In this document: in pieces, positions 1 through 64,000 of the stretch
Numbering within the stretch: position 1 is the stretch's first letter
Layout: every line of letters begins with the position of its first letter
Source: Microbacterium sp. M28
GTDB taxonomy: Bacteria; Actinomycetota; Actinomycetes; Actinomycetales; Microbacteriaceae
Length of the DNA stretch: 64,000 bases
Direction of reading: 5' to 3'
NCBI RefSeq assembly: GCF_025836995.1
Contig: NZ_CP107546.1
Location: 496,001-560,000, forward strand
Position numbers and translations under genes: made by a program
The notes under the pieces: model-generated
What the model saw: the letters and a program-made list of their open reading frames with translations, nothing else
Told to the model about the DNA's origin: nothing
Databases searched by the model: none

Positions 1-1
1 G

Positions 2-184
2 TACCGACTGTTCGAGAACGGTGTGATGATCGACGAGCAGGCGCTCGCCGCGGCATCCCCGAACGCGCAGCGTGCCGTCACGCACGTGACCGGACGGGCG
101 CCGGGGACCCACACCTACGTCGCCGAGTTCTCCAACGCGGCCGGGACGACGAGTTCGAAGGAGATCACGGTGACCGTGCGGTAG
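2..184 (+). CDS. C-terminal end of a secreted or cell-wall protein (partial)
   Basis: The gene enters from the left edge and stops at TAG 182-184, leaving 60 residues. The fragment begins YRLFENG and ends in alternating beta-strand-like residues (KEITVTVR). That pattern is typical of a terminal fibronectin-III or Ig-like beta-sandwich on actinobacterial extracellular glycoside hydrolases. No catalytic residues lie in the visible part, so the enzyme class cannot be told. The frame is continuous with no internal stop. Confidence 0.55.
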   Translation, partial: YRLFENGVMIDEQALAAASPNAQRAVTHVTGRAPGTHTYVAEFSNAAGTTSSKEITVTVR

Positions 185-278
185 ACGGCGGCGGGGACGG
201 CGGGCAATCCGTTCGACGGATGCCTCCGAAGATCCTGTAGATGCGGCATCGGGCCGCACAGGAACAAGGAGGTCAATC

Positions 279-698
279 ATGCGCTCGTCCCCGAACCGTC
301 TTGTCGCCACGGTGTTCGGCGCGGTGTACATCCTCGTCGGGCTCCTCGGCTTCGCCGTCACCGGAGGTGTGGGTTTCCTCGCGACCGAGGGAGGCATGCT
401 CCTCGGGATCTTCATGGTCAACCCGCTGCACAACGTGGCGCATCTGCTGATCGGCGGGGCGCTGCTGATCGCGGGGCTCGTGTCCGTCCGGGCGGCCAAG
501 ACCGTGAACATCATCATCGGTGCGGCGTACCTGCTGCTCGGAATCGTCGGGTTCTTCCTCGTCGGCACGGCTCTCAACATCCTGGCGCTGAACACGTTCG
601 ACCACTTCCTGCACCTCGCGAGCGCGATCGTGCTGCTGGGCGTCGGGATCGCCGCCGATCGTTCGGTCGACCGGGCCTCGGCAGGCTGGGCCGCCTGA
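279..698 (+). CDS. DUF4383 family membrane protein
   Basis: 139 residues, with four predicted membrane helices at about 8-30, 52-70, 76-98 and 112-132. Two related His-containing motifs, NPLHNVAHLL (about 48-57) and FDHFLHL near 107, match the DUF4383 family of small actinobacterial membrane proteins of unknown function. A strong Shine-Dalgarno AAGGAGGT (266-273) fixes the ATG at 279. A second membrane-protein gene follows after 11 bp, suggesting cotranscription. Function is unknown. Confidence 0.8.
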   Translation: MRSSPNRLVATVFGAVYILVGLLGFAVTGGVGFLATEGGMLLGIFMVNPLHNVAHLLIGGALLIAGLVSVRAAKTVNIIIGAAYLLLGIVGFFLVGTALNILALNTFDHFLHLASAIVLLGVGIAADRSVDRASAGWAA

Positions 699-709
699 CC
701 GGGCCCGTC

Positions 710-1291
710 ATGAATCACTCGACGATGACCCCTCCCACGGCGGTGGAGGCCGATGCGCACCGTGACGCGGTGGCGGTCTGGCCCTCCATCGCCGCGTGGG
801 GTGGTGGACTGATCCTCGTCGCGCTCGGGGCCGGAGCGCTGACCGCGGCGGACGGCGGCCCCGCGCTCGCGACGACGGCCATCCTGCTGCTCGTGGCAGG
901 GGCCGCGGTCATCGCCTGGGGGACCGTGACGCTGATCCGGGCACGAGTCGTGGTTCCGAAGGCCGGTATCGCGGGCGCGATGGCGAGTGCCGCGCTCGCG
1001 ATCGCCGCGTTCGCGCAGGACCCGGTCCGGATGGGAATCCTCGCGGTGGCGCCGGCGGTGGCGCTGCTCGTCGTGACGGCTGTGGCCTGCGCGCTCCGGT
1101 TGCGGGGCCCGGCCGGCGGGGGACCGTACGCGGGATCCGGAGGACCTCGTCGACTGCGCGTCGCGGAGATCATCGTCGGCGCGATCCTGGCCTCGGCGCT
1201 CGTGACGCCGGCGCTCGCCTCGGTCGAGGCCGGACACCTCGCCCCACCCGGTGAGAACGTGGTGACGCCCGACATCGGTCACCAACACTGA
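710..1291 (+). CDS. Hypothetical membrane protein
   Basis: 193 residues with four likely membrane helices (about 24-45, 50-70, 82-100, 105-128) and a fifth hydrophobic stretch at about 150-170. The tail is polar and His-rich at the end (IGHQH). No family recognised. It starts 11 bp after the DUF4383 gene and ends before a strong terminator, so the two probably form one transcript. The ATG at 710 has no obvious Shine-Dalgarno, consistent with coupling to the gene before it. Confidence 0.6.
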   Translation: MNHSTMTPPTAVEADAHRDAVAVWPSIAAWGGGLILVALGAGALTAADGGPALATTAILLLVAGAAVIAWGTVTLIRARVVVPKAGIAGAMASAALAIAAFAQDPVRMGILAVAPAVALLVVTAVACALRLRGPAGGGPYAGSGGPRRLRVAEIIVGAILASALVTPALASVEAGHLAPPGENVVTPDIGHQH

Positions 1292-1311
1292 CGACAGTTC
1301 CGGTCGGACAG

Positions 1312-1349
1312 GCGCACCGCCCCACCCGTTCCCGGGTGGGGCGGTGCGC
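1312..1349. terminator. Intrinsic terminator, 17-bp stem
   Basis: Arms 1312-1328 and 1333-1349 are perfectly complementary (GCGCACCGCCCCACCCG) with a TTCC tetraloop. It lies 20 bp after the preceding stop codon and insulates it from the sugar operon. There is no long T tract, as is usual for high-GC actinobacteria. Confidence 0.85.
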
Positions 1350-1385
1350 TGCTTGCGTTGGAAGCGAGTCGCATGGCACACTAAC

Positions 1386-1399
1386 GGAAAGCGTTTACC
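1386..1399. promoter_or_regulatory. Candidate LacI-family operator before the sugar operon
   Basis: GGAAAGCGTTTACC is an imperfect palindrome around a central CG, matching the LacI/GalR consensus form (GAAA-CG-TTTC-like). It lies 42 bp before the Gfo/Idh start codon. A LacI-family gene ends the adjacent gene run (5515-6546), so it is the natural binding partner. That pairing is inference. Confidence 0.6.
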
Positions 1400-1441
1400 C
1401 CAGCATCCGGATTCGGATGCCGACCTCACGAACGGAAAGCA

Positions 1442-2602
1442 ATGTCACAGGCGACGACCCGCGAGATCGGGATCATCATGAACGGCGTCTCCGGACGCAT
1501 GGGCTACCGGCAGCACCTGGTGCGCTCCATCCTCGCGATCCGCGACCAGGGCGGCATCGAGCTGTCCGACGGCACGCGCGTCACCGTGAAGCCGATGCTC
1601 GTCGGCCGCAGCGAGCAGAAGCTCGCCGAGCTCGCCGCCAAGCACGGCATCGAGGACTACACCACCGACCTCGACGCGGCCCTGGCGGACCCGCGGTGGG
1701 AGATCTACGCCGACTTCCTCGTCACGAAGGCACGTGCCACCGCCATCCGCAAGGCGATCGCCGCCGGCAAGGCCATCTACACCGAGAAGCCGACCGCCGA
1801 GTCGCTGGAGGAGGCGCTCGAGCTGGCCCGCCTCGCACAGGCCGCCGGCGTCAAGACCGGTGTCGTGCACGACAAGCTCTACCTCCCCGGCCTGCAGAAG
1901 CTGAAGCGTCTGATCGACTCCGGCTTCTTCGGCCGCATCCTGTCGGTCCGCGGCGAGTTCGGCTACTGGGTCTTCGAGGGCGACTGGCAGCCGGCGCAGC
2001 GTCCGAGCTGGAACTACCGCACCGAGGACGGCGGCGGCATCATCACCGACATGTTCCCGCACTGGAACTACGTGCTCGAGAACCTGTTCGGCGACGTCAA
2101 GAGCGTCTATGCGCAGGCGGCCGTGCACATCGCCGACCGCTGGGACGAGAAGGGCGAGCACTACACCGCCACGGCCGAGGACGCCGCGTACGGCATCTTC
2201 GAGCTCGAGGGCGGCATCATCGCCGAGATCAACTCGTCGTGGACCGTCCGGGTGAACCGCGACGAATTGGTCGAGTTCCAGGTCGACGGCACGCACGGCT
2301 CGGCGGTGGTCGGCCTGTTCGGGGCGAAGATCCAGCCGCGCAACGCCACACCGAAGCCGGTCTGGAACCCCGACCTCGAGGACAGCCACGACTACGACGC
2401 CGACTGGCAGAACGTGCCGACGAACGACGTGTTCCTCAACGGCTTCCGCCAGCAGTGGGAGGAGTACCTGGAGTCGTACGTGTTCGGCACCGAGTACGAG
2501 TACGACCTCCTCGCCGGCGCCCGTGGTGTGCAGTTCGCCGAGGCCGGCCTCGCGTCCAGCGCCGAGGGTCGCAAGATCGCCATCGAGCCCCTGTCCCTCT
2601 GA
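1442..2602 (+). CDS. Gfo/Idh/MocA family oxidoreductase
   Basis: 386 residues. An N-terminal Rossmann fold has a glycine-rich nucleotide-binding segment (about 10-26). The family EKP motif at 115-117 carries the conserved active-site lysine K116. The C-terminal half is the alpha/beta substrate domain. Such enzymes oxidise or reduce sugar or inositol hydroxyls with NAD(P). It is the first gene of an operon; its TGA overlaps the ATG of the DUF993 gene by one base. The probable role is oxidation of a sugar ring carbon before aldol cleavage or isomerisation by downstream proteins. The substrate cannot be read from the sequence. Confidence 0.85.
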   Translation: MSQATTREIGIIMNGVSGRMGYRQHLVRSILAIRDQGGIELSDGTRVTVKPMLVGRSEQKLAELAAKHGIEDYTTDLDAALADPRWEIYADFLVTKARATAIRKAIAAGKAIYTEKPTAESLEEALELARLAQAAGVKTGVVHDKLYLPGLQKLKRLIDSGFFGRILSVRGEFGYWVFEGDWQPAQRPSWNYRTEDGGGIITDMFPHWNYVLENLFGDVKSVYAQAAVHIADRWDEKGEHYTATAEDAAYGIFELEGGIIAEINSSWTVRVNRDELVEFQVDGTHGSAVVGLFGAKIQPRNATPKPVWNPDLEDSHDYDADWQNVPTNDVFLNGFRQQWEEYLESYVFGTEYEYDLLAGARGVQFAEAGLASSAEGRKIAIEPLSL

Positions 2603-3771
2603 TGTCGACGCTTCGCCTGCTTTCGGCATCCGGAGAGCTCTCGGATGCCGCGCTGAACGACTCCGGCGCGTACACGCGTCCGGGCTCGCCGCTCCGCTCG
2701 CGCGTCGCGTATGCCGCTGCGCACGTCGTCCCGGTGGTCTGGGGGGACAACACCCCCGGCCAGCCGGCCGACATCGACTGGGACTCCACACTGGCGTTCC
2801 GCCGCAACGTGTACTCGTGGGGTCTCGGCGTCGCGGACGCGATGGACACGGCCCAGCGCAACATGGGGCTGGATGCCGCGGCCACCCGTGAGCTCATCTC
2901 GCGCAGCGCCCAGGTCGCCCGCGAGGAGGGCGGCTCGGTCGTGGTCGGCGTCAACACCGACCACATCCTCGAGTCGCACATCTCGCTCGATCAGGTGACC
3001 GACGCGTACAAGGAGCAGCTGCACTTCACGGAGGAGCAGGGTGCCGGCCCCGTGCTGATGGCGTCGCGTCATCTCGCACGGGTCGCCACGTCGGCCGAGG
3101 ACTACCGTCGCGTGTACCGGTCGGTGCTGCAGTCCGCGACGGTTCCCGTCGTGCTGCACTGGCTGGGCACCGCCTTCGACCCTGAGCTCGCCGGCTACTT
3201 CGGTGCCGACGACTGGCAGACGGCGTCGTCGACGCTGCTCGACATCATCGCCGAGAACCCGGGCAAGGTCGCGGGCGTCAAGATGAGCCTGCTCAATGCG
3301 GAGAGCGAGATCTCGGTGCGCGAGCGGCTCCCGGAGGGTGTCCGGATGTTCACGGGCGACGACTTCAACTACGTCGGGCTGATCGGAGACTCGGGCGTCG
3401 GCGAGCGGCCGTACTCGGACGCCCTGCTGGGCGCCTTCGCCGCGATCACGCCGGTCGCGTCGGCGGCCATCCAGGCACTGGATGCCGGAGACGGCGCCGC
3501 GTACGAGCGCATCCTCGGGCCCACGGAGGAGCTCAGCCGTCAGGTGTTCGCCGCGCCGACGTTCTACTACAAGACGGGTGTCGCCTTCCTCTCCTGGCTC
3601 AACGGCCACCAGCCGGCGTTCCAGATGGTCGGCGGGCTGCACTCGGCGCGAAGCCTTCCGCACCTCTCGCGGATCGTCGAACTCGCCAACGCGTCGCTCG
3701 CGCTGGAGCAGCCCGAGCTCGCTCTCGAGCGCTGGCACGGGATGCTGCGGCTGAACGGGGTGGAAGCATGA
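2602..3771 (+). CDS. DUF993 family protein (dihydrodipicolinate synthase-like TIM barrel)
   Basis: 389 residues, the full length of the DUF993 family. The fold is predicted to be a DHDPS/NAL-type class I aldolase barrel. GKVAGVKMSLLN (about 220-231) places a lysine where aldolases of this superfamily form the Schiff base; that assignment is by analogy. The ATG overlaps the preceding stop codon (TGATG) and its own stop overlaps the next start (ATGA), showing tight translational coupling. It probably performs a retro-aldol or dehydration step on the keto-sugar made by the Gfo/Idh enzyme. No biochemical function is established for the family. Confidence 0.8.
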   Translation: MSTLRLLSASGELSDAALNDSGAYTRPGSPLRSRVAYAAAHVVPVVWGDNTPGQPADIDWDSTLAFRRNVYSWGLGVADAMDTAQRNMGLDAAATRELISRSAQVAREEGGSVVVGVNTDHILESHISLDQVTDAYKEQLHFTEEQGAGPVLMASRHLARVATSAEDYRRVYRSVLQSATVPVVLHWLGTAFDPELAGYFGADDWQTASSTLLDIIAENPGKVAGVKMSLLNAESEISVRERLPEGVRMFTGDDFNYVGLIGDSGVGERPYSDALLGAFAAITPVASAAIQALDAGDGAAYERILGPTEELSRQVFAAPTFYYKTGVAFLSWLNGHQPAFQMVGGLHSARSLPHLSRIVELANASLALEQPELALERWHGMLRLNGVEA

Positions 3772-4625
3772 GTCATCCGAAGCTGTCGATCAACCAGGCC
3801 ACGATCAAGTACGCGAACCTGGCCGATGCGCTGAGCGCCACGGTCGCCGGCGGTGTCGAGGCGATCGGTCTGTGGCGCGAACCGGTGACCGAGGTCGGTC
3901 TCGCGACCGCCGCCGAGATGCTCACCGACTCGGGTCTGCGGTTCACGACGCACTGCCGCGGTGGCTTCTTCACGCTGCCGGACGGCCCTGCCCGCACGCA
4001 GGCGCTGGACGACAACCGCCGTGCGATCGAGGAGACCGCGACGCTGGCCGCCGCCGGCGCTGAGGGGTCGACCTCGATCCTCGTGCTCGTCGCCGGCGGT
4101 CTGCCGGAGGGGTCGCGCGACATCATCGGCGCTCGTGAGCGGGTGCGCGACGCGATCGGCGAGCTGGTTCCGGATGCCGCGGCCGCCGGAGTGACGCTCG
4201 CCATCGAGCCGCTGCATCCGATGTATGCGACCGACCGGTGCGTGGTGTCGACGCTGGGTCAGGCGCTGGACATCGCGTCGGACTTCGACCCGGCCGTGGT
4301 CGGTGCGACGGTCGACACGTTCCACATCTTCTGGGACCCGCAGGTGCTGGACCAGATCGCGCGCGCGGGCCGCGAGGGTCGAATCGCGACGTACCAGGTG
4401 TGCGATTGGAAGACCCCGCTCGCCGCCGATGTGCTGCTGAGCCGGCACTACATGGGCGACGGTGTGATCGACTTCGGCTCGTTGACCCGTGCCGTCGTGG
4501 ATGCCGGGTACACCGGGGACATCGAGGTGGAGATCTTCAACGAGGAGGTCTGGGCGACGGACCCGGTCGAGGTCGTGCGGCGCACCGCCGCGGCCTTCGA
4601 AGACGTCGTCGTCCCGCACCTGTGA
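3768..4625 (+). CDS. Sugar phosphate isomerase/epimerase (AP-endonuclease-2-type TIM barrel)
   Basis: 285 residues. The xylose-isomerase-like barrel is recognisable from its likely metal-ligand segments: AIEPLHPMY, VDTFHIFWDP and the late EVEIFNEE glutamate. Enzymes of this fold use a divalent metal to isomerise, epimerise or eliminate at keto-sugars. ATGA overlap with DUF993 at 3768-3771 ties it to the operon. A second, diverged barrel protein follows 10 bp after the stop. Substrate unknown. Confidence 0.82.
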   Translation: MSHPKLSINQATIKYANLADALSATVAGGVEAIGLWREPVTEVGLATAAEMLTDSGLRFTTHCRGGFFTLPDGPARTQALDDNRRAIEETATLAAAGAEGSTSILVLVAGGLPEGSRDIIGARERVRDAIGELVPDAAAAGVTLAIEPLHPMYATDRCVVSTLGQALDIASDFDPAVVGATVDTFHIFWDPQVLDQIARAGREGRIATYQVCDWKTPLAADVLLSRHYMGDGVIDFGSLTRAVVDAGYTGDIEVEIFNEEVWATDPVEVVRRTAAAFEDVVVPHL

Positions 4626-4635
4626 TGCTGGAGAC

Positions 4636-5394
4636 ATGACCATCCGAATCGGACTGTGCTCGGTGACCTTCCGCGGGCTGAGCGCCGCACAGATCGTGAC
4701 GCTCGCCGCCGAGGCGCGCCTCGAGTCGATCGAGTGGGGCGGTGACATCCACGTGCCGGCCGGCGATACGGTGGCGGCGCGGAACGTGGCGGCGCTGACG
4801 GCGGATGCCGGACTCGCCGTCGCCTCGTACGGGTCCTACTTCCGCGCCGGCGAAGGCGAGGACATCGGCCCGGCGCTGGACAGCGCGGCCGAGCTCGGAG
4901 CCCGCCGCATCCGGGTCTGGGCGGGGTCCGTCGGCTCAGCGGAGGCGGACGCGACCGACAGGGCCCGCACGATCGATCGACTGCGCGACGCGGCGATCGC
5001 GGCATCCGAACGGCGGCTCGAACTCGCGCTCGAGTTCCACGGCGGCACTCTCGCCGACACCCCGGAGGCGACTCTGAGTGTGCTCGACGACGTGCGCCAC
5101 CCTGCGCTGCGGACGTACTGGCAGCCGACCGTCGGGGCATCCGACGAGGTCGCGGTCGCCGAGTACCGCAGGGTCGCCGATCGGGTGAGCGCCGTGCACG
5201 TGTTCTCCTGGTGGCCGCGCACGGAACGGATGGCGCTGACGGAGCGCGACGGCCTCTGGCGAGAACTCTTCGCCGCGGCAGCTGCGACGCCGACGCCGCC
5301 GCAGGACGCGTTGCTGGAGTTCGTGCCGGACGACGACCCCGCCGTGCTCGCGCGTGAGGCCGCGGCGCTGAGAGGCTACCGTGACGACGTCTGA
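4636..5394 (+). CDS. Second sugar isomerase/epimerase-like TIM-barrel protein
   Basis: 252 residues, starting MTIRIGLCSVTFRGL at the ATG preceded by CTGGAGAC. It carries the LALEFHGG segment and a late LEFVPDDD segment in the positions of the metal-binding acids of the AP-endonuclease-2 superfamily. It is shorter and distinct from its neighbour, so the operon encodes two barrel enzymes that could act one after the other. Last gene of the tightly packed catabolic block; the LacI gene follows after 120 bp. Confidence 0.75.
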   Translation: MTIRIGLCSVTFRGLSAAQIVTLAAEARLESIEWGGDIHVPAGDTVAARNVAALTADAGLAVASYGSYFRAGEGEDIGPALDSAAELGARRIRVWAGSVGSAEADATDRARTIDRLRDAAIAASERRLELALEFHGGTLADTPEATLSVLDDVRHPALRTYWQPTVGASDEVAVAEYRRVADRVSAVHVFSWWPRTERMALTERDGLWRELFAAAAATPTPPQDALLEFVPDDDPAVLAREAAALRGYRDDV

Positions 5395-5460
5395 GCGGCC
5401 GGTTCGAGGCTCCTCATGGATAGCGCGCTCATGCGTGCTGAGCGGCGGATCCTCGGCCGA

Positions 5461-5470
5461 AACGGCCGTT
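5461..5470. promoter_or_regulatory. Short palindrome upstream of the LacI regulator
   Basis: AACGGCCGTT is a perfect 10-bp palindrome 45 bp before the regulator start codon, in the only sizeable gap of this gene run (5395-5514). It may be an autoregulatory operator, but it differs from the 1386 site and may be chance in GC-rich DNA. Confidence 0.25.
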
Positions 5471-5514
5471 CTCTGCGGGGTCGTGAACGCGCGGCGGACA
5501 CTAGGCTCGACGTC

Positions 5515-6546
5515 ATGACCTCAGCTCAGGACGCTCCGGCCGCGCGCCCGGGCCGCGGGGCCACTGCCACGCTGCATGACGTCGCCCGCGAGGCGGGCGT
5601 CTCGCTGGCCACGGCATCCCGCGCGCTGAACGGCTCCATCCGCAACGTCAAGGAGGAGAACCGCGAGCGGGTGCGTCTGGCGGCCGAGAAACTCGGCTAC
5701 ACGACGAACATCCTCGCGCAGGCGACCGTCCGCGGGACGTCGTCGGTCATCGCGTTGCTGGTCGCGGACATCGCCGACCCCTACTTCGGGCTCATCGCGT
5801 CCGGCGTCGCACGCGGCGCAGACGAGCAGGGGCTCATCGTCACGATCGCGGTCACCGAGCGCGACGCCCAGCGCGAGCTGCGGCTCGTCCGGGCGCTGAG
5901 GGGACAGCGGCCGCAGGGCCTCATCCTCGCCGCGTCGCGAGGCGCCGAGGACACCGCCATGCACGACGAGGTCGAGGCATTCACCCGTCTCGGCGGCCGC
6001 GTCGTGTCGTTCGGCGGCAGCGTCGCCGACGAGCGGATCGTGGAGATCGACAACGTCGCGGGAGCCCGGATGCTCGGCGAGGCGATGGCCGCTCGCGGGT
6101 ACCGCCGGGCCGTGGTGCTGGCGGGCGCCGAGGGCATCCGCACCTCCGACGATCGCATCGCGGGTTTCCAGGCCGGATTCGTGGCCGGCGGCGGAGCAGC
6201 AGACCGCATCTACCGTTCGGGCTTCGCGCGCGAATCGGGCGCGACGGCGATGGCCGAGGCCCTGGCCGACGGCATCGATGCCGGGACGCTGGTGTTCGGC
6301 ATGAGCGACGTGGTCGCGATCGGAGCGATGTCGGCGATCCGCGCGGCGGGCCGTGAGGTCGGCGCCGACATCGCCGTCTGCGGTTTCGACGACGTGCCGG
6401 TCAGTCTCGATGTGAGCCCTGCGCTCACGACCGTGCGGGTGCCGCTGACCGAGGTCGGCTATCAGGCCTTCCGCGCCACGGTGGATGAGGACTGGACGCA
6501 GCCGCCCCTCGACCTGGAGGTCGTCGTGCGTGCGAGCACGCCGTGA
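5515..6546 (+). CDS. LacI family transcriptional regulator
   Basis: 343 residues. The LacI helix-turn-helix and hinge occupy about 19-75, with the characteristic TLHDVAREAGVS and TASRALNG segments. They are followed by a periplasmic-binding-protein-like effector domain ending in FDDVPVSLDVSPALTTV. The upstream ATG at 5416 is in frame but would add 33 untypical residues, so 5515 was chosen for family length. It likely senses a sugar intermediate and controls the operon from 1442 through the 1386-1399 site. The stop overlaps the next gene (GTGA). Confidence 0.9.
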   Translation: MTSAQDAPAARPGRGATATLHDVAREAGVSLATASRALNGSIRNVKEENRERVRLAAEKLGYTTNILAQATVRGTSSVIALLVADIADPYFGLIASGVARGADEQGLIVTIAVTERDAQRELRLVRALRGQRPQGLILAASRGAEDTAMHDEVEAFTRLGGRVVSFGGSVADERIVEIDNVAGARMLGEAMAARGYRRAVVLAGAEGIRTSDDRIAGFQAGFVAGGGAADRIYRSGFARESGATAMAEALADGIDAGTLVFGMSDVVAIGAMSAIRAAGREVGADIAVCGFDDVPVSLDVSPALTTVRVPLTEVGYQAFRATVDEDWTQPPLDLEVVVRASTP

Positions 6547-7538
6547 GCGGCGTTGCTGCGTACCGGCGACGGACGCGCCGGACCATCGTGGGCGCGACCA
6601 CGGCGGTCGTCATCGCAGGAGCGATCGTGCTCGTGGCGAACGCCTGCGCGCCGATGAGGATCGCCACCTGGTCGGCGGTGCCGCAGGCCGAGGCCCTGGT
6701 CGGCGACAGCGGTGAGGTCACCGTCTACGTCAGAGAGCCGAACATCAACGTCTCGCCGCAGTGCGATCTGCGGTTGCAGATGCGCGAGGACATCTCCGTC
6801 GACGAACTGACCGACGTGCTCACGCGGGTAGACACGACCGATACCGGCGAGCGCTGCGCGATCACGGAGGTGCGAACAGTTCATCCGACATCGCTCCACG
6901 CCGAGGACTGGAGCGGCGTGAGCGCGCAGGGCTGGGCGGTGCTGGCCGAGCGGATGCTGCGCGACCGGTGGATCTCGATCTTCCGGGCCGAGGATGAGGA
7001 TGCCGAGGCCGACTGGATCCTCGACGCGCCCCTGCTGCACGGGACGACGGCCGAGGGCGTCACCGGCATCCGCGAAGTCATCGCCGGCCCGCCGCTGGAA
7101 CCCGTGCTCGGGCCGACGAGCTGGGACGTGCACTGGTCGCCGTCGGACGCCGATCCAGTGCCCCACTCGATCAGCGTCGTCTCGGACGTGACACCTCCGG
7201 TCGCGGTGGCGGACGCGCTCGATGACCTCGTGCCGCTCATCGATCGCATCACGCAGGACGACACCGGAGGAGACGGTGTCGCCGACCTGGACGACACCCT
7301 GTACTCGGTGAAGGTCGATCTGACGACGGCGGACGGGCAGACCCACGCGGTCGTCCGGCTGACCGTGAACGACTGGTCGCTGGACGACATGACCGCGCAC
7401 GAGGCCGAATACCTCACGGCCAGTCGCGCGGCGGGCTACGCCGCCGAGTTCCTCATGGCCTTGCACGAATCCGACCTCGACCCTGACAGCGTCACCGTCG
7501 TGGCGAACGACACTCTCACCTGGGGAGACCAGAAATGA
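6543..7538 (+). CDS. Hypothetical membrane-anchored extracytoplasmic protein
   Basis: 331 residues starting with GTG at 6543, overlapping the LacI stop. A basic N-terminus is followed by one hydrophobic segment (about 15-35) ending VANAC, an imperfect lipobox, so it is either a lipoprotein or a signal anchor. The remainder is acidic with no recognised domain. Two related beta-strand-rich segments end in similar phrases (HSISVVSDVTPP and AVVRLTVNDWS). It is wedged by overlaps between a regulator and glycerate kinase, so it is cotranscribed. Function unknown. Confidence 0.55.
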   Translation: MSGVAAYRRRTRRTIVGATTAVVIAGAIVLVANACAPMRIATWSAVPQAEALVGDSGEVTVYVREPNINVSPQCDLRLQMREDISVDELTDVLTRVDTTDTGERCAITEVRTVHPTSLHAEDWSGVSAQGWAVLAERMLRDRWISIFRAEDEDAEADWILDAPLLHGTTAEGVTGIREVIAGPPLEPVLGPTSWDVHWSPSDADPVPHSISVVSDVTPPVAVADALDDLVPLIDRITQDDTGGDGVADLDDTLYSVKVDLTTADGQTHAVVRLTVNDWSLDDMTAHEAEYLTASRAAGYAAEFLMALHESDLDPDSVTVVANDTLTWGDQK

Positions 7539-8647
7539 ACCGCCGCATCGTCATCGCCCCTGACAGCTTCAAGGGCTCCATCTCGGCGGCGGATGCCGCG
7601 GCATCCCTCGCGCAGGGGTGGGCCGAGGTCGAGCACGACGCAGAGTTCCTGCTGCGGCCGATGGCCGACGGCGGCGAGGGGACTGTCGCGGCCTTCGAGG
7701 CCGCCGTCGACGGGGCCGAACGCCACATGGTGATCGTCGACGGCCCGGCCGGAGAGCCGATCACGAGCAGCTGGCTGTGGCTGCCTCCGACACCGGATGC
7801 CCCGCGAGGCAGCGCGGTCGTCGATCTGGCGTCGACGTCGGGCATCGAGCTGCTTGACGAACTGCGTCCGTGGGATGCCGACACGACCGGGTTCGGGCAG
7901 GCGATCGCCGCAGCCCTGGATTCCGGTGTCTCGCGCCTCGTGCTCGGCATCGGGTCCAGCGCGTCGACCGACGGCGGGATCGGACTGCTCACGGCGCTCG
8001 GCGCCCGTTTCCTCGATGCGCACGGCGAGCCCGTCGCGCCGGGGGCCGCCGGGCTGTGCGATGTCGTCTCGGTCGACAGGGTCGGTCTCTGGGGTGCACC
8101 GGAGGTGCGTGTACTCACGGACGTGACCAATCCGCTCACCGGTGACAGAGGCGCTGCGGCGGTGTTCGGACCGCAGAAGGGGCTGACGGATCCGGAGGAC
8201 ATCCGGACCGTGGATGCCGCTTTGGCGCGCCTGGCCGAGTTGCTGCGACTGGACCCCGCGCACCCGGGCGCGGGCGCCGCGGGGGGCGCCGGGGCCGCGT
8301 TGGTCGCCTGGGGTGCGACGCTGACGCCCGGCGCCGGAGCTGTGGCGGAGCTGATCGGTCTGGCCGACGCGATCGCCGAGGCGGACGTCGTCATCACCGG
8401 CGAGGGGTCGTTCGACGGCCAGTCCGGTGACGGCAAGGTCCCGTCGTTCGTCGCGGATCTCGCAGCTGATGCCGGGGTCACGGCCATGCTCGCCGCCGGC
8501 CGTATCACCTCGGATGCCGACACAGGCGCGTTCGCGGCATCCGCGTCGCTGACAGAACTCGCGGGCTCGGGCGAGGCCGCGCAGGCCGACGCCGCCGCGT
8601 GGCTGCGCGCCGCGGGAGCTGCGCTCGCCCGCGCCCACGTTCGCTGA
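7535..8647 (+). CDS. glxK: Glycerate kinase (GlxK/GarK family)
   Basis: 370 residues, typical length. It opens IVIAPDSFKGS, the family signature, and carries MADGGEGT, GIGSSASTDGG and the VITGEGSFDGQS segment of the glycerate 2-kinase family. It phosphorylates D-glycerate with ATP so the carbon enters lower glycolysis. The start overlaps the preceding gene by ATGA. Its place after the LacI gene suggests the upstream sugar pathway may yield a glycerate precursor such as tartronate semialdehyde or hydroxypyruvate; this is inference. A terminator follows. Confidence 0.9.
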   Translation: MNRRIVIAPDSFKGSISAADAAASLAQGWAEVEHDAEFLLRPMADGGEGTVAAFEAAVDGAERHMVIVDGPAGEPITSSWLWLPPTPDAPRGSAVVDLASTSGIELLDELRPWDADTTGFGQAIAAALDSGVSRLVLGIGSSASTDGGIGLLTALGARFLDAHGEPVAPGAAGLCDVVSVDRVGLWGAPEVRVLTDVTNPLTGDRGAAAVFGPQKGLTDPEDIRTVDAALARLAELLRLDPAHPGAGAAGGAGAALVAWGATLTPGAGAVAELIGLADAIAEADVVITGEGSFDGQSGDGKVPSFVADLAADAGVTAMLAAGRITSDADTGAFAASASLTELAGSGEAAQADAAAWLRAAGAALARAHVR

Positions 8648-8695
8648 GCTGCCCGCGCCCGCTTCGTTCGTCTGCGCCGGCGAGACCCGCTTTGC

Positions 8696-8732
8696 GGGGT
8701 GAGACTTGGCCAGGCGAAGTAAGTCTCACCCC
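8696..8732. terminator. Bidirectional terminator between glxK and pgm
   Basis: Twelve-base perfect arms GGGGTGAGACTT (8696-8707) and AAGTCTCACCCC (8721-8732) enclose a 13-nt loop. It sits between convergent genes and can serve both. A smaller CCCGC-TTT-GCGGG hairpin abuts it at 8685-8697. Confidence 0.8.
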
Positions 8733-8760
8733 ACAACCCACGTCTCGCGAATGAGCGGCG

Positions 8761-10404
8761 TCAGCCCTCCAGGGCCGCGCTCACGACAGTGCGCGCCTCC
8801 TCCTGCACCTGGGCGAGGTGCTCCGGCCCGAGCAGGCTCTCGGCATACAGCTTGTAGACGTCCTCGGTGCCTGAGGGGCGAGCCGCGAACCAGGCATGCT
8901 CCGTCTGCACCTTCAGCCCGCCGATCGCGGCACCGTTGCCCGGTGCGTGCGACAGCTTGGCCGTGATCGGCTCGCCCGCGAGCGACCCGGTGGCCACGGC
9001 ATCCGGAGCCAGCTTGCCCAGCGCGGCCTTCTGCTCGGGCGTCGCCGGGGCATCCACGCGCTGGTATGCGGAGGAACCGAACGCCTCCTCCAGCTCGCGG
9101 TAGCGCTCCGAGGGGCTCTTGCCCGTGACGGCGATGATCTCGGCGGCGAGCAGGCAGAGCAGGATGCCATCCTTGTCCGTCGACCAGACCGAACCGTCCT
9201 TGCGCAGGAACGACGCTCCGGCGGACTCCTCGCCGCCGAACGCGACGGTGCCGTCGAGCAGACCGGGGACGAACCACTTGAAGCCGACCGGGACCTCGAG
9301 CAGGCGGCGGCCGAGCGACTCGGCGACGCGGTCGATGATCATGGACGACACGAGCGTCTTGCCGATCGCGGCGTCCCTGGGCCACTCGGCGCGGTGCGAG
9401 AACAGGTAGTCGATCGCGACGGCGAGGTAGTGGTTCGGGTTCATCAGACCAGCGTCCGGCGTCACGACGCCGTGGCGATCGGCATCCGCGTCGTTCCCGG
9501 TGAGCACGTCGAAGTCCGCGCGTCGAGCGACCAGCGACGCCATGGCGGACGGCGAGGACGGATCCATGCGGATCTTCTCGTCCCAGTCGAGGGTCATGAA
9601 GCGCCAGGTCGGGTCGACCTCGGGGTTCACGACCGTGAGGTCGAGGTCGTAGACCTCCTTGATGTGCGCCCAGTAGTCCACCGAGGCGCCGCCCAGCGGG
9701 TCGGCGCCGATCCGGACGCCGGCGCGCTTGATCGCGTCGACGTCGATGATCGAGCCGAGGTCGCGCACGTACGCGTCGCGGAAGTCGTAGCCGGGCAGGG
9801 CGTCCCAGTCGATGTCGGCGAACCGCTCGAACTTCACGCCCTCCAGGCCGGCCTCGAGCAGGGCGTTCGCACGATCGGCGATCCACCCCGTGGCGTCCGT
9901 GTCCGCCGGGCCGCCATGCGGGGGGTTGTACTTGAATCCGCCATCGCGCGGCGGGTTGTGCGAAGGAGTGACGACGATGCCGTCCGCGCGTCCCGGGTCG
10001 TCCGCGAGCAGGGAGCGGTTGTGGGTCAGGATCGCGTGGCTGAGCGCGGGGGTCGGTACCCAGGAGTCGCGCGAATCCACGCGGACGTCGACGCCGTTCG
10101 CGACGAGCACCTCGATCGCGCTGCGTTCGGCGGGGAGCGAGAGGGCGTGCGTGTCCCGGCCGAGGAACAGCGGACCGGTGATCCCCTGAGCGGTGCGGTA
10201 GTCGACGATCGCCTGGGTGGTGGCCAGGATGTGGTTCTCGTTGAAGCTGCCGGTCAGCGCTGACCCGCGGTGCCCGCTCGTGCCGAAGGCGACGCGCTGC
10301 GCCGGATCGGACGGATCCGGGTGGCGGTCGTAGTACGCGGCGATCAGCGCGTCGACATCGATGAGGTCACTTTCCTCCGCGGGGAGGCCGGCACGGCTCG
10401 TCAT
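8761..10404 (-). CDS. pgm: Phosphoglucomutase, alpha-D-glucose phosphate-specific
   Basis: 547 residues, matching the roughly 546-residue bacterial Pgm. The phosphoserine loop TPSHNP contains S148. The metal loop reads [11 protein letters not shown], the sugar loop GGEESAG, and the phosphate-binding loop [10 protein letters not shown]. It interconverts glucose 1-phosphate and glucose 6-phosphate in the cytoplasm, feeding glycogen and cell-envelope sugar nucleotides. The open frame runs further upstream, but [11 protein letters not shown] at 10404 gives the family N-terminus; the extra frame is antisense to pheA. Convergent with glxK, divergent from pheA. Confidence 0.95.
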
Positions 10405-10467
10405 ATGTCCAGTCTGCCCCCAAAACGGATGCGCGTGCACCTTCGCGGCGAAGTGGGGAGGGCTAAG

Positions 10468-11418
10468 GTGAAACGCGTGACTGAACGGCGCACCTACAGC
10501 TATCTCGGCCCTGCCGGCACCTTCACGGAGGCGGCTCTCGACCAGGTCGCCGAGGCCAGAGGACAGCACTGGCGACCGGTGCACAACGTCGGAGAGGCCC
10601 TCGCGGATGTGCTCGAGGGACGCAGTCACGCCGCGATGATCGCGATCGAGAACTCGATCGAGGGCGGCGTCTCGACGACGCAGGACGCCCTCGCCACCCT
10701 CCCCGGCCTGCGCATCATCGGCGAGTACCTCGTCAAGGTGAACTTCGTCCTCGTCGCTCCCCCCGGCACGAAGCTGGAGGACGTGCAGGTGATCGCCGCG
10801 CATCCGGTCGCGTACGCGCAGTGCCACGGGTGGCTGAGCGCGAATCTGCCGAGTCACTCGCACGTCCCCGCGGCCAGCAACGTGGCATCCGCGATCGGCG
10901 TGCTCGACGGGACCAGTCCGGCGCAGGCCGCGATCGCCGCCCCCGGCATCGTGCAGCACTACGACGTCGAGGTGCTGGCGTCCGAGATCGGCGACAACAC
11001 CCAGGCGGTCACCCGCTTCGTGCTCGTGACGCGGACGACGACGCCTCCTTCCCCGACCGGCGCCGACAAGACCTCGCTGATCGTGGAGCTGCCGCACGAT
11101 CACCCCGGATCGCTGCTGGAGATGCTCGAGCAGTTCTCCACCCGGGGCATCAACCTCTCGCTGATCGAGTCGCGTCCGATCGGCGATGAACTCGGCCGCT
11201 ACCGGTTCGTCATCGACGCCGACGGTCACGTGCAGGACGAGCGCATGGCCGACGCCCTGCTCGGCATCCGTCGGTTCAGTCCGCGCGTGGTGTTCCTCGG
11301 CTCGTATCCGCGCGCGGATCGGCAGATCGTGCAGTACCCGAACCGCTACGCCGACGACATCTTCGTCGAAGCCAGGGACTGGCTGCGCGGACTGCTCTCG
11401 GGCGAACCGGAGGCGTAG
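10468..11418 (+). CDS. pheA: Prephenate dehydratase
   Basis: 316 residues. The N-terminal catalytic domain starts [15 protein letters not shown]. It is followed by the dehydratase substrate segment and a C-terminal ACT domain with the allosteric ESRP motif ([10 protein letters not shown]). It converts prephenate to phenylpyruvate in phenylalanine synthesis, with feedback control expected through the ACT domain. There is no chorismate mutase domain, as in mycobacterial PheA. GTG 10468 was chosen because GTGGGGAGGG (10453-10462) sits at the right distance; GTG 10477 is possible but farther. Confidence 0.94.
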
Positions 11419-11462
11419 GGGTCACGCGCCCTGGCGCGCGACGCCCTGCCTCTCGCTGCGAC

Positions 11463-11672
11463 TCAGTGCTCCTGAAAGCGCGGCCACGCGCTGCCAGGAG
11501 ACATGTGCGAGTGCAGCGCCCCCTTGGCGGATTCCAGGCTCGGGTACGTCCCTGTGACGGCATCCGCTCCGGCCATCACGACGACATATCCCTCGTCCTC
11601 GTGCCGGATGCTCCCGCACACGCCGTTCGTCCCGTAGGCGACCCACAGTGCGCGTGTCTTCGTGGTGCTCAT
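11463..11672 (-). CDS. Small conserved hypothetical protein
   Basis: 69 residues with a clear Shine-Dalgarno (AAGGGAG, minus strand) before the ATG at 11672. It looks like a single compact soluble alpha/beta domain ending in TYPSLESAKGALHSHM. No catalytic motif or membrane segment. It stands alone between pheA (convergent) and the flavin monooxygenase gene. Family not recognised with confidence. Confidence 0.6.
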   Translation of the reverse strand: MSTTKTRALWVAYGTNGVCGSIRHEDEGYVVVMAGADAVTGTYPSLESAKGALHSHMSPGSAWPRFQEH

Positions 11673-11745
11673 GGCGCTCCCTTCTTCCGATGCTCCTGAC
11701 CGTACGCCTCGTCTCGCAGGCGCGCCAGGGGTTGCGGAACCGGAG

Positions 11746-12795
11746 CTACTGCGCGGCGGCGATGAGCTCGAGCGTCTGGGCGCGGCCGGCGGCGGCATCC
11801 TTCGGCTCGGCGTCGTAGGCGCCGGCGACGGGCGAGAGCATGACCTCGTCCACGCCGTGCGCCGAGGCGAAGGCGGCGATCTCGGATGCGACGGACTCGC
11901 CGGTGCCGACGAACCAGCGCTCGCGGGCGGCCCGGACGATCTGCTCGGTCGCAGGGTCGGATGCCGCGGCGAGCGCCTCCTCGACCGTCTCGAGCGCGGT
12001 CAGCGGCTTGTTCAGGCGCAGCCTCGACATCATGCGCAGCTGCGGCAGTGCGCGCGCTTCGGCCTCGTCCTGCGTCGGGGAGGCGACCACGTTGACGGTG
12101 AGGAACGTCCGCGGCTCGGGGTGGGCCTCGCTCGGCTGATATCCCGAACGGTAGAGGTCGAGTGCACGCTCCAGACCCTGTCCGGAGAAATGGTTGGCGA
12201 ACACGTAGGGGAGCCCCTGGGCGGCGGCAAGCTGCGCGGAGTAGTCGCTGGAGCCCAGCAGCCAGACCTCGGGCACACCGGTGGCGGCCGGTGTCGAGCG
12301 GACGGTGTACTCGCCGCCGGAGGTGAACTGCACCTGCGCGCCCTCGCCGGACAGCAGCAGCGTGATGTCCTGCACGTGCCGGGGGAACTGCTCGACGTCG
12401 CTCGTGGTGCCCGACCCGCGCAGCAGCTGCGTGATCACCGGGTCGCTACCCGGCGCGCGACCGAGCCCGAGGTCGATGCGTCCCGGCGCGATGGCCTCGA
12501 GGGCAGCGAACTGCTCCGCGACGATCAGCGGTGCGTGGTTCGGCAGCATGACGCCGCCGGATCCGAGGCGCAGCGTCTTCGTACGCGAGGCCGCCGCCGC
12601 GATCAGCACCGGTGGGGTGGTGGATGCCACAGCCGGCATGTTGTGGTGCTCGGCGAACCAGTACCGGCGGTACCCGAGGCGGTCGGCGATCCCGACGAGA
12701 TCGAGGGAGGCGCTGATCGCCTCCGTGCTGGTCTGCCCGGTGCGCACCGGCACGAGGTCGAGGACGGACAGGGCGGGGGCGGCGTGAGCAGACAT
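11746..12795 (-). CDS. LLM-class flavin-dependent oxidoreductase (luciferase-like monooxygenase)
   Basis: 349 residues. The bacterial-luciferase-type TIM barrel is marked by RYWFAEHHNMP, RLGSGGVMLPNHAPLIVAEQFA and a GRIDLGLGRAPGSDP segment, typical of the MsnO8-like subgroup. It would use reduced flavin to oxidise a small molecule; the substrate is not predictable. The start MSAHAAPALSVLDLVPV at 12795 matches the family N-terminus. A phosphoribosyltransferase gene lies 41 bp upstream on the same strand, so they may share a transcript. Confidence 0.88.
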   Translation of the reverse strand: MSAHAAPALSVLDLVPVRTGQTSTEAISASLDLVGIADRLGYRRYWFAEHHNMPAVASTTPPVLIAAAASRTKTLRLGSGGVMLPNHAPLIVAEQFAALEAIAPGRIDLGLGRAPGSDPVITQLLRGSGTTSDVEQFPRHVQDITLLLSGEGAQVQFTSGGEYTVRSTPAATGVPEVWLLGSSDYSAQLAAAQGLPYVFANHFSGQGLERALDLYRSGYQPSEAHPEPRTFLTVNVVASPTQDEAEARALPQLRMMSRLRLNKPLTALETVEEALAAASDPATEQIVRAARERWFVGTGESVASEIAAFASAHGVDEVMLSPVAGAYDAEPKDAAAGRAQTLELIAAAQ

Positions 12796-12836
12796 CCCCG
12801 GATGCAACCGGAGCCCGCGGGCGGATATTCCCGGGA

Positions 12837-13472
12837 TCAGGCGCGGAACGCCCGCAGCTGTTCGATCACCTCTTCGTCGGAGACCTGGGCGAAGTCGAGG
12901 TAGTGCATGCCGACGGCCATGAACGATTCCGGCGTGAGGACGCAGATGACCTCGTCCGCCTCCGGGACGTGCGTGACGGCATCCGGCGGGGCGACGGGCA
13001 CGGCGAGGACGACGCGGGCGGCGCCCCTCGCTCGCGCGATCGCGCATCCTGCTCTGGCCGTCGCGCCGGTCGCGATCCCGTCATCGACGATGATCGCCGT
13101 CCTCCCGGCGAGCGCCGGAGCCGGACGTCCTTCGCGCAGCAGGTCGACGCGATGGGTCACCTCGGCACCCTCCCGCTCGCGGGCAGCGGTGACGGCGGAT
13201 GCGGGGATGGCGCCCATCCCGATCACGTCCTCATTGAGCACGGAGGTGCCGTCCTCGCCGACCGCGCCCATGGCGACCTCCTCGTGACCGGGCACCCCGA
13301 GCTTGCGCACGACGAGGACGTCCAGGTCGGCGTCCAGTGCGCGGGCGATCTCGACGGCGACCGGGACGCCGCCGCGGGGGAGCGCCAGGACGATCGGGTC
13401 TTCCCCGTCGTGCTCGGCCAGCCGCGCGGCCAGGCGCCGCCCGGCATCCTTCCGATCCGTGAACCTCTCCAT
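12837..13472 (-). CDS. Phosphoribosyltransferase family protein
   Basis: 211 residues. The PRPP-binding motif AIIVDDGIATGATA (about 126-139) is intact, and LALPRGGVPVA (29-39) is the usual N-terminal loop of this conserved family. Such proteins are often found near heat-shock and stress genes, and here a MerR/Hsp20 pair is adjacent. Nucleobase specificity is unknown and the protein may not be a salvage enzyme. GGAGAGACGG precedes the ATG on the minus strand. Confidence 0.87.
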   Translation of the reverse strand: MERFTDRKDAGRRLAARLAEHDGEDPIVLALPRGGVPVAVEIARALDADLDVLVVRKLGVPGHEEVAMGAVGEDGTSVLNEDVIGMGAIPASAVTAAREREGAEVTHRVDLLREGRPAPALAGRTAIIVDDGIATGATARAGCAIARARGAARVVLAVPVAPPDAVTHVPEADEVICVLTPESFMAVGMHYLDFAQVSDEEVIEQLRAFRA

Positions 13473-13514
13473 CCGTCTCTCCTGCTTCCGGCTTACGCCG
13501 GAGTGCAGGGCGGG

Positions 13515-13814
13515 TCAAGCCCCCGGTGCGGAGTCCTGTTCGCTGTCGAGCTCGTCCCGAAGACTGGCGTTCTCGTCCTCGAGTTCGAGCACGCGACGGA
13601 TGCCGGCGAGGTTGACGCCCTCGCTGCGCAGGTCGGTGACGCGGCGGAGCCGCTCGACGTCGTCGTCGCTGTACCGGCGGGTGCCACCGTCGCTGCGGGA
13701 CGGTGTGAGCAGTCCCTTGGCCTCGAAGAGTCGGAGCGAGGCCTCCGGCACGCCGGACAGCTGTGCCGCGACGGCGATGCCGTACAGCGGGGTGCTCGAG
13801 TCTCGCTGGTCCAT
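13515..13814 (-). CDS. MerR family regulator, HspR-like
   Basis: 99 residues. A MerR-type winged helix starts at about residue 10 (YGIAVAAQLSGVPEASLRLFEAKGL). The GGTRRYSDDDVERL wing follows, then a coiled-coil tail rich in Glu/Leu (70-93). There is no cysteine, so it is not a metal or redox sensor. Small size, divergence from hsp20 and the tail match HspR-type heat-shock repressors. The shared intergenic region is unusually AT-rich. The classical HAIR operator was not found, so the HspR role is inferred. Confidence 0.8.
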   Translation of the reverse strand: MDQRDSSTPLYGIAVAAQLSGVPEASLRLFEAKGLLTPSRSDGGTRRYSDDDVERLRRVTDLRSEGVNLAGIRRVLELEDENASLRDELDSEQDSAPGA

Positions 13815-13837
13815 GCTGAGAATTTCCTCACTCGCGC

Positions 13838-13866
13838 TTGCAGATCATCTCGAATCGGTCTATAAA
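13838..13866 (+). promoter_or_regulatory. Predicted promoter of hsp20
   Basis: TTGCAG (13838-13843) and TATAAA (13861-13866) are separated by 17 bp, a good sigma-70-type match 70 bp before the hsp20 ATG. The AT-rich run 13861-13873 is unlike the surrounding DNA. GCAGAT (13840-13845) and ATCTGC (13892-13897) form a spaced inverted pair around it, a possible site for the divergent MerR protein. Confidence 0.6.
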
Positions 13867-13936
13867 AAATATACAGCAACACTCACAGATTATCTGCGGG
13901 GTGCGCTGAGTCATCGAAGACGAAAGGAGAACGCTC

Positions 13937-14359
13937 ATGGCAATGACAATCGATCCCCTCAGCCAGCTCGACCGGTTCGCAGCGGCCGTGCTCGACTCCG
14001 CCCGATCGCCGCGCGTGATGCCGGTCGATCTCTTCCGGGACGGTGACCGGTACGTCCTCTGCGCCGACCTGCCGGGGGTGGACCCCGGCACGATCGACGT
14101 GGACGTCGACGGCGGTCAGCTGTCGATCCGCGCGCAGCGCACCGGAGACACGCGGGAGGGCGTCCGCTGGCTGGCGCGTGAACGCAACACGGGCAACTAC
14201 CTGCGTCAGTTCACGCTGGGCGACGGCGTCGACATCGACGGGATCAGCGCGTCGTATGAGAGCGGCGTGCTGTCCGTCATCATCCCCGTCAGCGAGCGGG
14301 CCAAGCCGCGCAAGATCGCGATCGAATCCCGCGACGAGCGTCAGGCCGTCACAGCCTGA
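13937..14359 (+). CDS. hsp20: Hsp20/alpha-crystallin family small heat-shock protein
   Basis: 140 residues. The alpha-crystallin domain runs from about 27 to 130: MPVDLFRDGDRYVLCADLPGV, then the EGVRWLARER strand, then SASYESGVLSVIIPV. The usual AxxxxGVL motif is present as ASYESGVL. It is an ATP-independent chaperone that holds unfolding proteins. AAAGGAGA precedes the ATG. It is divergent from the MerR regulator and followed 66 bp later by a DUF2795 gene. Confidence 0.93.
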   Translation: MAMTIDPLSQLDRFAAAVLDSARSPRVMPVDLFRDGDRYVLCADLPGVDPGTIDVDVDGGQLSIRAQRTGDTREGVRWLARERNTGNYLRQFTLGDGVDIDGISASYESGVLSVIIPVSERAKPRKIAIESRDERQAVTA

Positions 14360-14425
14360 TCCGCCGCCGTCCGGATGCCGGGGCGTCTGCCCCGGCATCC
14401 ACCCCGATCAGAGAGGAGCAACATC

Positions 14426-14653
14426 ATGGCCGTTTCCCCCGCACTCGACACCTTCCTCAAGAACATGGAGTACCCCGCGACCAAGGACGATCTGCTCCGG
14501 GAAGCCGTCCGCGAAGGCCTCGACCCGCGTGACCGCGCGGTGCTGGACGACCTGCCCGAGCAGAGCTTCAGCGCCCGATGGCACATCCGCTATCACGTCG
14601 CGCAGCGCGCCCTGGCAGATGCGACGGCGCCCCGCTCGCTCGTCAGCGCCTGA
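14426..14653 (+). CDS. DUF2795 domain protein
   Basis: 75 residues starting at the ATG after GAGAGGAG (14411-14418). MEYPATKDDLLREAVREGLD followed by a leucine-proline-rich turn matches the DUF2795 family, small proteins common in actinobacteria and often stress-induced. It probably shares the hsp20 transcript, which ends at the terminator just after it. Function unknown. Confidence 0.8.
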   Translation: MAVSPALDTFLKNMEYPATKDDLLREAVREGLDPRDRAVLDDLPEQSFSARWHIRYHVAQRALADATAPRSLVSA

Positions 14654-14673
14654 CTGCTCGCGAGGCCTCGAAC

Positions 14674-14709
14674 AGACCCCGTCGTGCCCACGCGGCACCG
14701 ACGGGGTCT
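14674..14709. terminator. Intrinsic terminator after the hsp20 unit
   Basis: AGACCCCGTCGTGCC (14674-14688) pairs with 14694-14709 through a 15-bp stem with one bulged C and a five-base loop. Confidence 0.8.
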
Positions 14710-14775
14710 CGTGCGTGCGGACATGTCCGGCCGCCTGCCTCCGGTCTGGCACGCGCCGGGCGATAGCCTGACCGC

Positions 14776-16542
14776 ATGGATGCCGAGCTCTTCTACGTCC
14801 TCGTCGGAGCCCTCTCCGTGGCGGCCGTCGCGCGATGGCGCGGGTGGCCGGCACCGCTGCTGGTCACGGTGGTCGCGCTCGCGGCATCCTTCCTGCCGTT
14901 CGTTCCGGACCTCGAGATCGACGGCCACCTGCTGCTGAACCTCGTGCTGCCGCCGCTGCTGTACTCCGCGGCCCTGGACGTCTCCTTCGTCGGGTTCAAA
15001 CGAAGCCTGCCGCAGATCCGCCGACTGGGCATCTGGCTCGTGCTCGTCACCGCCCTGGTCGTCGGACTGGTGGCCTGGCTGATCTTCCCCTCGCTCACTC
15101 TGCCCGGCGCGCTGCTGCTGGGCGCGATCGTCGCACCGCCGGATGCCGTCTCCGCCGCCGCGATCGGCCGCAAGCTCGGGCTGCCGCGGCGGGTGATGAC
15201 CGTGCTCTCCGGCGAGAGCCTCATCAACGATGCGACATCGCTCACGCTCTATCGGGTGTTCGCGGCGATCGTGCTCGGTGCGACGGTCAGCGTGCAGGAC
15301 GGAATCTGGCAGTTCGTGGTCGCCGTCGTCGTCGGCGTCGCGATCGGTCTGGTCTTCGGCATCCTGCTGCACCAGCTGCGCGTTCGTCTGTCGGACCCCG
15401 TGGTGATCGGCACCTTCGGTCTACTGGTGCCGTTCGGGGCGTATGCGATCGCAGAGCACCTGGGCGGCTCGGGCGTGCTGGCGGTCGTCGCCATGGGGCT
15501 GTATGTCGGGTACAACGCGCCGCGGACGGACTACACCACCCGGCAGCAGGAGACGCCGCTGTGGCTGTCGGCCGACTTCCTGCTGGAGAGCTTCGTGTTC
15601 GCGTACATCGGGCTGCAACTGCCGCGTGTGATCAGTGATCTCGGCCGCGAATCGGTGGGGGAGATCCTGGTCCTCGCCGCCGTGGTGCTCCTGGTCGTCC
15701 TGGTGGTGCGTCCCGCATACATCTACCCGGCGCACGCGTGGGCGGTGTGGATGCAGCGTCTTCGGCTGCGGCGCTGGGAGCGAGCGGTGGCCTCGGGTGA
15801 ATGGGAACGCAGGGAGCGTCTCGACGACGAGCGGCGGGATCGGTTCGAGGCGAAGCATCCCGAGCGTGCGGGGGGAACGCGGCGACGGCGGCCGACGTAC
15901 GAGGAGATCCGTGCGCGTCTGACGGAGCCCGCGCTGAGCTGGAAGGACAACGCCGTCATCTCCTGGGCGGGCATGCGCGGCGTGGTGACGCTGGCGACGG
16001 CGCTCGCCGCGGCGGATCTCGCCGAGTTGGATGCCGAGGCATCCCACGCGATCGTCGTGGTCGCGTTCGTCGTGACGGTCGGCACGCTGCTGCTGCAGGG
16101 GCTGACGCTGCCGGTGCTCATCAGGGGACTTGGTGTGGCGAGCGACGTCGATGAGGAGCAGGACGCCGCTGAGCTCGCCGCGGTTCGCGCACGGACCAGG
16201 GCGGCGGGCGCCGAGTTCTTGGCGCGCAGGCGCGACGAGTGGGTCGCCGAGCACGGCGAGCGCGACCTGGCGGTCTTCGACGCGTTCACGAAGCGCATGA
16301 CGACGGTTGAGAAGGAGACGGACCGGGCACAGGAGGCCGAGGAGGCCGCCACCCGCCCGACCTATGACGACCTCGTCGCGCTGTCGAGGGGATGGCTGCA
16401 GGTGCGCAGGGAGATCCTCCTGGAGGAGCGCGACGCGGGGAACCTCGATGAAGAGCTCATGCGCGAGCTGATCACGGCGATGGATGCCGAGGAGCTGGCG
16501 CTGGACACGCGAGGTGCGACGCGTCCGCAGTCCAGGGCCTAG
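14776..16542 (+). CDS. Na+/H+ antiporter, CPA1 family
   Basis: 588 residues, about 12 membrane helices in the first 450. The ion-binding region APPDAVSAAAIGRKLGLP (120-137) and GESLINDATSL (146-156, with D152) are the CPA1 signatures. A basic cytoplasmic loop (about 315-375) precedes the last helices (WAGMRGVVTLATALA). The final 110 residues are a charged cytoplasmic tail with coiled-coil character. It exchanges Na+ or K+ for protons at the membrane for pH and salt homeostasis. Terminators lie on both sides, so it is monocistronic. Confidence 0.93.
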   Translation: MDAELFYVLVGALSVAAVARWRGWPAPLLVTVVALAASFLPFVPDLEIDGHLLLNLVLPPLLYSAALDVSFVGFKRSLPQIRRLGIWLVLVTALVVGLVAWLIFPSLTLPGALLLGAIVAPPDAVSAAAIGRKLGLPRRVMTVLSGESLINDATSLTLYRVFAAIVLGATVSVQDGIWQFVVAVVVGVAIGLVFGILLHQLRVRLSDPVVIGTFGLLVPFGAYAIAEHLGGSGVLAVVAMGLYVGYNAPRTDYTTRQQETPLWLSADFLLESFVFAYIGLQLPRVISDLGRESVGEILVLAAVVLLVVLVVRPAYIYPAHAWAVWMQRLRLRRWERAVASGEWERRERLDDERRDRFEAKHPERAGGTRRRRPTYEEIRARLTEPALSWKDNAVISWAGMRGVVTLATALAAADLAELDAEASHAIVVVAFVVTVGTLLLQGLTLPVLIRGLGVASDVDEEQDAAELAAVRARTRAAGAEFLARRRDEWVAEHGERDLAVFDAFTKRMTTVEKETDRAQEAEEAATRPTYDDLVALSRGWLQVRREILLEERDAGNLDEELMRELITAMDAEELALDTRGATRPQSRA

Positions 16543-16594
16543 TACTCAGCTCCCGGCGTCCCGGCATCCCTCATCGAGACCTCTCCGTAATGAC

Positions 16595-16632
16595 GAAACC
16601 CCGTCGTATCTGCATGAACACGACGGGGTTTC
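16595..16632. terminator. Nested bidirectional terminator
   Basis: The inner hairpin has 13-bp perfect arms GAAACCCCGTCGT (16595-16607) and 16620-16632 with a 12-nt loop. A second perfect inverted repeat, CGAGACCTCTC (16575-16585) with GAGAGGTCTCG (16642-16652), encloses it. It lies between the convergent antiporter and symporter genes. Confidence 0.85.
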
Positions 16633-16663
16633 GCAACGAGCGAGAGGTCTCGCGGCGGCGGCG

Positions 16664-18076
16664 TCAGCGGCTGCCGACGGTCTCCACTTCGGCATCCTTC
16701 TCGGGGGTGTCGTCACCGGAGTCGTCGGCGAACGGAAGGCCCTCGCGGGATGCGTTGTAGAGGTCCTCGTCGAGGATGCCCTCGCGCTTGGCGACGATCG
16801 TCGGAACCAGCGCCTGCCCTGCGACGTTGACCGCCGTACGGCCCATGTCGAGGATCGGGTCGATCGCGAGGAGCAGACCGACGCCCTCCAGGGGCAGGCC
16901 CAGGGTCGACAGGGTGAGCGTCAGCATGACGACGGCACCGGTGGTTCCTGCGGTCGCGGCCGAACCCAGCACCGACACGAGCACGATCAGCACGTACTGG
17001 AAGAAGTCGAGCTGGATGCCGAAGAACTGCGCGACGAAGATGGCGGCGATCGCGGGGTAGATCGCGGCGCAGCCGTCCATCTTGGTGGTCGCACCCAGCG
17101 GTACGGCGAACGACGCGTACGAGGAGGGCACGCCGAGGTTGCGCTCGGTCACGCGCTCGGTGAGCGGCAGCGTCCCGATCGACGAGCGGCTGACGAAGGC
17201 CAGCTGCACCGCGGGCCAGACACCCGAGAAATACTGCTTGATCGACAGGCCGTTGGTGCGGATCAGCACCGGGTAGACGACGAACAGGACGAGGGCGAGA
17301 CCGATGTAGATCGCGCCGGCGAACCAGCCGAGACCGACGAGCTTGTCCCAGCCGTACTTGATGACGGCCGAGCCGATGAGGCCGAAGGTGCCGATCGGGG
17401 CGATGCGGATGATCCACCACAGCACGCGCTGGATGACCTTGAGCAGCGACTCGGTGAAGACGAGGAACGGCTCCGCCTTCTTGCCCGCCTTCAGAGCGGC
17501 TATGCCGATGACGGCGGCGACGACGATGACCTGCAGGATGTTGAAGCCGACGCTGGAGCTCAGGGCGCCGGCCTCGTCGGCCGAGGTCGACACGGTCAGG
17601 CCGAGGAAGTTCTGCGGGATGATCCCGAGGAGGAAGTTCCACCAGGTGCCGACCGTGTACGGGTCGCCGGGCTCGAGGCCCTCACCCGCGCGGGCGCCGG
17701 GCTGGATGACGAGTCCCAGGACGATGCCGATGATCACGGCGATGAACGCGGTGATGCAGAACCACAGGATGGTCTGTCCTGCCAGGCGCGCGGCGTTCTG
17801 GACGCGACGCAGGTTCGAGATGCTGGCGACGATCGCGGTGAAGATCAGCGGGACGACGGCTGCGCGCAGGATCGTGACGTATGAGCTGCCGATCCTGTCG
17901 AGCGTGTCCGAGAGAACGGTCGGGTTCTCCGCGGAGGCGCCGAGCTGGCGGCCGATGAGTCCGGCGACGATGCCGAGAACGAGGGCCGCGATGATCTGGA
18001 AGCCGAACGACGTCAGCAGCTTCCGCACAGGGCCACGGGTATCTGGCGCCTTCTTGGCGCGGGCGGTGGTGCTCAT
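16664..18076 (-). CDS. Dicarboxylate/amino acid:cation symporter (DAACS family)
   Basis: 470 residues with eight membrane helices and two re-entrant loops. The serine-rich loop SRSSIGTLP, the GATTKMDGCA segment and the DPILDMGRTAVNVAGQ segment are the glutamate/dicarboxylate symporter signatures, including the conserved Asp and Asn ligands. It takes up glutamate, aspartate or C4-dicarboxylates with Na+ or H+. ATG 18076 follows CCAGGAGTCTC. The acidic C-terminal tail is cytoplasmic. Confidence 0.93.
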   Translation of the reverse strand: MSTTARAKKAPDTRGPVRKLLTSFGFQIIAALVLGIVAGLIGRQLGASAENPTVLSDTLDRIGSSYVTILRAAVVPLIFTAIVASISNLRRVQNAARLAGQTILWFCITAFIAVIIGIVLGLVIQPGARAGEGLEPGDPYTVGTWWNFLLGIIPQNFLGLTVSTSADEAGALSSSVGFNILQVIVVAAVIGIAALKAGKKAEPFLVFTESLLKVIQRVLWWIIRIAPIGTFGLIGSAVIKYGWDKLVGLGWFAGAIYIGLALVLFVVYPVLIRTNGLSIKQYFSGVWPAVQLAFVSRSSIGTLPLTERVTERNLGVPSSYASFAVPLGATTKMDGCAAIYPAIAAIFVAQFFGIQLDFFQYVLIVLVSVLGSAATAGTTGAVVMLTLTLSTLGLPLEGVGLLLAIDPILDMGRTAVNVAGQALVPTIVAKREGILDEDLYNASREGLPFADDSGDDTPEKDAEVETVGSR

Positions 18077-18161
18077 GAGACTCCTGGTCCGGGCGTGCCG
18101 AGGCGCACGCCGATGGGACTCAACGCTAAGCCCCCAGGTGTATTCCCAGGAATCGATATGA

Positions 18162-18199
18162 CGAACGGTGACGGATGCCGAGGCATCCGTCACCGTTCG
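18162..18199. terminator. Perfect 18-bp hairpin containing the GGATGCC motif
   Basis: Arms 18162-18179 (CGAACGGTGACGGATGCC) and 18182-18199 with only GA between them. It lies 40 bp past the lipoprotein stop (minus strand) and upstream of the symporter start, so it terminates the lipoprotein transcript. Confidence 0.82.
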
Positions 18200-18238
18200 A
18201 GGAGGATGGTGAGCGTTCCGCTTGTCAGCGGAGAGCGG

Positions 18239-18583
18239 TCACTCCGTGCTGGTGATGCAGGTCGAGACGGCCTCAGCCATGGTCGACTCGACGAGGTCCT
18301 TCGCCTCCTGCGAGGTCTGGACGTCTTCGCCTTCGGCGATGTTGGCGAGATCCTGGTCGGAGATCTCCGACTCGAGGAGCGCCTCGGACACGCAGTCGAC
18401 CTGGCCCTCGGTCAGGATGTCGGCCTGGCCGGAGTCCTCGAGGATCTTGGTGATGCCGTCGCTGAGCTCACCGGTGGAGGGGCGCTCAGCAGCGCTGCCG
18501 CCGCAGGCTGCCAGGGAGAACGCCAGTGCCGCGATCGGCACAGCGGTGAGAAGACGAGTACGCAGTTTCCGGTCGCTGTTCAT
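18239..18583 (-). CDS. Small secreted lipoprotein
   Basis: 114 residues from MNSDRKLRTR. The signal peptide ends at the lipobox SLAAC (lipidated Cys about 27). The mature part is acidic, with two cysteines (CVSEALLESE and a final STCITSTE) that may form a disulfide. The pattern resembles small actinobacterial lipoproteins of about 100 residues with no known function. The open frame extends 34 codons upstream, but this start gives a proper signal sequence. Confidence 0.75.
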   Translation of the reverse strand: MNSDRKLRTRLLTAVPIAALAFSLAACGGSAAERPSTGELSDGITKILEDSGQADILTEGQVDCVSEALLESEISDQDLANIAEGEDVQTSQEAKDLVESTMAEAVSTCITSTE

Positions 18584-18772
18584 GGGACCAACGGTATCGC
18601 CTTCCCAGCGGATTGATAGGTGCGGATGCGGGGGAGAACTACCCATCGTCCCTGAGATGGAGTTCACACTCGCCTCAACGCTCATCGCGGCGAATGCGAA
18701 CGCGCGTGATCGCGCGATGGGCCAGTATCAGTAATGCACGGCGGCAGATTCTGAGAACAGAAAGCAGTGACG

Positions 18773-19150
18773 ATGCCACGCACCACCGCAGAGAAGCTTC
18801 AGATCAAGCCCGGCACCGAGCTGCTGTTCGGCCCGTCGTCGGCGGAGCAGCGTGCGCTGCTCGACCCCCTGCCCGAGGGTGTCACGGTCGTCAACGGGAT
18901 CGACGGCGACACCACCGATGTGGCGGTCATGTTCGCGAGCGATCGCGACGGGCTCGACGCGCTGCTGAGCGACGTGCTCCCGCTGCTCTCGTCACCGCTT
19001 GCCGTGTGGATCGGATATCCCAAGGGCAACAAGTCCGACATCAACCGCGACAGCATCTGGCAACGGGTGGAGGAGTTCGGCTGGACGCTCAACGCCAACA
19101 TCTCGCTCTCCGACGTGTGGTCGTCGGTGCGCCTCAAACGCGTCGCCTGA
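18773..19150 (+). CDS. DUF3052-like conserved hypothetical protein
   Basis: 125 residues from the ATG at 18773; an in-frame GTG lies two codons upstream. KLQIKPGTELLFG, then DVAVMFASDRDGLDALL, then VWIGYPKGNKSDINRD and a SDVWSSVRLKR ending match DUF3052-type proteins, which look like methyltransferase-fold remnants without an SAM loop. Single gene with no linked partner. Family placement is by pattern only. Confidence 0.65.
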   Translation: MPRTTAEKLQIKPGTELLFGPSSAEQRALLDPLPEGVTVVNGIDGDTTDVAVMFASDRDGLDALLSDVLPLLSSPLAVWIGYPKGNKSDINRDSIWQRVEEFGWTLNANISLSDVWSSVRLKRVA

Positions 19151-19315
19151 GAAAAGGGAGAGGCGCTCTGCGCTTCGCGATCCGGACCGCCGCTCGCTCG
19201 CCATCGCTCCTCGCCGACACGGAGTGCTGGGCGCTGTTCACCGCGATCTCCGTTCTGTGACGCTGAAGACGTCGAATAAATCCCCTAATGTCGGAGGCCA
19301 ATGTGATCATGAAGT
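19151..19315. other. Intergenic region before the HNH gene
   Basis: 165 bp without a gene. A weak promoter-like pair CTGAAG (19263) and TAATGT (19286) has 17-bp spacing. GGAGG (19293-19297) lies 18 bases before the chosen ATG, longer than usual. Otherwise nothing is recognised. Confidence 0.3.
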
Positions 19316-20794
19316 ATGGCAGTTTTCAGCGAGGTCGCGGCCCTGATCCCCACGTTGCGTGGGCATCGGATCCCGGTCGCGAGCGCTGACGATCTTCCTG
19401 CGACGCTGTCTGAAATGTCGGATGCCGAGATCCTCGCGATCCTCGAGGAGACGGTGGAGCTCGCCGGTCAGGTCGAGCAGATCAAGCTCGCGGCGGTGGG
19501 CGTCGCGGCTGCGCGGTCGACGCGAGCGCAGGGGCACTCGGGGCTCGCTCAGTCGCAGGGACGCCGTTCAGCGGTCGATCTCGTTCAGAACATCACCGGA
19601 TCCACCAAAGGTGAGGCGGCGCGCGAAGTCAGGGTGGCGCTCGCGATGCTGGACGATGGAACGCGCGAGACGCTGACGGATGCCGGCAACACCCTTTCTC
19701 CTCAGCCCGTGGTCGCTTCCGTCATGCCGTGGTACGAACCGCTGCGGTCGGCGCTCCAGGCTGGAGCGATCACGACCGCGCAGTTCGACGTGATCCGCAA
19801 CGGGCTCGGCGAACCGCCGGACACGGAGGATGACGACGGCGCGCGCGAAGCAAGAGACGTGTGGGCATGCGCCGCGGAGCAACTGATCGCCGAGGCTCCG
19901 GTGAGGTCCGTCGAAGAACTGCGCAGCGCCGCACGCGCCCTGCGCGACGTGCTCGACCCCGAAGGAGCCTTGGCGCGGTTCGATGCGCAGTATGCGGCCC
20001 GATCGTTGCGCGTCTATCGGGATTCATTCGGGCGCCGCCGCGGCGACATCGTGTTCGACGAGGAGAGCGGAGCATTCTTCGACAGCATCGTCGCCGCCGG
20101 TCTGCGCCCGCGGCGCGGAGGTCCGCGGTTCGTAGACACTAACGAGAAGGCCCGGGCCGAGGCGCTCGTCGCCGACCCGCGCACGAACGACCAGCTCGCC
20201 TTCGATCTCTTCATGGACGTCGTGCGCGCGGGCGCACTCGCCGAGCCGCAGGACGTGTTCGGCACGCGACAGGCCGGCGTCCGACTCGTGCAGGTGGTCG
20301 ACGCGAATGGCGCGCCGGGATCGATCGTCCACACCGAAGACGGGCTCACCGCTCTTCCGGCATCGACTGCGGCTCAGCGCATCTGTGAGGGTGGGGTTGT
20401 CGCCGTGACCGTCGATTCCTCGGGCAATCCGCTCGACGTCGGACGAGAGCATCGGTTGTTCACTCCCGCGCAGCGCATCGCGCTGGCCATCAGAGACGGC
20501 GGGTGCCGAATCCCCGGCTGTGATCGGCCCGCATCGTATTGCGAGGCGCATCACATCGACGGGTGGTCGTCCGGCGGGCGCACCGACATCGATCGCGGGA
20601 TTCTGCTCTGTCGCTTCCACCACATGAACCTCCACCACGGCGGATGGAGGATCACGCGCAACGGCAAGGACGACTTCGTGCTCCATGATCCGGGTGGAGA
20701 GGCGCGCATTCTGAAACCGAGAGCCGTGCTCCTCTACAACTGGGGTGCCGGCGGAGTCGATCCGCCTCCGAAACGGTTCCGTCCGGCGGCGTGA
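19316..20794 (+). CDS. DUF222 and HNH endonuclease domain protein
   Basis: 492 residues. The N-terminal DUF222 helical domain (about 30-330) is followed by a C-terminal HNH nuclease. Its zinc-binding segment DGGCRIPGCDRPASYCEAHH leads to a SGGRTDIDRGILLCRFHH tail, so the four cysteines and catalytic histidines are present. These proteins are abundant, often multicopy, in Microbacteriaceae. Their biological role is unsettled; they are described as possible mobile or defence nucleases. No intron, IS ends or partner gene is visible, so it is annotated as stand-alone. Confidence 0.9.
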   Translation: MAVFSEVAALIPTLRGHRIPVASADDLPATLSEMSDAEILAILEETVELAGQVEQIKLAAVGVAAARSTRAQGHSGLAQSQGRRSAVDLVQNITGSTKGEAAREVRVALAMLDDGTRETLTDAGNTLSPQPVVASVMPWYEPLRSALQAGAITTAQFDVIRNGLGEPPDTEDDDGAREARDVWACAAEQLIAEAPVRSVEELRSAARALRDVLDPEGALARFDAQYAARSLRVYRDSFGRRRGDIVFDEESGAFFDSIVAAGLRPRRGGPRFVDTNEKARAEALVADPRTNDQLAFDLFMDVVRAGALAEPQDVFGTRQAGVRLVQVVDANGAPGSIVHTEDGLTALPASTAAQRICEGGVVAVTVDSSGNPLDVGREHRLFTPAQRIALAIRDGGCRIPGCDRPASYCEAHHIDGWSSGGRTDIDRGILLCRFHHMNLHHGGWRITRNGKDDFVLHDPGGEARILKPRAVLLYNWGAGGVDPPPKRFRPAA

Positions 20795-20870
20795 CACCTG
20801 CCGGAGTGGGACTCGGCGGGCGCATGATGAACGCCTTGTGTCGGGGTGGCCAGAGGTGGACACTGAGGGT

Positions 20871-20938
20871 GAGCCACCGCACCCTGTGTCTCGACGTTGA
20901 GAGTCCATTGGATCTCACTGACCACGGCGCGGTGGCTC
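20871..20938. repeat. Long-range inverted repeat between convergent genes
   Basis: GAGCCACCGC (20871-20880) and GCGGTGGCTC (20929-20938) are perfect complements 48 nt apart. The interior has a smaller TCTC-GACGTT-GAGA hairpin. It lies in the 173-bp gap between the HNH gene and the HTH gene and may be a shared terminator structure. Confidence 0.45.
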
Positions 20939-20967
20939 CTCACTGTCGGCGGCCAGCCCGACGGGTG

Positions 20968-21198
20968 TCACGCCAACACGAGCAGCTCGCCCACTTCGCA
21001 CTCCAACGCGTCGCAGATCGCCCGCAGCGTCGAGTAGCGGATCGCCCTGGCTCGGTCGTTCTTCAGTACCGACAGATTCACGATCGAGATCCCGACGCGC
21101 GCGCTCAGCTCCGTCAGCGTCATTCCGCGCTCGGCGAGCAGCTCGTCGAGCCGGCAGTGGATGCCGGTGACCTCGTCGTCGGAGTCAGCCGGCGTCAT
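20968..21198 (-). CDS. YozG-type Cro/C1 HTH transcriptional regulator
   Basis: 76 residues, essentially one XRE-like helix-turn-helix: MTLTELSARVGISIVNLSVL, then the RAIRYSTLRAICDALECEVGEL segment that is diagnostic of the YozG subfamily. This type is encoded beside DUF2975 membrane proteins in many Gram-positives. The ATG overlaps the stop of the upstream DUF2975 gene (ATGA), making it the last gene of a four-gene operon. It probably represses the operon promoter at 23204-23263; that is inference. Confidence 0.88.
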   Translation of the reverse strand: MTPADSDDEVTGIHCRLDELLAERGMTLTELSARVGISIVNLSVLKNDRARAIRYSTLRAICDALECEVGELLVLA

Positions 21199-21959
21199 AC
21201 CAGCCCCTCCGTCTCGCGCTCGAGCCGGTCCCGTTCGGCCTGCAGTCGGGTGCCCTGGCTGAAGACCGCGGCCAGCGCGGCCAGCGCGATCGCGCCGCCG
21301 ACCGCCGGCAGCGAGATCGACAGCATGAAGGTCGGCGGATACCATTCGCTGTCGGGGGAGAACACCTCGCGCAGCGCGAGCGTTCCCGAGATCTCGGCCA
21401 GCAGGTCGCCGGCGATGCCCACGACCAGCAGCACGACGGCGCCGATCGTCAGCGCGCGGACCACGGTGCGATGGAACGCGCGCCCGCGCAGAGTCTGGAA
21501 GCAGATCACCGCGATCATCGCAGCCGGCAGCGTCGACACGATCAGCTGACACAGCTCGGCCAAGGCGGAAAGCACCCGGACGCCCACGCTCGCGTCGTAC
21601 ACCGTGGGAGAGTTCACGGCCGCGGAACGGCACGCCAGAGCAGCACCCTCCGTGGAAGCGCCGTCCGCGGCACCGGAATCGACACACGGCAGATCCGGCG
21701 GAAGGGCGACGATCACATCCACCCCCATGAGCTCGACCCAGTCCGCACTGAACAGCTTGCCCACGATGGCGATCAGGCCGACGGCCGACATCATGACCCA
21801 CCATCCGCTCAACGTGAGCGCGACGTCGAGGACGGCTGTCCTGCTGCCGCGCCGTCGTGCACGCCACACGACGAGGCCGACGACGACGGCGAGTACGAGC
21901 AGCGCGACGGCGATGAACCACAGCGACGTGCCGAGTTCGGCCGCAGAACCGAAGATCAT
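21195..21959 (-). CDS. DUF2975-type membrane protein (third paralogue)
   Basis: 254 residues with five predicted helices: an N-terminal one at 12-31, then about 43-66, 125-150, 158-180 and 207-228. It shares the RGRAF element of its paralogues and the C-terminal motif ending ETEGLV. The loop at about 76-118 is longer than in the others and contains two cysteines, probably extracytoplasmic. The start overlaps the upstream stop by one base. Likely a sensor or partner of the HTH protein; function unknown. Confidence 0.75.
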   Translation of the reverse strand: MIFGSAAELGTSLWFIAVALLVLAVVVGLVVWRARRRGSRTAVLDVALTLSGWWVMMSAVGLIAIVGKLFSADWVELMGVDVIVALPPDLPCVDSGAADGASTEGAALACRSAAVNSPTVYDASVGVRVLSALAELCQLIVSTLPAAMIAVICFQTLRGRAFHRTVVRALTIGAVVLLVVGIAGDLLAEISGTLALREVFSPDSEWYPPTFMLSISLPAVGGAIALAALAAVFSQGTRLQAERDRLERETEGLV

Positions 21960-22564
21960 CAGACGAGCCCTTCCGTTTCCTTCTGCAACCGGATGCCGCG
22001 CCGGAACGCGACCGCGATCAGTCCGACCGCGATGCCACCGGCGACGACCGGGATCGCCGCCCAGAACTCGATCGGATGCACGGTCTCGCCCGCGCCGACT
22101 CCCGCCGCAGCCAGCACGCCGTTGCGCGCGACGTTGTCCAGGCCGACGATCACCAGCGGCGCGATGGACAGCATCCAGCCCATGATCGTGAAGGCGAGCG
22201 CGTTCCCGCGGACGAAGACGCGGCCGCGCAGGAAGTTCGATGCCACGAGCATGACCGCGCCGATGACCACGAGCGCCGTCAGCGCCCACAGCGCGATCCC
22301 ACCGACGATCGCGGCGACAGCGCCCGCGCTCACATCAGAGGCGAGGATGGTCGCCTCCCGCGCGATTCCCTCGACGGCGACCTCACCGGAGTCGATGGTC
22401 GCCGCGATCGGTTGCTCGTCGATCGGAATCGTCCAGGCGACGCCGTCATCACGGAACACAGCGTCCGCGCGGAGCCAGGTGCCGATCCCCACGACGACGG
22501 CGGCGCCGAGGCCGTAGAGGAGAACGGTGAACGCATCGGTGCGTTCTGATCGTGTGGCGTCCAT
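21959..22564 (-). CDS. DUF2975-type membrane protein (second paralogue)
   Basis: 201 residues. Four helices at about 12-33, 82-108, 122-142 and 168-188, with an outside loop at 34-80. The RGRVF element after helix 2 and the tail QKETEGLV match the other two paralogues. The ATG overlaps the upstream TGA (TGATG). These shared features indicate tandem duplication followed by divergence. Confidence 0.75.
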   Translation of the reverse strand: MDATRSERTDAFTVLLYGLGAAVVVGIGTWLRADAVFRDDGVAWTIPIDEQPIAATIDSGEVAVEGIAREATILASDVSAGAVAAIVGGIALWALTALVVIGAVMLVASNFLRGRVFVRGNALAFTIMGWMLSIAPLVIVGLDNVARNGVLAAAGVGAGETVHPIEFWAAIPVVAGGIAVGLIAVAFRRGIRLQKETEGLV

Positions 22565-23190
22565 CAGACCAGCCCCTCCGTCTCGCGCTGCATGCGCTGC
22601 CCGATCTCGAACGCACCGGCGATCACCGCCAGAGCGAGCCCCCAGCCGATGGGCGCGAGATCGATCGACATCTCGAAACTCGGCAGACCCACAGCGGTGA
22701 GCCCGAGTTCGGACGTGATCTCGGTATGCGCATTCGCGCGCACTGTCTGACCGAGGAGTCCGCCGGCCATGACGAGGATCGCCGCGGTACCGATACCCCA
22801 GGTCACCGCGGCGGAGAACGGCCGGCCGATGAACAGCCGCACGCAGATCCAGGCGACCACGATGCACAGGCCGATGACGCCGATCGAACCGAGGACGTCT
22901 GCAGCGGCCAGGAGTGCTCGTGGCGACGCGGAGAGCCCATCGGCCGTGATCGTCACGCTGTCGAACGTGGCATCGGCGACGCCTGGCGCAGCTGCGATCC
23001 GCTCCGCGGCATCCTGGTCCAGGGCCATCCGCGGTACGACGACTTCGTCCGCCGTCATGAGTGCGATCGTGTGGCTGATGAGGAGAACGAGATCGACCAG
23101 CGCGATCGCCGCTGCACTTCCGGCGATGAAGCCGAGGATCGTCTTCTCGGTAAGGCTCGCTGCTCGTCCAGACTGTACGGCGTTCGACAT
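22564..23190 (-). CDS. DUF2975-type membrane protein (first paralogue)
   Basis: 208 residues. Four helices at about 18-42, 95-120, 126-150 and 178-195, with the IGRPF element after helix 2 and the tail QRETEGLV. The start at 23190 was chosen over an upstream in-frame ATG at 23238 because GGGGGG lies just before it, and the upstream ATG falls inside the operator repeats. First gene of the operon. Confidence 0.78.
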   Translation of the reverse strand: MSNAVQSGRAASLTEKTILGFIAGSAAAIALVDLVLLISHTIALMTADEVVVPRMALDQDAAERIAAAPGVADATFDSVTITADGLSASPRALLAAADVLGSIGVIGLCIVVAWICVRLFIGRPFSAAVTWGIGTAAILVMAGGLLGQTVRANAHTEITSELGLTAVGLPSFEMSIDLAPIGWGLALAVIAGAFEIGQRMQRETEGLV

Positions 23191-23203
23191 GATTCCCCCC
23201 CTA

Positions 23204-23263
23204 TATCGATAGTCGTTGTTATCGATGGTCGTTAACATAACGATAGTCGATAAGCAGTGTCAA
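23204..23263 (-). promoter_or_regulatory. Promoter with three 14-bp repeats controlling the DUF2975/YozG operon
   Basis: On the minus strand, TTGACA (23258-23263) is followed after 17 bp by TTATGT (23235-23240), an excellent sigma-70 promoter. Two repeats read TATCGATAGTCGTT (23204-23217) and TATCGATGGTCGTT (23220-23233). A third reads TATCGACTATCGTT on the opposite strand (23239-23252). The third occupies the -35/-10 spacer and the others cover the start region. This is the layout expected for repression by the operon's own HTH protein. Confidence 0.7.
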
Positions 23264-23398
23264 GACCCCGGCGCCAGGGGCTATGCCCACGGCGAACACG
23301 GGCATACCTCGTCCCGGTGGTCGTTACTCTCGATGTACAGGCGCTGAAGAGCCGTCTGGCGTCAGTGCATTCGCCCCGTGCGAACCAAGGAGTTGACA

Positions 23399-25930
<2,532 letters not shown>

Positions 25931-25935
25931 TCTGA

Positions 25936-25975
25936 ACGACGAAGGGCGGATGCCGAGGCATCCGCCCTTCGTCGT
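25936..25975. terminator. Perfect 19-bp terminator hairpin after clpC
   Basis: ACGACGAAGGGCGGATGCC (25936-25954) and its complement 25957-25975 are separated only by GA, 5 bp after the clpC stop. The GGATGCC-GA-GGCATCC tip is the same as in the 18162 terminator. Confidence 0.9.
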
Positions 25976-26017
25976 GTCCACAGGTTCGTGCATGAGGGGC
26001 GTTCTAGGCTGGATGCC

Positions 26018-26515
26018 GTGAGCTACACCGTCCGCCCCGCGCGCAGCGCCGACATCCTCGGCATCCATCGCCTGCTGGAGCCGATGGTGGACCGACGGAT
26101 CCTGCTCGGCAAGGACCTCGCGGTGCTGTACGGCGCGACGCAGGAGTTCGTCGTCGCGGAGCGCGACGGAGAGCTGATCGGCTGCGGTGCCCTGCACGTC
26201 ATGTGGGAGGACCTCGGAGAGATCCGCACGCTGCTCGTGCGCGAGGACTGGTTGCACCACGGCGTCGGCGGGGCGATCGTCGGGGCTCTCGAGGAACGCG
26301 CCGTCCAACTCGGGTTGAGCCGACTCTTCTGCCTGACGTTCGAGGTCGACTTCTTCACCCGCCGCGGATTCGCGCCGATCGGAGAGCAGGTCGTCGACCC
26401 CGACGTGTACTCTCAGCTGCTGCGCAGCCCGGATGAGGGAGTCGCGGAGTTCCTCGACCTCGCCCACGTCAAACCGAACACGCTGGGCAACACGCGCATG
26501 CTGAAGGAGCTCTGA
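26018..26515 (+). CDS. argA: Amino-acid N-acetyltransferase (short ArgA-type GNAT)
   Basis: 165 residues, a single GNAT domain. YGATQEFVVAE, GCGALHVMWEDLGEIRT and the closing LDLAHVKPNTLGNTRML segment closely follow the mycobacterial short-form ArgA, which acetylates glutamate or glutamine at the first step of arginine synthesis. The acetyl-CoA loop is near HHGVGGAIV. GTG 26018 gives the family N-terminus VSYTVRPARSAD. The stop overlaps the next ATG. Confidence 0.85.
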   Translation: MSYTVRPARSADILGIHRLLEPMVDRRILLGKDLAVLYGATQEFVVAERDGELIGCGALHVMWEDLGEIRTLLVREDWLHHGVGGAIVGALEERAVQLGLSRLFCLTFEVDFFTRRGFAPIGEQVVDPDVYSQLLRSPDEGVAEFLDLAHVKPNTLGNTRMLKEL

Positions 26516-27150
26516 TGGCCAGGCGCACCGCCGCCGTCTACCGCCGCAGGCGGTTGGCCGTCCTCCTCGTCCTCGTGCTCGTGTTCGCGATCGTCGCGGC
26601 CGGAGTCTGGGCCCTGATCGCGCGCCCGTGGGACGGATCCGGCGAGGCGGAGCCCACGAAGTCGCCGACTCCCGTCGTCGAGACGCCGTCGCCGACTTCA
26701 GCGGAGACCCCGACGCCATCCGCATCCGAGACGCCGGGCGTGGCCGCCTGCAAAGCGGCGGACATCGAGGTGGCCGCCGTGACGGATGCCGAGAGCTATG
26801 CCCCGGATCAGCAGCCGCAGTTGTCGATCTCGCTGACCAACAAGGGGGCGACGGATTGCACCCTCGATGTCGGAACGGCGACCCAGCGCTTCGAGATCAC
26901 CAGTGGCGAGGATCTCTGGTGGCGCTCGACGGACTGCCAGCAGAACCCGAGCAGCATGATCGTGACGCTCACGGCGGGGCAGACGGTGCCCAGTGCGACC
27001 CCGCTGGTCTGGGATCGCACGCGCTCCAACACGACGACCTGCGACGACCCGAACCGTCAGCGTGCGCCGGGGGGAGGCGCGTCCTACCACGTGTCGGTCT
27101 CCATCGGTGGCTTCGACAGCACGGCGAGCCGGCAGATCATCCTGCAGTGA
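26515..27150 (+). CDS. Membrane-anchored protein with Pro/Thr/Ser linker and Ig-like domain
   Basis: 211 residues. A basic N-terminus (RRTAAVYRRRR) is followed by one membrane helix (13-36), a P/T/S/E-rich linker (40-75), then an extracellular domain beginning AACKAADIEVAAV with four cysteines (near 78, 117, 142 and 179) likely forming disulfides. The repeated strand pattern suggests an Ig-like or DUF4232-like fold; the exact family is unsure. It is translationally coupled to argA but may not be functionally related. Confidence 0.65.
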   Translation: MARRTAAVYRRRRLAVLLVLVLVFAIVAAGVWALIARPWDGSGEAEPTKSPTPVVETPSPTSAETPTPSASETPGVAACKAADIEVAAVTDAESYAPDQQPQLSISLTNKGATDCTLDVGTATQRFEITSGEDLWWRSTDCQQNPSSMIVTLTAGQTVPSATPLVWDRTRSNTTTCDDPNRQRAPGGGASYHVSVSIGGFDSTASRQIILQ

Positions 27151-27182
27151 CACGCGCGGCGGTGCGTCCGGTCGGGGTGCAG

Positions 27183-27211
27183 CTGTTTTCTCAGGTGGTT
27201 TGGGATACCAT
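27183..27211 (+). promoter_or_regulatory. Predicted promoter of the small-RNA candidate
   Basis: CTGTTT (27183-27188) and TACCAT (27206-27211) are 17 bp apart. A start 7 bp after the -10 falls on 27218, exactly the first base of the outer RNA stem. Confidence 0.45.
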
Positions 27212-27217
27212 TGAGGT

Positions 27218-27366
27218 GACTCTCGGAACTGATTCGGTGTGCATGCCATCCCCAGTGGCGTCGTATTCAGCGTCCCCAGCGCTTCGACATTCACCGAACG
27301 AGAGTCCGAGGGCCCTTTCGAGTACTCCAGTCCCCAATGGACGACTCGAGAGGGCCCCACTTCTTT
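27218..27366 (+). ncRNA. Candidate small RNA with three C-rich loops
   Basis: The 227-bp gap between two genes folds convincingly. GACTCTCG (27218-27225) pairs with 27299-27306, and TTCGGTG (27233-27239) with 27292-27298, closing a two-hairpin core. Hairpin A is GCCA/TGGC (27245-27259) and hairpin B is AGCG/CGCT (27269-27283). Both have the identical loop TCCCCAG. A terminator hairpin (27310-27323 with 27344-27357, 13 of 14 paired) exposes a third TCCCCA in its loop and is followed by TTCTTT. C-rich loops are typical of sRNAs that pair with G-rich ribosome binding sites, for example actinobacterial 6C RNA. Identity with 6C RNA is not claimed. Confidence 0.65.
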
Positions 27367-27377
27367 AGACTGGGTCC

Positions 27378-27785
27378 ATGGCCCGAAAGAAGAGCGCGAA
27401 GAGCAAGCCCGCCCCCGAGGACTTCCGCTCCGAGGCACTGGCGCAGGCGCTCGAGAAGCAGGATGTCGCGGCCGTCGCGCTCGCGCTGCGTCACGGCACC
27501 ACGGTCGTCCCGCTCATCAAGCCTGGTGCCAGGGACAATCCGCTCGACAGTGGCGAGGTCTGGACGTACCGCGACCCGAAGAGCGGCGATGTCGCGCTGC
27601 TGCTGTTCAGCGATGCGAAGAACAAGCCGGCGAACCTGCCGCCCGGCGTGGGGATCTACTCGGCCGACTGGCTTCGGGCGTTCCTCACCAAGCACGCCGA
27701 CACGGTGACGACGGTGTTCCTCGACATCGCGGGGCCGCATCCGATGCAGGCGGAGCCGCAGGAGCTCCTCAAAGCGCTCTCGTAG
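27378..27785 (+). CDS. SseB-like conserved hypothetical protein
   Basis: 135 residues, soluble. A Lys/Ala-rich N-terminus precedes a compact domain with HGTTVVPLIKPGA, VALLLFSDAKNKP and TVFLDIAGPHPMQA. The spacing of strands resembles the SseB N-terminal domain. No catalytic residues stand out. The gene sits directly after the sRNA terminator and before a repeat region, with no evident operon partner. Confidence 0.6.
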   Translation: MARKKSAKSKPAPEDFRSEALAQALEKQDVAAVALALRHGTTVVPLIKPGARDNPLDSGEVWTYRDPKSGDVALLLFSDAKNKPANLPPGVGIYSADWLRAFLTKHADTVTTVFLDIAGPHPMQAEPQELLKALS

Positions 27786-27816
27786 AGCTTCGCGTGCCAC
27801 GCTCGCGCGTGGGCTT

Positions 27817-28133
27817 CGGTCACGCCTGCGGCGGGATGCGGGAGCGGGAAGCCACCCGAAGCGCGACCGACCGGCAGGACGGTCACGCTCGTGGCGGGAT
27901 CGGGGCGGACGAGGTCACCCGAAGCGCGACCGTTCGTTCGGTGGCCACGCCGGTGATGGGGGGTGATGGGGCGGAACCGCCGGAGTTCTCCCGTGCGCGC
28001 CTGAACCTCCGGGCGGTCACGCCTGGGGCGGGATGCGGGAGCGAGATGCCACCCGAACCGTGACCGATCGCGAGGACGGTCACGGCAGTGGCGGGATCGG
28101 AGCGGACGAAGCCACCCGAAGCGCGACCGTTCG
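27817..28133. repeat. Imperfect direct repeat with 197-bp period
   Basis: Two copies of about 117 bp (27817-27936 and 28014-28133) begin CGGTCACGCCTG and run through GGCGGGATGCGGGAGCG. Within each copy the 19-mer GCCACCCGAAGCGCGACCG or a near variant occurs twice, 63 bp apart (27851, 27914, 28048, 28111). The copies lie in the 361-bp stretch between two genes, where no convincing gene exists. The open frames there, on both strands, only reflect the repeat. Confidence 0.7.
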
Positions 28134-28146
28134 CGGCGTCCGGCGG

Positions 28147-29517
28147 TCAGAACGGCGGGACGTCGTCGACGGGACGCTGACGTCCGCCGTGCGCGCGGAC
28201 GTCGCCGATCGCGGCGCGCAGCGTCTGGGACCGCTCGTCCACGACGCGCGTGTAGCCCAACCGGGCCGCCTCGCTGCGCCGCTGAGCGGCCTGGGTCACG
28301 GGGCGGACCTCACCGGCGAGGCTGAGCTCGCCGACCGCCGCGACCGAACGCGGTACGGAGATCTGCTGGATGGAACCGGCCACGGCCAGCGCGATCGCGA
28401 GATCGGCTGCCGGCTCGGTGAATCGCACGCCGCCGACCGTCGAGACGTAGACGTCCAGGCTGCCGGTGGGGATGCCGGCGCGGCGCTCGAGGATCGCGAG
28501 CACCATCGCCACGCGAGAGCCGTCGAGGCCGTGCACCACGCGACGCGGGTTCGGGCCGGACGCCTTGATCGTCAGCGCCTGCACCTCGACCGGCATCGCG
28601 CGCCGCCCCTCGAGAGCGATGGCGACGCAGGTCCCCGGTTCGGCGGCACCCTGCGACAGGAACAGCCCCGAGGGGTCTGGCACCTCGACGATGCCGTCAC
28701 CGGCCATCTCGAAGCAACCCACCTCGTCGGTCGGGCCGAAGCGGTTCTTGAGAGCGCGCACGAAGCGCAGCGAGGTCTGCCGGTCGCCCTCGAAATGGCA
28801 CACGACGTCGACCAGATGCTCGAGCAGCCGAGGGCCGGCGATCTGACCGTCCTTGGTCACGTGGCCGACGATGATGATCGGCAGGCTGCGCTCCTTCGCC
28901 ACGCGGATCAGCGTCGCAGCGACCTCACGGACCTGACTCGGCTGCCCTGCCGCCCCGTCGATCAAGGACGATGCGACGGTCTGGACCGAGTCGACGATCA
29001 CGAGCTCGGGGCGCACCTCGTCGATATGGCCGAGGATCGTGGCCAGGTCGGTCTCGCTGGCCAGATACAGCTCGTCGTGCAGTGCACCGGTGCGCTCGGC
29101 GCGCAGGCGCACCTGCGCGGGAGACTCCTCGGCGCTCGCGTACAGCACCCGTCGTCCAGACCGCGCGGACTGCGCCGCGACCTCGAGCAGCAGCGTCGAC
29201 TTTCCGACCCCCGGTTCGCCGCTCAGCAGGATCGCGGCACCGGGCACGATGCCCCCGCCGAGCACGCGGTCGAACTCGCCGACCCCGCTCGTGCGACGAG
29301 GGGACTCCGCCGTCGTGATCTGGGTGATCGGGCGCGCGACGCGGTCGGCCGACGGCGCCAGGGCGGTGACCTGCGGGCGCGCGATCCCCACCGAAGCGGC
29401 CTGCTCCACGACCGTCCCCCACTGCTGGCACTCGCCGCAGCGACCCACCCACTTCGACGCCGTCCACCCGCACTCGGTGCAGACGAAGGCCGGGGGAGCG
29501 GGACGGGTCTTTGCCAT
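28147..29517 (-). CDS. radA: DNA repair protein RadA
   Basis: 456 residues. The N-terminal zinc finger has C13, C16, C27 and C30. Walker A GEPGVGKST is at 100-108, Walker B at ELVIVDSVQ, and the RadA-specific KNRFG motif is present. The C-terminal third is the Lon-protease-like domain. RadA is a RecA-like ATPase that drives branch migration in recombination repair. The start at 29517 is divergent from a membrane-protein gene. Confidence 0.96.
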   Translation of the reverse strand: MAKTRPAPPAFVCTECGWTASKWVGRCGECQQWGTVVEQAASVGIARPQVTALAPSADRVARPITQITTAESPRRTSGVGEFDRVLGGGIVPGAAILLSGEPGVGKSTLLLEVAAQSARSGRRVLYASAEESPAQVRLRAERTGALHDELYLASETDLATILGHIDEVRPELVIVDSVQTVASSLIDGAAGQPSQVREVAATLIRVAKERSLPIIIVGHVTKDGQIAGPRLLEHLVDVVCHFEGDRQTSLRFVRALKNRFGPTDEVGCFEMAGDGIVEVPDPSGLFLSQGAAEPGTCVAIALEGRRAMPVEVQALTIKASGPNPRRVVHGLDGSRVAMVLAILERRAGIPTGSLDVYVSTVGGVRFTEPAADLAIALAVAGSIQQISVPRSVAAVGELSLAGEVRPVTQAAQRRSEAARLGYTRVVDERSQTLRAAIGDVRAHGGRQRPVDDVPPF

Positions 29518-29589
29518 GGATTCAGGGTAGCCGCGGCATCCGACACCGCAGACCGCTATGGTGGACCGCGAGAGAGCGGGAGGCCGGAG

Positions 29590-30111
29590 ATGTCCGATCC
29601 GAATGCAGAGATCCGCACCCTGCAGGCGAGGGTGGATCAGCTCGAGCGGATGCTGGTCGGCACCTACGCCCTGGTCATCGCGTTGGCGCTCGTGCTCGGG
29701 CTCGTCCTCCCCTACGCGACCCAGCGTTCCGGCGAGGGCGACGAGAAGGCGTGGAGCGTGCTCAGCACGGTCTTCACCCCCATCCCCGCGCCCGAGACCG
29801 AATCGTTCGGCGTCGGCCTCGCCGTCGTCGTCGGGTTCATCATTCTGATCGTGCTGACCGTGGTGATCCTCGTCGGCACACTCATCCCCGCGGCTCTCGG
29901 CATCCTGTCGGACGGGCTTCGGATCATGGGACGGGTACTGGCGATCCTCGGCATCATCGGCGCGGTCCTCGTCCTCGTGCTCAGCGTCCAGGCCATGGGG
30001 ACGGTCGGCGGCGACTTCGGCGCGGGCGGCCCCGTGCTGCTGTTCGGGATGATCGGAGTCCTCCCGCTGGTGAGCAGGTCGGCGCGATCACTGGTCTGGC
30101 CCCGCGCCTGA
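29590..30111 (+). CDS. Hypothetical membrane protein with N-terminal coiled coil
   Basis: 173 residues. A short heptad-like helix (EIRTLQARVDQLERML) precedes four membrane helices at about 22-42, 75-97, 108-134 and 143-160. GGGAGGCCGGAG lies before the ATG at 29590. No known family. Divergent from radA with 72 bp between the starts. Confidence 0.65.
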   Translation: MSDPNAEIRTLQARVDQLERMLVGTYALVIALALVLGLVLPYATQRSGEGDEKAWSVLSTVFTPIPAPETESFGVGLAVVVGFIILIVLTVVILVGTLIPAALGILSDGLRIMGRVLAILGIIGAVLVLVLSVQAMGTVGGDFGAGGPVLLFGMIGVLPLVSRSARSLVWPRA

Positions 30112-30169
30112 GGGTTATTCACGGCCCATGGTGCGGCTCGCTGTCAGGCGGCTCGGACACAATGGACCA

Positions 30170-30802
30170 ATGGCCACCGCCAGACCCGCGTACGGACCGA
30201 TCTCGAGCTACTCCCGGGTGCAGATCCTGCACCTGGTGCAGGCGCGCTCGGAGCGCTCGATCCAGGAGCTGCGCGAGGCGACGGGACTGCACGCGAACAC
30301 GATCCGCGAGCACCTCCAGCGGCTGATCGAAGGCGGCTACGTCATCGCCTCCACCGAGCACCGCACGACGCGCGGCCGACCCCGCACACTGTACAGCGCC
30401 GCGACCGGAACGCCGGAGGCGTCCAGTCCCGTCGCCCGAGACAAGGTCTCGGCCGCCGCGCGGCGCGGGGACCTGCTGCGAAGGATGCTGCCGTCGACCG
30501 CACCGGACCTCTCACCCGATGCGACCCACCAGCTCGATGCCCTCGTCGAACATCTCGAGGAGAGCGGATTCGAACCCGTCGTCGACGACGCGGCGCTCAC
30601 GGTCGACCTCACGCCTTGTCCGCACGCGGCAGGTCGCCCCGAGCACCGTCCCGTGCTGTGCGCGGTGCACCTGGGGCTGATGCAGGGCGTCCTGACGGAG
30701 GCGGGTGGTCCGCTCGCCGCCGACTGCGTGCTCGCGGCCGAACGCCCGGAGGAGTGCACAGTGCGGCTCACCCTCGCCCCTCTCACCGTGACAGCGGGCT
30801 GA
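30170..30802 (+). CDS. Winged-helix transcriptional regulator with cysteine cluster (SufR-like)
   Basis: 210 residues. The N-terminal winged helix (about 10-70) contains SIQELREATGLHANTIREHLQRLIEGG and a TTRGRPRTLY wing. The C-terminal domain has four cysteines arranged C-x13-C-x21-C-x9-C, with the CPHAAG and CAVHLGLMQGVL context seen in SufR-type regulators that carry a [4Fe-4S] cluster. No suf genes are nearby, so the target is unknown. An earlier ATG at 30128 is in frame but leaves an untypical leader. Confidence 0.75.
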   Translation: MATARPAYGPISSYSRVQILHLVQARSERSIQELREATGLHANTIREHLQRLIEGGYVIASTEHRTTRGRPRTLYSAATGTPEASSPVARDKVSAAARRGDLLRRMLPSTAPDLSPDATHQLDALVEHLEESGFEPVVDDAALTVDLTPCPHAAGRPEHRPVLCAVHLGLMQGVLTEAGGPLAADCVLAAERPEECTVRLTLAPLTVTAG

Positions 30803-30823
30803 GCCGGGGCCTGCGGCATCCGG

Positions 30824-31600
30824 TCAGCCGTACAGCGACGCCGGCGGCTCCATCGTGATCCCTGCCGCCTCGAACGCCCTGCGACGTTCCTCGATGCGAC
30901 GGTGCAGTTCGACCTGCGCATCGTCGACGAGGTGCGGGTCCAGGGCCACGTCGGGCGCGCGCGCATCGCCGTGGCCGGCGGCGATGTAGTCGTCCAGCTC
31001 CGGACCGGAGGTCCAGGACGTGATGAGCGAGTAGCGCGGCGATGTGCCGCGGTGCCAGACGGCGTGCCAGAAGCGCTGCGTGTCGACGATCACGCGCGAT
31101 CCGGCCGGCAGCGGCAGACGCACCTCGGTCGCCGGGTCGAAGCGGTCGGCGCGCAGGATCATCAGCGAGTCAGGATCGTCCGTGAGGTTGAGGGAACCGC
31201 GGACCACCCAGCCGGTGCCGTCCTCGTTGAGGCGGTTGTTGTCGTCCTGGTGGAGGTTGTAGATCGCGTCGGCGTAGGTGTTGGGCTGCAGCTCGATGAC
31301 CCGGCAGCGCCCGATGTCCGCGCCCGGCTCCTTCGCGCGGGCGACGATGGTCGGCGCGATCTCGACCTGCGACTCGATCCACACGCCGTCCTTGTCGGTG
31401 CGCGGCGGTGTGCGGTTCCAGAAGCCGTTGCAGTCGATGTCGCCGGCGTAGCTCGTGAGCGGGGCGAACCGGGTGATGCCGGACGAACGCCAGCCGATGT
31501 ACTCGAGGCTCTGCCACTCGGCCTCGTCGATGGGCCGGTCGTCGCGGTCGAGGATCACATACCCGGTCTCGTCGAGAGCGGGTGAGGTGATGAAGCCCAT
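30824..31600 (-). CDS. Hypothetical protein with 2-oxoglutarate/Fe(II) oxygenase-like residues
   Basis: 258 residues from MGFITSPALDETGY. No family is named with confidence. The central part shows an H-x-D pair (H117 and D119 in NLHQDDNNR), a distal histidine (H179 or H183 in RFWHAVWHRG) and R189 in the following strand. This is the order of metal and co-substrate ligands in double-stranded beta-helix dioxygenases. Divergent from the methionine-synthase-like gene at 31706. Confidence 0.55.
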   Translation of the reverse strand: MGFITSPALDETGYVILDRDDRPIDEAEWQSLEYIGWRSSGITRFAPLTSYAGDIDCNGFWNRTPPRTDKDGVWIESQVEIAPTIVARAKEPGADIGRCRVIELQPNTYADAIYNLHQDDNNRLNEDGTGWVVRGSLNLTDDPDSLMILRADRFDPATEVRLPLPAGSRVIVDTQRFWHAVWHRGTSPRYSLITSWTSGPELDDYIAAGHGDARAPDVALDPHLVDDAQVELHRRIEERRRAFEAAGITMEPPASLYG

Positions 31601-31705
31601 GGTGCGCCTCCTGCTCAGCGGCATCCGTTCAGGCCATCCTAACCAGCCGGGCTGGGGGTGGCAGAGCCGTCAGGGCCGGAGATATCGCGCCGATAGCCTG
31701 GAGGG

Positions 31706-32752
31706 ATGACGACACCGCAGGGTGCCCTCCTCGTGGGCAGTGTGAACTTCGACGATGCCGAGAAGACGATGCGCGTGGCCGCCGAGATGCTCGGCGGCCG
31801 CCTCAAGCGGATTCCGGACGGCGAGGTCGGCAAGAGGTTCCACTGGATCATGTTCCAGCCCGACGTGCTCGGGCAGGCCGTCGGCATCGAGCGCGTCGGA
31901 GATCAGCCGATCCCGTTCCCCGCCGGGTTGGACGCGCGCCCGCTGCGCATCGCGGACGGCGTCGAAGCGGCGTTGATCGAACTGCCGCCGCTCGGCTATG
32001 CGGATGCCGCGATCGACTCCTACGCGATCTTCACGCGGCTGCGTGCGGAGGGAGCGGTGCCCACCGGCATCCGGTTCCAGGTGTCGCTGCCGACGCCGGT
32101 CGCGGTCGTCTCATCGTTCTTCGCCGGCGACGATCGCGCCGCGATCGAGCCCGTCTACGATGCGGCGATGCGGCGCGAACTGTCGCGCATCGCGGCGGCG
32201 ATCCCGCACGAGGACCTCGCGGTGCAGTGGGATGTCGCCAGCGAGATGGGCATCATCGAGCGCGCGGCCGGCTACGGCAGGACCATGACGGCGTGGTGGC
32301 CGGGCGATCCCTTCGACGGCCTGGTCGCGCGACTCGCGGCACTGGTGGATGCGGTGCCCGCGGATGCCGAGGTCGGCGTCCACCTCTGCTACGGCGATGC
32401 GGGGGAGAAGCACTTCATCGAGCCGGCGGATGCCGGCAACCTCGTGCGCTACGCGAACGCTGTGATGGCTGCGGCGTCCCGGCCCGTGACATGGCTGCAC
32501 CTGCCGGTGCCGATCGATCGAGACGATGAGGCGTTCTTCGCTCCGCTCGCGACGCTGGAGCCGGTCGGAGAGCTGTACCTCGGTCTCGTGCACCGCGAGG
32601 ACGGAGCGGAGGGAGCGCGGCGGCGCATCGCCGCGGCATCCCGCTTCACCACCGAGTTCGGAGTCGCGACCGAGTGCGGCATCGGACGCGCACCGGCCGG
32701 CTCGACCGAGGGCATCCTCCGCACGCATGCCGAGGTCGCCGCCGCCTGGTGA
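31706..32752 (+). CDS. MetE/UROD-superfamily TIM-barrel protein
   Basis: 348 residues. The GSVNFDDAEKTMRVAAEMLG start, RIPDGEVGKR, VQWDVASEMG and HLCYGDAGEKHF segments resemble a stand-alone barrel related to cobalamin-independent methionine synthase and uroporphyrinogen decarboxylase. The catalytic zinc cysteine of MetE is not clearly present near the C-terminus, so methyl transfer is uncertain. Upstream and divergent is the putative oxygenase; the two may act together. Confidence 0.6.
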   Translation: MTTPQGALLVGSVNFDDAEKTMRVAAEMLGGRLKRIPDGEVGKRFHWIMFQPDVLGQAVGIERVGDQPIPFPAGLDARPLRIADGVEAALIELPPLGYADAAIDSYAIFTRLRAEGAVPTGIRFQVSLPTPVAVVSSFFAGDDRAAIEPVYDAAMRRELSRIAAAIPHEDLAVQWDVASEMGIIERAAGYGRTMTAWWPGDPFDGLVARLAALVDAVPADAEVGVHLCYGDAGEKHFIEPADAGNLVRYANAVMAAASRPVTWLHLPVPIDRDDEAFFAPLATLEPVGELYLGLVHREDGAEGARRRIAAASRFTTEFGVATECGIGRAPAGSTEGILRTHAEVAAAW

Positions 32753-32805
32753 GGTCGGCGCGCTACCGACATGAATCGTGTCGGGGGTTTCGCGCACGCC
32801 TCCTG

Positions 32806-32828
32806 CTTTGTTAGATTGTGGAACTAAG
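32806..32828. promoter_or_regulatory. Candidate ROK operator before beta-mannosidase
   Basis: CTTTGT (32806-32811), 11 bases, ACTAAG (32823-32828). A palindrome of the same form occurs at three other promoters in this locus. It lies 42 bp before the start codon. Confidence 0.65.
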
Positions 32829-32870
32829 TAGCGCACCTGACTGGTGGGTGCCTCAAGGCGAAGGAGCCGT

Positions 32871-35324
32871 ATGGCCGTCATCGAACTGTCCGAGAACTGG
32901 ACCGTCACCGCCGTCGCTGGGCCGGCGCCCGAGGGGATCGCCGGTGTCGCCGTGCCGGCCCGCGTTCCGGGATCCGTGCACGTCGACCTGCATCGCGCTG
33001 GTCTCATCGCAGAGCCCTTCGACGGTGCCAACGAGACGGAGCAGCAGTGGATCGGCGATGTCGACTGGTCGTTCCGAACGAGCTTCGACTGGGTCGAGGA
33101 CGGCACCGAGCGCCGTGACCTGGTCGCCGAGGGGCTCGACACGATCGCGACCCTGACGCTGAACGGCGTCGAGATCGGCCGCACCCAGAATCAGCACCGC
33201 TCCTACCGATTCGACATCGGAGCTGCGCTGGTCGCCGGACGCAACGAGCTGCGCATCGACTTCGCCGCTCCCGTCCCCGCGGCCCTCGCGCGGTCGGAGC
33301 AGCACGGTCCGCGCCCGCATACCAACCACCACGCGTACAACGCGGTGCGCAAGATGGCGAGCAGCTTCGGGTGGGACTGGGGGATCGACGTCGCGGCATC
33401 CGGAATCTGGAAGCCGATCCGCATCGAGAGCTGGTCGACGCTGCGGATCGCCTCCGTGCGTCCGCTGGTCGATGTCGACGGCACCACCGGCATCCTGAAC
33501 GCGCACGTCGACATCGAGCGCGCGGATGCCCTCAAGGCCGGTCTGCTCACGGTCCAGGTCGAGGTCGACGGCCGCATCGCCACTGCCCACCTCGCCGACC
33601 GCGAGTCCGCGGCATCCGTGCGTGTCGAGGTGCCGGACGCGCAGCTGTGGTGGCCGCGCAGCCACGGCGACCAGCCGCTGTACGACGTCGTCGTGCGCGT
33701 GAGTGCGGAAGACGCGTCGACGGCCCAGCTCTGGACGGGGCGGGTCGGCTTCCGCACGATCCGCGTCGACATCGCCCCGGATGAGCACGGCAGCCCCTAC
33801 GCGGTGCATGTGAACGACCAGCTCGTGCAGATTCGGGGCGCCAACTGGATCCCCGACCACGCGTTCACGACCGAGGTCGATCGCGATCGCTACGCACGTC
33901 GCATCGCGGACGCCACGGAGGCGAACATGAACCTGCTGCGCGTGTGGGGCGGCGGGATCTACGAGGCCGACGACTTCTACGAGATCTGCGATGAGCAGGG
34001 TGTGCTGGTGCAGCAGGACTTCCTGTTCGCATGCGCCGCGTATGCGGAGGAGGAATGGCTGGCCGTCGAGGTCGAAGCCGAGGCCCGCGAAGCCATCACC
34101 CGCCTCTCCGGGCACGCGTCGCTGGCGATCTGGAACGGCAACAACGAGAACATCGTCGGATACACGGACTGGGGCTGGCGCCCGCGTCTGGAGGGCAAGA
34201 CGTGGGGCGAGGGCTACTACAGGCGACTGTTCCCCCGCCTGATCGCCGAACTCGACCCGACCCGCTTCTACTCCGCAGGCAGCCCCTATTCCTTCTCGTC
34301 CTATGTGAGTCCCAACCTGGACACGCACGGGACCGTGCACATCTGGGACGTGTGGAACCAGAAGGACTACACCGCATACGCCGAGTGGACGCCCCGTTTC
34401 GTCGCGGAGTTCGGCTTCCAGGGGCCGCCGGCCTGGACCACGCTCGTGGATGCCGTGCACGACAGCCCGCTCGAGCCGTACGGCGAGCAGATGCTCGTGC
34501 ACCAGAAGGCGCACGAGGGCAACCTCAAGCTCGAGCGCGGATACCTGCCGCACCTGCCGAAGCCGGCGACGATCGACGACTGGCACTGGGCGACGCAGTT
34601 GAACCAGGCGGCGGCGGTGCGGTTCGGCATCTCGCACTTCCGCTCGCTCGCGCCGTACAACACCGGCTCGATCGTGTGGCAGCTCAACGACGACTGGCCG
34701 GTGATCTCGTGGGCCGCCGTCGATTTCGAGGAGCGCCGCAAGCCCCTCTGGTACGCGATCAAGGCGGTCTATGAACCGCGTTTCATCACGGTCCAGCCGC
34801 GCGACGGCGGCCTGGCGGCCGTACTGCTGAACGACCACGCGGAGCCCTGGTCGGGCGAGGTCGTGGTGCGCCGTCAGGCGTTCGACGGCACGGTCCTGGC
34901 GGAGACCTCGATCGCCGCGGAGCTGCCGGCGCGCGGCGTGCAGACGCTCACGATCCCCGAAGGTCTGAGCACTCCGCAGGAAGCGGGCGGCGAGGTGCTG
35001 GTGGTGGATGCAGTGGGCTTCGCGCGCGGCATCCATGACTTCGCCGAGGTGGTGGAGCAGCGCCTGGAGAAGGACGCGTTCGGCTCCGAGGCGAGCCGCG
35101 TCGGGGAAGACATCCGCGTGCGGATCACGGCGCGATCGTATGTCCGAGATGCCTTCATCCTGGCCGACCGCGGTCACGTGGACGCCGCCGTCGACAGCGG
35201 ACTCGTGACGCTGCTGGCCGGCGAGAGCCACGAGTTCGTCGTCACCGGTGCGCCGGTGGATACCGAAGCGGATCTGTTCCTCGGGTCGTTGGTGCTGCGT
35301 CACGCGGGAGACCTGCGGGCCTGA
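32871..35324 (+). CDS. Glycoside hydrolase family 2, beta-mannosidase type
   Basis: 817 residues. A sugar-binding domain (1-185), immunoglobulin-like domain (190-300) and catalytic barrel (about 305-640) are followed by C-terminal beta domains. The acid/base is E426 in WNGNNEN and the nucleophile is E513 in EFGFQG. RVWGGGIYE and the GWDWG segment are typical of beta-mannosidases. There is no signal peptide, so it acts in the cytoplasm on imported manno-oligosaccharides. AAGGAG precedes ATG 32871; the ROK-type site upstream implies sugar induction. Confidence 0.9.
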   Translation: MAVIELSENWTVTAVAGPAPEGIAGVAVPARVPGSVHVDLHRAGLIAEPFDGANETEQQWIGDVDWSFRTSFDWVEDGTERRDLVAEGLDTIATLTLNGVEIGRTQNQHRSYRFDIGAALVAGRNELRIDFAAPVPAALARSEQHGPRPHTNHHAYNAVRKMASSFGWDWGIDVAASGIWKPIRIESWSTLRIASVRPLVDVDGTTGILNAHVDIERADALKAGLLTVQVEVDGRIATAHLADRESAASVRVEVPDAQLWWPRSHGDQPLYDVVVRVSAEDASTAQLWTGRVGFRTIRVDIAPDEHGSPYAVHVNDQLVQIRGANWIPDHAFTTEVDRDRYARRIADATEANMNLLRVWGGGIYEADDFYEICDEQGVLVQQDFLFACAAYAEEEWLAVEVEAEAREAITRLSGHASLAIWNGNNENIVGYTDWGWRPRLEGKTWGEGYYRRLFPRLIAELDPTRFYSAGSPYSFSSYVSPNLDTHGTVHIWDVWNQKDYTAYAEWTPRFVAEFGFQGPPAWTTLVDAVHDSPLEPYGEQMLVHQKAHEGNLKLERGYLPHLPKPATIDDWHWATQLNQAAAVRFGISHFRSLAPYNTGSIVWQLNDDWPVISWAAVDFEERRKPLWYAIKAVYEPRFITVQPRDGGLAAVLLNDHAEPWSGEVVVRRQAFDGTVLAETSIAAELPARGVQTLTIPEGLSTPQEAGGEVLVVDAVGFARGIHDFAEVVEQRLEKDAFGSEASRVGEDIRVRITARSYVRDAFILADRGHVDAAVDSGLVTLLAGESHEFVVTGAPVDTEADLFLGSLVLRHAGDLRA

Positions 35325-35336
35325 CGGCTGCCGCCG

Positions 35337-35376
35337 ACGAGTGCGCCCCGTGACCTCGGTCGCGGGGCGCACTCGT
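35337..35376. terminator. Intrinsic terminator after the beta-mannosidase gene
   Basis: ACGAGTGCGCCCCG (35337-35350) and its complement 35363-35376 form a 14-bp perfect stem with a 12-nt loop, 12 bp after the stop codon. Confidence 0.85.
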
Positions 35377-35401
35377 GCATTTCCGACGTCACAACACGAC
35401 A

Positions 35402-35456
35402 CTTAGTTTCATTTGTGACAAAGATCCTTGACAGGGTTCGTTTCATTGCGTAACAA
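35402..35456 (+). promoter_or_regulatory. ABC-transporter promoter with ROK-type operator
   Basis: CTTAGT (35402-35407), 10 bases, ACAAAG (35418-35423) forms the operator; inside it TTTGTGACAAA (35412-35422) is a perfect palindrome. TTGACA (35428-35433) and TAACAA (35451-35456) are 17 bp apart, a near-consensus promoter. CATTG-CGTAA-CAATG overlaps the -10. The start codon is 95 bp downstream. Confidence 0.7.
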
Positions 35457-35551
35457 TGACCAGGCGGGAGGCCGACCTTCCGCCCCTGCAACTGCGCAGG
35501 GCTCGTCGACGCCGACGGTCACGATGCCGTGGCGTGAGGAAAGGATCACCG

Positions 35552-37255
35552 ATGCTTCTTGGCTCACAGCGCGCACGCCGCGCGACGCTCGCCCTCGGTG
35601 CCGGGGCGCTTGCGCTCGGGCTGGCACTGACCGGTTGCAGTCCGGCAGGCAGTGCGGGCGGCTCGAGCGGCGCCTCGGGCGACGCCAACACACTGGTCGG
35701 CTTCACCGGCCAGGCCGGCGACTACCAGATCAACTTCAACCCGTACTCGCCGACCAAGATCGGCGGCCTGGGCACGATCTACGAATCACTGTTCTTCGTC
35801 ACGAACGTCAACACCGAGGACTTCACGCCGCTGCTGGGCACCGAGTACACGTGGAACGCGGACGGCACCCAGCTGGACATCACGCTGCGCGAGGGCGTCA
35901 CCTGGTCCGACGGCGAGCCGTTCACCGCCGACGACGTCGTCTTCACGTTCCAGCTCATCAAGGACACCCCGGCGATCAACACCGGCGGGTTCAAGGGTGA
36001 AGTCACCAAGATCGACGACACGCATGTGAGCATCGCGTTCCCGGAGCCGGCGTTCGTGACCGGACCCGAGATCCTCGGCAAGACCTTCATCGTTCCCGAG
36101 CACATCTGGAAGGACATCGACCCGGTGGCAGACGTGCTGGCCGAGCCCGTCGGGACAGGCCCGTACGTGCTGGACAACTTCAAGGCGCAGGCCTTCACCC
36201 TCACGGCAAACGAGGATTACTGGGACGGCGCCCCGGCGGTCGAGAACATCCGCTACCTGTCGCTGTCCGGCAACACCGCCGGTGTGGACGCCCTCGCGGC
36301 CGGAACGATCGACTGGCAGACCGGCCCCGTGCCCGACATCGAGAACGTCTCGAAGAACTACCCCGGGTACGAGGCGATCACCATCGGCATGAACCAGATG
36401 GCGCTGCTGACCTGCTCGAACGCCGACCTCGGCTGCACCGGTCCGCAGACCGACCCGGCCGTGCGCAAGGCCATCTACTACGCGATCGACCGCCCGCAGG
36501 TGAACTCGCTCGCCTTCCAGGACACCGCGAGCGACATGTCGCCGACCTTCGCGCTTCTCCCCGCGCAGGAGGAGTACATCTCCGCCGCGATCGAAGAACC
36601 GACGGTGCCGAGCGAGCCGGACCTCGACAAGGTGGAGGAGCTGCTCACGGGCGCGGGCTATGCGAAGGGCGCCGACGGCATTTACGCCAAGGACGGCGAG
36701 CCGCTCAAGCTCACCATCGAGGTCGTCACCGGCTGGACCGACTACATCACGGCCATCGACACCATGGCGCAGCAGCTGAAGGCCGCCGGCATCGATGTCA
36801 CCGCGGCGCAGTCGTCGTGGAACGAATGGACCGACAAGAAGACCAAGGGCAACTACCAGCTCGCGATCGACTCGCTCGGCCAGGGCGCGGCCAGCGACCC
36901 GTACTACCTGTACAACAACAACTTCTCCACCGCGAACACCGCGAAGGTCGGCGAGACCGCCCCCGTCAATGTGTCGCGATTCAGCGACCCCGCGGTCGAT
37001 GAGGCGCTCGCGGTGCTCAAGCGCACGAGCCCGGAGGACACCGCCGCGCGTCAGGCGCAGTTCGACATCATCCAGGCGGCGATCGTCGAGGAGATGCCGT
37101 ACATCCCGATCCTCACGGGCGGAACCACGAGCGAGTTCAACGCGGCGAAGTTCACCGGGTGGCCGACGTTGGACAACCTCTACGCCTTCCCGGCGATCTG
37201 GGCGTCCCCGGACAACGCCCAGATCTTCAAGGCGCTGAAGCCCACGGGCGAGTGA
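35552..37255 (+). CDS. ABC transporter substrate-binding lipoprotein (family 5)
   Basis: 567 residues. Signal peptide with lipobox ALTGC and lipidated C29. The mature part is a family-5 (oligopeptide/oligosaccharide) binding protein: YESLFFV, ITLREGVTWSDGEPFTADDVVFTF and the VRKAIYYAIDRPQV segment. It lies in a locus of mannosidase and galactosidases, so the ligand is more likely a gluco- or galactomanno-oligosaccharide than a peptide. The ATG at 35552 follows AGGAAAGGA. First gene of a five-gene transporter operon. Confidence 0.9.
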   Translation: MLLGSQRARRATLALGAGALALGLALTGCSPAGSAGGSSGASGDANTLVGFTGQAGDYQINFNPYSPTKIGGLGTIYESLFFVTNVNTEDFTPLLGTEYTWNADGTQLDITLREGVTWSDGEPFTADDVVFTFQLIKDTPAINTGGFKGEVTKIDDTHVSIAFPEPAFVTGPEILGKTFIVPEHIWKDIDPVADVLAEPVGTGPYVLDNFKAQAFTLTANEDYWDGAPAVENIRYLSLSGNTAGVDALAAGTIDWQTGPVPDIENVSKNYPGYEAITIGMNQMALLTCSNADLGCTGPQTDPAVRKAIYYAIDRPQVNSLAFQDTASDMSPTFALLPAQEEYISAAIEEPTVPSEPDLDKVEELLTGAGYAKGADGIYAKDGEPLKLTIEVVTGWTDYITAIDTMAQQLKAAGIDVTAAQSSWNEWTDKKTKGNYQLAIDSLGQGAASDPYYLYNNNFSTANTAKVGETAPVNVSRFSDPAVDEALAVLKRTSPEDTAARQAQFDIIQAAIVEEMPYIPILTGGTTSEFNAAKFTGWPTLDNLYAFPAIWASPDNAQIFKALKPTGE

Positions 37256-37298
37256 CCGTGACCGAGGAGGAGTTCGTACAGATGGAAGGCGCGGATCG

Positions 37299-38288
37299 GT
37301 GAACTATTACCTGAGAAAGGTGGGCTTCTACATCGTCGCCCTCTGGGCGGCGCTGACGCTCAACTTCCTGATTCCGCGGCTGCTGCCGGGCAACCCGGTC
37401 GACATCCTGCTCGCCAAGCTCCAGCAGCGCGGCGGCCAGGTGTCTGCCGAGACCAGGCAGGCCTACGAACTCCTCCTCGGGGGCGACTCGTCGCAACCCC
37501 TCATCGCGCAGTACTGGAACTACCTCGTGAACGTCTTCAAGGGCGATCTCGGGGTGTCCGTGACGTACTTCCCGGCACCCGTGTCGGAGGTGATCGCGAC
37601 TTCACTGCCCTGGACGATCATGCTCATCGGGGTCGCGACGGTGCTGTCGTTCATCATCGGCATCACACTCGGCGCGCTCGTCGGATGGAAGCCGGGCACC
37701 TGGCTGGATTCGCTGGTGCCGGCGACGACCCTGCTGGCCGCGGTGCCGTACTTCTGGCTGGCGCTGATCCTCGTCTACTTCCTTTCCACGCAACTGGGCT
37801 GGTTCCCCTCGCAGGGCGGCTACGACGTGATCCTCGACCCCGGTTGGAACTGGGAGTTCATCCAGTCCGCCATCTACTACGGGTTCCTGCCGGCGCTGAC
37901 GATCGTCATCGCCTCGCTCGGCGGCTGGCTGCTCGGGATGCGCAACATGATGGTCTCGACCCTGTCCGAGGACTACATCCTCACCGCGCACGCCAAGGGG
38001 CTGGCGAACGGGACGATCCTGCGCGGCTACGCGGCACGCAACGCCGTGCTCCCCTCGATCGCGGGCTTCGCCATCTCGCTCGGCTTCGTCGTCTCGGGCT
38101 CCGTCGTGACCGAGCAGGTGTTCTCCTACCCGGGCATCGGCTCGAAGCTGCTCTCCGCGGTGACCAACAACGATTACGCGCTTATGCAGGGCCTGTTCCT
38201 GTTCATCACGCTGGCGGTGCTCGGAGCGAACTTCATCGTCGACCTCTTCTACGGCCTCATCGATCCCCGCACGCGGGCACGGAGCTGA
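37299..38288 (+). CDS. ABC transporter permease (DppB-type)
   Basis: 329 residues with GTG start at 37299. Six membrane helices and the binding-protein-dependent transport loop (EDYILTAHAKGLANGTILRGYAARNA, the EAA motif). The long first periplasmic loop after helix 1 is normal for the type. It forms the channel with the next gene. Five bases separate it from the second permease. Confidence 0.92.
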   Translation: MNYYLRKVGFYIVALWAALTLNFLIPRLLPGNPVDILLAKLQQRGGQVSAETRQAYELLLGGDSSQPLIAQYWNYLVNVFKGDLGVSVTYFPAPVSEVIATSLPWTIMLIGVATVLSFIIGITLGALVGWKPGTWLDSLVPATTLLAAVPYFWLALILVYFLSTQLGWFPSQGGYDVILDPGWNWEFIQSAIYYGFLPALTIVIASLGGWLLGMRNMMVSTLSEDYILTAHAKGLANGTILRGYAARNAVLPSIAGFAISLGFVVSGSVVTEQVFSYPGIGSKLLSAVTNNDYALMQGLFLFITLAVLGANFIVDLFYGLIDPRTRARS

Positions 38289-38293
38289 TCGCC

Positions 38294-39295
38294 ATGACCA
38301 ACATCGCACCGGAAACGGAAACCTCGGTCGCCGACGGCACCGAGCTCATCATCACCCGCCAGCAGCGCGACGGCGCACGCCGGCGATCGCGTTCGGCCCT
38401 ACGGCAGATGCTTCCGACGATGACCCCGTGGCTCGCCACCGGACTCATCCTCATCGGCGCCATCGCCCTGTTCGGACTGATCGGCCCGATGTTCGTGGGC
38501 GATCCGGCGGCCATCAGCAACATCGGTCTGACCCCGCCCTCGGCCGAGCACCTGATGGGAACCACCCAGACCGGCCAGGACGTCTTCGCGCAGCTCGCAT
38601 ACGCCACGCGCGGCTCGCTCGAGATCGGCATCATCGTCGGCATCCTCGCAACCGTGCTCTCGGCCTTCTTCGGCATCCTGGGCGCCTACATCGGGGGCTT
38701 CGCCGACGAGGCGTTCTCGCTGCTGTCGAATGTCTTCCTCGTGATCCCCGGCCTCCCGCTCGTCATCGTCATCTCGGGTTTCGTACCAGCCGAAGCGCGC
38801 GGGCTGTGGACGATCGCCGTGGTCCTCGCGATCACGAGCTGGGCCGGATCGGCCAGAGTGCTGCGAGCGCAGACGCTGTCCATCCGCAGCCGTGACTACG
38901 TCGCAGCCAACCGCGTCGCGGGCGAACGCGCGTGGCGCGTCATCGTCGTCGAGATCCTGCCGAACCTGCTGCCCGTGCTGGCCTCGCAGTTCGTCTTCGC
39001 GGTCATCGCCGCGATCCTCGGCGAGGCCGGACTGTCGTTCCTCGGACTCGGGGCGTCCAACGCCTCGACTCTGGGCACGATGCTGTTCTACGCGCAGAAC
39101 GGCTTCGCCCTGCCGCTCGGAGCCTGGTGGTGGTTCATCCCGCCAGGGCTCATCATCGCCCTGTTCGGCATGGGCCTGTCGCTGGTGAACTTCTCCATCG
39201 ACGAGATCATCAACCCCAAGCTCAAGAACGTGCGCCTGCACGCGCGCACCGAGCGTCGTGAACGCCGCGCATCGCACAAGAAGGAGCGTGCCTGA
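38294..39295 (+). CDS. ABC transporter permease (DppC-type)
   Basis: 333 residues. A cytoplasmic N-terminus of about 45 residues is followed by six helices; GTTQTGQDVFAQLAYATRGSL and the EAA loop RDYVAANRVAGERAWRVIVVEILPN are present. It is the partner of the DppB-type protein. The basic C-terminal tail ends at a TGATG overlap with the ATPase gene. Confidence 0.92.
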   Translation: MTNIAPETETSVADGTELIITRQQRDGARRRSRSALRQMLPTMTPWLATGLILIGAIALFGLIGPMFVGDPAAISNIGLTPPSAEHLMGTTQTGQDVFAQLAYATRGSLEIGIIVGILATVLSAFFGILGAYIGGFADEAFSLLSNVFLVIPGLPLVIVISGFVPAEARGLWTIAVVLAITSWAGSARVLRAQTLSIRSRDYVAANRVAGERAWRVIVVEILPNLLPVLASQFVFAVIAAILGEAGLSFLGLGASNASTLGTMLFYAQNGFALPLGAWWWFIPPGLIIALFGMGLSLVNFSIDEIINPKLKNVRLHARTERRERRASHKKERA

Positions 39296-40182
39296 TGAGT
39301 GCTGTCATCGAAGAACGCCGTCCAGTGCTGTCCGTCTCGGACCTCACAGTGGTCTACGAGGTCGACACTCCCGTCACCGCGGTGCGCAACGCGTCGTTCG
39401 ACCTCGCCGCCGGGGAGATCCTCGGCCTCGCCGGTGAATCCGGATGCGGCAAGACGACGCTCGCCTACGCGATCAATCGGCTGCACAAGCCGCCGGCTCG
39501 GATCACGACCGGCAGCATCGTCTTCCACGGCCGAGGCGGTGACGTCGATCTGCTCGAGCTCGGCGACGAGAAACTGCGGGCGTTCCGCTGGTCCGAGCTG
39601 TCCATGGTGTTCCAGGGCGCGATGAACGCGCTCAACCCCGTCACCAGCATCCGCGTGCAGCTGGAGGATGTCCTGCAGGCCCATCGCCCGCAGATGTCGC
39701 GCGCCGAGCGACGCGCGCGTGCGGCGGATGTGCTCTCCCGCGTCGGCGTGGATCCGGCCCGGCTGACGTCCTATCCGCACGAGCTGTCCGGCGGCATGCG
39801 GCAGCGCGTCATGATCGCGATGGCGATGATCCTCGAACCGCAGGTCATGATCATGGACGAGCCGACCACCGCGCTCGACGTGGTCGTGCAGCGCGACATC
39901 CTCCGGGAGATCGTGCGTCTGCGCGACGAGCTCGGCTTCGCCGTGATCTTCATCACCCACGACCTGCCACTGCTGCTCGAGATCAGCGACCGCATCGCGG
40001 TGATGCTCAAGGGCGAGATCGTCGAGCTGCGTTCCGCCGACGAGATGTACCGGGATCCGCATCACGAGTACACCAGGAAGCTCCTGGGCTCGTTCCCGAG
40101 TCTCAGCGGCTCGAGGGGATCGTTCATCCGCACCGGAATCGACGTCGATGCCGGTGCCGACACCGAGGAGACGCCCGCATGA
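39295..40182 (+). CDS. ABC transporter ATP-binding protein (DppD-type)
   Basis: 295 residues. Walker A GESGCGKTT at 47-55, signature LSGGMRQRV, Walker B MIMDEPTTALD, and H-loop FITHDL. It energises sugar uptake together with the next ATPase. At 295 residues it is shorter than the usual 320-350, lacking much of the C-terminal oligopeptide-ATPase extension. AAGGAG precedes the ATG. Its stop overlaps the next start. Confidence 0.93.
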   Translation: MSAVIEERRPVLSVSDLTVVYEVDTPVTAVRNASFDLAAGEILGLAGESGCGKTTLAYAINRLHKPPARITTGSIVFHGRGGDVDLLELGDEKLRAFRWSELSMVFQGAMNALNPVTSIRVQLEDVLQAHRPQMSRAERRARAADVLSRVGVDPARLTSYPHELSGGMRQRVMIAMAMILEPQVMIMDEPTTALDVVVQRDILREIVRLRDELGFAVIFITHDLPLLLEISDRIAVMLKGEIVELRSADEMYRDPHHEYTRKLLGSFPSLSGSRGSFIRTGIDVDAGADTEETPA

Positions 40183-41069
40183 CCGATGTGAAGGTCACAG
40201 ACCTGGTCAAGGAGTTCAGCATCCGCAAGGGGCTGCGCCATCAGCGGTTCCGTGCCGTCGACGGCGTCTCGTTCGACCTCGTCCCCGGCCGGACGGTCGC
40301 GCTGGTCGGAGAGTCAGGATCGGGCAAATCGACCATCGCCCGCATCCTCTCCAAGCTCGAACGGCCCACCTCAGGCAGCATCGAGGTCACACAGGCGGAC
40401 GGGCGTGCCGTATCGGGGCGCGAGTACCGCAGCCACGTGCAGATGGTCTTCCAGGATCCCTTCGCGTCCCTCAACCCGTTCCATTCGATCGAGCACCACA
40501 TCGCGCGGCCGTTGCGGATCCACAAGCGCACGCGGGGGGCGCACGAGACCTACGAGCGCGTCATCGAGATGCTGGAGCGGGTGAACCTGGACGAGTCGTT
40601 CGCGCAACGGCGACCGCATGAGCTCTCCGGAGGCCAGCGCCAGCGCGTCGCGATCGCGCGGGCCCTCGCACCGGGTGCGCAGGTGGTGCTGGCCGACGAG
40701 CCGGTGTCGATGCTCGACGTCTCGATCCGACTCGGCGTGCTGAACCTGCTCGGCCGGCTGCAGCGCGAGGACGACCTGGCGGTGCTGTACATCACGCACG
40801 ACCTCGCGACCGCGCGGCACTTCTCGGACGAGATCCTCGTGCTCTACAAGGGCCGCGTCGTCGAGCGGGGACCGGCCGATGCCGTGATCCTCGACCCGCA
40901 CCACGACTACACCAGGCTGCTCGCGATGGCCGCTCCCGACCCGGAGCGCATCGGCAAGATCGTGAGCGGCGAGAAGGCGCCGGACCGCTCGAAACTGGAC
41001 AACTCGACGTGCTACAACCACTTCACCGGTGAGTGGGAGGGCGCGCGGACGCCGGCCGGCGTGAGCTGA
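40179..41069 (+). CDS. ABC transporter ATP-binding protein (DppF-type)
   Basis: 296 residues. Walker A GESGSGKST at 44-52, signature LSGGQRQRVAIARAL, and Walker B VVLADEPVSMLD. The C-terminal CYNHFTGEWEG segment resembles the FeS-like oligo_HPY tail with its cysteine reduced to one. ATGA overlap with the preceding ATPase; a strong terminator follows, so this closes the operon. Confidence 0.93.
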   Translation: MTDVKVTDLVKEFSIRKGLRHQRFRAVDGVSFDLVPGRTVALVGESGSGKSTIARILSKLERPTSGSIEVTQADGRAVSGREYRSHVQMVFQDPFASLNPFHSIEHHIARPLRIHKRTRGAHETYERVIEMLERVNLDESFAQRRPHELSGGQRQRVAIARALAPGAQVVLADEPVSMLDVSIRLGVLNLLGRLQREDDLAVLYITHDLATARHFSDEILVLYKGRVVERGPADAVILDPHHDYTRLLAMAAPDPERIGKIVSGEKAPDRSKLDNSTCYNHFTGEWEGARTPAGVS

Positions 41070-41073
41070 CGCG

Positions 41074-41110
41074 ACGGGGAGGGCGGCTCCCGGGGAGCCG
41101 CCCTCCCCGT
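41074..41110. terminator. Bidirectional terminator between the ABC operon and alpha-galactosidase
   Basis: An 18-bp perfect inverted repeat (41074-41091 with 41093-41110) of G/C-rich sequence, between convergent genes. Confidence 0.88.
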
Positions 41111-41120
41111 GCGCACTGCG

Positions 41121-43247
41121 TCACAGCGCCCGCACGTCGAACGTGCGGGCGCTCGGCTCCGCCGTCGGCGCTGTCGTCTCGAGGACACCGGCCTCGGCAT
41201 CCCAGGTCCAGGTCCAGCCGGCGGCATCCGCCGGGAAGAACGGGGTCGCCTCGAGCTCTCGTCCTCGCGCCCACGGCAGGTGCAGGGATGCCGTGGCGTC
41301 GCCCGCACGACGCCACACGGAGACGTAGGCCTGCGCGGCTGTCGCGTCGTGCAGGCCGAGCGAGACCCAGTCCGCGTCCCAGGCGGGCAGGCCGAGGGGC
41401 CAGACGGGATGGCGGTCGCGAATGTCGGCGAGCACCGTCTTCTGCGCGGCCACCGCGGCCCGCACGGCGTCGACCTCGACGGGCGTCATCCGATTGAGGT
41501 ATCCGGACAGGTACATGCGGCCGAGCACGCCGTTCACGAGGGCGAAGGTGCGCGCCTCCGCGCTCATGCCGGTCTGCGGGTAGGCCCAGTTGCCGGCCTG
41601 CTCGGGCAGGATGGCAGCCGGGGCGGCGGCGGCGATCGACGCGTACGCGACGGGGTCCTGCTGATCCGAGGTCGACTGCATGTGCAGACGCGACAGCAGG
41701 GCGTAGTCCATGCGCATCGCCCCGGAGGAGCAGTTCTCGATGAGGAGGTCCGGATGCCGGTCCTGGACGGCGTCGATCCAGTCCAGCAGCGCCCTGGCGT
41801 GCTCGAGGTGCCCGTGGCCAGGTGCGAGCCCGCCGAGGTCGCTCCCCGGGCCGGTCATCGTGTTCTCGTCCATCTTGATGAAGCCGATGCCGTAGTCGTC
41901 CACGAGGCGGTCGACCACGGCATCCAGATGCGCACGGGCGGCCGGATGGCGCAGGTCGAGGAGGTGCCGACCGTGCTCGGCGATGCGCACCCCGCGGCGC
42001 TGGAAGAACGCGTCGTCCGGCAGGGTCTCGGCCAGCGGGGAGCGCACACCGATGACCTCCGGCTCCAGCCACAGCCCCGGCGTCATGCCGCGCGAGCGGA
42101 TGTGCTCGGTGACCTCGGCGATGCCGCCGGGGAAGCGCGCCGTCGACGGCTCCCAGGCGCCGACGCCGTCCCACCAATGCCCGTCGGCGTACCAGCCGGC
42201 GTCGATGCAGAAGTAGTCGGCGCCCGCCTCGGCGGCGGCGTCGACGAGCGGGAGCAGCCGCTCGGTGGTCGGGTCACCCATGAGGGTGTTCATGTAATCG
42301 TTGAACACGACCGGGAGCGCATCGTCCGCGGCGCGGGGATGCCGGATCGCGCGGCGGTGATCGGTGAGGGCGCGCAGGGCGTCCGTCGCATCGCCCAGCG
42401 CGACGGCGATCGACACGGCCACCGAGACGAAGGTCTCACCGTCTCGCAGCCGCACGCTCCACTGGTGCTCCTGGTCGGTCGGGCCGGACAGCAGCAGGTA
42501 GGCGCCGTGGCCGTTCTCGCCGAGCTCGGCCAGCCAGGGACCGTTGTGCTCGATCTGCCACGCCAGCGCGTATCCGGTATCCGCCGCGGCCACCGCGGCG
42601 ACGGGGACCTTCTCGCCGCTGGACCACGAGCCGCGGTTCCCGAGCGCGATGCGGGTGCGCGGCGGCTGGTGGTGGTGCGCCTGTCGGAGGACGTCGACGA
42701 GGCCGGCGGCGCGGAGCGGCTCCACGTGCCACCGGCTCTCGGCGATCCAGTCGTTGTCGGCGTGCGCGAGGACGAGGGCGTCGACGGATTCGGCGCGCGC
42801 GTCGGCGAGGAAGGACCCGGTCGCGAAGCTCGACACGACATCGATCACGAGGTCGGTGGCGACCGTCACCTCGGTCCACGTGCGCAGGGCTGCGGTCGCC
42901 CCGTAGGCCTCGAAGACGCTGGTCACGCGGATGCCGCGGTCGGCGTCGACCTGGGTGAGGCGCAGTTCGTGACGGCCGTCGTGCTCGGTGCGCGTCTCGG
43001 ATGCGAAGCGGAGGTCGCGCCCGATGACCGTGTCCACGTGGCGGTAGCTTCCCGGGAACCGGCCGTGGCCGAAGGCGGAGAGCTCCACGAGGGGCTGTTC
43101 GCCGTGACCGCCGGGAAGGACGGGTGCGGGCGACGGCGATCCCGCCGGCCGCAGGGCGAGCACCGACACCGGGCCGTCCTCGGGGGTGGCGAAGCTCACG
43201 GAGAGGCCGGGTGTATCCCAGCGGATGCTGCGGTGGTCGGCTGTCAT
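41121..43247 (-). CDS. GH36 alpha-galactosidase (first)
   Basis: 708 residues. N-terminal beta-supersandwich, then a catalytic barrel from about 310 with DYFCIDAGWY and GLWLEPEVIG. Nucleophile D460 lies in the FIKMDEN motif and acid/base D528 in the STSDQQDP segment after ENCSSG. No signal peptide, so it is cytoplasmic. It would remove alpha-1,6-galactose from imported galactomannan or raffinose-type oligosaccharides. Start 43247 was chosen because AAGGAG lies upstream; an in-frame ATG at 43292 is weaker. Divergent from the ROK gene, sharing its operator region. Confidence 0.88.
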   Translation of the reverse strand: MTADHRSIRWDTPGLSVSFATPEDGPVSVLALRPAGSPSPAPVLPGGHGEQPLVELSAFGHGRFPGSYRHVDTVIGRDLRFASETRTEHDGRHELRLTQVDADRGIRVTSVFEAYGATAALRTWTEVTVATDLVIDVVSSFATGSFLADARAESVDALVLAHADNDWIAESRWHVEPLRAAGLVDVLRQAHHHQPPRTRIALGNRGSWSSGEKVPVAAVAAADTGYALAWQIEHNGPWLAELGENGHGAYLLLSGPTDQEHQWSVRLRDGETFVSVAVSIAVALGDATDALRALTDHRRAIRHPRAADDALPVVFNDYMNTLMGDPTTERLLPLVDAAAEAGADYFCIDAGWYADGHWWDGVGAWEPSTARFPGGIAEVTEHIRSRGMTPGLWLEPEVIGVRSPLAETLPDDAFFQRRGVRIAEHGRHLLDLRHPAARAHLDAVVDRLVDDYGIGFIKMDENTMTGPGSDLGGLAPGHGHLEHARALLDWIDAVQDRHPDLLIENCSSGAMRMDYALLSRLHMQSTSDQQDPVAYASIAAAAPAAILPEQAGNWAYPQTGMSAEARTFALVNGVLGRMYLSGYLNRMTPVEVDAVRAAVAAQKTVLADIRDRHPVWPLGLPAWDADWVSLGLHDATAAQAYVSVWRRAGDATASLHLPWARGRELEATPFFPADAAGWTWTWDAEAGVLETTAPTAEPSARTFDVRAL

Positions 43248-43316
43248 GGAAATCGGCGCTCCTTCGCGGCGGATGTGATGAGATCCTTTCAAGAGCGGCG
43301 GGATCCGTGCAACATA

Positions 43317-43339
43317 CTATGTTTATTGAGGTGACAAAC
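43317..43339. promoter_or_regulatory. Candidate ROK operator between divergent genes
   Basis: CTATGT (43317-43322), 11 bases, ACAAAC (43334-43339). It ends one base before the ROK start codon and includes its likely Shine-Dalgarno GAGGT, so binding would block the regulator's own translation region and the divergent alpha-galactosidase promoter. Confidence 0.6.
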
Positions 43340-44455
43340 ATGGCCGAAATGTCGGCACCGATGCGCGCGGCTCTGCTGGAGGTTCTCATCCACGGCGAGC
43401 TGCCGCGCGCCGAGATCGCACGGCGGCTCCTGCTGTCCAGGGCGAGCCTGACCCGCATCACGAGACAGCTCGTCGACGGGGGATTCCTGACCGAGGGGGA
43501 GACCCGGCTGGTCGGCCAGACCGGCCGCCCGTCGGAGATGCTCTCGGTGCGCGCCGAGGCGCTGCACTTCCTCGGGATCAAGCTCACCGGTGACCGGCTC
43601 TACGCCGTCGTCACCGATCTGTCCGCGCGCATCGTCGCGGCCGCGGAACAGTCGATCGAGTCCCGGGAGCCCGTGGATGTGGTGGCTCAGATCGCCGCCG
43701 TCGCACGCGAGTTCGCCGAGGCGGGGCATGAGCTTTCCGCCGTCGGCATCGCGCTGGCAGGTCGCGCTCGTCAGGGGCAGGGCGGTGCCGTCGTGGAGCG
43801 CTCGGCGTTCCTGGACTGGACCGATGTCGCCCTGGGGCCCCTCGTGGCGGAGGCCACAGGGCTGCCGTGCTCCGTCGAGAACGACGTCCAGGCGCTGACG
43901 GCGACCGAGCACTGGTTCGGGGCGGGGGCGGGCATCGACGACATGGCGCTGATCACCGTGGGCGTCGGCATCGGGTGCGGTCTGGTCGTCAACGGCGAGG
44001 TCGTCGAAGGCGCGCACGCGCGGGCCGGTCAGATGAGCCACATGATCGTCGACGAGGCAGGGCCCTACTGCGGGCTCGGACACCGGGGGTGCGTGTCGAG
44101 TCTGCTCGTGAATGCGGCGATCAGCAAGGCCGTGCGTCGGGCCGAGGATGAGTACGAGCAGTCCGTCGAGGACGCCAGGGGCGGCGATCCGATCGCACTG
44201 GCGGCGTTCGCCGATGCCGGGCGGGCGCTCGGCGCGCTCATCGCCATGGTCGTCAATCTCGTCGACCCGAAGAAGGTCGTGCTCACCGGCGACGGCATCG
44301 CGGTGCACGAGCTGGGTGGAGATGCGATGCGCGCGGCGCTCGCCGAGCGACTCGACAAGGACGCCGCTGAAGTGGATCTCGACGTGCGGGCGTGGGACTT
44401 CTCGAAGTGGGCTCGGGCGGGTGCCGGAATCGCGATTCGAGGGATGCTCACCTAG
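43340..44455 (+). CDS. ROK family transcriptional regulator
   Basis: 371 residues. The winged helix (about 5-65) includes AEIARRLLLSRASLTRITRQLVDGG; the rest is the ROK sugar-binding fold (VGIALAG, ALITVGVGIGCGLVVNG). The usual GExGH motif reads AGQMSH and the zinc motif reads YCGLGHRGCVSS without the usual Glu, so kinase activity is unlikely. The open frame extends far upstream, but GAGGT 7 bp before ATG 43340 and family length favour this start. Predicted master regulator of the galactomannan-oligosaccharide locus. Confidence 0.88.
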   Translation: MAEMSAPMRAALLEVLIHGELPRAEIARRLLLSRASLTRITRQLVDGGFLTEGETRLVGQTGRPSEMLSVRAEALHFLGIKLTGDRLYAVVTDLSARIVAAAEQSIESREPVDVVAQIAAVAREFAEAGHELSAVGIALAGRARQGQGGAVVERSAFLDWTDVALGPLVAEATGLPCSVENDVQALTATEHWFGAGAGIDDMALITVGVGIGCGLVVNGEVVEGAHARAGQMSHMIVDEAGPYCGLGHRGCVSSLLVNAAISKAVRRAEDEYEQSVEDARGGDPIALAAFADAGRALGALIAMVVNLVDPKKVVLTGDGIAVHELGGDAMRAALAERLDKDAAEVDLDVRAWDFSKWARAGAGIAIRGMLT

Positions 44456-44458
44456 CCG

Positions 44459-44502
44459 CTTTGTTTCATATATTGACAAAGTGGGCTGATTCGCGGGAAT
44501 CT
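44459..44502 (+). promoter_or_regulatory. Alpha-galactosidase promoter with the best ROK operator
   Basis: CTTTGT (44459-44464), 11 bases, ACAAAG (44476-44481) is a perfect inverted repeat starting 3 bp after the ROK stop. TTGACA (44473-44478) overlaps its right half and GAATCT (44497-44502) is 18 bp on, so binding would cover the -35. Confidence 0.72.
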
Positions 44503-44540
44503 TGTCTGGACGGCTCGACCGTCACGACGGAGGTTTCTTC

Positions 44541-46655
44541 ATGCCCACCATTCGCCGCTTCCACGCCGCCGGCACTGCCCTGCTCGTCGCGTTCCGCGAC
44601 CACGGACTGCCCGAAGTGCTGCACTGGGGAGAGGACGTCGGCGACGCATCCGCCGAGGCGCTCAGCGCACTCGACGCCACGAACGCACGGCAGATCTCGG
44701 CCAGCGCGCTCGACGTGGCGTGGCCGCTGACGATCCTGCCGACGGAGCGGGATGGATGGGAAGGGCGTCCGGCACTGTCGGGCGCGGCCTCCGGCGCGCC
44801 GCTGCACCCGGACTGGTCGGTCACGGACGTGGATGCCGACGAGCACGGGTTCTCGATCATGGCTTCGGCGGAAGGCATGACGCTGCACAGCTCGCTGCGG
44901 TTCGACGACGCGGGTGTGCTGCGCATCGATCACCGCGTGATCAACGACGATGACGTGCCACTGACCATCGCCGCGCTCGACGCGACGCTGCCGGTCGCGG
45001 CCCGCGCGCGGGAGCTGCTCGACTTCACCGGACGGTGGACGCGGGAGCGCTCGCCGCAGCGTCGTCCGATCGCGATGGGCACGCATCTGCGCGAGTCGCG
45101 GCGCGGCCGGACGGGGCACGACGCCCCGACGCTCGCTGTGGCGGGGACGCCGGGCTTCGGTGACCGCTCCGGTGAGGTCTGGGCCGTGCATCTCGCGTGG
45201 AGCGCGGATGCCGTCTACCGCACCGATCGGCTGCCGGAAGGGCGCAGCGTGCTGGGCGCGGGCGAGCTGCTGCGACCGGACGAGATCGTGCTCGCGCGCG
45301 GTGAGGCATTCGCGGCGCCGACGGCGGTGTTCGTGTGGAGCGACGCCGGACTCGACGGGCTCTCCGCGCGACTGCATCGGTCGCTGCGGGCGCGGTCCGC
45401 GCATCCTTCGGCTCCGCGTCCGGTGGTGCTGAACACCTGGGAAGCGGTCTACTTCGATCACACGCTCGAACCGCTGACCGCGCTCGCCGACGTGGCCGCC
45501 GAGGTCGGTGTCGAACGATTCGTGCTCGATGACGGCTGGTTCCTCGGACGCCGCAGCGACACTGCGGGGCTCGGCGATTGGCACGTCGACGGGACGGTCT
45601 GGCCGGATGGACTCCACCCGATCGTCGAGCACGTGCGCGCGCTCGGGATGGGATTCGGCCTGTGGGTCGAGCCGGAGATGGTCAGCCCGGACTCGGCTCT
45701 CGCGGCTGAGCATCCGGAATGGCTGCTCCGGATGCCGGGGCGGACCACCCGGTCGTGGCGCAACCAGTACGTGCTGGACGTCGCCCAGCCCGCGGTCGCG
45801 GACTACCTGCTGGAGCGGCTGGGGGCGCTGCTGACCGAGTACCCGATCGAGTTCCTGAAGTGGGATCAGAACCGGGACGTGCTGGAAGCGGTGCACGCCG
45901 GGCGCGCGGGGATCGATGCGCAGACCCGGGCCGTGTACGCGCTGCTGGATGAGCTGCGCCGCCGGCACCCGGGTGTCGAGATCGAATCCTGCTCCTCCGG
46001 AGGAGCTCGTGTCGACCTCGGCATCCTGGAGCACGCCGATCGGATCTGGGCATCCGACACGAACGACCCCCTCGAGCGCTCGCGCATCCAGCGCTGGACC
46101 GAGCTGCTGCTGCCACCCGAGCTGATCGGCAGCCACATCGGTCCGGCGACGGCCCACACGACGCAGCGGGCGACCGAGCTCCGGTTCCGGATCGCGACGA
46201 CGCTGTTCGCGCACGGGGGTATCGAGACCGACATCACCCATCTGAGCGCAGACGAACGAGCGGACGTGAAAGCGTGGATCGGCGAGTACAAGCGCCTGCG
46301 CGGTCTCATGCGCTCGGGTGAGCTCGTGCACGGCGACGGGGATGATGACGGACAGGTGCTGACGGGCGTGGTGTCGTCGGACCGCCGTCACGGACTGTTC
46401 CGGCTGACGCGCGAGGTGACGGGAGAGTGGGCGGTGCCGCCGGCACTGCGTCTGCCCGGACTCGACCCCCGGGTGGACTACTGCGTGCGGGTGGTCCCTG
46501 CGCTGTCGGCGAGGAAGTTCCTGGACGCGAAGCCGGTGCCGTGGATCGCGGAGGGGAGCTGCGAGCTTCCCGGATCGCTGCTCGGCGCGGTCGGTGTGCG
46601 GGTGCCGCTGCTGGCACCGGCATCCGCGCTCGTGCTCGAGGTCGTGGCGCTCTGA
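44541..46655 (+). CDS. GH36 alpha-galactosidase (second)
   Basis: 704 residues, the canonical GH36 length. YFDHTLEPL and FVLDDGWFLGRRSD open the barrel; nucleophile D442 is in FLKWDQNRD and acid/base D506 in WASDTNDP, after ESCSSGGARVD. It is cytoplasmic. Compared with the 41121 enzyme it has the standard KWDxN and SDxxD motifs, so the two paralogues may differ in substrate length or linkage context. ACGGAGG precedes the ATG at 44541. It has its own operator-controlled promoter. Confidence 0.93.
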   Translation: MPTIRRFHAAGTALLVAFRDHGLPEVLHWGEDVGDASAEALSALDATNARQISASALDVAWPLTILPTERDGWEGRPALSGAASGAPLHPDWSVTDVDADEHGFSIMASAEGMTLHSSLRFDDAGVLRIDHRVINDDDVPLTIAALDATLPVAARARELLDFTGRWTRERSPQRRPIAMGTHLRESRRGRTGHDAPTLAVAGTPGFGDRSGEVWAVHLAWSADAVYRTDRLPEGRSVLGAGELLRPDEIVLARGEAFAAPTAVFVWSDAGLDGLSARLHRSLRARSAHPSAPRPVVLNTWEAVYFDHTLEPLTALADVAAEVGVERFVLDDGWFLGRRSDTAGLGDWHVDGTVWPDGLHPIVEHVRALGMGFGLWVEPEMVSPDSALAAEHPEWLLRMPGRTTRSWRNQYVLDVAQPAVADYLLERLGALLTEYPIEFLKWDQNRDVLEAVHAGRAGIDAQTRAVYALLDELRRRHPGVEIESCSSGGARVDLGILEHADRIWASDTNDPLERSRIQRWTELLLPPELIGSHIGPATAHTTQRATELRFRIATTLFAHGGIETDITHLSADERADVKAWIGEYKRLRGLMRSGELVHGDGDDDGQVLTGVVSSDRRHGLFRLTREVTGEWAVPPALRLPGLDPRVDYCVRVVPALSARKFLDAKPVPWIAEGSCELPGSLLGAVGVRVPLLAPASALVLEVVAL

Positions 46656-46711
46656 CACAGTGCCGAACGCTCGATTCGCGCAGATGCCGTGTCTCACGTA
46701 AACTGATCCGC

Positions 46712-46802
46712 GGTGACGTGTCCGAGCGGCCGAAGGTGCAACTCTCGAAAAGTTGTGTAGGGTAACCCCCTACCGTGGGTTCAAATCCCACCGTCACCGC
46801 CA
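46712..46802 (+). tRNA. tRNA-Ser (CGA)
   Basis: Class II tRNA with acceptor GGTGACG (46712-46718) paired to CGTCACC (46792-46798), discriminator G and encoded CCA (46800-46802). The anticodon stem CAACT/AGTTG (46739-46743, 46751-46755) holds loop CTCGAAA, anticodon CGA at 46746-46748, reading UCG. A long variable arm and the T loop GTTCAAATC are present. TAAACT (46699-46704) upstream may be its -10. Confidence 0.95.
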
Positions 46803-46804
46803 CC

Positions 46805-46851
46805 ACGAAGGCCCCGAATCCCTTGGAAACACTGGGATGCGGGGCCTTCGT
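46805..46851. terminator. tRNA terminator
   Basis: ACGAAGGCCCCG (46805-46816) pairs with 46840-46851; an inner ATCCC/GGGAT stem extends it. It begins three bases after the tRNA CCA. Confidence 0.85.
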
Positions 46852-46909
46852 CATACCCCGTTCGGGCCCAGCGCAGGATCGGCCTGCTCGCGGCGCCCGG
46901 ACGGACGCG

Positions 46910-47815
46910 TCACGTGAGGACGCGGTCGAGAGCCGCCCGGCCCAGGGGCCCCCACGCGGCCTTGCCTCCAGGCAGTCCGCGATCGCCGTTCTGGCCCATC
47001 AGCATCAGGAAGAGGCACTTCAGTGCGGCAAGCCCGCGGGCACGCCGAATCGTCGCGTCGTCAGCCTCGGCGTAGCCGGCGAAGAAGCGGGTTGTCGTAC
47101 CCGCCGGCAGCAGAAGCCAGGCAGCGGCGAGATCCACGGCCGGGTCACCGGCGGACAGGTCGCCGAAGTCCACGACGCCCGCCAGCGTCCCGTCTGCGAC
47201 CACGACGTTCGCCGGATGCAGGTCACCGTGCACCCACACAGCCGGCCCTGTCCATGCGGGGGCCGCGACGGCGTCGTCCCAGACCGCTCGAACCGCGGAA
47301 GCGTCAAGGCCGATCGCGTCCGCATCGACGGAACGGAGAAAGTCGTCGAAGCCGTCCGCGAGGTCACTCGGGTGCCCACCACGAACAGCGTCCGCCGGTG
47401 CATCCGCCGGCGCGGCCACATGCAGCGCCCGGAGGAACGCCGCCAAGGCGTCAGCGGCGTGATCATCGCGAGTGATCGATGCGTGGTCCAGCGGAACGCC
47501 AGGCACCCACGTCATGACCGTCCAGATCTTCGGGAATCGTTCGGAAGGTGCACCATTGCGCACGGGGACCGGGATGGGCAAAGGCAGTCGCGGGGCGAGC
47601 AGCGGCAGCCACCGACGCTCCTTGAGCTGGTGTTCGAAATCGGTATCCATGCGCTGGATCCGCACGGCCAGCTCGTCTCCGAGACGCCACATCTGGTTGC
47701 CCCAGCCGCCCTCCACCTCACGAAGCGGTAGATCTGCCAGGTCCGCATGCTGGTCTCGCAGCAGATCGCGGATGAGGTTCGCGGTGATTTCGGTGTCGTC
47801 GTGCAGCTCGGCCAT
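46910..47815 (-). CDS. Aminoglycoside phosphotransferase (APH) family protein
   Basis: 301 residues with the APH kinase fold. The catalytic loop HGDLHPANVVVADG and the metal site VVDFGDLSAGDPAVDLA are intact, preceded by WTVMTWVPG hinge-like residues. APH-family members phosphorylate antibiotics, sugars or other small molecules. It stands alone with a poor Shine-Dalgarno, so calling it a resistance gene would be unsupported. The open frame extends upstream antisense to the S51 peptidase gene; MAELHDD at 47815 is the chosen start. Confidence 0.82.
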   Translation of the reverse strand: MAELHDDTEITANLIRDLLRDQHADLADLPLREVEGGWGNQMWRLGDELAVRIQRMDTDFEHQLKERRWLPLLAPRLPLPIPVPVRNGAPSERFPKIWTVMTWVPGVPLDHASITRDDHAADALAAFLRALHVAAPADAPADAVRGGHPSDLADGFDDFLRSVDADAIGLDASAVRAVWDDAVAAPAWTGPAVWVHGDLHPANVVVADGTLAGVVDFGDLSAGDPAVDLAAAWLLLPAGTTTRFFAGYAEADDATIRRARGLAALKCLFLMLMGQNGDRGLPGGKAAWGPLGRAALDRVLT

Positions 47816-47885
47816 GGAGAGCAACCTATTGAGGTCGGCTGGGGACCACCTGATCCAGGTGGGCTCGACCGATAGCATCGCTGTC

Positions 47886-48590
47886 ATGCGAGGAACGATC
47901 GTGACTCTCGGGGGAGGCGGTTTCTCGATGTCCGAGGACGGCTCCTCCGCGATAGACGACTTCCTGCTCGAGCTGTGCGGTAAGGATCTGCCCCGCGTCT
48001 GCTTCATTCCGACGGCCAGTGGCGACTCGGAGTCCTACGCGTCGAGGTTCGAGGCGGCCTTCGACGGGCGGGCAGTCACATCCGTGCTTTCGTTGTTCGG
48101 AGGCCTTCGGGACTACGGCGATCCCATGTCCGTGGGCGAACAGGACCTCATCTACGTCGGTGGAGGGTCCACGGCGAACCTGCTCGCGCTCTGGCGGCTG
48201 CACGGTCTGCACAGCTCCCTGCGCTCGGCGGCAGCGGGCGGAACCATCCTCGCGGGGATCAGCGCCGGGATGAACTGCTGGTTCGAGGAGTCCTCCACCG
48301 ATTCCTTCGGACCTCTCGCGCCGTTGTCGGACGGACTCAGCTTTCTCCCCGGCAGTGCGTGTCCGCACTACCGGGGAGAGCCGGGGCGGCGCGACAAGTA
48401 CCTGGGGTGGGTGGCCGAAGGCGTGCTGCAGGAGGGGTACGCGGTCGACGACCACGTTGCTCTTGTCTTCCGCGACGGCGAATTGGCCGAGGCCGTGTCG
48501 GAGCGTCCGGAGGGCCGCGCATTCCATGTCAGCCGCGACGGCGACGGCGCGCTGGAATCAGAGCTCGGGGTCAGGCGACTGATCGCCTGA
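47886..48590 (+). CDS. Peptidase S51 family (dipeptidase E-like) protein
   Basis: 234 residues. The nucleophile elbow GISAGMN has S126; the preceding YVGGGSTANLL loop and the later CPHYRGEPGRR histidine segment match peptidase E-type hydrolases, which cleave N-terminal Asp dipeptides or, in relatives, cyanophycin products. Cytoplasmic, single domain. The ATG at 47886 is 71 bp from the divergent APH gene start. Confidence 0.85.
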   Translation: MRGTIVTLGGGGFSMSEDGSSAIDDFLLELCGKDLPRVCFIPTASGDSESYASRFEAAFDGRAVTSVLSLFGGLRDYGDPMSVGEQDLIYVGGGSTANLLALWRLHGLHSSLRSAAAGGTILAGISAGMNCWFEESSTDSFGPLAPLSDGLSFLPGSACPHYRGEPGRRDKYLGWVAEGVLQEGYAVDDHVALVFRDGELAEAVSERPEGRAFHVSRDGDGALESELGVRRLIA

Positions 48591-48632
48591 CAGGTACGAG
48601 CGCGTGGCGTGCAGGGCCGTAGGCTGGGCCGC

Positions 48633-49100
48633 GTGAGCAGGGTCATCTTCATGTGCGGCCCTGCCGGGGCCGGCAAATCCACCTTCGCGCGTCGGCTCGA
48701 GGCCGACGGCATGACGCGATTGTCCTTCGATCAGGAAGCGTGGCGTCGCGGCATCCGGACGATGCCCTTGCCGGCCGAAATGCATCGGGCTATCGAGGCC
48801 GAGCTCCGCGACAGGCTGATCGCGCTGGTGCAGGCCGGCATCGACGTCGTCCTCGACTTCTCGTTCTGGTCGCGCCTACAGCGGGATGCCTATCGCGAAC
48901 TGCTCAGACCCTTCGGGCTCGAACCGGAGACGATCTATCTGGCGACGCCCCGTGGCATTGCACTCCAGCGCGTGCGCGATCGAGCGACATCCCACGGCGA
49001 CGATTTCGCACTCGATCCGGATGTCGCCGCGGCATACTTCGACCATTTCGAACCGCCCACCGAGGACGAAGGCCCGCTGACGGTCATCGACCGATCATGA
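48633..49100 (+). CDS. P-loop AAA-type small-molecule kinase
   Basis: 155 residues from GTG 48633. Walker A GPAGAGKST (9-17), a DQEAWRRG element, and IDVVLDFSFWSRLQRD as the substrate-acid segment place it with zeta-toxin/gluconate-kinase-like ATPases (AAA_33). Such proteins are common, usually of unknown substrate. There is no antitoxin partner beside it, so a toxin role is unlikely. Confidence 0.8.
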   Translation: MSRVIFMCGPAGAGKSTFARRLEADGMTRLSFDQEAWRRGIRTMPLPAEMHRAIEAELRDRLIALVQAGIDVVLDFSFWSRLQRDAYRELLRPFGLEPETIYLATPRGIALQRVRDRATSHGDDFALDPDVAAAYFDHFEPPTEDEGPLTVIDRS

Positions 49101-49170
49101 TCGGCTCCGTCGGGCAACCGGTCGTCTGCGTACCCCCGGGTGCGCGCTCCGAGAGTATGAGCAGTAGTGC

Positions 49171-49260
49171 GTGACGACGGAGATCGCCGCGGTCGCTATC
49201 GTGGGGGCATCACTCCTCACAGCCGCAGCCCTCGCGCCGATGATCTCGGTGCTCCGATGA
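49171..49260 (+). CDS. Possible small membrane peptide
   Basis: A 29-codon frame starting GTG 49171 encodes one hydrophobic helix (IAAVAIVGASLLTAAALAP) and ends TGA at 49258-49260, overlapping the SDR start by ATGA. Translational coupling of this kind suggests it may be expressed. There is no clear Shine-Dalgarno. Confidence 0.3.
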   Translation: MTTEIAAVAIVGASLLTAAALAPMISVLR

Positions 49261-50114
49261 GCGTGTCCGGAACGGCCCAGTCGAAGACGATCGTCATCAC
49301 CGGAGCGAGCGACGGCATCGGCGCCGCTGCTGCTCGTCGGCTTCATCGGGACGGGCATCGGATCGTCATCGTGGGCAGGTCGGCGCAGAAGACCGAGGCG
49401 GTCGCCGCCGAGCTGGGCGCGGATCACTTGGTCGCGGACTTCGCACGCCTGGCGGAGGTGCGGACGCTCGCGGCCGAACTCGCAGAGAGATATCCGCGCA
49501 TCGACGTCCTCGCCAACAACGCGGGCGGCATCTTCGGCGACCGCGTCAAGACCGTCGACGGGTTCGAGAAGACCTTCCAGGTCAACCACCTCGCCCCGTT
49601 CCTGCTCACCACGCTGCTGATGGACACGCTGATCGCGAGCGGCGCCAGCGTCATCCAGACCGCCAGCGTGGGTGCGCGCCTCTTCGGCCGGGTGAACATG
49701 GACGATCTCGACCATGACCGGGACTTCTCGCCCCAGCTCGCCTACGGCAGCGCGAAGCTGGAGAACATCCTCTTCACGACCGAGCTCCATCGCAGGTATC
49801 ACGTGCAGGGACTGTCCGCTGCCGCATTCCATCCCGGCCTCGTCGCGACCGGGTTCGCCGCCGATAGCGACAGCTTCATGAAGCGCTTCTACGGCAGCCG
49901 CCTCGGCAGAGCGGTGATGTCGACCCCCGAGAAGGGTGCGGACCAGCTGGTGTGGCTGGCGACGACGACACCAGGCTTCGAATGGCAATCCGGCGTCTAC
50001 TACGAGAAGCGGAGGCCGGCACGCCGGAACAATCCGCAGGCGCTCGACCGCGATCTCGCGCGCGAGCTCTGGGATCGATCGGCCGAGCTGATCGGCCAGT
50101 CCCAGCAGGGTTAG
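49257..50114 (+). CDS. Short-chain dehydrogenase/reductase (SDR)
   Basis: 285 residues. The cofactor motif TGASDGIG (15-22), NNAGG (87-91), and the catalytic S137, Y163 and K167 (YGSAK) are all present. The GRS after the second strand favours NADP(H). The C-terminal region is that of retinol-dehydrogenase-like SDRs. ATG 49257 was chosen for family length over the longer open frame. Followed 12 bp later by a lipoprotein gene. Confidence 0.88.
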   Translation: MSVSGTAQSKTIVITGASDGIGAAAARRLHRDGHRIVIVGRSAQKTEAVAAELGADHLVADFARLAEVRTLAAELAERYPRIDVLANNAGGIFGDRVKTVDGFEKTFQVNHLAPFLLTTLLMDTLIASGASVIQTASVGARLFGRVNMDDLDHDRDFSPQLAYGSAKLENILFTTELHRRYHVQGLSAAAFHPGLVATGFAADSDSFMKRFYGSRLGRAVMSTPEKGADQLVWLATTTPGFEWQSGVYYEKRRPARRNNPQALDRDLARELWDRSAELIGQSQQG

Positions 50115-50126
50115 GTCAGGAGAACG

Positions 50127-50483
50127 ATGCCCAAGGTTGCCGCCGCTGTCATCGCTCTCATCGCGGCGGGATTGCTCGCGATGAGCCTGACCGCCTGCGT
50201 GCCCCGGACGCCGGAGGCTTCAGCGCGAGAGATCGAGAAATGGGCGGCGGCCAGCGAACGAGGCGATGATGACTCCGCTCAGGGCCTCGCGTGTTCCGGG
50301 GCCATGCTCGGAGGCGTGAACGGTGACGGCCCCGATGTCGAAGCCCGGACCATCGAGGTCGAGGCCGTGGGCGACGGCGAATTCAACGTCATCGTGACGG
50401 AGATCTACTCGGACTACCCGGACATCGAGTCGAATCTGAGAGTGGAGACGACCGACGATCTGTGCATCAAGTGGGTGCGGTGA
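50127..50483 (+). CDS. Small secreted lipoprotein
   Basis: 118 residues. The signal peptide ends at lipobox SLTAC (Cys 24). The mature part is acidic with two further cysteines (LACSGAM and DDLCIKWV), probably a disulfide. No family recognised. CAGGAGAACG precedes the ATG. Probably cotranscribed with the SDR gene. Confidence 0.7.
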   Translation: MPKVAAAVIALIAAGLLAMSLTACVPRTPEASAREIEKWAAASERGDDDSAQGLACSGAMLGGVNGDGPDVEARTIEVEAVGDGEFNVIVTEIYSDYPDIESNLRVETTDDLCIKWVR

Positions 50484-50599
50484 CGGACGGGCACTGATCC
50501 TTCGACGGTCGCGCGGCCTGGCATTCGTCCCCCTTTCGGCCTACAGACAACTCGGCATCCGTCGGGGAGGCTGGAAGGACATCCACGAACGGAGCGACA

Positions 50600-50728
50600 A
50601 TGGTCGGCGAGAGCTTGATGATCGGATACGTCCTGCTGGGGTGCGGGGTCGTCGGAGCCGTCCTCGCCACCGTGCAGGCCGTGCGCGCGAAGCTGCGCGC
50701 CGATCACGACAACCGATCGTCCCGATGA
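50600..50728 (+). CDS. Small membrane protein (42 residues)
   Basis: A 42-residue frame: one hydrophobic helix from about 7 to 27 (MIGYVLLGCGVVGAVLATV), then a basic tail (RAKLRAD). GGAG lies 7 bp before the ATG. Its TGA overlaps the ATG of the next gene, indicating a translated two-gene unit of short membrane proteins. Confidence 0.5.
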   Translation: MVGESLMIGYVLLGCGVVGAVLATVQAVRAKLRADHDNRSSR

Positions 50729-50982
50729 TCCGGCGCGGGACGCCGGATTCCGCAGACGAAGAGTCGAGCGGCGAGCGTGGCACGCTCGTCGTCGGCGGGA
50801 TCCTCTCGATCTGTCTGTCCGCCGTCGGTTCGGTGACCTCGTGGTCCGTCGTGCACGCGGGCGGTCCTGACGGCGCGCCGTATCTGGTCGTCAACGCGGG
50901 CCTCGGTGTCCTCGGGCTCGGCCTCCTGTTCCTCGCGTGGCGCCGTCGTCGCCACGCAAGTGACCGAGCGCGGACGCGCTGA
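50725..50982 (+). CDS. Small two-helix membrane protein
   Basis: 85 residues starting at the ATGA overlap (50725). Two hydrophobic helices at about 21-42 and 52-71 are followed by a very basic tail (WRRRRHASDRARTR). No family recognised. A longer in-frame start at 50641 exists, but it would overlap the small protein upstream entirely. Confidence 0.5.
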   Translation: MIRRGTPDSADEESSGERGTLVVGGILSICLSAVGSVTSWSVVHAGGPDGAPYLVVNAGLGVLGLGLLFLAWRRRRHASDRARTR

Positions 50983-51013
50983 GCTCTCCTGTCTACCGAG
51001 CGGCCGTCGTCGG

Positions 51014-51797
51014 CTACAGAACGACGTCCTCGTACGTCTCGAGTTCCCGCCACACGCCCGCCTGCACCGTCTGCTCCGGCAGCACGTCCGCGTCCACCAG
51101 TGGGCCGAGATCCACGGCCGCCGTCCGCGCGATGTCGCCGACCGGCACCTGGAAGGTCCGGAACGAGCCCAGAGGCGGTGCCGCCAGGACGCCTTCGCGC
51201 ACGTCGACGAGCTCGGACTGATCGAGCAGGAAACCGGCTGAGGACAGGCCGGTCGACGTGCTCCGCGGCCACCTTCCAGAACCGCAGCGGAATCCGGATG
51301 CCGCGATACGACGGATCCTCGGCATCCAGGACCGGCGCGGTGAACACCGACACGCGCTGATCCGTCGCCTCGGCGTACGACAGCACGTGGTCCTCGAGTC
51401 CGAGCCAGAGCTCCTTGGACTGGTTGAATCCCGACGCCTGCGGCGCGGCGTTGGGGTAGAAGAACGTCGCCTCGGTCGCGTTGTGGGCCTCGTCGACATC
51501 GCCCCAGCCGGGGTCGCGCCGGCGGACGAGGTGGCCGCGATCGAGATCATTGCGCGAGTACACCTCCGGACCGGCCTGCTGGTCGGCATCCACCCTCGGA
51601 TCGAGCCGCCAGTCGCCGGAGCGGGGCACCTCGCGCAGCCGCGCGCCGTCGATGTTGACCCCGGTGACGGACGCGAGCCGCCGCTCGGGATCCAGCAGCA
51701 CGGAGAACCGCGGGTAGCAGAGGTCGATCACGGTGCTGTCCGGCCGGGGCAGCGGCACCTCGGCATCCAGGAAAGCGGGGGAGTAGCCGTCTGTCAT
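51014..51797 (-). pseudogene. DNA/RNA non-specific endonuclease (NUC1 type), frameshifted
   Basis: About 260 residues after correction. The first frame (51797 down to about 51250) has the catalytic DRGH motif (86-89) and an asparagine-rich metal region (FFYPNAAPQASGFNQ), ending FWKVAAEHVD. The second frame continues with SSAGFLLDQSELVDV to the TAG at 51014. Removing one base from the GG at 51251-51252 joins them seamlessly. No signal peptide. It would cleave single- and double-stranded DNA or RNA with a metal. Either a real lesion or a sequencing indel. Confidence 0.75.
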
Positions 51798-51891
51798 GCC
51801 ACCCAGCGTAGAATCCGAGTACGACATCGCGACCGGGACGACCCGGTTCGTGGCATTCTTCCGGGGACGGCCCCGCCCGAAGGAGACAGCC

Positions 51892-53017
51892 ATGCTCACG
51901 CGACTCGTCGGCCCCGCGGAGATCACCCGCATCGCACTCGGATGGGGCGCCTTCGTCGTCCTGCTTCTGATCCACCCGATCCTGGAGGCGCCCGCTCCCG
52001 CGATCACCCTGATCCTGGCACTGACCGGGATCGTCGCGGTCATCCTGCTCTGCGCGTTCGGCGTGGTCAAGCAGGCCGAAGCTCTCGCGCACCGCCTCGG
52101 CGATCCGTACGGATCGCTCGTGCTCACGCTCTCGATCGTCCTCATCGAAGTGGTCCTCATCGCCGCGGTCATGCTGGGGCCGGGCGAGCACACGACCATC
52201 GCGCGCGACTCGGTGATGGCCGTGTCCATGATCATCCTGAACCTCGTGATCGGCCTGTGCCTGCTGGTCGGCGGCCTCCGTCACGGCGGCCTCCGGCACA
52301 ACCGCGTCGGAACCTCGGCCTACCTGACGATGCTGATCGTCCTGAGCGTGCTCGCCTTCGGCCTCCCGGCCGCGATCGGAACGAACGGTGCGTACACCGC
52401 GGGTCAGGAGATCCCGATCATCGTCCTGACGCTCGGCGTCTACGCCTTCTTCCTCGTTCAGCAGATGGGACCTCGCGCGGTCGACTTCACCGAGCCGGAT
52501 GCCGCGGCATCCCGCACCGAGGCAGGTGCGTACACGCCGATCGGCGAGGTCCTGCGCGAACATCGACGCGAGATCCTCACACGACTGGTGCTGCTGGTGC
52601 TCACCGTCGTGCCCATCGTGCTGCTCTCGCATGACATGGCCGCGCTCCTCGACGACGGCCTCGGGCGCCTGGGAGCGCCGCCAGCGCTCGCCGGAGTGCT
52701 CATCGCCGCCATCGTGTTCCTGCCCGAATCCATCACTTCGGTGCGCGCGGCCCTGGGTGGAGAGGCGCAGCGCGTCAGCAATCTGTGCCACGGCGCCCTG
52801 GTGTCCACGGTGGGACTCACGATCCCAGCCGTGCTCGTGATCGGCCTGTTCACCGGGCAGGCCGTCGTCCTGGCTGAGACGCCGGCGGGACATGCTGCTG
52901 CTCGGTGCGACCCTCGTACTGTCGGTCGCGACGTTCGCGTCGAAGAGGACGACCGCGATGCACGGCGCGGCGCACCTGGTGATGTTCGCGGCGTACGCGG
53001 TCGTCTTGTTCAGCTGA
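51892..53017 (+). pseudogene. chaA: Calcium:proton antiporter (ChaA-like), frameshifted near the 3' end
   Basis: About 375 residues after correction. Ten or eleven membrane helices; acidic transport motifs LSIVLIEVVLIA and FLPESITSVRAALGG are typical of CaCA cation/proton exchangers. One extra G in 52887-52889 shifts the frame after AETPA. The true end, continuing MLLLGATLVLSVATFA and finishing AAYAVVLFS at TGA 53015, is in the +1 frame. AAGGAGACAGCC precedes the ATG at 51892. Expected to export Ca2+, or Na+/K+, at high pH. Confidence 0.78.
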
Positions 53018-53129
53018 GAGGCGGCCCGCCGCCGTATATGCACGAATCCGCGCATATGGCGACGCGACATTCGCGCCCCGTACTATTCGCCTAGGGGAAT
53101 ATCGCGATCCAGTGCGGGGAGACGCTGAC

Positions 53130-55327
53130 GTGTTGACGACGCTGCTCGACAGCAAGATCCAGGTGCCGAACGCTCGTGAGGGGGCGGTGAGCCGCAGGCT
53201 CCTCATAGAACGGGCGAGGCAGAGCGGAGCCCGCGTCGTTTCGGTCGCCGCTCCGGCGGGGTACGGCAAGTCCACGCTGCTCGCGGAGTGGGCGGCCGAG
53301 GAGCGCCGCCGCGTGGCCTGGGCTTCCTCGACCGCACCGATGTCGACCCGGCCGCATTGCTCTCGGTGATCGCCGCGGCATCCGTCGGGATCTCGCCCGC
53401 CGTCGCGGGGGTCGTCGACGATCTGCGCGGCATCGGGACGGCCGCGCTCGGACGGTCCGCCCCGCTGCTCGCCGGCGCGCTCGCCGCGGCGCCCGAGGAG
53501 TTCGTCCTGTTCGTCGACGACACGCACTGGGCCGAGTCCGACGAATGCCAGGATGCCCTGGAGATCCTCATCGCGCGTGTGCCGGTCGGTTCTCAGGTGG
53601 TCATCGCCGGTCGACGCGAGTCCGCTCTCGTCTCGCGCCTGCGTGCGATCGGGGACGCGTGGGAGATCGGGGTCGACGACCTGGCGCTCGGCCAGGACGG
53701 AGCGCGAGCGATCTTCGAGGGCGCCGGGGCCGGGCCCATCGCCGACGAACGCCTGGACGTCATCGTCGAGCACTGCGAGGGGTGGCCGACAGGGCTCTTC
53801 CTCTGCGCCCTGGTCGCGAAGGGCGGCGGCGACCCAGCTGCTGTCACGGGCGAGGACCGGTTCGTCGCGGACTACCTCTACCGCGAATGCATCGCGCGTC
53901 TGCCCGAGGACACGCAGGCGTTCCTGCGCCGCAGCTCGGTGCTCGAGCGCCTATCGGCGGCATCCTGCAACGCCGTGCTGGAGATCGAGGACTCCAGCGC
54001 TCGACTCCGGGACCTCGAGGGGGCCAATCTCTTCCTGATCGGCCTCGATCGGCACCGCGGACGGTTCCGCTTCCACCCGTTGTTCCGCGAGTTCCTGATC
54101 ACCGAACTCGAACGCGCGGAAGGCGCGGCGAAAGTGGTCGAGTTGCATGCACGCGCCGCCGACTGGCACGAGCGCGACGGCGCGGCCGCCGAGGCGGTCG
54201 AGCACCTCCTCCAGGCAGGGGACGCCGAACGCGCGGCCGAGCGCATCGCGGAACTCAGCCTGCCGATGTACCAACGCGGTGAGGTGTCCACCGTCAAGCG
54301 CTGGCTGGCGGAACTCGGCGACGATGTGGTCCGCAATCATCCGCCGCTGATCGTGTCGATGGCCTGGACGGGCATCCTGCTCGGCGACGTCGCAGCCGGA
54401 GAGCGCTGGTCGATCATTCTGGAGGCGTTCGACGACGCGGTTCTGTCCGACGAGGATCGGGTTCTGTTCGCCTCGGCACGCGCCATGATCCGCGCGGCGC
54501 TGTGCGAACGCGGACACGAGCGCGTCCTCCAGGAGGCCGCGTTCGCGATGGCGCACGAACCGACCTCGAGTCCGTGGCGCGATCAGGCACTGCATCTGTG
54601 GGGTTCGGCCCGCCTGCTCATCGACGACTCGGCGGGGGCGAAGGCGGCGTTCGAGGAGGCTGTGGATGTCGCGGTGGCTGCGGGAACACTGACACCGTCA
54701 TCCTCAGCGCCCCGGAGCTCGCGCTCCTCGCGATCGACGACGGACGGTGGGATAGTGCCCGCGACCACGTGAGGCGCGCGGTCGAGGCCATCGACGCGAG
54801 TCACATGGACGGCTACCCCACCACCGCGCTCGCGCTCGCCGTCGCCGCCAGGGTCGCCGTGCGCGACGGTGACCGCGAAGCGGGCGCGCGGTTGCTCGCT
54901 CGTGCGATGCGCGCTCGGATCGGGTGCACGCATCTGCTGCCGTACCTTTCCGTCAGGGCCAGAATGCAGCTGATCCGAGCGCACGTCGCGCTCGGCGATC
55001 GAGCGGGAGCGCGGCATCTCATGCGCGAGATCGACGACCTGCTCCGTCGGCGTCCTGATATCGGCGTGGTGTCGACACAGGTGGAGCAGCTGCGTCTTTC
55101 GCTCGCGGCCGAACCCACGGCAGGCGGGAGTGCCTTTGACCCCGGCCGAGCTGCGCCTGCTTCCCTACTTGCAGACGCACCTGACGATCGCCGACATCGG
55201 CCGACGGCTATTCATCTCGCGCAACACGGTGAGCTCCGAAGTGGGGTCGATCTACCGCAAGCTCGGAGTCACGACTCGCGGAGCCGCGGTGGATCGTGCC
55301 CACGAGATCGGATTGCTCGGCGGCTGA
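53130..55327 (+). pseudogene. LuxR family MalT-like ATPase regulator, three frameshifts
   Basis: About 732 residues after correction. The N-terminal STAND/AAA part has Walker A APAGYGKST, then ALLSVIAAASVGISP and the EFVLFVDDTHW Walker B region. Helical TPR-like repeats follow (about 320-650), then a C-terminal LuxR helix-turn-helix (LTPAELRLLPYL, IGRRLFISRNTVSSEVGSIYRKL). Frame breaks: one G missing at about 53320, one G missing at about 54682, one G extra at about 55126. GTG 53130 follows GGGGAGA. Such regulators activate genes on binding a small ligand. Confidence 0.75.
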
Positions 55328-55331
55328 CCGA

Positions 55332-55658
55332 TCAGATCTCGGAGTCGGCGACGAGGTCGTCGTCATAGCCGAGAGCGGCGGCTATCCTCGGGGCCGCCGC
55401 CACGGCCCGCGGCGGCCCGACATCGCTGATCAGACCCTCCAGTACCGCGACGATCTCGGACACCGTCACACCGGCGGTGACGGCTCCGTCGATCGCCGAG
55501 CGCATCGATGCGGCAGGTGCATCCGCCGCGATCAGCGCCGAGATGCGCACCAGCGAGATCGTGTGCGCGTCGAGCGCATCAGACCATCCGTCCTCCGCGT
55601 CGTCCGCGGCGGCGGGGTTGTCGACGCAGAGGCGCCTCAGCCGGTCGACAGCATCCAC
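55332..55658 (-). CDS. Carboxymuconolactone decarboxylase-like protein
   Basis: 108 residues, all helical. DAHTISLVRISALIAADA and DGAVTAGVTVSEIVAVLEGL match the AhpD/CMD fold. The redox C-x-x-C of AhpD is absent (the only Cys is near the N-terminus), so peroxidase-partner activity is unlikely. It ends 5 bp from the convergent LuxR gene. One of the few intact genes in this part of the window. Confidence 0.7.
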   Translation of the reverse strand: MDAVDRLRRLCVDNPAAADDAEDGWSDALDAHTISLVRISALIAADAPAASMRSAIDGAVTAGVTVSEIVAVLEGLISDVGPPRAVAAAPRIAAALGYDDDLVADSEI

Positions 55659-55735
55659 GGGTTCCTCCTCCGGGTTCGCGTGCTGTGAGGCGAACCGTCC
55701 GCATCCAGTGCACCGCGGCCGGACGTCGGGCGCAC

Positions 55736-55788
55736 CATGCGAATCGCGTGATCCGGCTCGAGTGCGGGCTGTTCACGCGATTCGCATG
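55736..55788. repeat. 16-bp perfect inverted repeat with 21-bp spacer
   Basis: CATGCGAATCGCGTGA (55736-55751) and its exact complement (55773-55788). Each arm also contains the small palindrome GCGA-A-TCGC. Located in the 217-bp gap between the CMD gene and the divergent membrane-protein gene, so it is probably a pair of operator sites rather than a terminator. Nothing else was seen in this gap. Confidence 0.6.
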
Positions 55789-55875
55789 ATGCGACCGCTC
55801 GGACCGCGTGGCTACCTTGGCGCAGGGGTCGCTGCTCGGCGTCCCGCTGATCGCTCGCTCGGAAAGGGCACTGTC

Positions 55876-56259
55876 ATGGGTTTCTTCGACTTCCTGCTGT
55901 GGATGCTGTGGATCTATCTCGTCATCCTCTGCGTTTGGACCTTCATCTGGATCTTCATGGACATTTTCCGCGACAGCACGCTGAGCGGATGGGGCAAGGC
56001 CGGATGGGTGATCCTGCTCATCGTGCTGCCGTTCCTGGGTGCGCTCATCTATCTGATCGCCCGCGGCGGGTCGATGGCGCACCGTCAGTCAGCCGAGATG
56101 AATGCCGCGGCGCAGGCCAATGCGGACTACATCCGCAGCGTGGCAGGCGCCTCGGCGTCGCCTGCCGCCGAGATCGAACGCGCACAGGGTCTGCTGTCCT
56201 CGGGAGCGATCTCGCAGGCCGAGTACGAAGCATTGAAGGCCAAGGCGCTCGCCGCCTGA
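55876..56259 (+). CDS. PLDc_N and SHOCT domain membrane protein
   Basis: 127 residues. Two membrane helices (about 5-28 and 40-62) form the phospholipase D nuclease N-terminal type domain. The C-terminal SHOCT motif (IERAQGLLSSGAISQAEYEALKAKAL) is a short helical oligomerisation element. No catalytic domain. It heads a run of small genes (DUF6325, SHOCT, arylsulfatase) likely transcribed together from the repeat-containing region upstream. Confidence 0.78.
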   Translation: MGFFDFLLWMLWIYLVILCVWTFIWIFMDIFRDSTLSGWGKAGWVILLIVLPFLGALIYLIARGGSMAHRQSAEMNAAAQANADYIRSVAGASASPAAEIERAQGLLSSGAISQAEYEALKAKALAA

Positions 56260-56278
56260 TCGGAAAGCGGGACACATC

Positions 56279-56704
56279 ATGGCTGATCTGGAATTCGGGC
56301 CCGTCGAGTTCGTACTCGCGGGCTTCATCGGGGAAGAGCCCGACCCCGTCGTGATCGAAGCGATCGCTCAACTCGTCGACGCAGGCACGGTGCGCCTCAT
56401 CGATCTGCTCCACGTCTCACGAGACCTGGACGGAGTCGTCCGCTGGGTCGAAGTGGACGACGCCGCAGATCGAACTCGGCAGCATCGAGCTCGTCGCGTC
56501 GGGCCTCGTCGCGCATGAAGACGTCGAGGCGCTGGCCGACGGTCTGACGCCCGGAAGCTCGGCACTGCTGCTGGCTGTCGAGCTGCTGTGGGCGAAGCAT
56601 CTGGCCTCGGCCCTGGCGGCGGGGGGGGCGGACGGGTCATCGACTCGGTCCGCATCCCTGCACCGATTGTGAACGCTGTCGTCGCCGAAGCCGTCGGCGT
56701 CTGA
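56279..56704 (+). pseudogene. DUF6325-like protein, two compensating frameshifts
   Basis: 141 residues after correction. The start MADLEFGPVEFVLAGF and the end IPAPIVNAVVAEAVGV are in the same frame, but the middle (IELGSIELVASGLVAHEDVEA to AKHLASALAAGG) is in the next. The changes are an extra base at about 56462 and a missing base (or two extra) in the G8 run at 56621-56628. The corrected protein fits the DUF6325 family of actinobacterial stress-associated proteins. Two compensating indels in so small a gene argue for sequence errors. Confidence 0.65.
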
Positions 56705-56718
56705 GAAAGGACGAGCAC

Positions 56719-57054
56719 ATGCCTCTCATGGGACGAATGGGTCGACCGGGTCTGATCGGAATGGCGGCGCGCACCGCCGTGGTCGCCGGGACGGCGACTG
56801 CCGTCAGCGGGAACGTCGCCAGACGACAGCAGCACCGTGCCGAGGAGAAGTACGAGCAGCACCAGTACGAGCTGCAGCAGGAGGCGGCGGCGATGGCTCC
56901 ACCCGCGCCGCCGTACACCGCACCGGCACCGGCTGCGCCGGAAACCGGCAGCACCGACGTCGTCGCTCAGCTCCAGCAGCTGGCGACACTGAAGGCACAG
57001 GGCGTGCTCAGCGACGCCGAGTTCGAGTCCGCCAAGGGCAAGCTGCTCGGCTGA
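56719..57054 (+). CDS. SHOCT domain protein
   Basis: 111 residues. A weak hydrophobic segment (13-32), a Q/H/E-rich middle (36-60), a Pro/Ala-rich linker and a C-terminal SHOCT motif (LQQLATLKAQGVLSDAEFESAKGKLL). Start at the ATG after GAGAAAGGACGAGC. It is 14 bp after the DUF6325 gene and 36 bp before the arylsulfatase gene, so it belongs to the same unit. Function unknown. Confidence 0.75.
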   Translation: MPLMGRMGRPGLIGMAARTAVVAGTATAVSGNVARRQQHRAEEKYEQHQYELQQEAAAMAPPAPPYTAPAPAAPETGSTDVVAQLQQLATLKAQGVLSDAEFESAKGKLLG

Positions 57055-57090
57055 CTGCCGCAGCTCGACGACGCAAGGCAAGGAGACGAC

Positions 57091-59428
57091 ATGACGAACG
57101 ACCCCAGCACCATCGCGGGGACCCCGCTGCCGCCCAGTAGGACGCTGCCGTTCCCGCCGAAGGCATCGGGCAGCTTCGTAGGCCGCACCCTCGCCGATTC
57201 GGACTATGCGCCGCTTCCGCCGCAGCGTCACCTCGGCGACGACGCCCCGAACATCGTCGTCATCCTGATCGACGATGCGGGGCCCGCGCTGCCCGCTCCG
57301 CTGGGCGGCGCGATCAACACGCCGACGCTGGAGCGCATCCGAGGCGAAGGCCTCGGATTCAACAGGTTCCACACCACCGCGATGTGCTCGCCGACCAGGG
57401 CGTCCCTGCTGACCGGCCGCAACCATCACCGCGTCGGCTCCGGCCAGATCGCGGAACTCGCCAACGACTGGGACGGCTACTCGGGGCACATCCCGAAATC
57501 CAGCGCGACCATGGCAGAGGTGCTGCGCAACTACGGATACTCGACAGGCGCGTGGGGAAAATGGCACAACACACCTGCCGAGGAGACCACTGCGACCGGG
57601 CCGTTCGACCGCTGGCCGACCGGATACGGGTTCGAGTACTTCTACGGCTTCCTCGCTGGGGAAGCATCGCAGTACGAGCCCAACCTGGTGCGCAACACTT
57701 CGACGGTCCTTCCCCCAAAGACGCCGGAGGAGGGGTATCACCTCAGCGAGGACATCGCGGATGACGCGATCGGCTGGCTGCGAGACCACAAGGCCACAGC
57801 TCCGGACAAGCCGTTCTTCATGTATTGGGCGACCGGGGCCATCCACGGACCGCACCACATCATGAAGGAGTGGGCGGACAAGTACAAGGGCGCCTTCGAC
57901 GACGGCTGGGACGTGTACCGCGAGCAGGCGCTGGAAGGCGCGAAGGCGGCCGGATGGGTGCCGCGGGATGCCGTGCTCACACCGCGTCCGGACAACCTGC
58001 AGGGTTGGGACGAGATCCCGGAGGAGCAGAAGCCGTTCCAGGCCCGCCTCATGGAGGTGTGCGCCGGGTTCGCGGAACACGCCGATGTCCAGGCCGGGCG
58101 ACTCGTGGACGCGCTCGACGAGCTCGGCTATGCCGACAACACGCTCGTCGTCTACATCTGGGGCGACAACGGCTCGTCGGGTGAAGGCCAGAACGGCACC
58201 ATCAGCGAACTGCTCGCGCAGAACATGATCCCCACGACGATCGACCAGCACATCGCTGCTCTCGAGGAGCTCGGCGGTCTCGGTGCGCTGGGCACACCTG
58301 CGACCGACAACCAGTACCACGCGGGATGGGCGTGGGCGGGGTCGACGCCGTATCAGGGCATGAAGCTCATGGCGTCCCACCTCGGCGGAACCCGCAACCC
58401 CTGTTCCTGCGCTGGCCGGACCGGATCGCCCACGACCCGGAGCCGCGCACGCAATTCCACCACGTGATCGATCTCGTGCCGACCGTCTACGAGATCCTCG
58501 GCATCTCCGCGCCGGAGTCCGTGAACGGCATCCATCAGGATCCCATCGACGGGACCAGCTTCGTCTACGCGGTCGACGACGGCTCGGCGCCGGGGAGGCA
58601 CCGGACTCAGTACTTCGAGATCATGGCCAGTCGCGCGATCTACTCGGACGGCTGGATGGCGTCGTCCACGGGACCGCGGCTGCCGTGGTTGCCCGGAGCT
58701 CCTCCCGGCATCGCCACGTGGACGCCGGATCGTGACTCCTGGGAGCTGTACCACCTCGACGCGGACTGGAGTCAGGCTCACGATCTCGCGGACGAGAAGC
58801 CCGAGAAGCTCGCCGAGCTGAAGGAGCTCTTCGCGATCGAGGCCGCCAGGAACGAGGTCCTCCCGGTCGGCGCCGGTCTGTGGGTGCCGGTGTACCACCC
58901 CGAATACCGCATCGCCGTGCCGTATACCGAGTGGGACATGACAGGGGACCGTGCGCGTTCCCGAGTTCTGCGCGCCGCGCGCTCGGCAACAAGCCGAATT
59001 CGGTCGCGTTGCAGGCGACGCTTCCCGAGAGGGCCAACGGCGTGCTGTACAAGCTCGGCGGCGCGGGCGGCGGGCTCACCTGCTTCCTCGTCGATGGCGT
59101 GCTCACCTACGAGTACAACCTGTTCCTCGTGCAGCGCACGACGATCGTGTCGTCCGAGCCGTTGCCGACGGCGACGACGACGATCGAGGTTGAGACGACG
59201 TACGTCGAGCCGCGACCCGGCGGGCCGCTGTCGGTCACATTGCGCGTCGAAGGCGTCGAGGTGGGCTCTGGCGTCGTCCCGGTCAGCGCGCCCCTGCTGT
59301 TCTCGGCGAACGACTGCCTCGACATCGGGCGCGCATACGGCGGCGCGGTCTCGCGGACCTATGCGGAGCGGATGCCGTTCGCGTTCGACGGTGCGATCGG
59401 GAAGGTGCACATCGCCTATATCGGTTGA
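57091..59428 (+). pseudogene. Arylsulfatase, three frameshifts
   Basis: About 778 residues after correction. The sulfatase domain has metal aspartates D61/D62 and the formylglycine motif CSPTRASLLTGR with C99. GKWH and AIHGPHH supply further active-site residues. Frame breaks: one C missing in 58398-58401 (NP/LFLRWPDR), one C extra at about 58949, one base extra near 58978 (CAP/ALGNKPNS). The corrected C-terminus ends KVHIAYIG at TGA 59426. No signal peptide is seen, as is usual for this long type. It hydrolyses sulfate esters. Confidence 0.8.
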
Positions 59429-59440
59429 CCGAGAGCAATG

Positions 59441-59484
59441 GTTGCCCTTTGGCAACTAAAGGTGTATGGTTGATCCAGATCAAC
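59441..59484 (+). promoter_or_regulatory. MFS promoter with two GTTG-N8-CAAC operators
   Basis: TTGCCC (59442-59447) and TATGGT (59465-59470), 17-bp spacing. GTTGCC-CTTT-GGCAAC (59441-59456) covers the -35 and GTTGATC-CA-GATCAAC (59469-59484) covers the -10 and start. Both are perfect 16-bp palindromes with centres 28 bp apart, likely sites for the MarR proteins encoded downstream. Confidence 0.7.
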
Positions 59485-59506
59485 TTTCTATGCAGGAGCA
59501 GACACC

Positions 59507-61209
59507 TTGACCTCCACACCTTCCTCCGCTGCCGAGCCCGTGCGCTCGGCCCGCGAGGTCTTCACCGCGATCTCCGGCCTCGTCGTCGGAATGTTCGTCG
59601 CCGTGCTCTCGGGCACGGTCGTGTCGACCTCGATGCCCGTCATCATCGCCGACCTCGGCGGCACTCAGGCCCAGTACACCTGGGTCATCACCGCGAGCCT
59701 GCTGGCCACTGCGGTCTCCACCCCGATCTGGGGTAAGCTCGCCGACCTCATGGACCGCAAGATCCTCGTCCAGATCTCGCTCATCCTGTTCACGGTCGGA
59801 ACCGTCATCGCCGGATTCTCGACCGACACGAACATGCTCATCGCCGTGCGCGTCATCCAGGGCATCGGCGTCGGCGGCCTGATGTCGCTCGTCATGATCG
59901 CCGTCGCGCTCATCATCTCGCCGCGCGAACGCGGCAAGTACATGGGCGTCGTCGGCGGCATCATGGCGCTCGGCACGATCGGCGGCCCGCTGCTCGGCGG
60001 ATTCCTCACTGACGCGTGGGGATGGCGTTCCAACTTCTTCGTCGGCGTCCCGTTCGCGATCATCGCGCTCATCCTGCTGCAGTTCACCCTGCACCTGCCG
60101 AAGCCGGCGAAGGCCAAGGTCTCGATCGACTACTTCGGCATCGTCCTGCTGGCCGTTGGCGTCTCGACCCTGCTGATCTGGGTCTCGATGGGCGGCAGCC
60201 AGTTCGAGTGGGACTCGGTCACGAGCATCGTCCTGATCGTCGGTGCCGTCGCGCTCGCCGCCTTCATCGCTGTGGAGTTCTTCGTCAAGGAACCGATCGT
60301 GCCGATGTCGCTGTTCCGGAACCGCACGTTCACGCTCTCGGTGATCGCCTCGATCGCGATCGGCGTCTCGATGTTCGCCACCTCGGTGTTCCTGGCGCAG
60401 TACTTCCAGCTCGCGCGTGGCGCGACGCCGACCGAATCCGGCCTCATGACGATCCCGATGATCATCGGCCAGATGGGTGCATCGATCATCATCGGTCAGC
60501 TCGTCAGCCGCTTCGGCAAGTGGAAGGCCTGGATGGTCGCAGGCTCCATCCTCGCCGTCATCGGCGTCAGCCTCATGGCGACGCTGCGCTACGACACCCC
60601 GTTCACGCTCGTCGCGATCTACATGTTCGTCCTGGGTGCCGGTCTCGGCATGGTCATGCAGAACCTCACCCTGATCGTCCAGAACGACACCCCGCCCACC
60701 CAGCTGGGTGCCGCGTCCTCCAACGTCAACTTCTTCCGCACGATCGCCGGCACCATCGGTGTCACGATCATGGGCTCGATCCTCTCGACCAGTGTCGCCG
60801 ACTACATCGCCGATGACCTCAAGGGCTTCACCCCACCTCGCAGGAGGAGATCGACGCGCTCACGCACCTCGCTTCGGGCGACGTCCCGAAGATGAACGAG
60901 CTCCCGGACACCATCCGCACGATCGTCGAATCCGCCTACGGCCTGGGGATCGCGGATGCCTTCATGATCGCCGTCCCGCTCGCCATCCTCGGCGTCATCG
61001 CGATCGCGTTCATCAAGAACAAGCCGCTGTCCACCAAAACCGCGGCCGAGGAGCTCCGTGAGCAGGCCGAGGAATCGGTGATCGAGATCGCCGAGGCCGA
61101 GGTGGCCGCATCCCTCAACACGACCGGCGCCATCCGGATCGACGGGACGCAGCCCTCCACCGGTTCGGTGTCCGTGATCGAGCGCGAGGATCAGGAGCGG
61201 GGACGCTGA
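59507..61209 (+). pseudogene. MFS transporter, DHA2 (14-helix) family, frameshifted
   Basis: About 567 residues after correction. VSTSMPVIIADLGGTQAQYTW, the WGKLADLMDRK loop and the RVIQGIGVGG segment identify an EmrB/DHA2 drug:proton antiporter. One C is missing in 60831-60834 (LKGFTP/TSQEEIDAL); the last part, from TIRTIVESAYGLGIADAF to the TGA at 61207, is in the -1 frame. The start is TTG 59507 with AGGAGCAG before it. It exports toxic compounds and is controlled by the adjacent MarR protein (inference). Confidence 0.82.
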
Positions 61210-61210
61210 C

Positions 61211-61666
61211 ATGGCCGCCGCCGGCACCGTGGCATCGGCAGATGTCGACGACGCGCTCGCGGAGTTCCAGGGGCACCTGAACCTGATCTTCACGAAGGCG
61301 CGCTCGCTCTGGAAGGAGTCCGCTGCGCGGATCCATCCCGACCTGCAGCCAGCGGGGTACAAGCTGCTGGCGTCCATCGCGCGGGCCGGAAGCACGAACG
61401 GGCATCAGCTCGCCGAGCTCTTCGAGATGGACAAGTCGGTCGTCAGCCGCCAGGTGCGGATGCTGGAGGAGCTGGATCTCATCGAGTCCCGCCCCGACGA
61501 GAACGACGGACGTCTGCGAGTGCTGACCGCGACCCCTGCGGCCTGCGCGGCACTCGCGGACGTCCGCGGAGATCACGCCCAGCGCCTGCGGGCGAGCATC
61601 ACCGGGCTCACACCGGCCGAGCTCCGGACGGCTTCGAAGGTCTTCCGCCTCCTCGCGGAGGCATGA
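61211..61666 (+). CDS. MarR family transcriptional regulator
   Basis: 151 residues. The winged helix (about 45-110) contains NGHQLAELFEMDKSVVSRQVRMLEELDLI and a RPDENDGRLRVL wing; flanking helices form the dimer interface. It begins 1 bp after the MFS stop, so it is cotranscribed. The GTTG-N8-CAAC palindromes before the MFS gene are its probable targets. Intact, unlike most of its neighbours. Confidence 0.9.
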   Translation: MAAAGTVASADVDDALAEFQGHLNLIFTKARSLWKESAARIHPDLQPAGYKLLASIARAGSTNGHQLAELFEMDKSVVSRQVRMLEELDLIESRPDENDGRLRVLTATPAACAALADVRGDHAQRLRASITGLTPAELRTASKVFRLLAEA

Positions 61667-61692
61667 CCGGGTGGCCGACCCCTGCATCGCTG

Positions 61693-61745
61693 GAAAGGGC
61701 AGTACGGCACGGTGCGCACGCGCGCGACTGTGCCGCACTGCCCTT
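61693..61745. terminator. Intrinsic terminator after the MFS-MarR unit
   Basis: GAAAGGGCAGT (61693-61703) pairs with 61735-61745, continued after a mismatch by CGGCAC/GTGCCG (61705-61710 and 61728-61733). Confidence 0.85.
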
Positions 61746-61789
61746 TCGTGTGATCGGCGGCGCTGCGCTGCGCTCGTAGACTGGCCAGC

Positions 61790-62283
61790 ATGAGTGACCA
61801 GCCCGCCGAGACGCCAGCGGACGCCGCGTCGTCGCCCGCGGCCTCCATGATCGCCGGGCCCGAACTCGATGAGGCCGTCGCCCGCGTCGAGCATGAGCTG
61901 GGACGGCTGTTCGCTCGCATCCGCGTCAGCTGGCGCGAGGCGGCGGTGACAGTGCACCCGGACCTTCAGCCGCTCGGCTATCAGGTGCTCACCTCGATCG
62001 CGAGCGGCAAGGCCACGTCGGCCGGCGAGATCATCGAGCGGTTGCAGACCGACAAGTCGGCCGTGGTAAGCAGGTGCGCCAGCTCGAGGAGCTCGGTCTC
62101 GTGGAGAGCGTGCCGTCTCCCACCGACCGGCGAGCCCGAGTCCTCGTCGCAACGGATCTCGCGCAGGAGCGCATCGCGATCGCGCGGGCACGCTACGAAG
62201 GACGTATCGGCGAGCGCCTCCGCGCCTGGACGGCCGCCGACCTCGACCACTTCGCCGATCTGCTCAACGCCCTCGGCGGCTGA
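61790..62283 (+). pseudogene. Second MarR family regulator, frameshifted
   Basis: About 164 residues after correction. AAVTVHPDLQPLGYQVLTSI parallels AARIHPDLQPAGYKLLASI in the first MarR protein, showing they are paralogues. One base is missing near 62065, in the recognition helix (DKSAV/SKQVRQLEELGLV). The wing PSPTDRRARVLV and the last helices are in the other frame, ending TGA 62281. If the break is real, DNA binding is lost. Confidence 0.75.
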
Positions 62284-62289
62284 GCGCGA

Positions 62290-62861
62290 TCACGCTCGGG
62301 GAGGACCGTCAGCACGCGCTCGATGTGGTCGCGGAACTCCTGCATGTAGTTCGTCAGGAACTCCCTGGTGCTGTCCACACGGACCTCGCCGTCGTAGCGC
62401 GAACACGTCGGCGTCGAAGTGGATGTAGGCCTCCGGGGAGGTCATCTGTCGGGCGTTGCAGAAGCTCAGCACCGCCCGAAGGCTCTGCTGCGCCAGGGCC
62501 GTTCCGATCGTGCCGATCGAGGCGCCGATGACGCTTACCCGGGATGTGGTCGAACGAGTTCTGGCCCCAGGGCCGGGACGCCCAGTCGATCGCGTTCTTG
62601 AGCGCCCCCGGGATCGAGCGGTTGTACTCCGGCGTGACGAAGAGCACGGCATCCGATGCGGCGATCGCATCCTTCAGCGCGAGTGCCGACCCCGGGTAGT
62701 CCTGGTCGAGATCGCGGTGTGTACAGCGGAAGGTCACCGATCGGGATCTCGGAGAACTCGAGGTCGTCGGGCGCCAGCCGGATGAGCGCCTTCGACAGCG
62801 TGCGGTTGATGGAATCCTTCGACAGGCTTCCGACGAAGTAGCCGACCTTGTACCCAGTCAT
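62290..62861 (-). pseudogene. NAD(P)H-dependent FMN reductase, several frameshifts
   Basis: About 190 residues after correction. VGYFVGSLSKDSINRTLSKAL is the FMN-phosphate loop, LFVTPEYNRSIPGALKNAIDW the flavin-ring loop, and VIGASIGTIGTALAQQSLR the following helix. Frame breaks: extra bases at about 62719, 62536 and 62400, and one missing C at about 62300. Relatives reduce quinones, azo dyes or metals. Divergence from the XRE gene is not present; both are on the minus strand with the XRE gene upstream. Confidence 0.72.
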
Positions 62862-62886
62862 GACGCGCCCTCCTGCGATGTGATGA

Positions 62887-62898
62887 AACGGATCCGTT
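62887..62898. promoter_or_regulatory. 12-bp palindrome upstream of the FMN reductase
   Basis: AACGGATCCGTT is a perfect palindrome 26 bp before the reductase start, between it and the XRE gene. It may be an operator for the reductase; no cognate regulator is proven. Confidence 0.4.
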
Positions 62899-62932
62899 CC
62901 AGCTTGCTCCCCATCGCGCGCGGACGGAAGGG

Positions 62933-63722
62933 TCAGCCGGTCGCAGGGACGTAGAGGATGAGTTCCAGGTTGGGGAACTCACTGGGCACCACCCCGTGCT
63001 GCTCGTAGGTGGTGAGCCCGGCGAGCGGATGCCGGAACGACCGTTCGCGCGACACGAAGCCCTCGACATCCCTCTCCTGCCAGATCCGCGCGAACTCCTC
63101 GGACGCGGCGCTCACCCGTGCGACGATCCCGTCCTCGCGGGGGGCGCTCAGCCAGCGCCGTGCGTCCGCACGGAACTCGCCCACGAAGCGGCGGCTCTGC
63201 TGCGCCCAGTCGGGCAGGAGCCGCCGGAGCTCCTGATCCGTGAAGAGCAGCCACAGCAGGTTGCGATCCTCGGCGTCCAGACTCTCGATGCGCGGATACA
63301 GGTGCGCATACGCGACGTTCCAGCCGATGATCGTCCAGTCGGCGGCGAGCAGGAACGCCGGGAACGGAAAGGATTCCAGAAGGCGGCGCAGGCGCTCGGG
63401 TGCGTGCTCGGTCGCAGCGGAGGGGGTGGCGATCTCACCGTGCCCTCCGAGGGTCAACAGGTACGTGCGCTCCACGGGTCGCAGCCCGAACAGTCGGCCG
63501 AGCGCTTCGAGCACCTGCCGGGACGGATGGATGTCCCTGGCCTGCTCGAGCCACGTGTACCAGGTGACGCTCAGGCGAGAGTGTCGCGACCTCCTCGCGG
63601 CGCAGTCCCTGCACCCTTCCCCGTGGGGCATCGGGCAGCCCCAGGGCGGTACGGTCGGTGCGCGCCCGACGGTCGCGCAGGAAGGCGGCGAGCTCCTCGC
63701 GGCGTCGACGGTCGGCATCCAT
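62933..63722 (-). pseudogene. XRE regulator with MmyB-like ligand domain, frameshifted
   Basis: About 262 residues after correction. The N-terminal part MDADRRRREELAAFLRDRRA to GLRREEVATL is in one frame. After one extra base near 63580 the HTH continues as RLSVTWYTWLEQARDIHPS. The MmyB-like C-terminal domain follows (FLLAADWTIIGWNVAYAHLYP to EFARIWQERDVEGF). Such regulators usually control a neighbouring oxidoreductase; here that is the FMN reductase. Palindromes upstream are its likely operator. Confidence 0.78.
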
Positions 63723-63743
63723 CGTGTGCTCCTTCGGCGTCGG

Positions 63744-63764
63744 GTGGTAGTACCACTACTAGTA
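63744..63764. promoter_or_regulatory. Adjacent palindromes, likely XRE operator
   Basis: GTGGTA-G-TACCAC (63744-63756) is directly followed by TACTAGTA (63757-63764), 21 bp before the XRE start codon (minus strand) and 46 bp before ilvD. The sequence is AT-richer than its surroundings. Confidence 0.55.
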
Positions 63765-63810
63765 TCAGCGCCGTCTGGTGAGAAACGCGATTCTCTGGCC
63801 GAATGGTGTC

Positions 63811-64000
63811 ATGCCCGCACTCCGCTCTCGCACCATCACCCACGGCCGCAACATGGCTAGGCGCCCGCGCACTGCTGCGCGCCGCCGCAAGCGTGAACGG
63901 CGCCGATCTCGGCCGCAAGCCGATCATCGCCGTGGCCAACAGCTTCACCGAGTTCGTCCCAGGACATACGCACCTCCAGCCCGTTGGCCGGATCGTCTCG
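63811..64000 (+). pseudogene. ilvD: Dihydroxy-acid dehydratase, 5' part, frameshifted and truncated by the window
   Basis: The start [16 protein letters not shown] is the classic IlvD N-terminus. After one extra base at about 63858 the frame continues [14 protein letters not shown], then [20 protein letters not shown], the conserved first segment of the enzyme. It makes 2-keto acids for branched-chain amino acids and pantothenate, with an Fe-S cluster whose ligands lie beyond the window. As ilvD is normally essential for prototrophy, the frameshift is suspect. Confidence 0.8.

Follow-up and report, generated by a model that had tools for sequence, protein, structure and literature searches.

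An earlier note on this DNA had described, at positions 27218–27366 of the window (the whole 64,000-nucleotide stretch analysed here), a long-range stem in two parts, a UCCCCAG loop on each of two hairpins, and UCCCCA again in the loop of a terminator. It had read the repeated C-rich loops as antisense to G-rich ribosome-binding sites, which raises the question of whether this gap holds a small RNA and, if so, which messages it could recognise. We consider it likely that the element is a trans-acting sRNA, one of a multi-locus Microbacterium family, whose loops would pair with the leaders of exopolysaccharide genes. The family is very probably previously undescribed. No Rfam 15 family matches the sRNA at E ≤ 10 (27151–27400), and in the open-licence literature we found neither a published description of it nor any published sRNA of Microbacterium. 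The reading draws on what is legible in the DNA itself, namely RNA structure, conservation and promoter position, a target motif with its strand bias, and agreement between the bases that flank loops and sites.

Structure and promoter of the element

Every part of the RNA element (plus strand, about 149 nt) that the earlier note had described was found on sequence inspection at the coordinates in Table 1, and the computed fold agrees. The minimum free energy of the 149-nt strand is −68.0 kcal/mol, against −43.5 ± 3.9 for shuffled sequences (z = −6.3), and none of 200 dinucleotide shuffles folded as low. In each of the three apical loops CCCCA is unpaired with a computed probability of about 0.96–1.0, and hairpin 2 is lengthened by GUCG (27260–27263) facing CGAC (27285–27288). 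A cluster of three TCCCCA copies within 110 nt occurs only here in the 64-kb window, whichever strand is read.

The −10 box would place the putative start on the first stem base (27218), as the earlier note had also done. Most close relatives carry CTGACA 17 nt 5′ of the −10, from which the window strain deviates with CTGTTT. Across the family, TANNNT lies between −20 and −5 of the model start in 80 of the 82 members with enough upstream sequence (2.4% at random positions), and 9–14 nt before it in 79 of 82 copies. The terminator hairpin is conserved but without a clean U-tract, and was absent from the output of a simple terminator scan. The marks of a trans-acting sRNA, an own promoter, an own terminator and a conserved structure, are present as the promoter position, a terminator hairpin lacking a clean U-tract, and covariation. 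A weak model match on the minus strand (34.6 bits, 27310–27393) arises because the terminator hairpin is near-palindromic. Elsewhere in the window, a Guanidine-II (mini-ykkC) riboswitch was detected at 51832–51875 on the plus strand (40.3 bits, above the gathering score).

Downstream of the element lies a gene whose product has no Pfam or NCBIfam match and looks SseB-like by eye; it is probably leaderless, transcribed from its own −10.

Table 1. Features of the locus and 6C-like RNAs of the same genome. Positions are those of the window, except where the contig of the window's own genome (G000) is given.
Feature	Position	Strand	Remarks
−35-like CTGTTT, weak	27183–27188	+	17-nt spacer to the −10
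−10 box TACCAT	27206–27211	+	Invariant among close relatives
P1a, 5′ strand of the long-range stem	27218–27225	+	Partner 27299–27306; both-side changes in 7/7 modelled pairs
P1b, 5′ strand of the second part of the stem	27233–27239	+	Partner 27292–27298; both-side changes in 5/5 modelled pairs
Hairpin 1, GCCA-(UCCCCAG)-UGGC	27245–27259	+	Loop 27249–27255; covariation-supported
Hairpin 2, AGCG-(UCCCCAG)-CGCU	27269–27283	+	Loop 27273–27279; covariation-supported
P1b and P1a, 3′ strands	27292–27306	+	P1b 27292–27298, P1a 27299–27306; fold and covariation
Terminator hairpin, 14-bp stem	27310–27357	+	27310–27323 with 27344–27357; UCCCCA in loop at 27331–27336
Neighbouring 135-aa gene	27378–27785	+	Own −10 TAGACT; adjoins type A and type C sRNAs
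6C-like RNA (L036)	G000:C1:808549–808625		34.5 bits, under the 47-bit cut-off
6C-like RNA (L037)	G000:C1:44839–44900		29.9 bits, under the 47-bit cut-off

Conservation and distribution of the family

As judged by comparison of sequences, 27218–27366 is part of a real RNA family, in which it is a type A member; it scores 142.8 bits against model R1. BLASTN of the gap against 149 genomes of the genus returned about 45 near full-length homologues, together with many matches to the terminator hairpin only, which proved to be diverged relatives when their loci were read. Trained on type A alone, R1 recovers types B–D at E-values of 1e-7 to 1e-14. The earlier note had suggested looking among relatives for compensatory changes, whose lack would have spoken against the structure; they occur in 34 of the 41 base pairs, whereas only 9–19 pairs show them when the partners are slid by 1–3 columns. 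Cells with changes on both sides number 172 in 44 sequences and 580 in 86, against 17–77 for slid partners (1–3 columns), and none of 500 shuffles reached the observed values, in alignments that were fitted to the structure and are thereby biased in its favour. The slide control, and the stems of six loci (L052, L053 and L405–L408) drawn by eye, are independent of the fine alignment.

The family falls into at least four diverged types (A–D), in which the C-rich loops are kept on largely unrelated stem sequences. Common to all types are the long-range stem, a pair of hairpins whose loops are C-rich, and UCCCCAA in the loop of the terminator hairpin. The loop of hairpin 1 is constant across types although the stems differ, and the terminator loop is retained in G063 (L052) on a wholly different stem. 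Type A, the window's own form, often adjoins a homologue of the gene at 27378, and the diverged type C likewise adjoins a gene of this family. Type B lies 5′ of a 6C-like RNA and not beside that gene. Type D, with loops GUCCCCAA, lies 5′ of wcaJ and is divergent from it in G013, G025 and G031; genomes carrying type D have type C loops as well.

With model R2, family members were detected in 25 of 39 Microbacterium genomes, often at two loci, and even the weak matches show the family architecture. In the window's own genome one locus was found, whereas relatives usually have two. A pattern independent of the covariance model (TCCCCA..HCCCCA..TCCCCA) matched about 40 times in the 39 genomes, against 10 for reversed controls, part of these matches being the complementary strand of G-rich leaders. 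The terminator-loop pattern occurred in 113 stretches of GTDB-220 contigs; among the 80 matches listed, nearly all are from Microbacterium and most carry model matches, while the Exiguobacterium and Prevotellaceae entries have none. A type C copy on a 3-kb Stenotrophomonas contig is probably contamination. Neither R1 in 200 Microbacteriaceae genomes nor R2 in 40 gave anything convincing outside the genus, the best matches being those in G183 (E = 0.005) and G188 (E = 0.03); since these searches score few candidates per genome, they may miss distant members. Within the searches made, the family appears to be confined to Microbacterium.

Candidate targets in exopolysaccharide leaders

As an example of a target, the earlier note had pointed to UGGGGA (10454–10459) before pheA. 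We reject this candidate, as the hexamer is unconserved and lies 5′ of a conserved −10-like TAAGGT/TAGGCT. Orthologous pheA starts have ...GTGACTGAACG in common, with TANNNT closely 5′ of it, and across the genus TANNNT stands just before the conserved GTG start (window 10454–10480). Given such a −10-like element just before the start, pheA of the genus looks leaderless. The broader proposal, that leaders containing UGGGGA could be targets, fared better: exopolysaccharide genes well away from the window have conserved G-rich leaders, whose complementary sites make antisense action on ribosome-binding sites the best reading of the C-rich loops.

In the 250 nt before wcaJ of 20 sRNA-positive genomes, TGGGGA is the commonest hexamer, seen 44 times against 3.6 expected (500 simulations, maximum 9); TCCCCA does not occur in the same stretches. 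Two or more sites are present in 16 of 20 sRNA-positive but 2 of 10 sRNA-negative genomes (P = 0.003), a contrast between genomes that are not phylogenetically independent, and not a clean one because most of the sRNA-negative comparators are wcaJ homologues of only 43–46% identity. Four sRNA-positive genomes (G008, G018, G032 and G037) have no hexamer at the wcaJ homologue examined. G010, G011 and G019 (L354, L357 and L353), in which no family member was detected, carry one to three UGGGGA in the wcaJ leader.

The wcaJ of G000 has three UGGGGA sites, two before and one within a 17-codon upstream ORF (MAHWGILRSF...). The stop of this ORF overlaps the wcaJ start as ATGA, an arrangement kept in G021 and G035. 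This upstream ORF (G000:C1:2823486–2823539 in G000) is conserved at 16–17 codons (M-x-H-W-G...), and one UGGGGA falls in its Trp-Gly codons. Besides UGGGGA, six wcaJ leaders (L324, L328, L331, L333, L334 and L335) share hairpins with GUGGGA loops (CCGAUGUGGGAAUCGG) and CCGAGGGGUCGG. This suggests that the wcaJ leaders are a family of longer, structured elements carrying multiple G-rich loops; the target leaders have no Rfam match.

A cytidylyltransferase-like gene (PF01467; G000:C1:2842626) carrying two copies of CUGGGGA emerged when the window's own genome was searched for CTGGGGA-N4-10-ATG. In seven type A relatives its leader reads ...AGCGGAUGGGGAUCCGCU..CUGGGGA..GAUCUGGGGAGAUC-AUG or a close variant, with UGGGGA in hairpin loops and at the ribosome-binding site alike. 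In four further species the leader sequence differs, and most of these retain GGGG hairpin loops. The gene was found in 13 of 25 sRNA-positive and 0 of 14 sRNA-negative genomes (P = 6e-4, uncorrected for relatedness and leaving out more distant homologues).

The cytidylyltransferase gene is one end of the G000 exopolysaccharide cluster, which encodes a WcaJ-type sugar transferase (PF02397), Wzz, Wzx-like, Wzy-like and Alg14-like proteins, and glycosyltransferases. In a comparison spanning 124 kb, TGGGGA reaches 0.96/kb in this 19.7-kb cluster, against 0.32/kb in the flanking 40 kb and 0.27/kb in the window; close pairs number five, one and none, respectively. The cluster sites fall in the leaders of wcaJ, a Gfo/Idh/MocA oxidoreductase, a glycosyltransferase and the cytidylyltransferase, and the motif (C)UGGGGA is in tandem in the wcaJ, cytidylyltransferase and oxidoreductase leaders. 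Across the 39 genomes, the tandem pattern before ATG matched about 100 times, against 6 for the reversed control; a few of these come from the strand complementary to the sRNA itself, and such genome-wide target statistics are built on pattern searches and selected stretches. Conserved tandem UGGGGA was also observed 3′ of a GntR-type regulator gene (G000:C1:597574–597609, L329; G029:C1:890445–890479, L330), where no ORF is evident and the site could be a sponge or a leader.

The bases beside the motif vary with the sRNA type. Where the hairpin loops are UCCCCAG (type A genomes), C precedes UGGGGA at 25 of 26 leader sites, and where they are those of type D, U precedes it at 7 of 13 sites and C follows at 6 of 13 (P = 3e-5 and 0.003 for agreement of loops and sites, the sites not being independent). 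Predicted duplexes between hairpin loops and leader sites have energies of about −13 to −17 kcal/mol.

In the mechanism that we propose, the closed long-range stem would present the two hairpins and the terminator hairpin, each apical loop exposing (U)CCCCA. If the RNA is expressed, these loops would pair with (C)UGGGGA in the 5′ leaders of mRNAs for exopolysaccharide synthesis, both where the Shine-Dalgarno sequence lies and in hairpin loops further upstream. Pairing would most likely block the initiation of translation, so that repression rather than activation, and with it an exopolysaccharide phenotype, would be expected; at wcaJ, the block would run through the short upstream ORF. Three loops meeting two to five sites per leader could provide avidity and redundancy, as in LhrC, through contacts that would be redundant and possibly multivalent, either loop-loop or loop-Shine-Dalgarno. 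With moderate confidence, we extend this to a co-evolving loop code, in which the three-C-loop sRNA family and structured leaders with several matching G-rich loops and ribosome-binding sites would coordinate exopolysaccharide synthesis, some species having back-to-back sRNA and wcaJ genes and the flanks of loops and sites having changed together.

Rival readings and known systems

Types A and C both stand directly 5′ of the same gene family, and the element could be a cis-acting attenuator or riboswitch of the gene at 27378 rather than a trans-acting sRNA. We disfavour this and judge it very unlikely: about 20 nt separate the end of a strong terminator hairpin from the gene, whose ATG has a −10 of its own beside it; types B and D are located elsewhere, the position of type B away from the gene that flanks A and C arguing for trans action; and in other genera the gene occurs without the RNA, none of 29 such loci giving better than E = 1. 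It is extremely improbable that the element is a diverged member of the Rfam 6C family (RF01066), with which the earlier note had proposed a scan. The 6C RNAs are actinobacterial, carry C-rich loops on a pair of hairpins and have G-rich ribosome-binding sites as targets (PMC10470900), but the 6C model finds no match in the window at the 47-bit gathering score and none on 27151–27400 at E ≤ 10, and better 6C candidates lie elsewhere in G000. The loops have four C, not the six or more of two 6C loops, and the element has a third loop as well as an enclosing stem. The 6C-like RNA at 44839 is preceded by a palindrome, TTGTCCCCCAAATGGGGGACAA, near a TAGGCT −10, and the same is seen in L039–L042.

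A motif recurrent in many leaders could also be a protein-binding site, whether a DNA operator or a site for an RNA-binding protein, and as DNA, TGGGGA is TCCCCA on the opposite strand, its complementarity to the sRNA being then incidental. The strict orientation of the motif in wcaJ leaders (44 against 0), the position of the sRNA's UCCCCA in apical loops of covarying stems, and flanking bases that track the sRNA type make this quite unlikely. We also regard as unlikely that the G-rich sites are plain strong Shine-Dalgarno sequences and that the sRNA has unrelated targets or titrates something else. Since UGGGGA contains GGGGA, a usable Shine-Dalgarno core and, 5–12 nt before a start, a normal ribosome-binding site, part of the near-ATG enrichment could reflect ribosome binding, and tandem sites occur in some genomes although no sRNA was detected (e.g., G010 and G019). 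Many sites, however, occur in tandem, further upstream or within hairpin loops. A Shine-Dalgarno sequence would need neither tandem or distant copies (up to five) nor copies in hairpin loops, nor that the commonest hexamer be the exact complement, and the tandem sites cluster in the exopolysaccharide region within the 124 kb of G000 examined.

To our knowledge, few actinobacterial sRNAs have known targets. The trans-acting family that we favour is described by a covariance model and has diverged into four or more types; its promoter position is conserved, and the regulon predicted for it carries matching sites. Whether a C-loop sRNA coordinates a surface-polysaccharide pathway in high-GC Gram-positives can therefore be tested directly. 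Leaders with several sites suggest multivalent loop-loop recognition, and the flank agreement between loops and sites opens sRNA-target co-evolution to testing.

The sRNA sX13 of Xanthomonas reportedly uses C-rich loops to recognise G-rich motifs in mRNAs, a mode of action like that proposed for the Microbacterium RNA. It is a conserved sRNA of a proteobacterium (PMC3771888). The 6C/B11 RNA of mycobacteria is likewise actinobacterial, and its two C-rich hairpin loops pair redundantly with G-tracts in 5′ UTRs, either loop repressing through such a tract (PMC10470900); unlike the Microbacterium RNA, it has a model of about 75 nt, at least six C per loop and no enclosing stem. RNAIII, RsaE, SprD and FsrA of Staphylococcus and Bacillus (listed in PMC4132741) share the UCCC loop motif as a Shine-Dalgarno seed, but come from low-GC Gram-positives and differ in architecture and targets. 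The multicopy LhrC1–5 of Listeria monocytogenes have three redundant UCCC sites, one of them in the terminator loop, that pair with the G-rich Shine-Dalgarno sequence of lapB (PMC4132741). No such family gave an Rfam 15 match at E ≤ 10. The Microbacterium RNA resembles LhrC in its three redundant C-rich seeds, the terminator loop included, but belongs to a different phylum, has a closed apical loop for each of the three sites, with a long-range stem enclosing the structure, and has as predicted targets exopolysaccharide leaders with several matching sites each.
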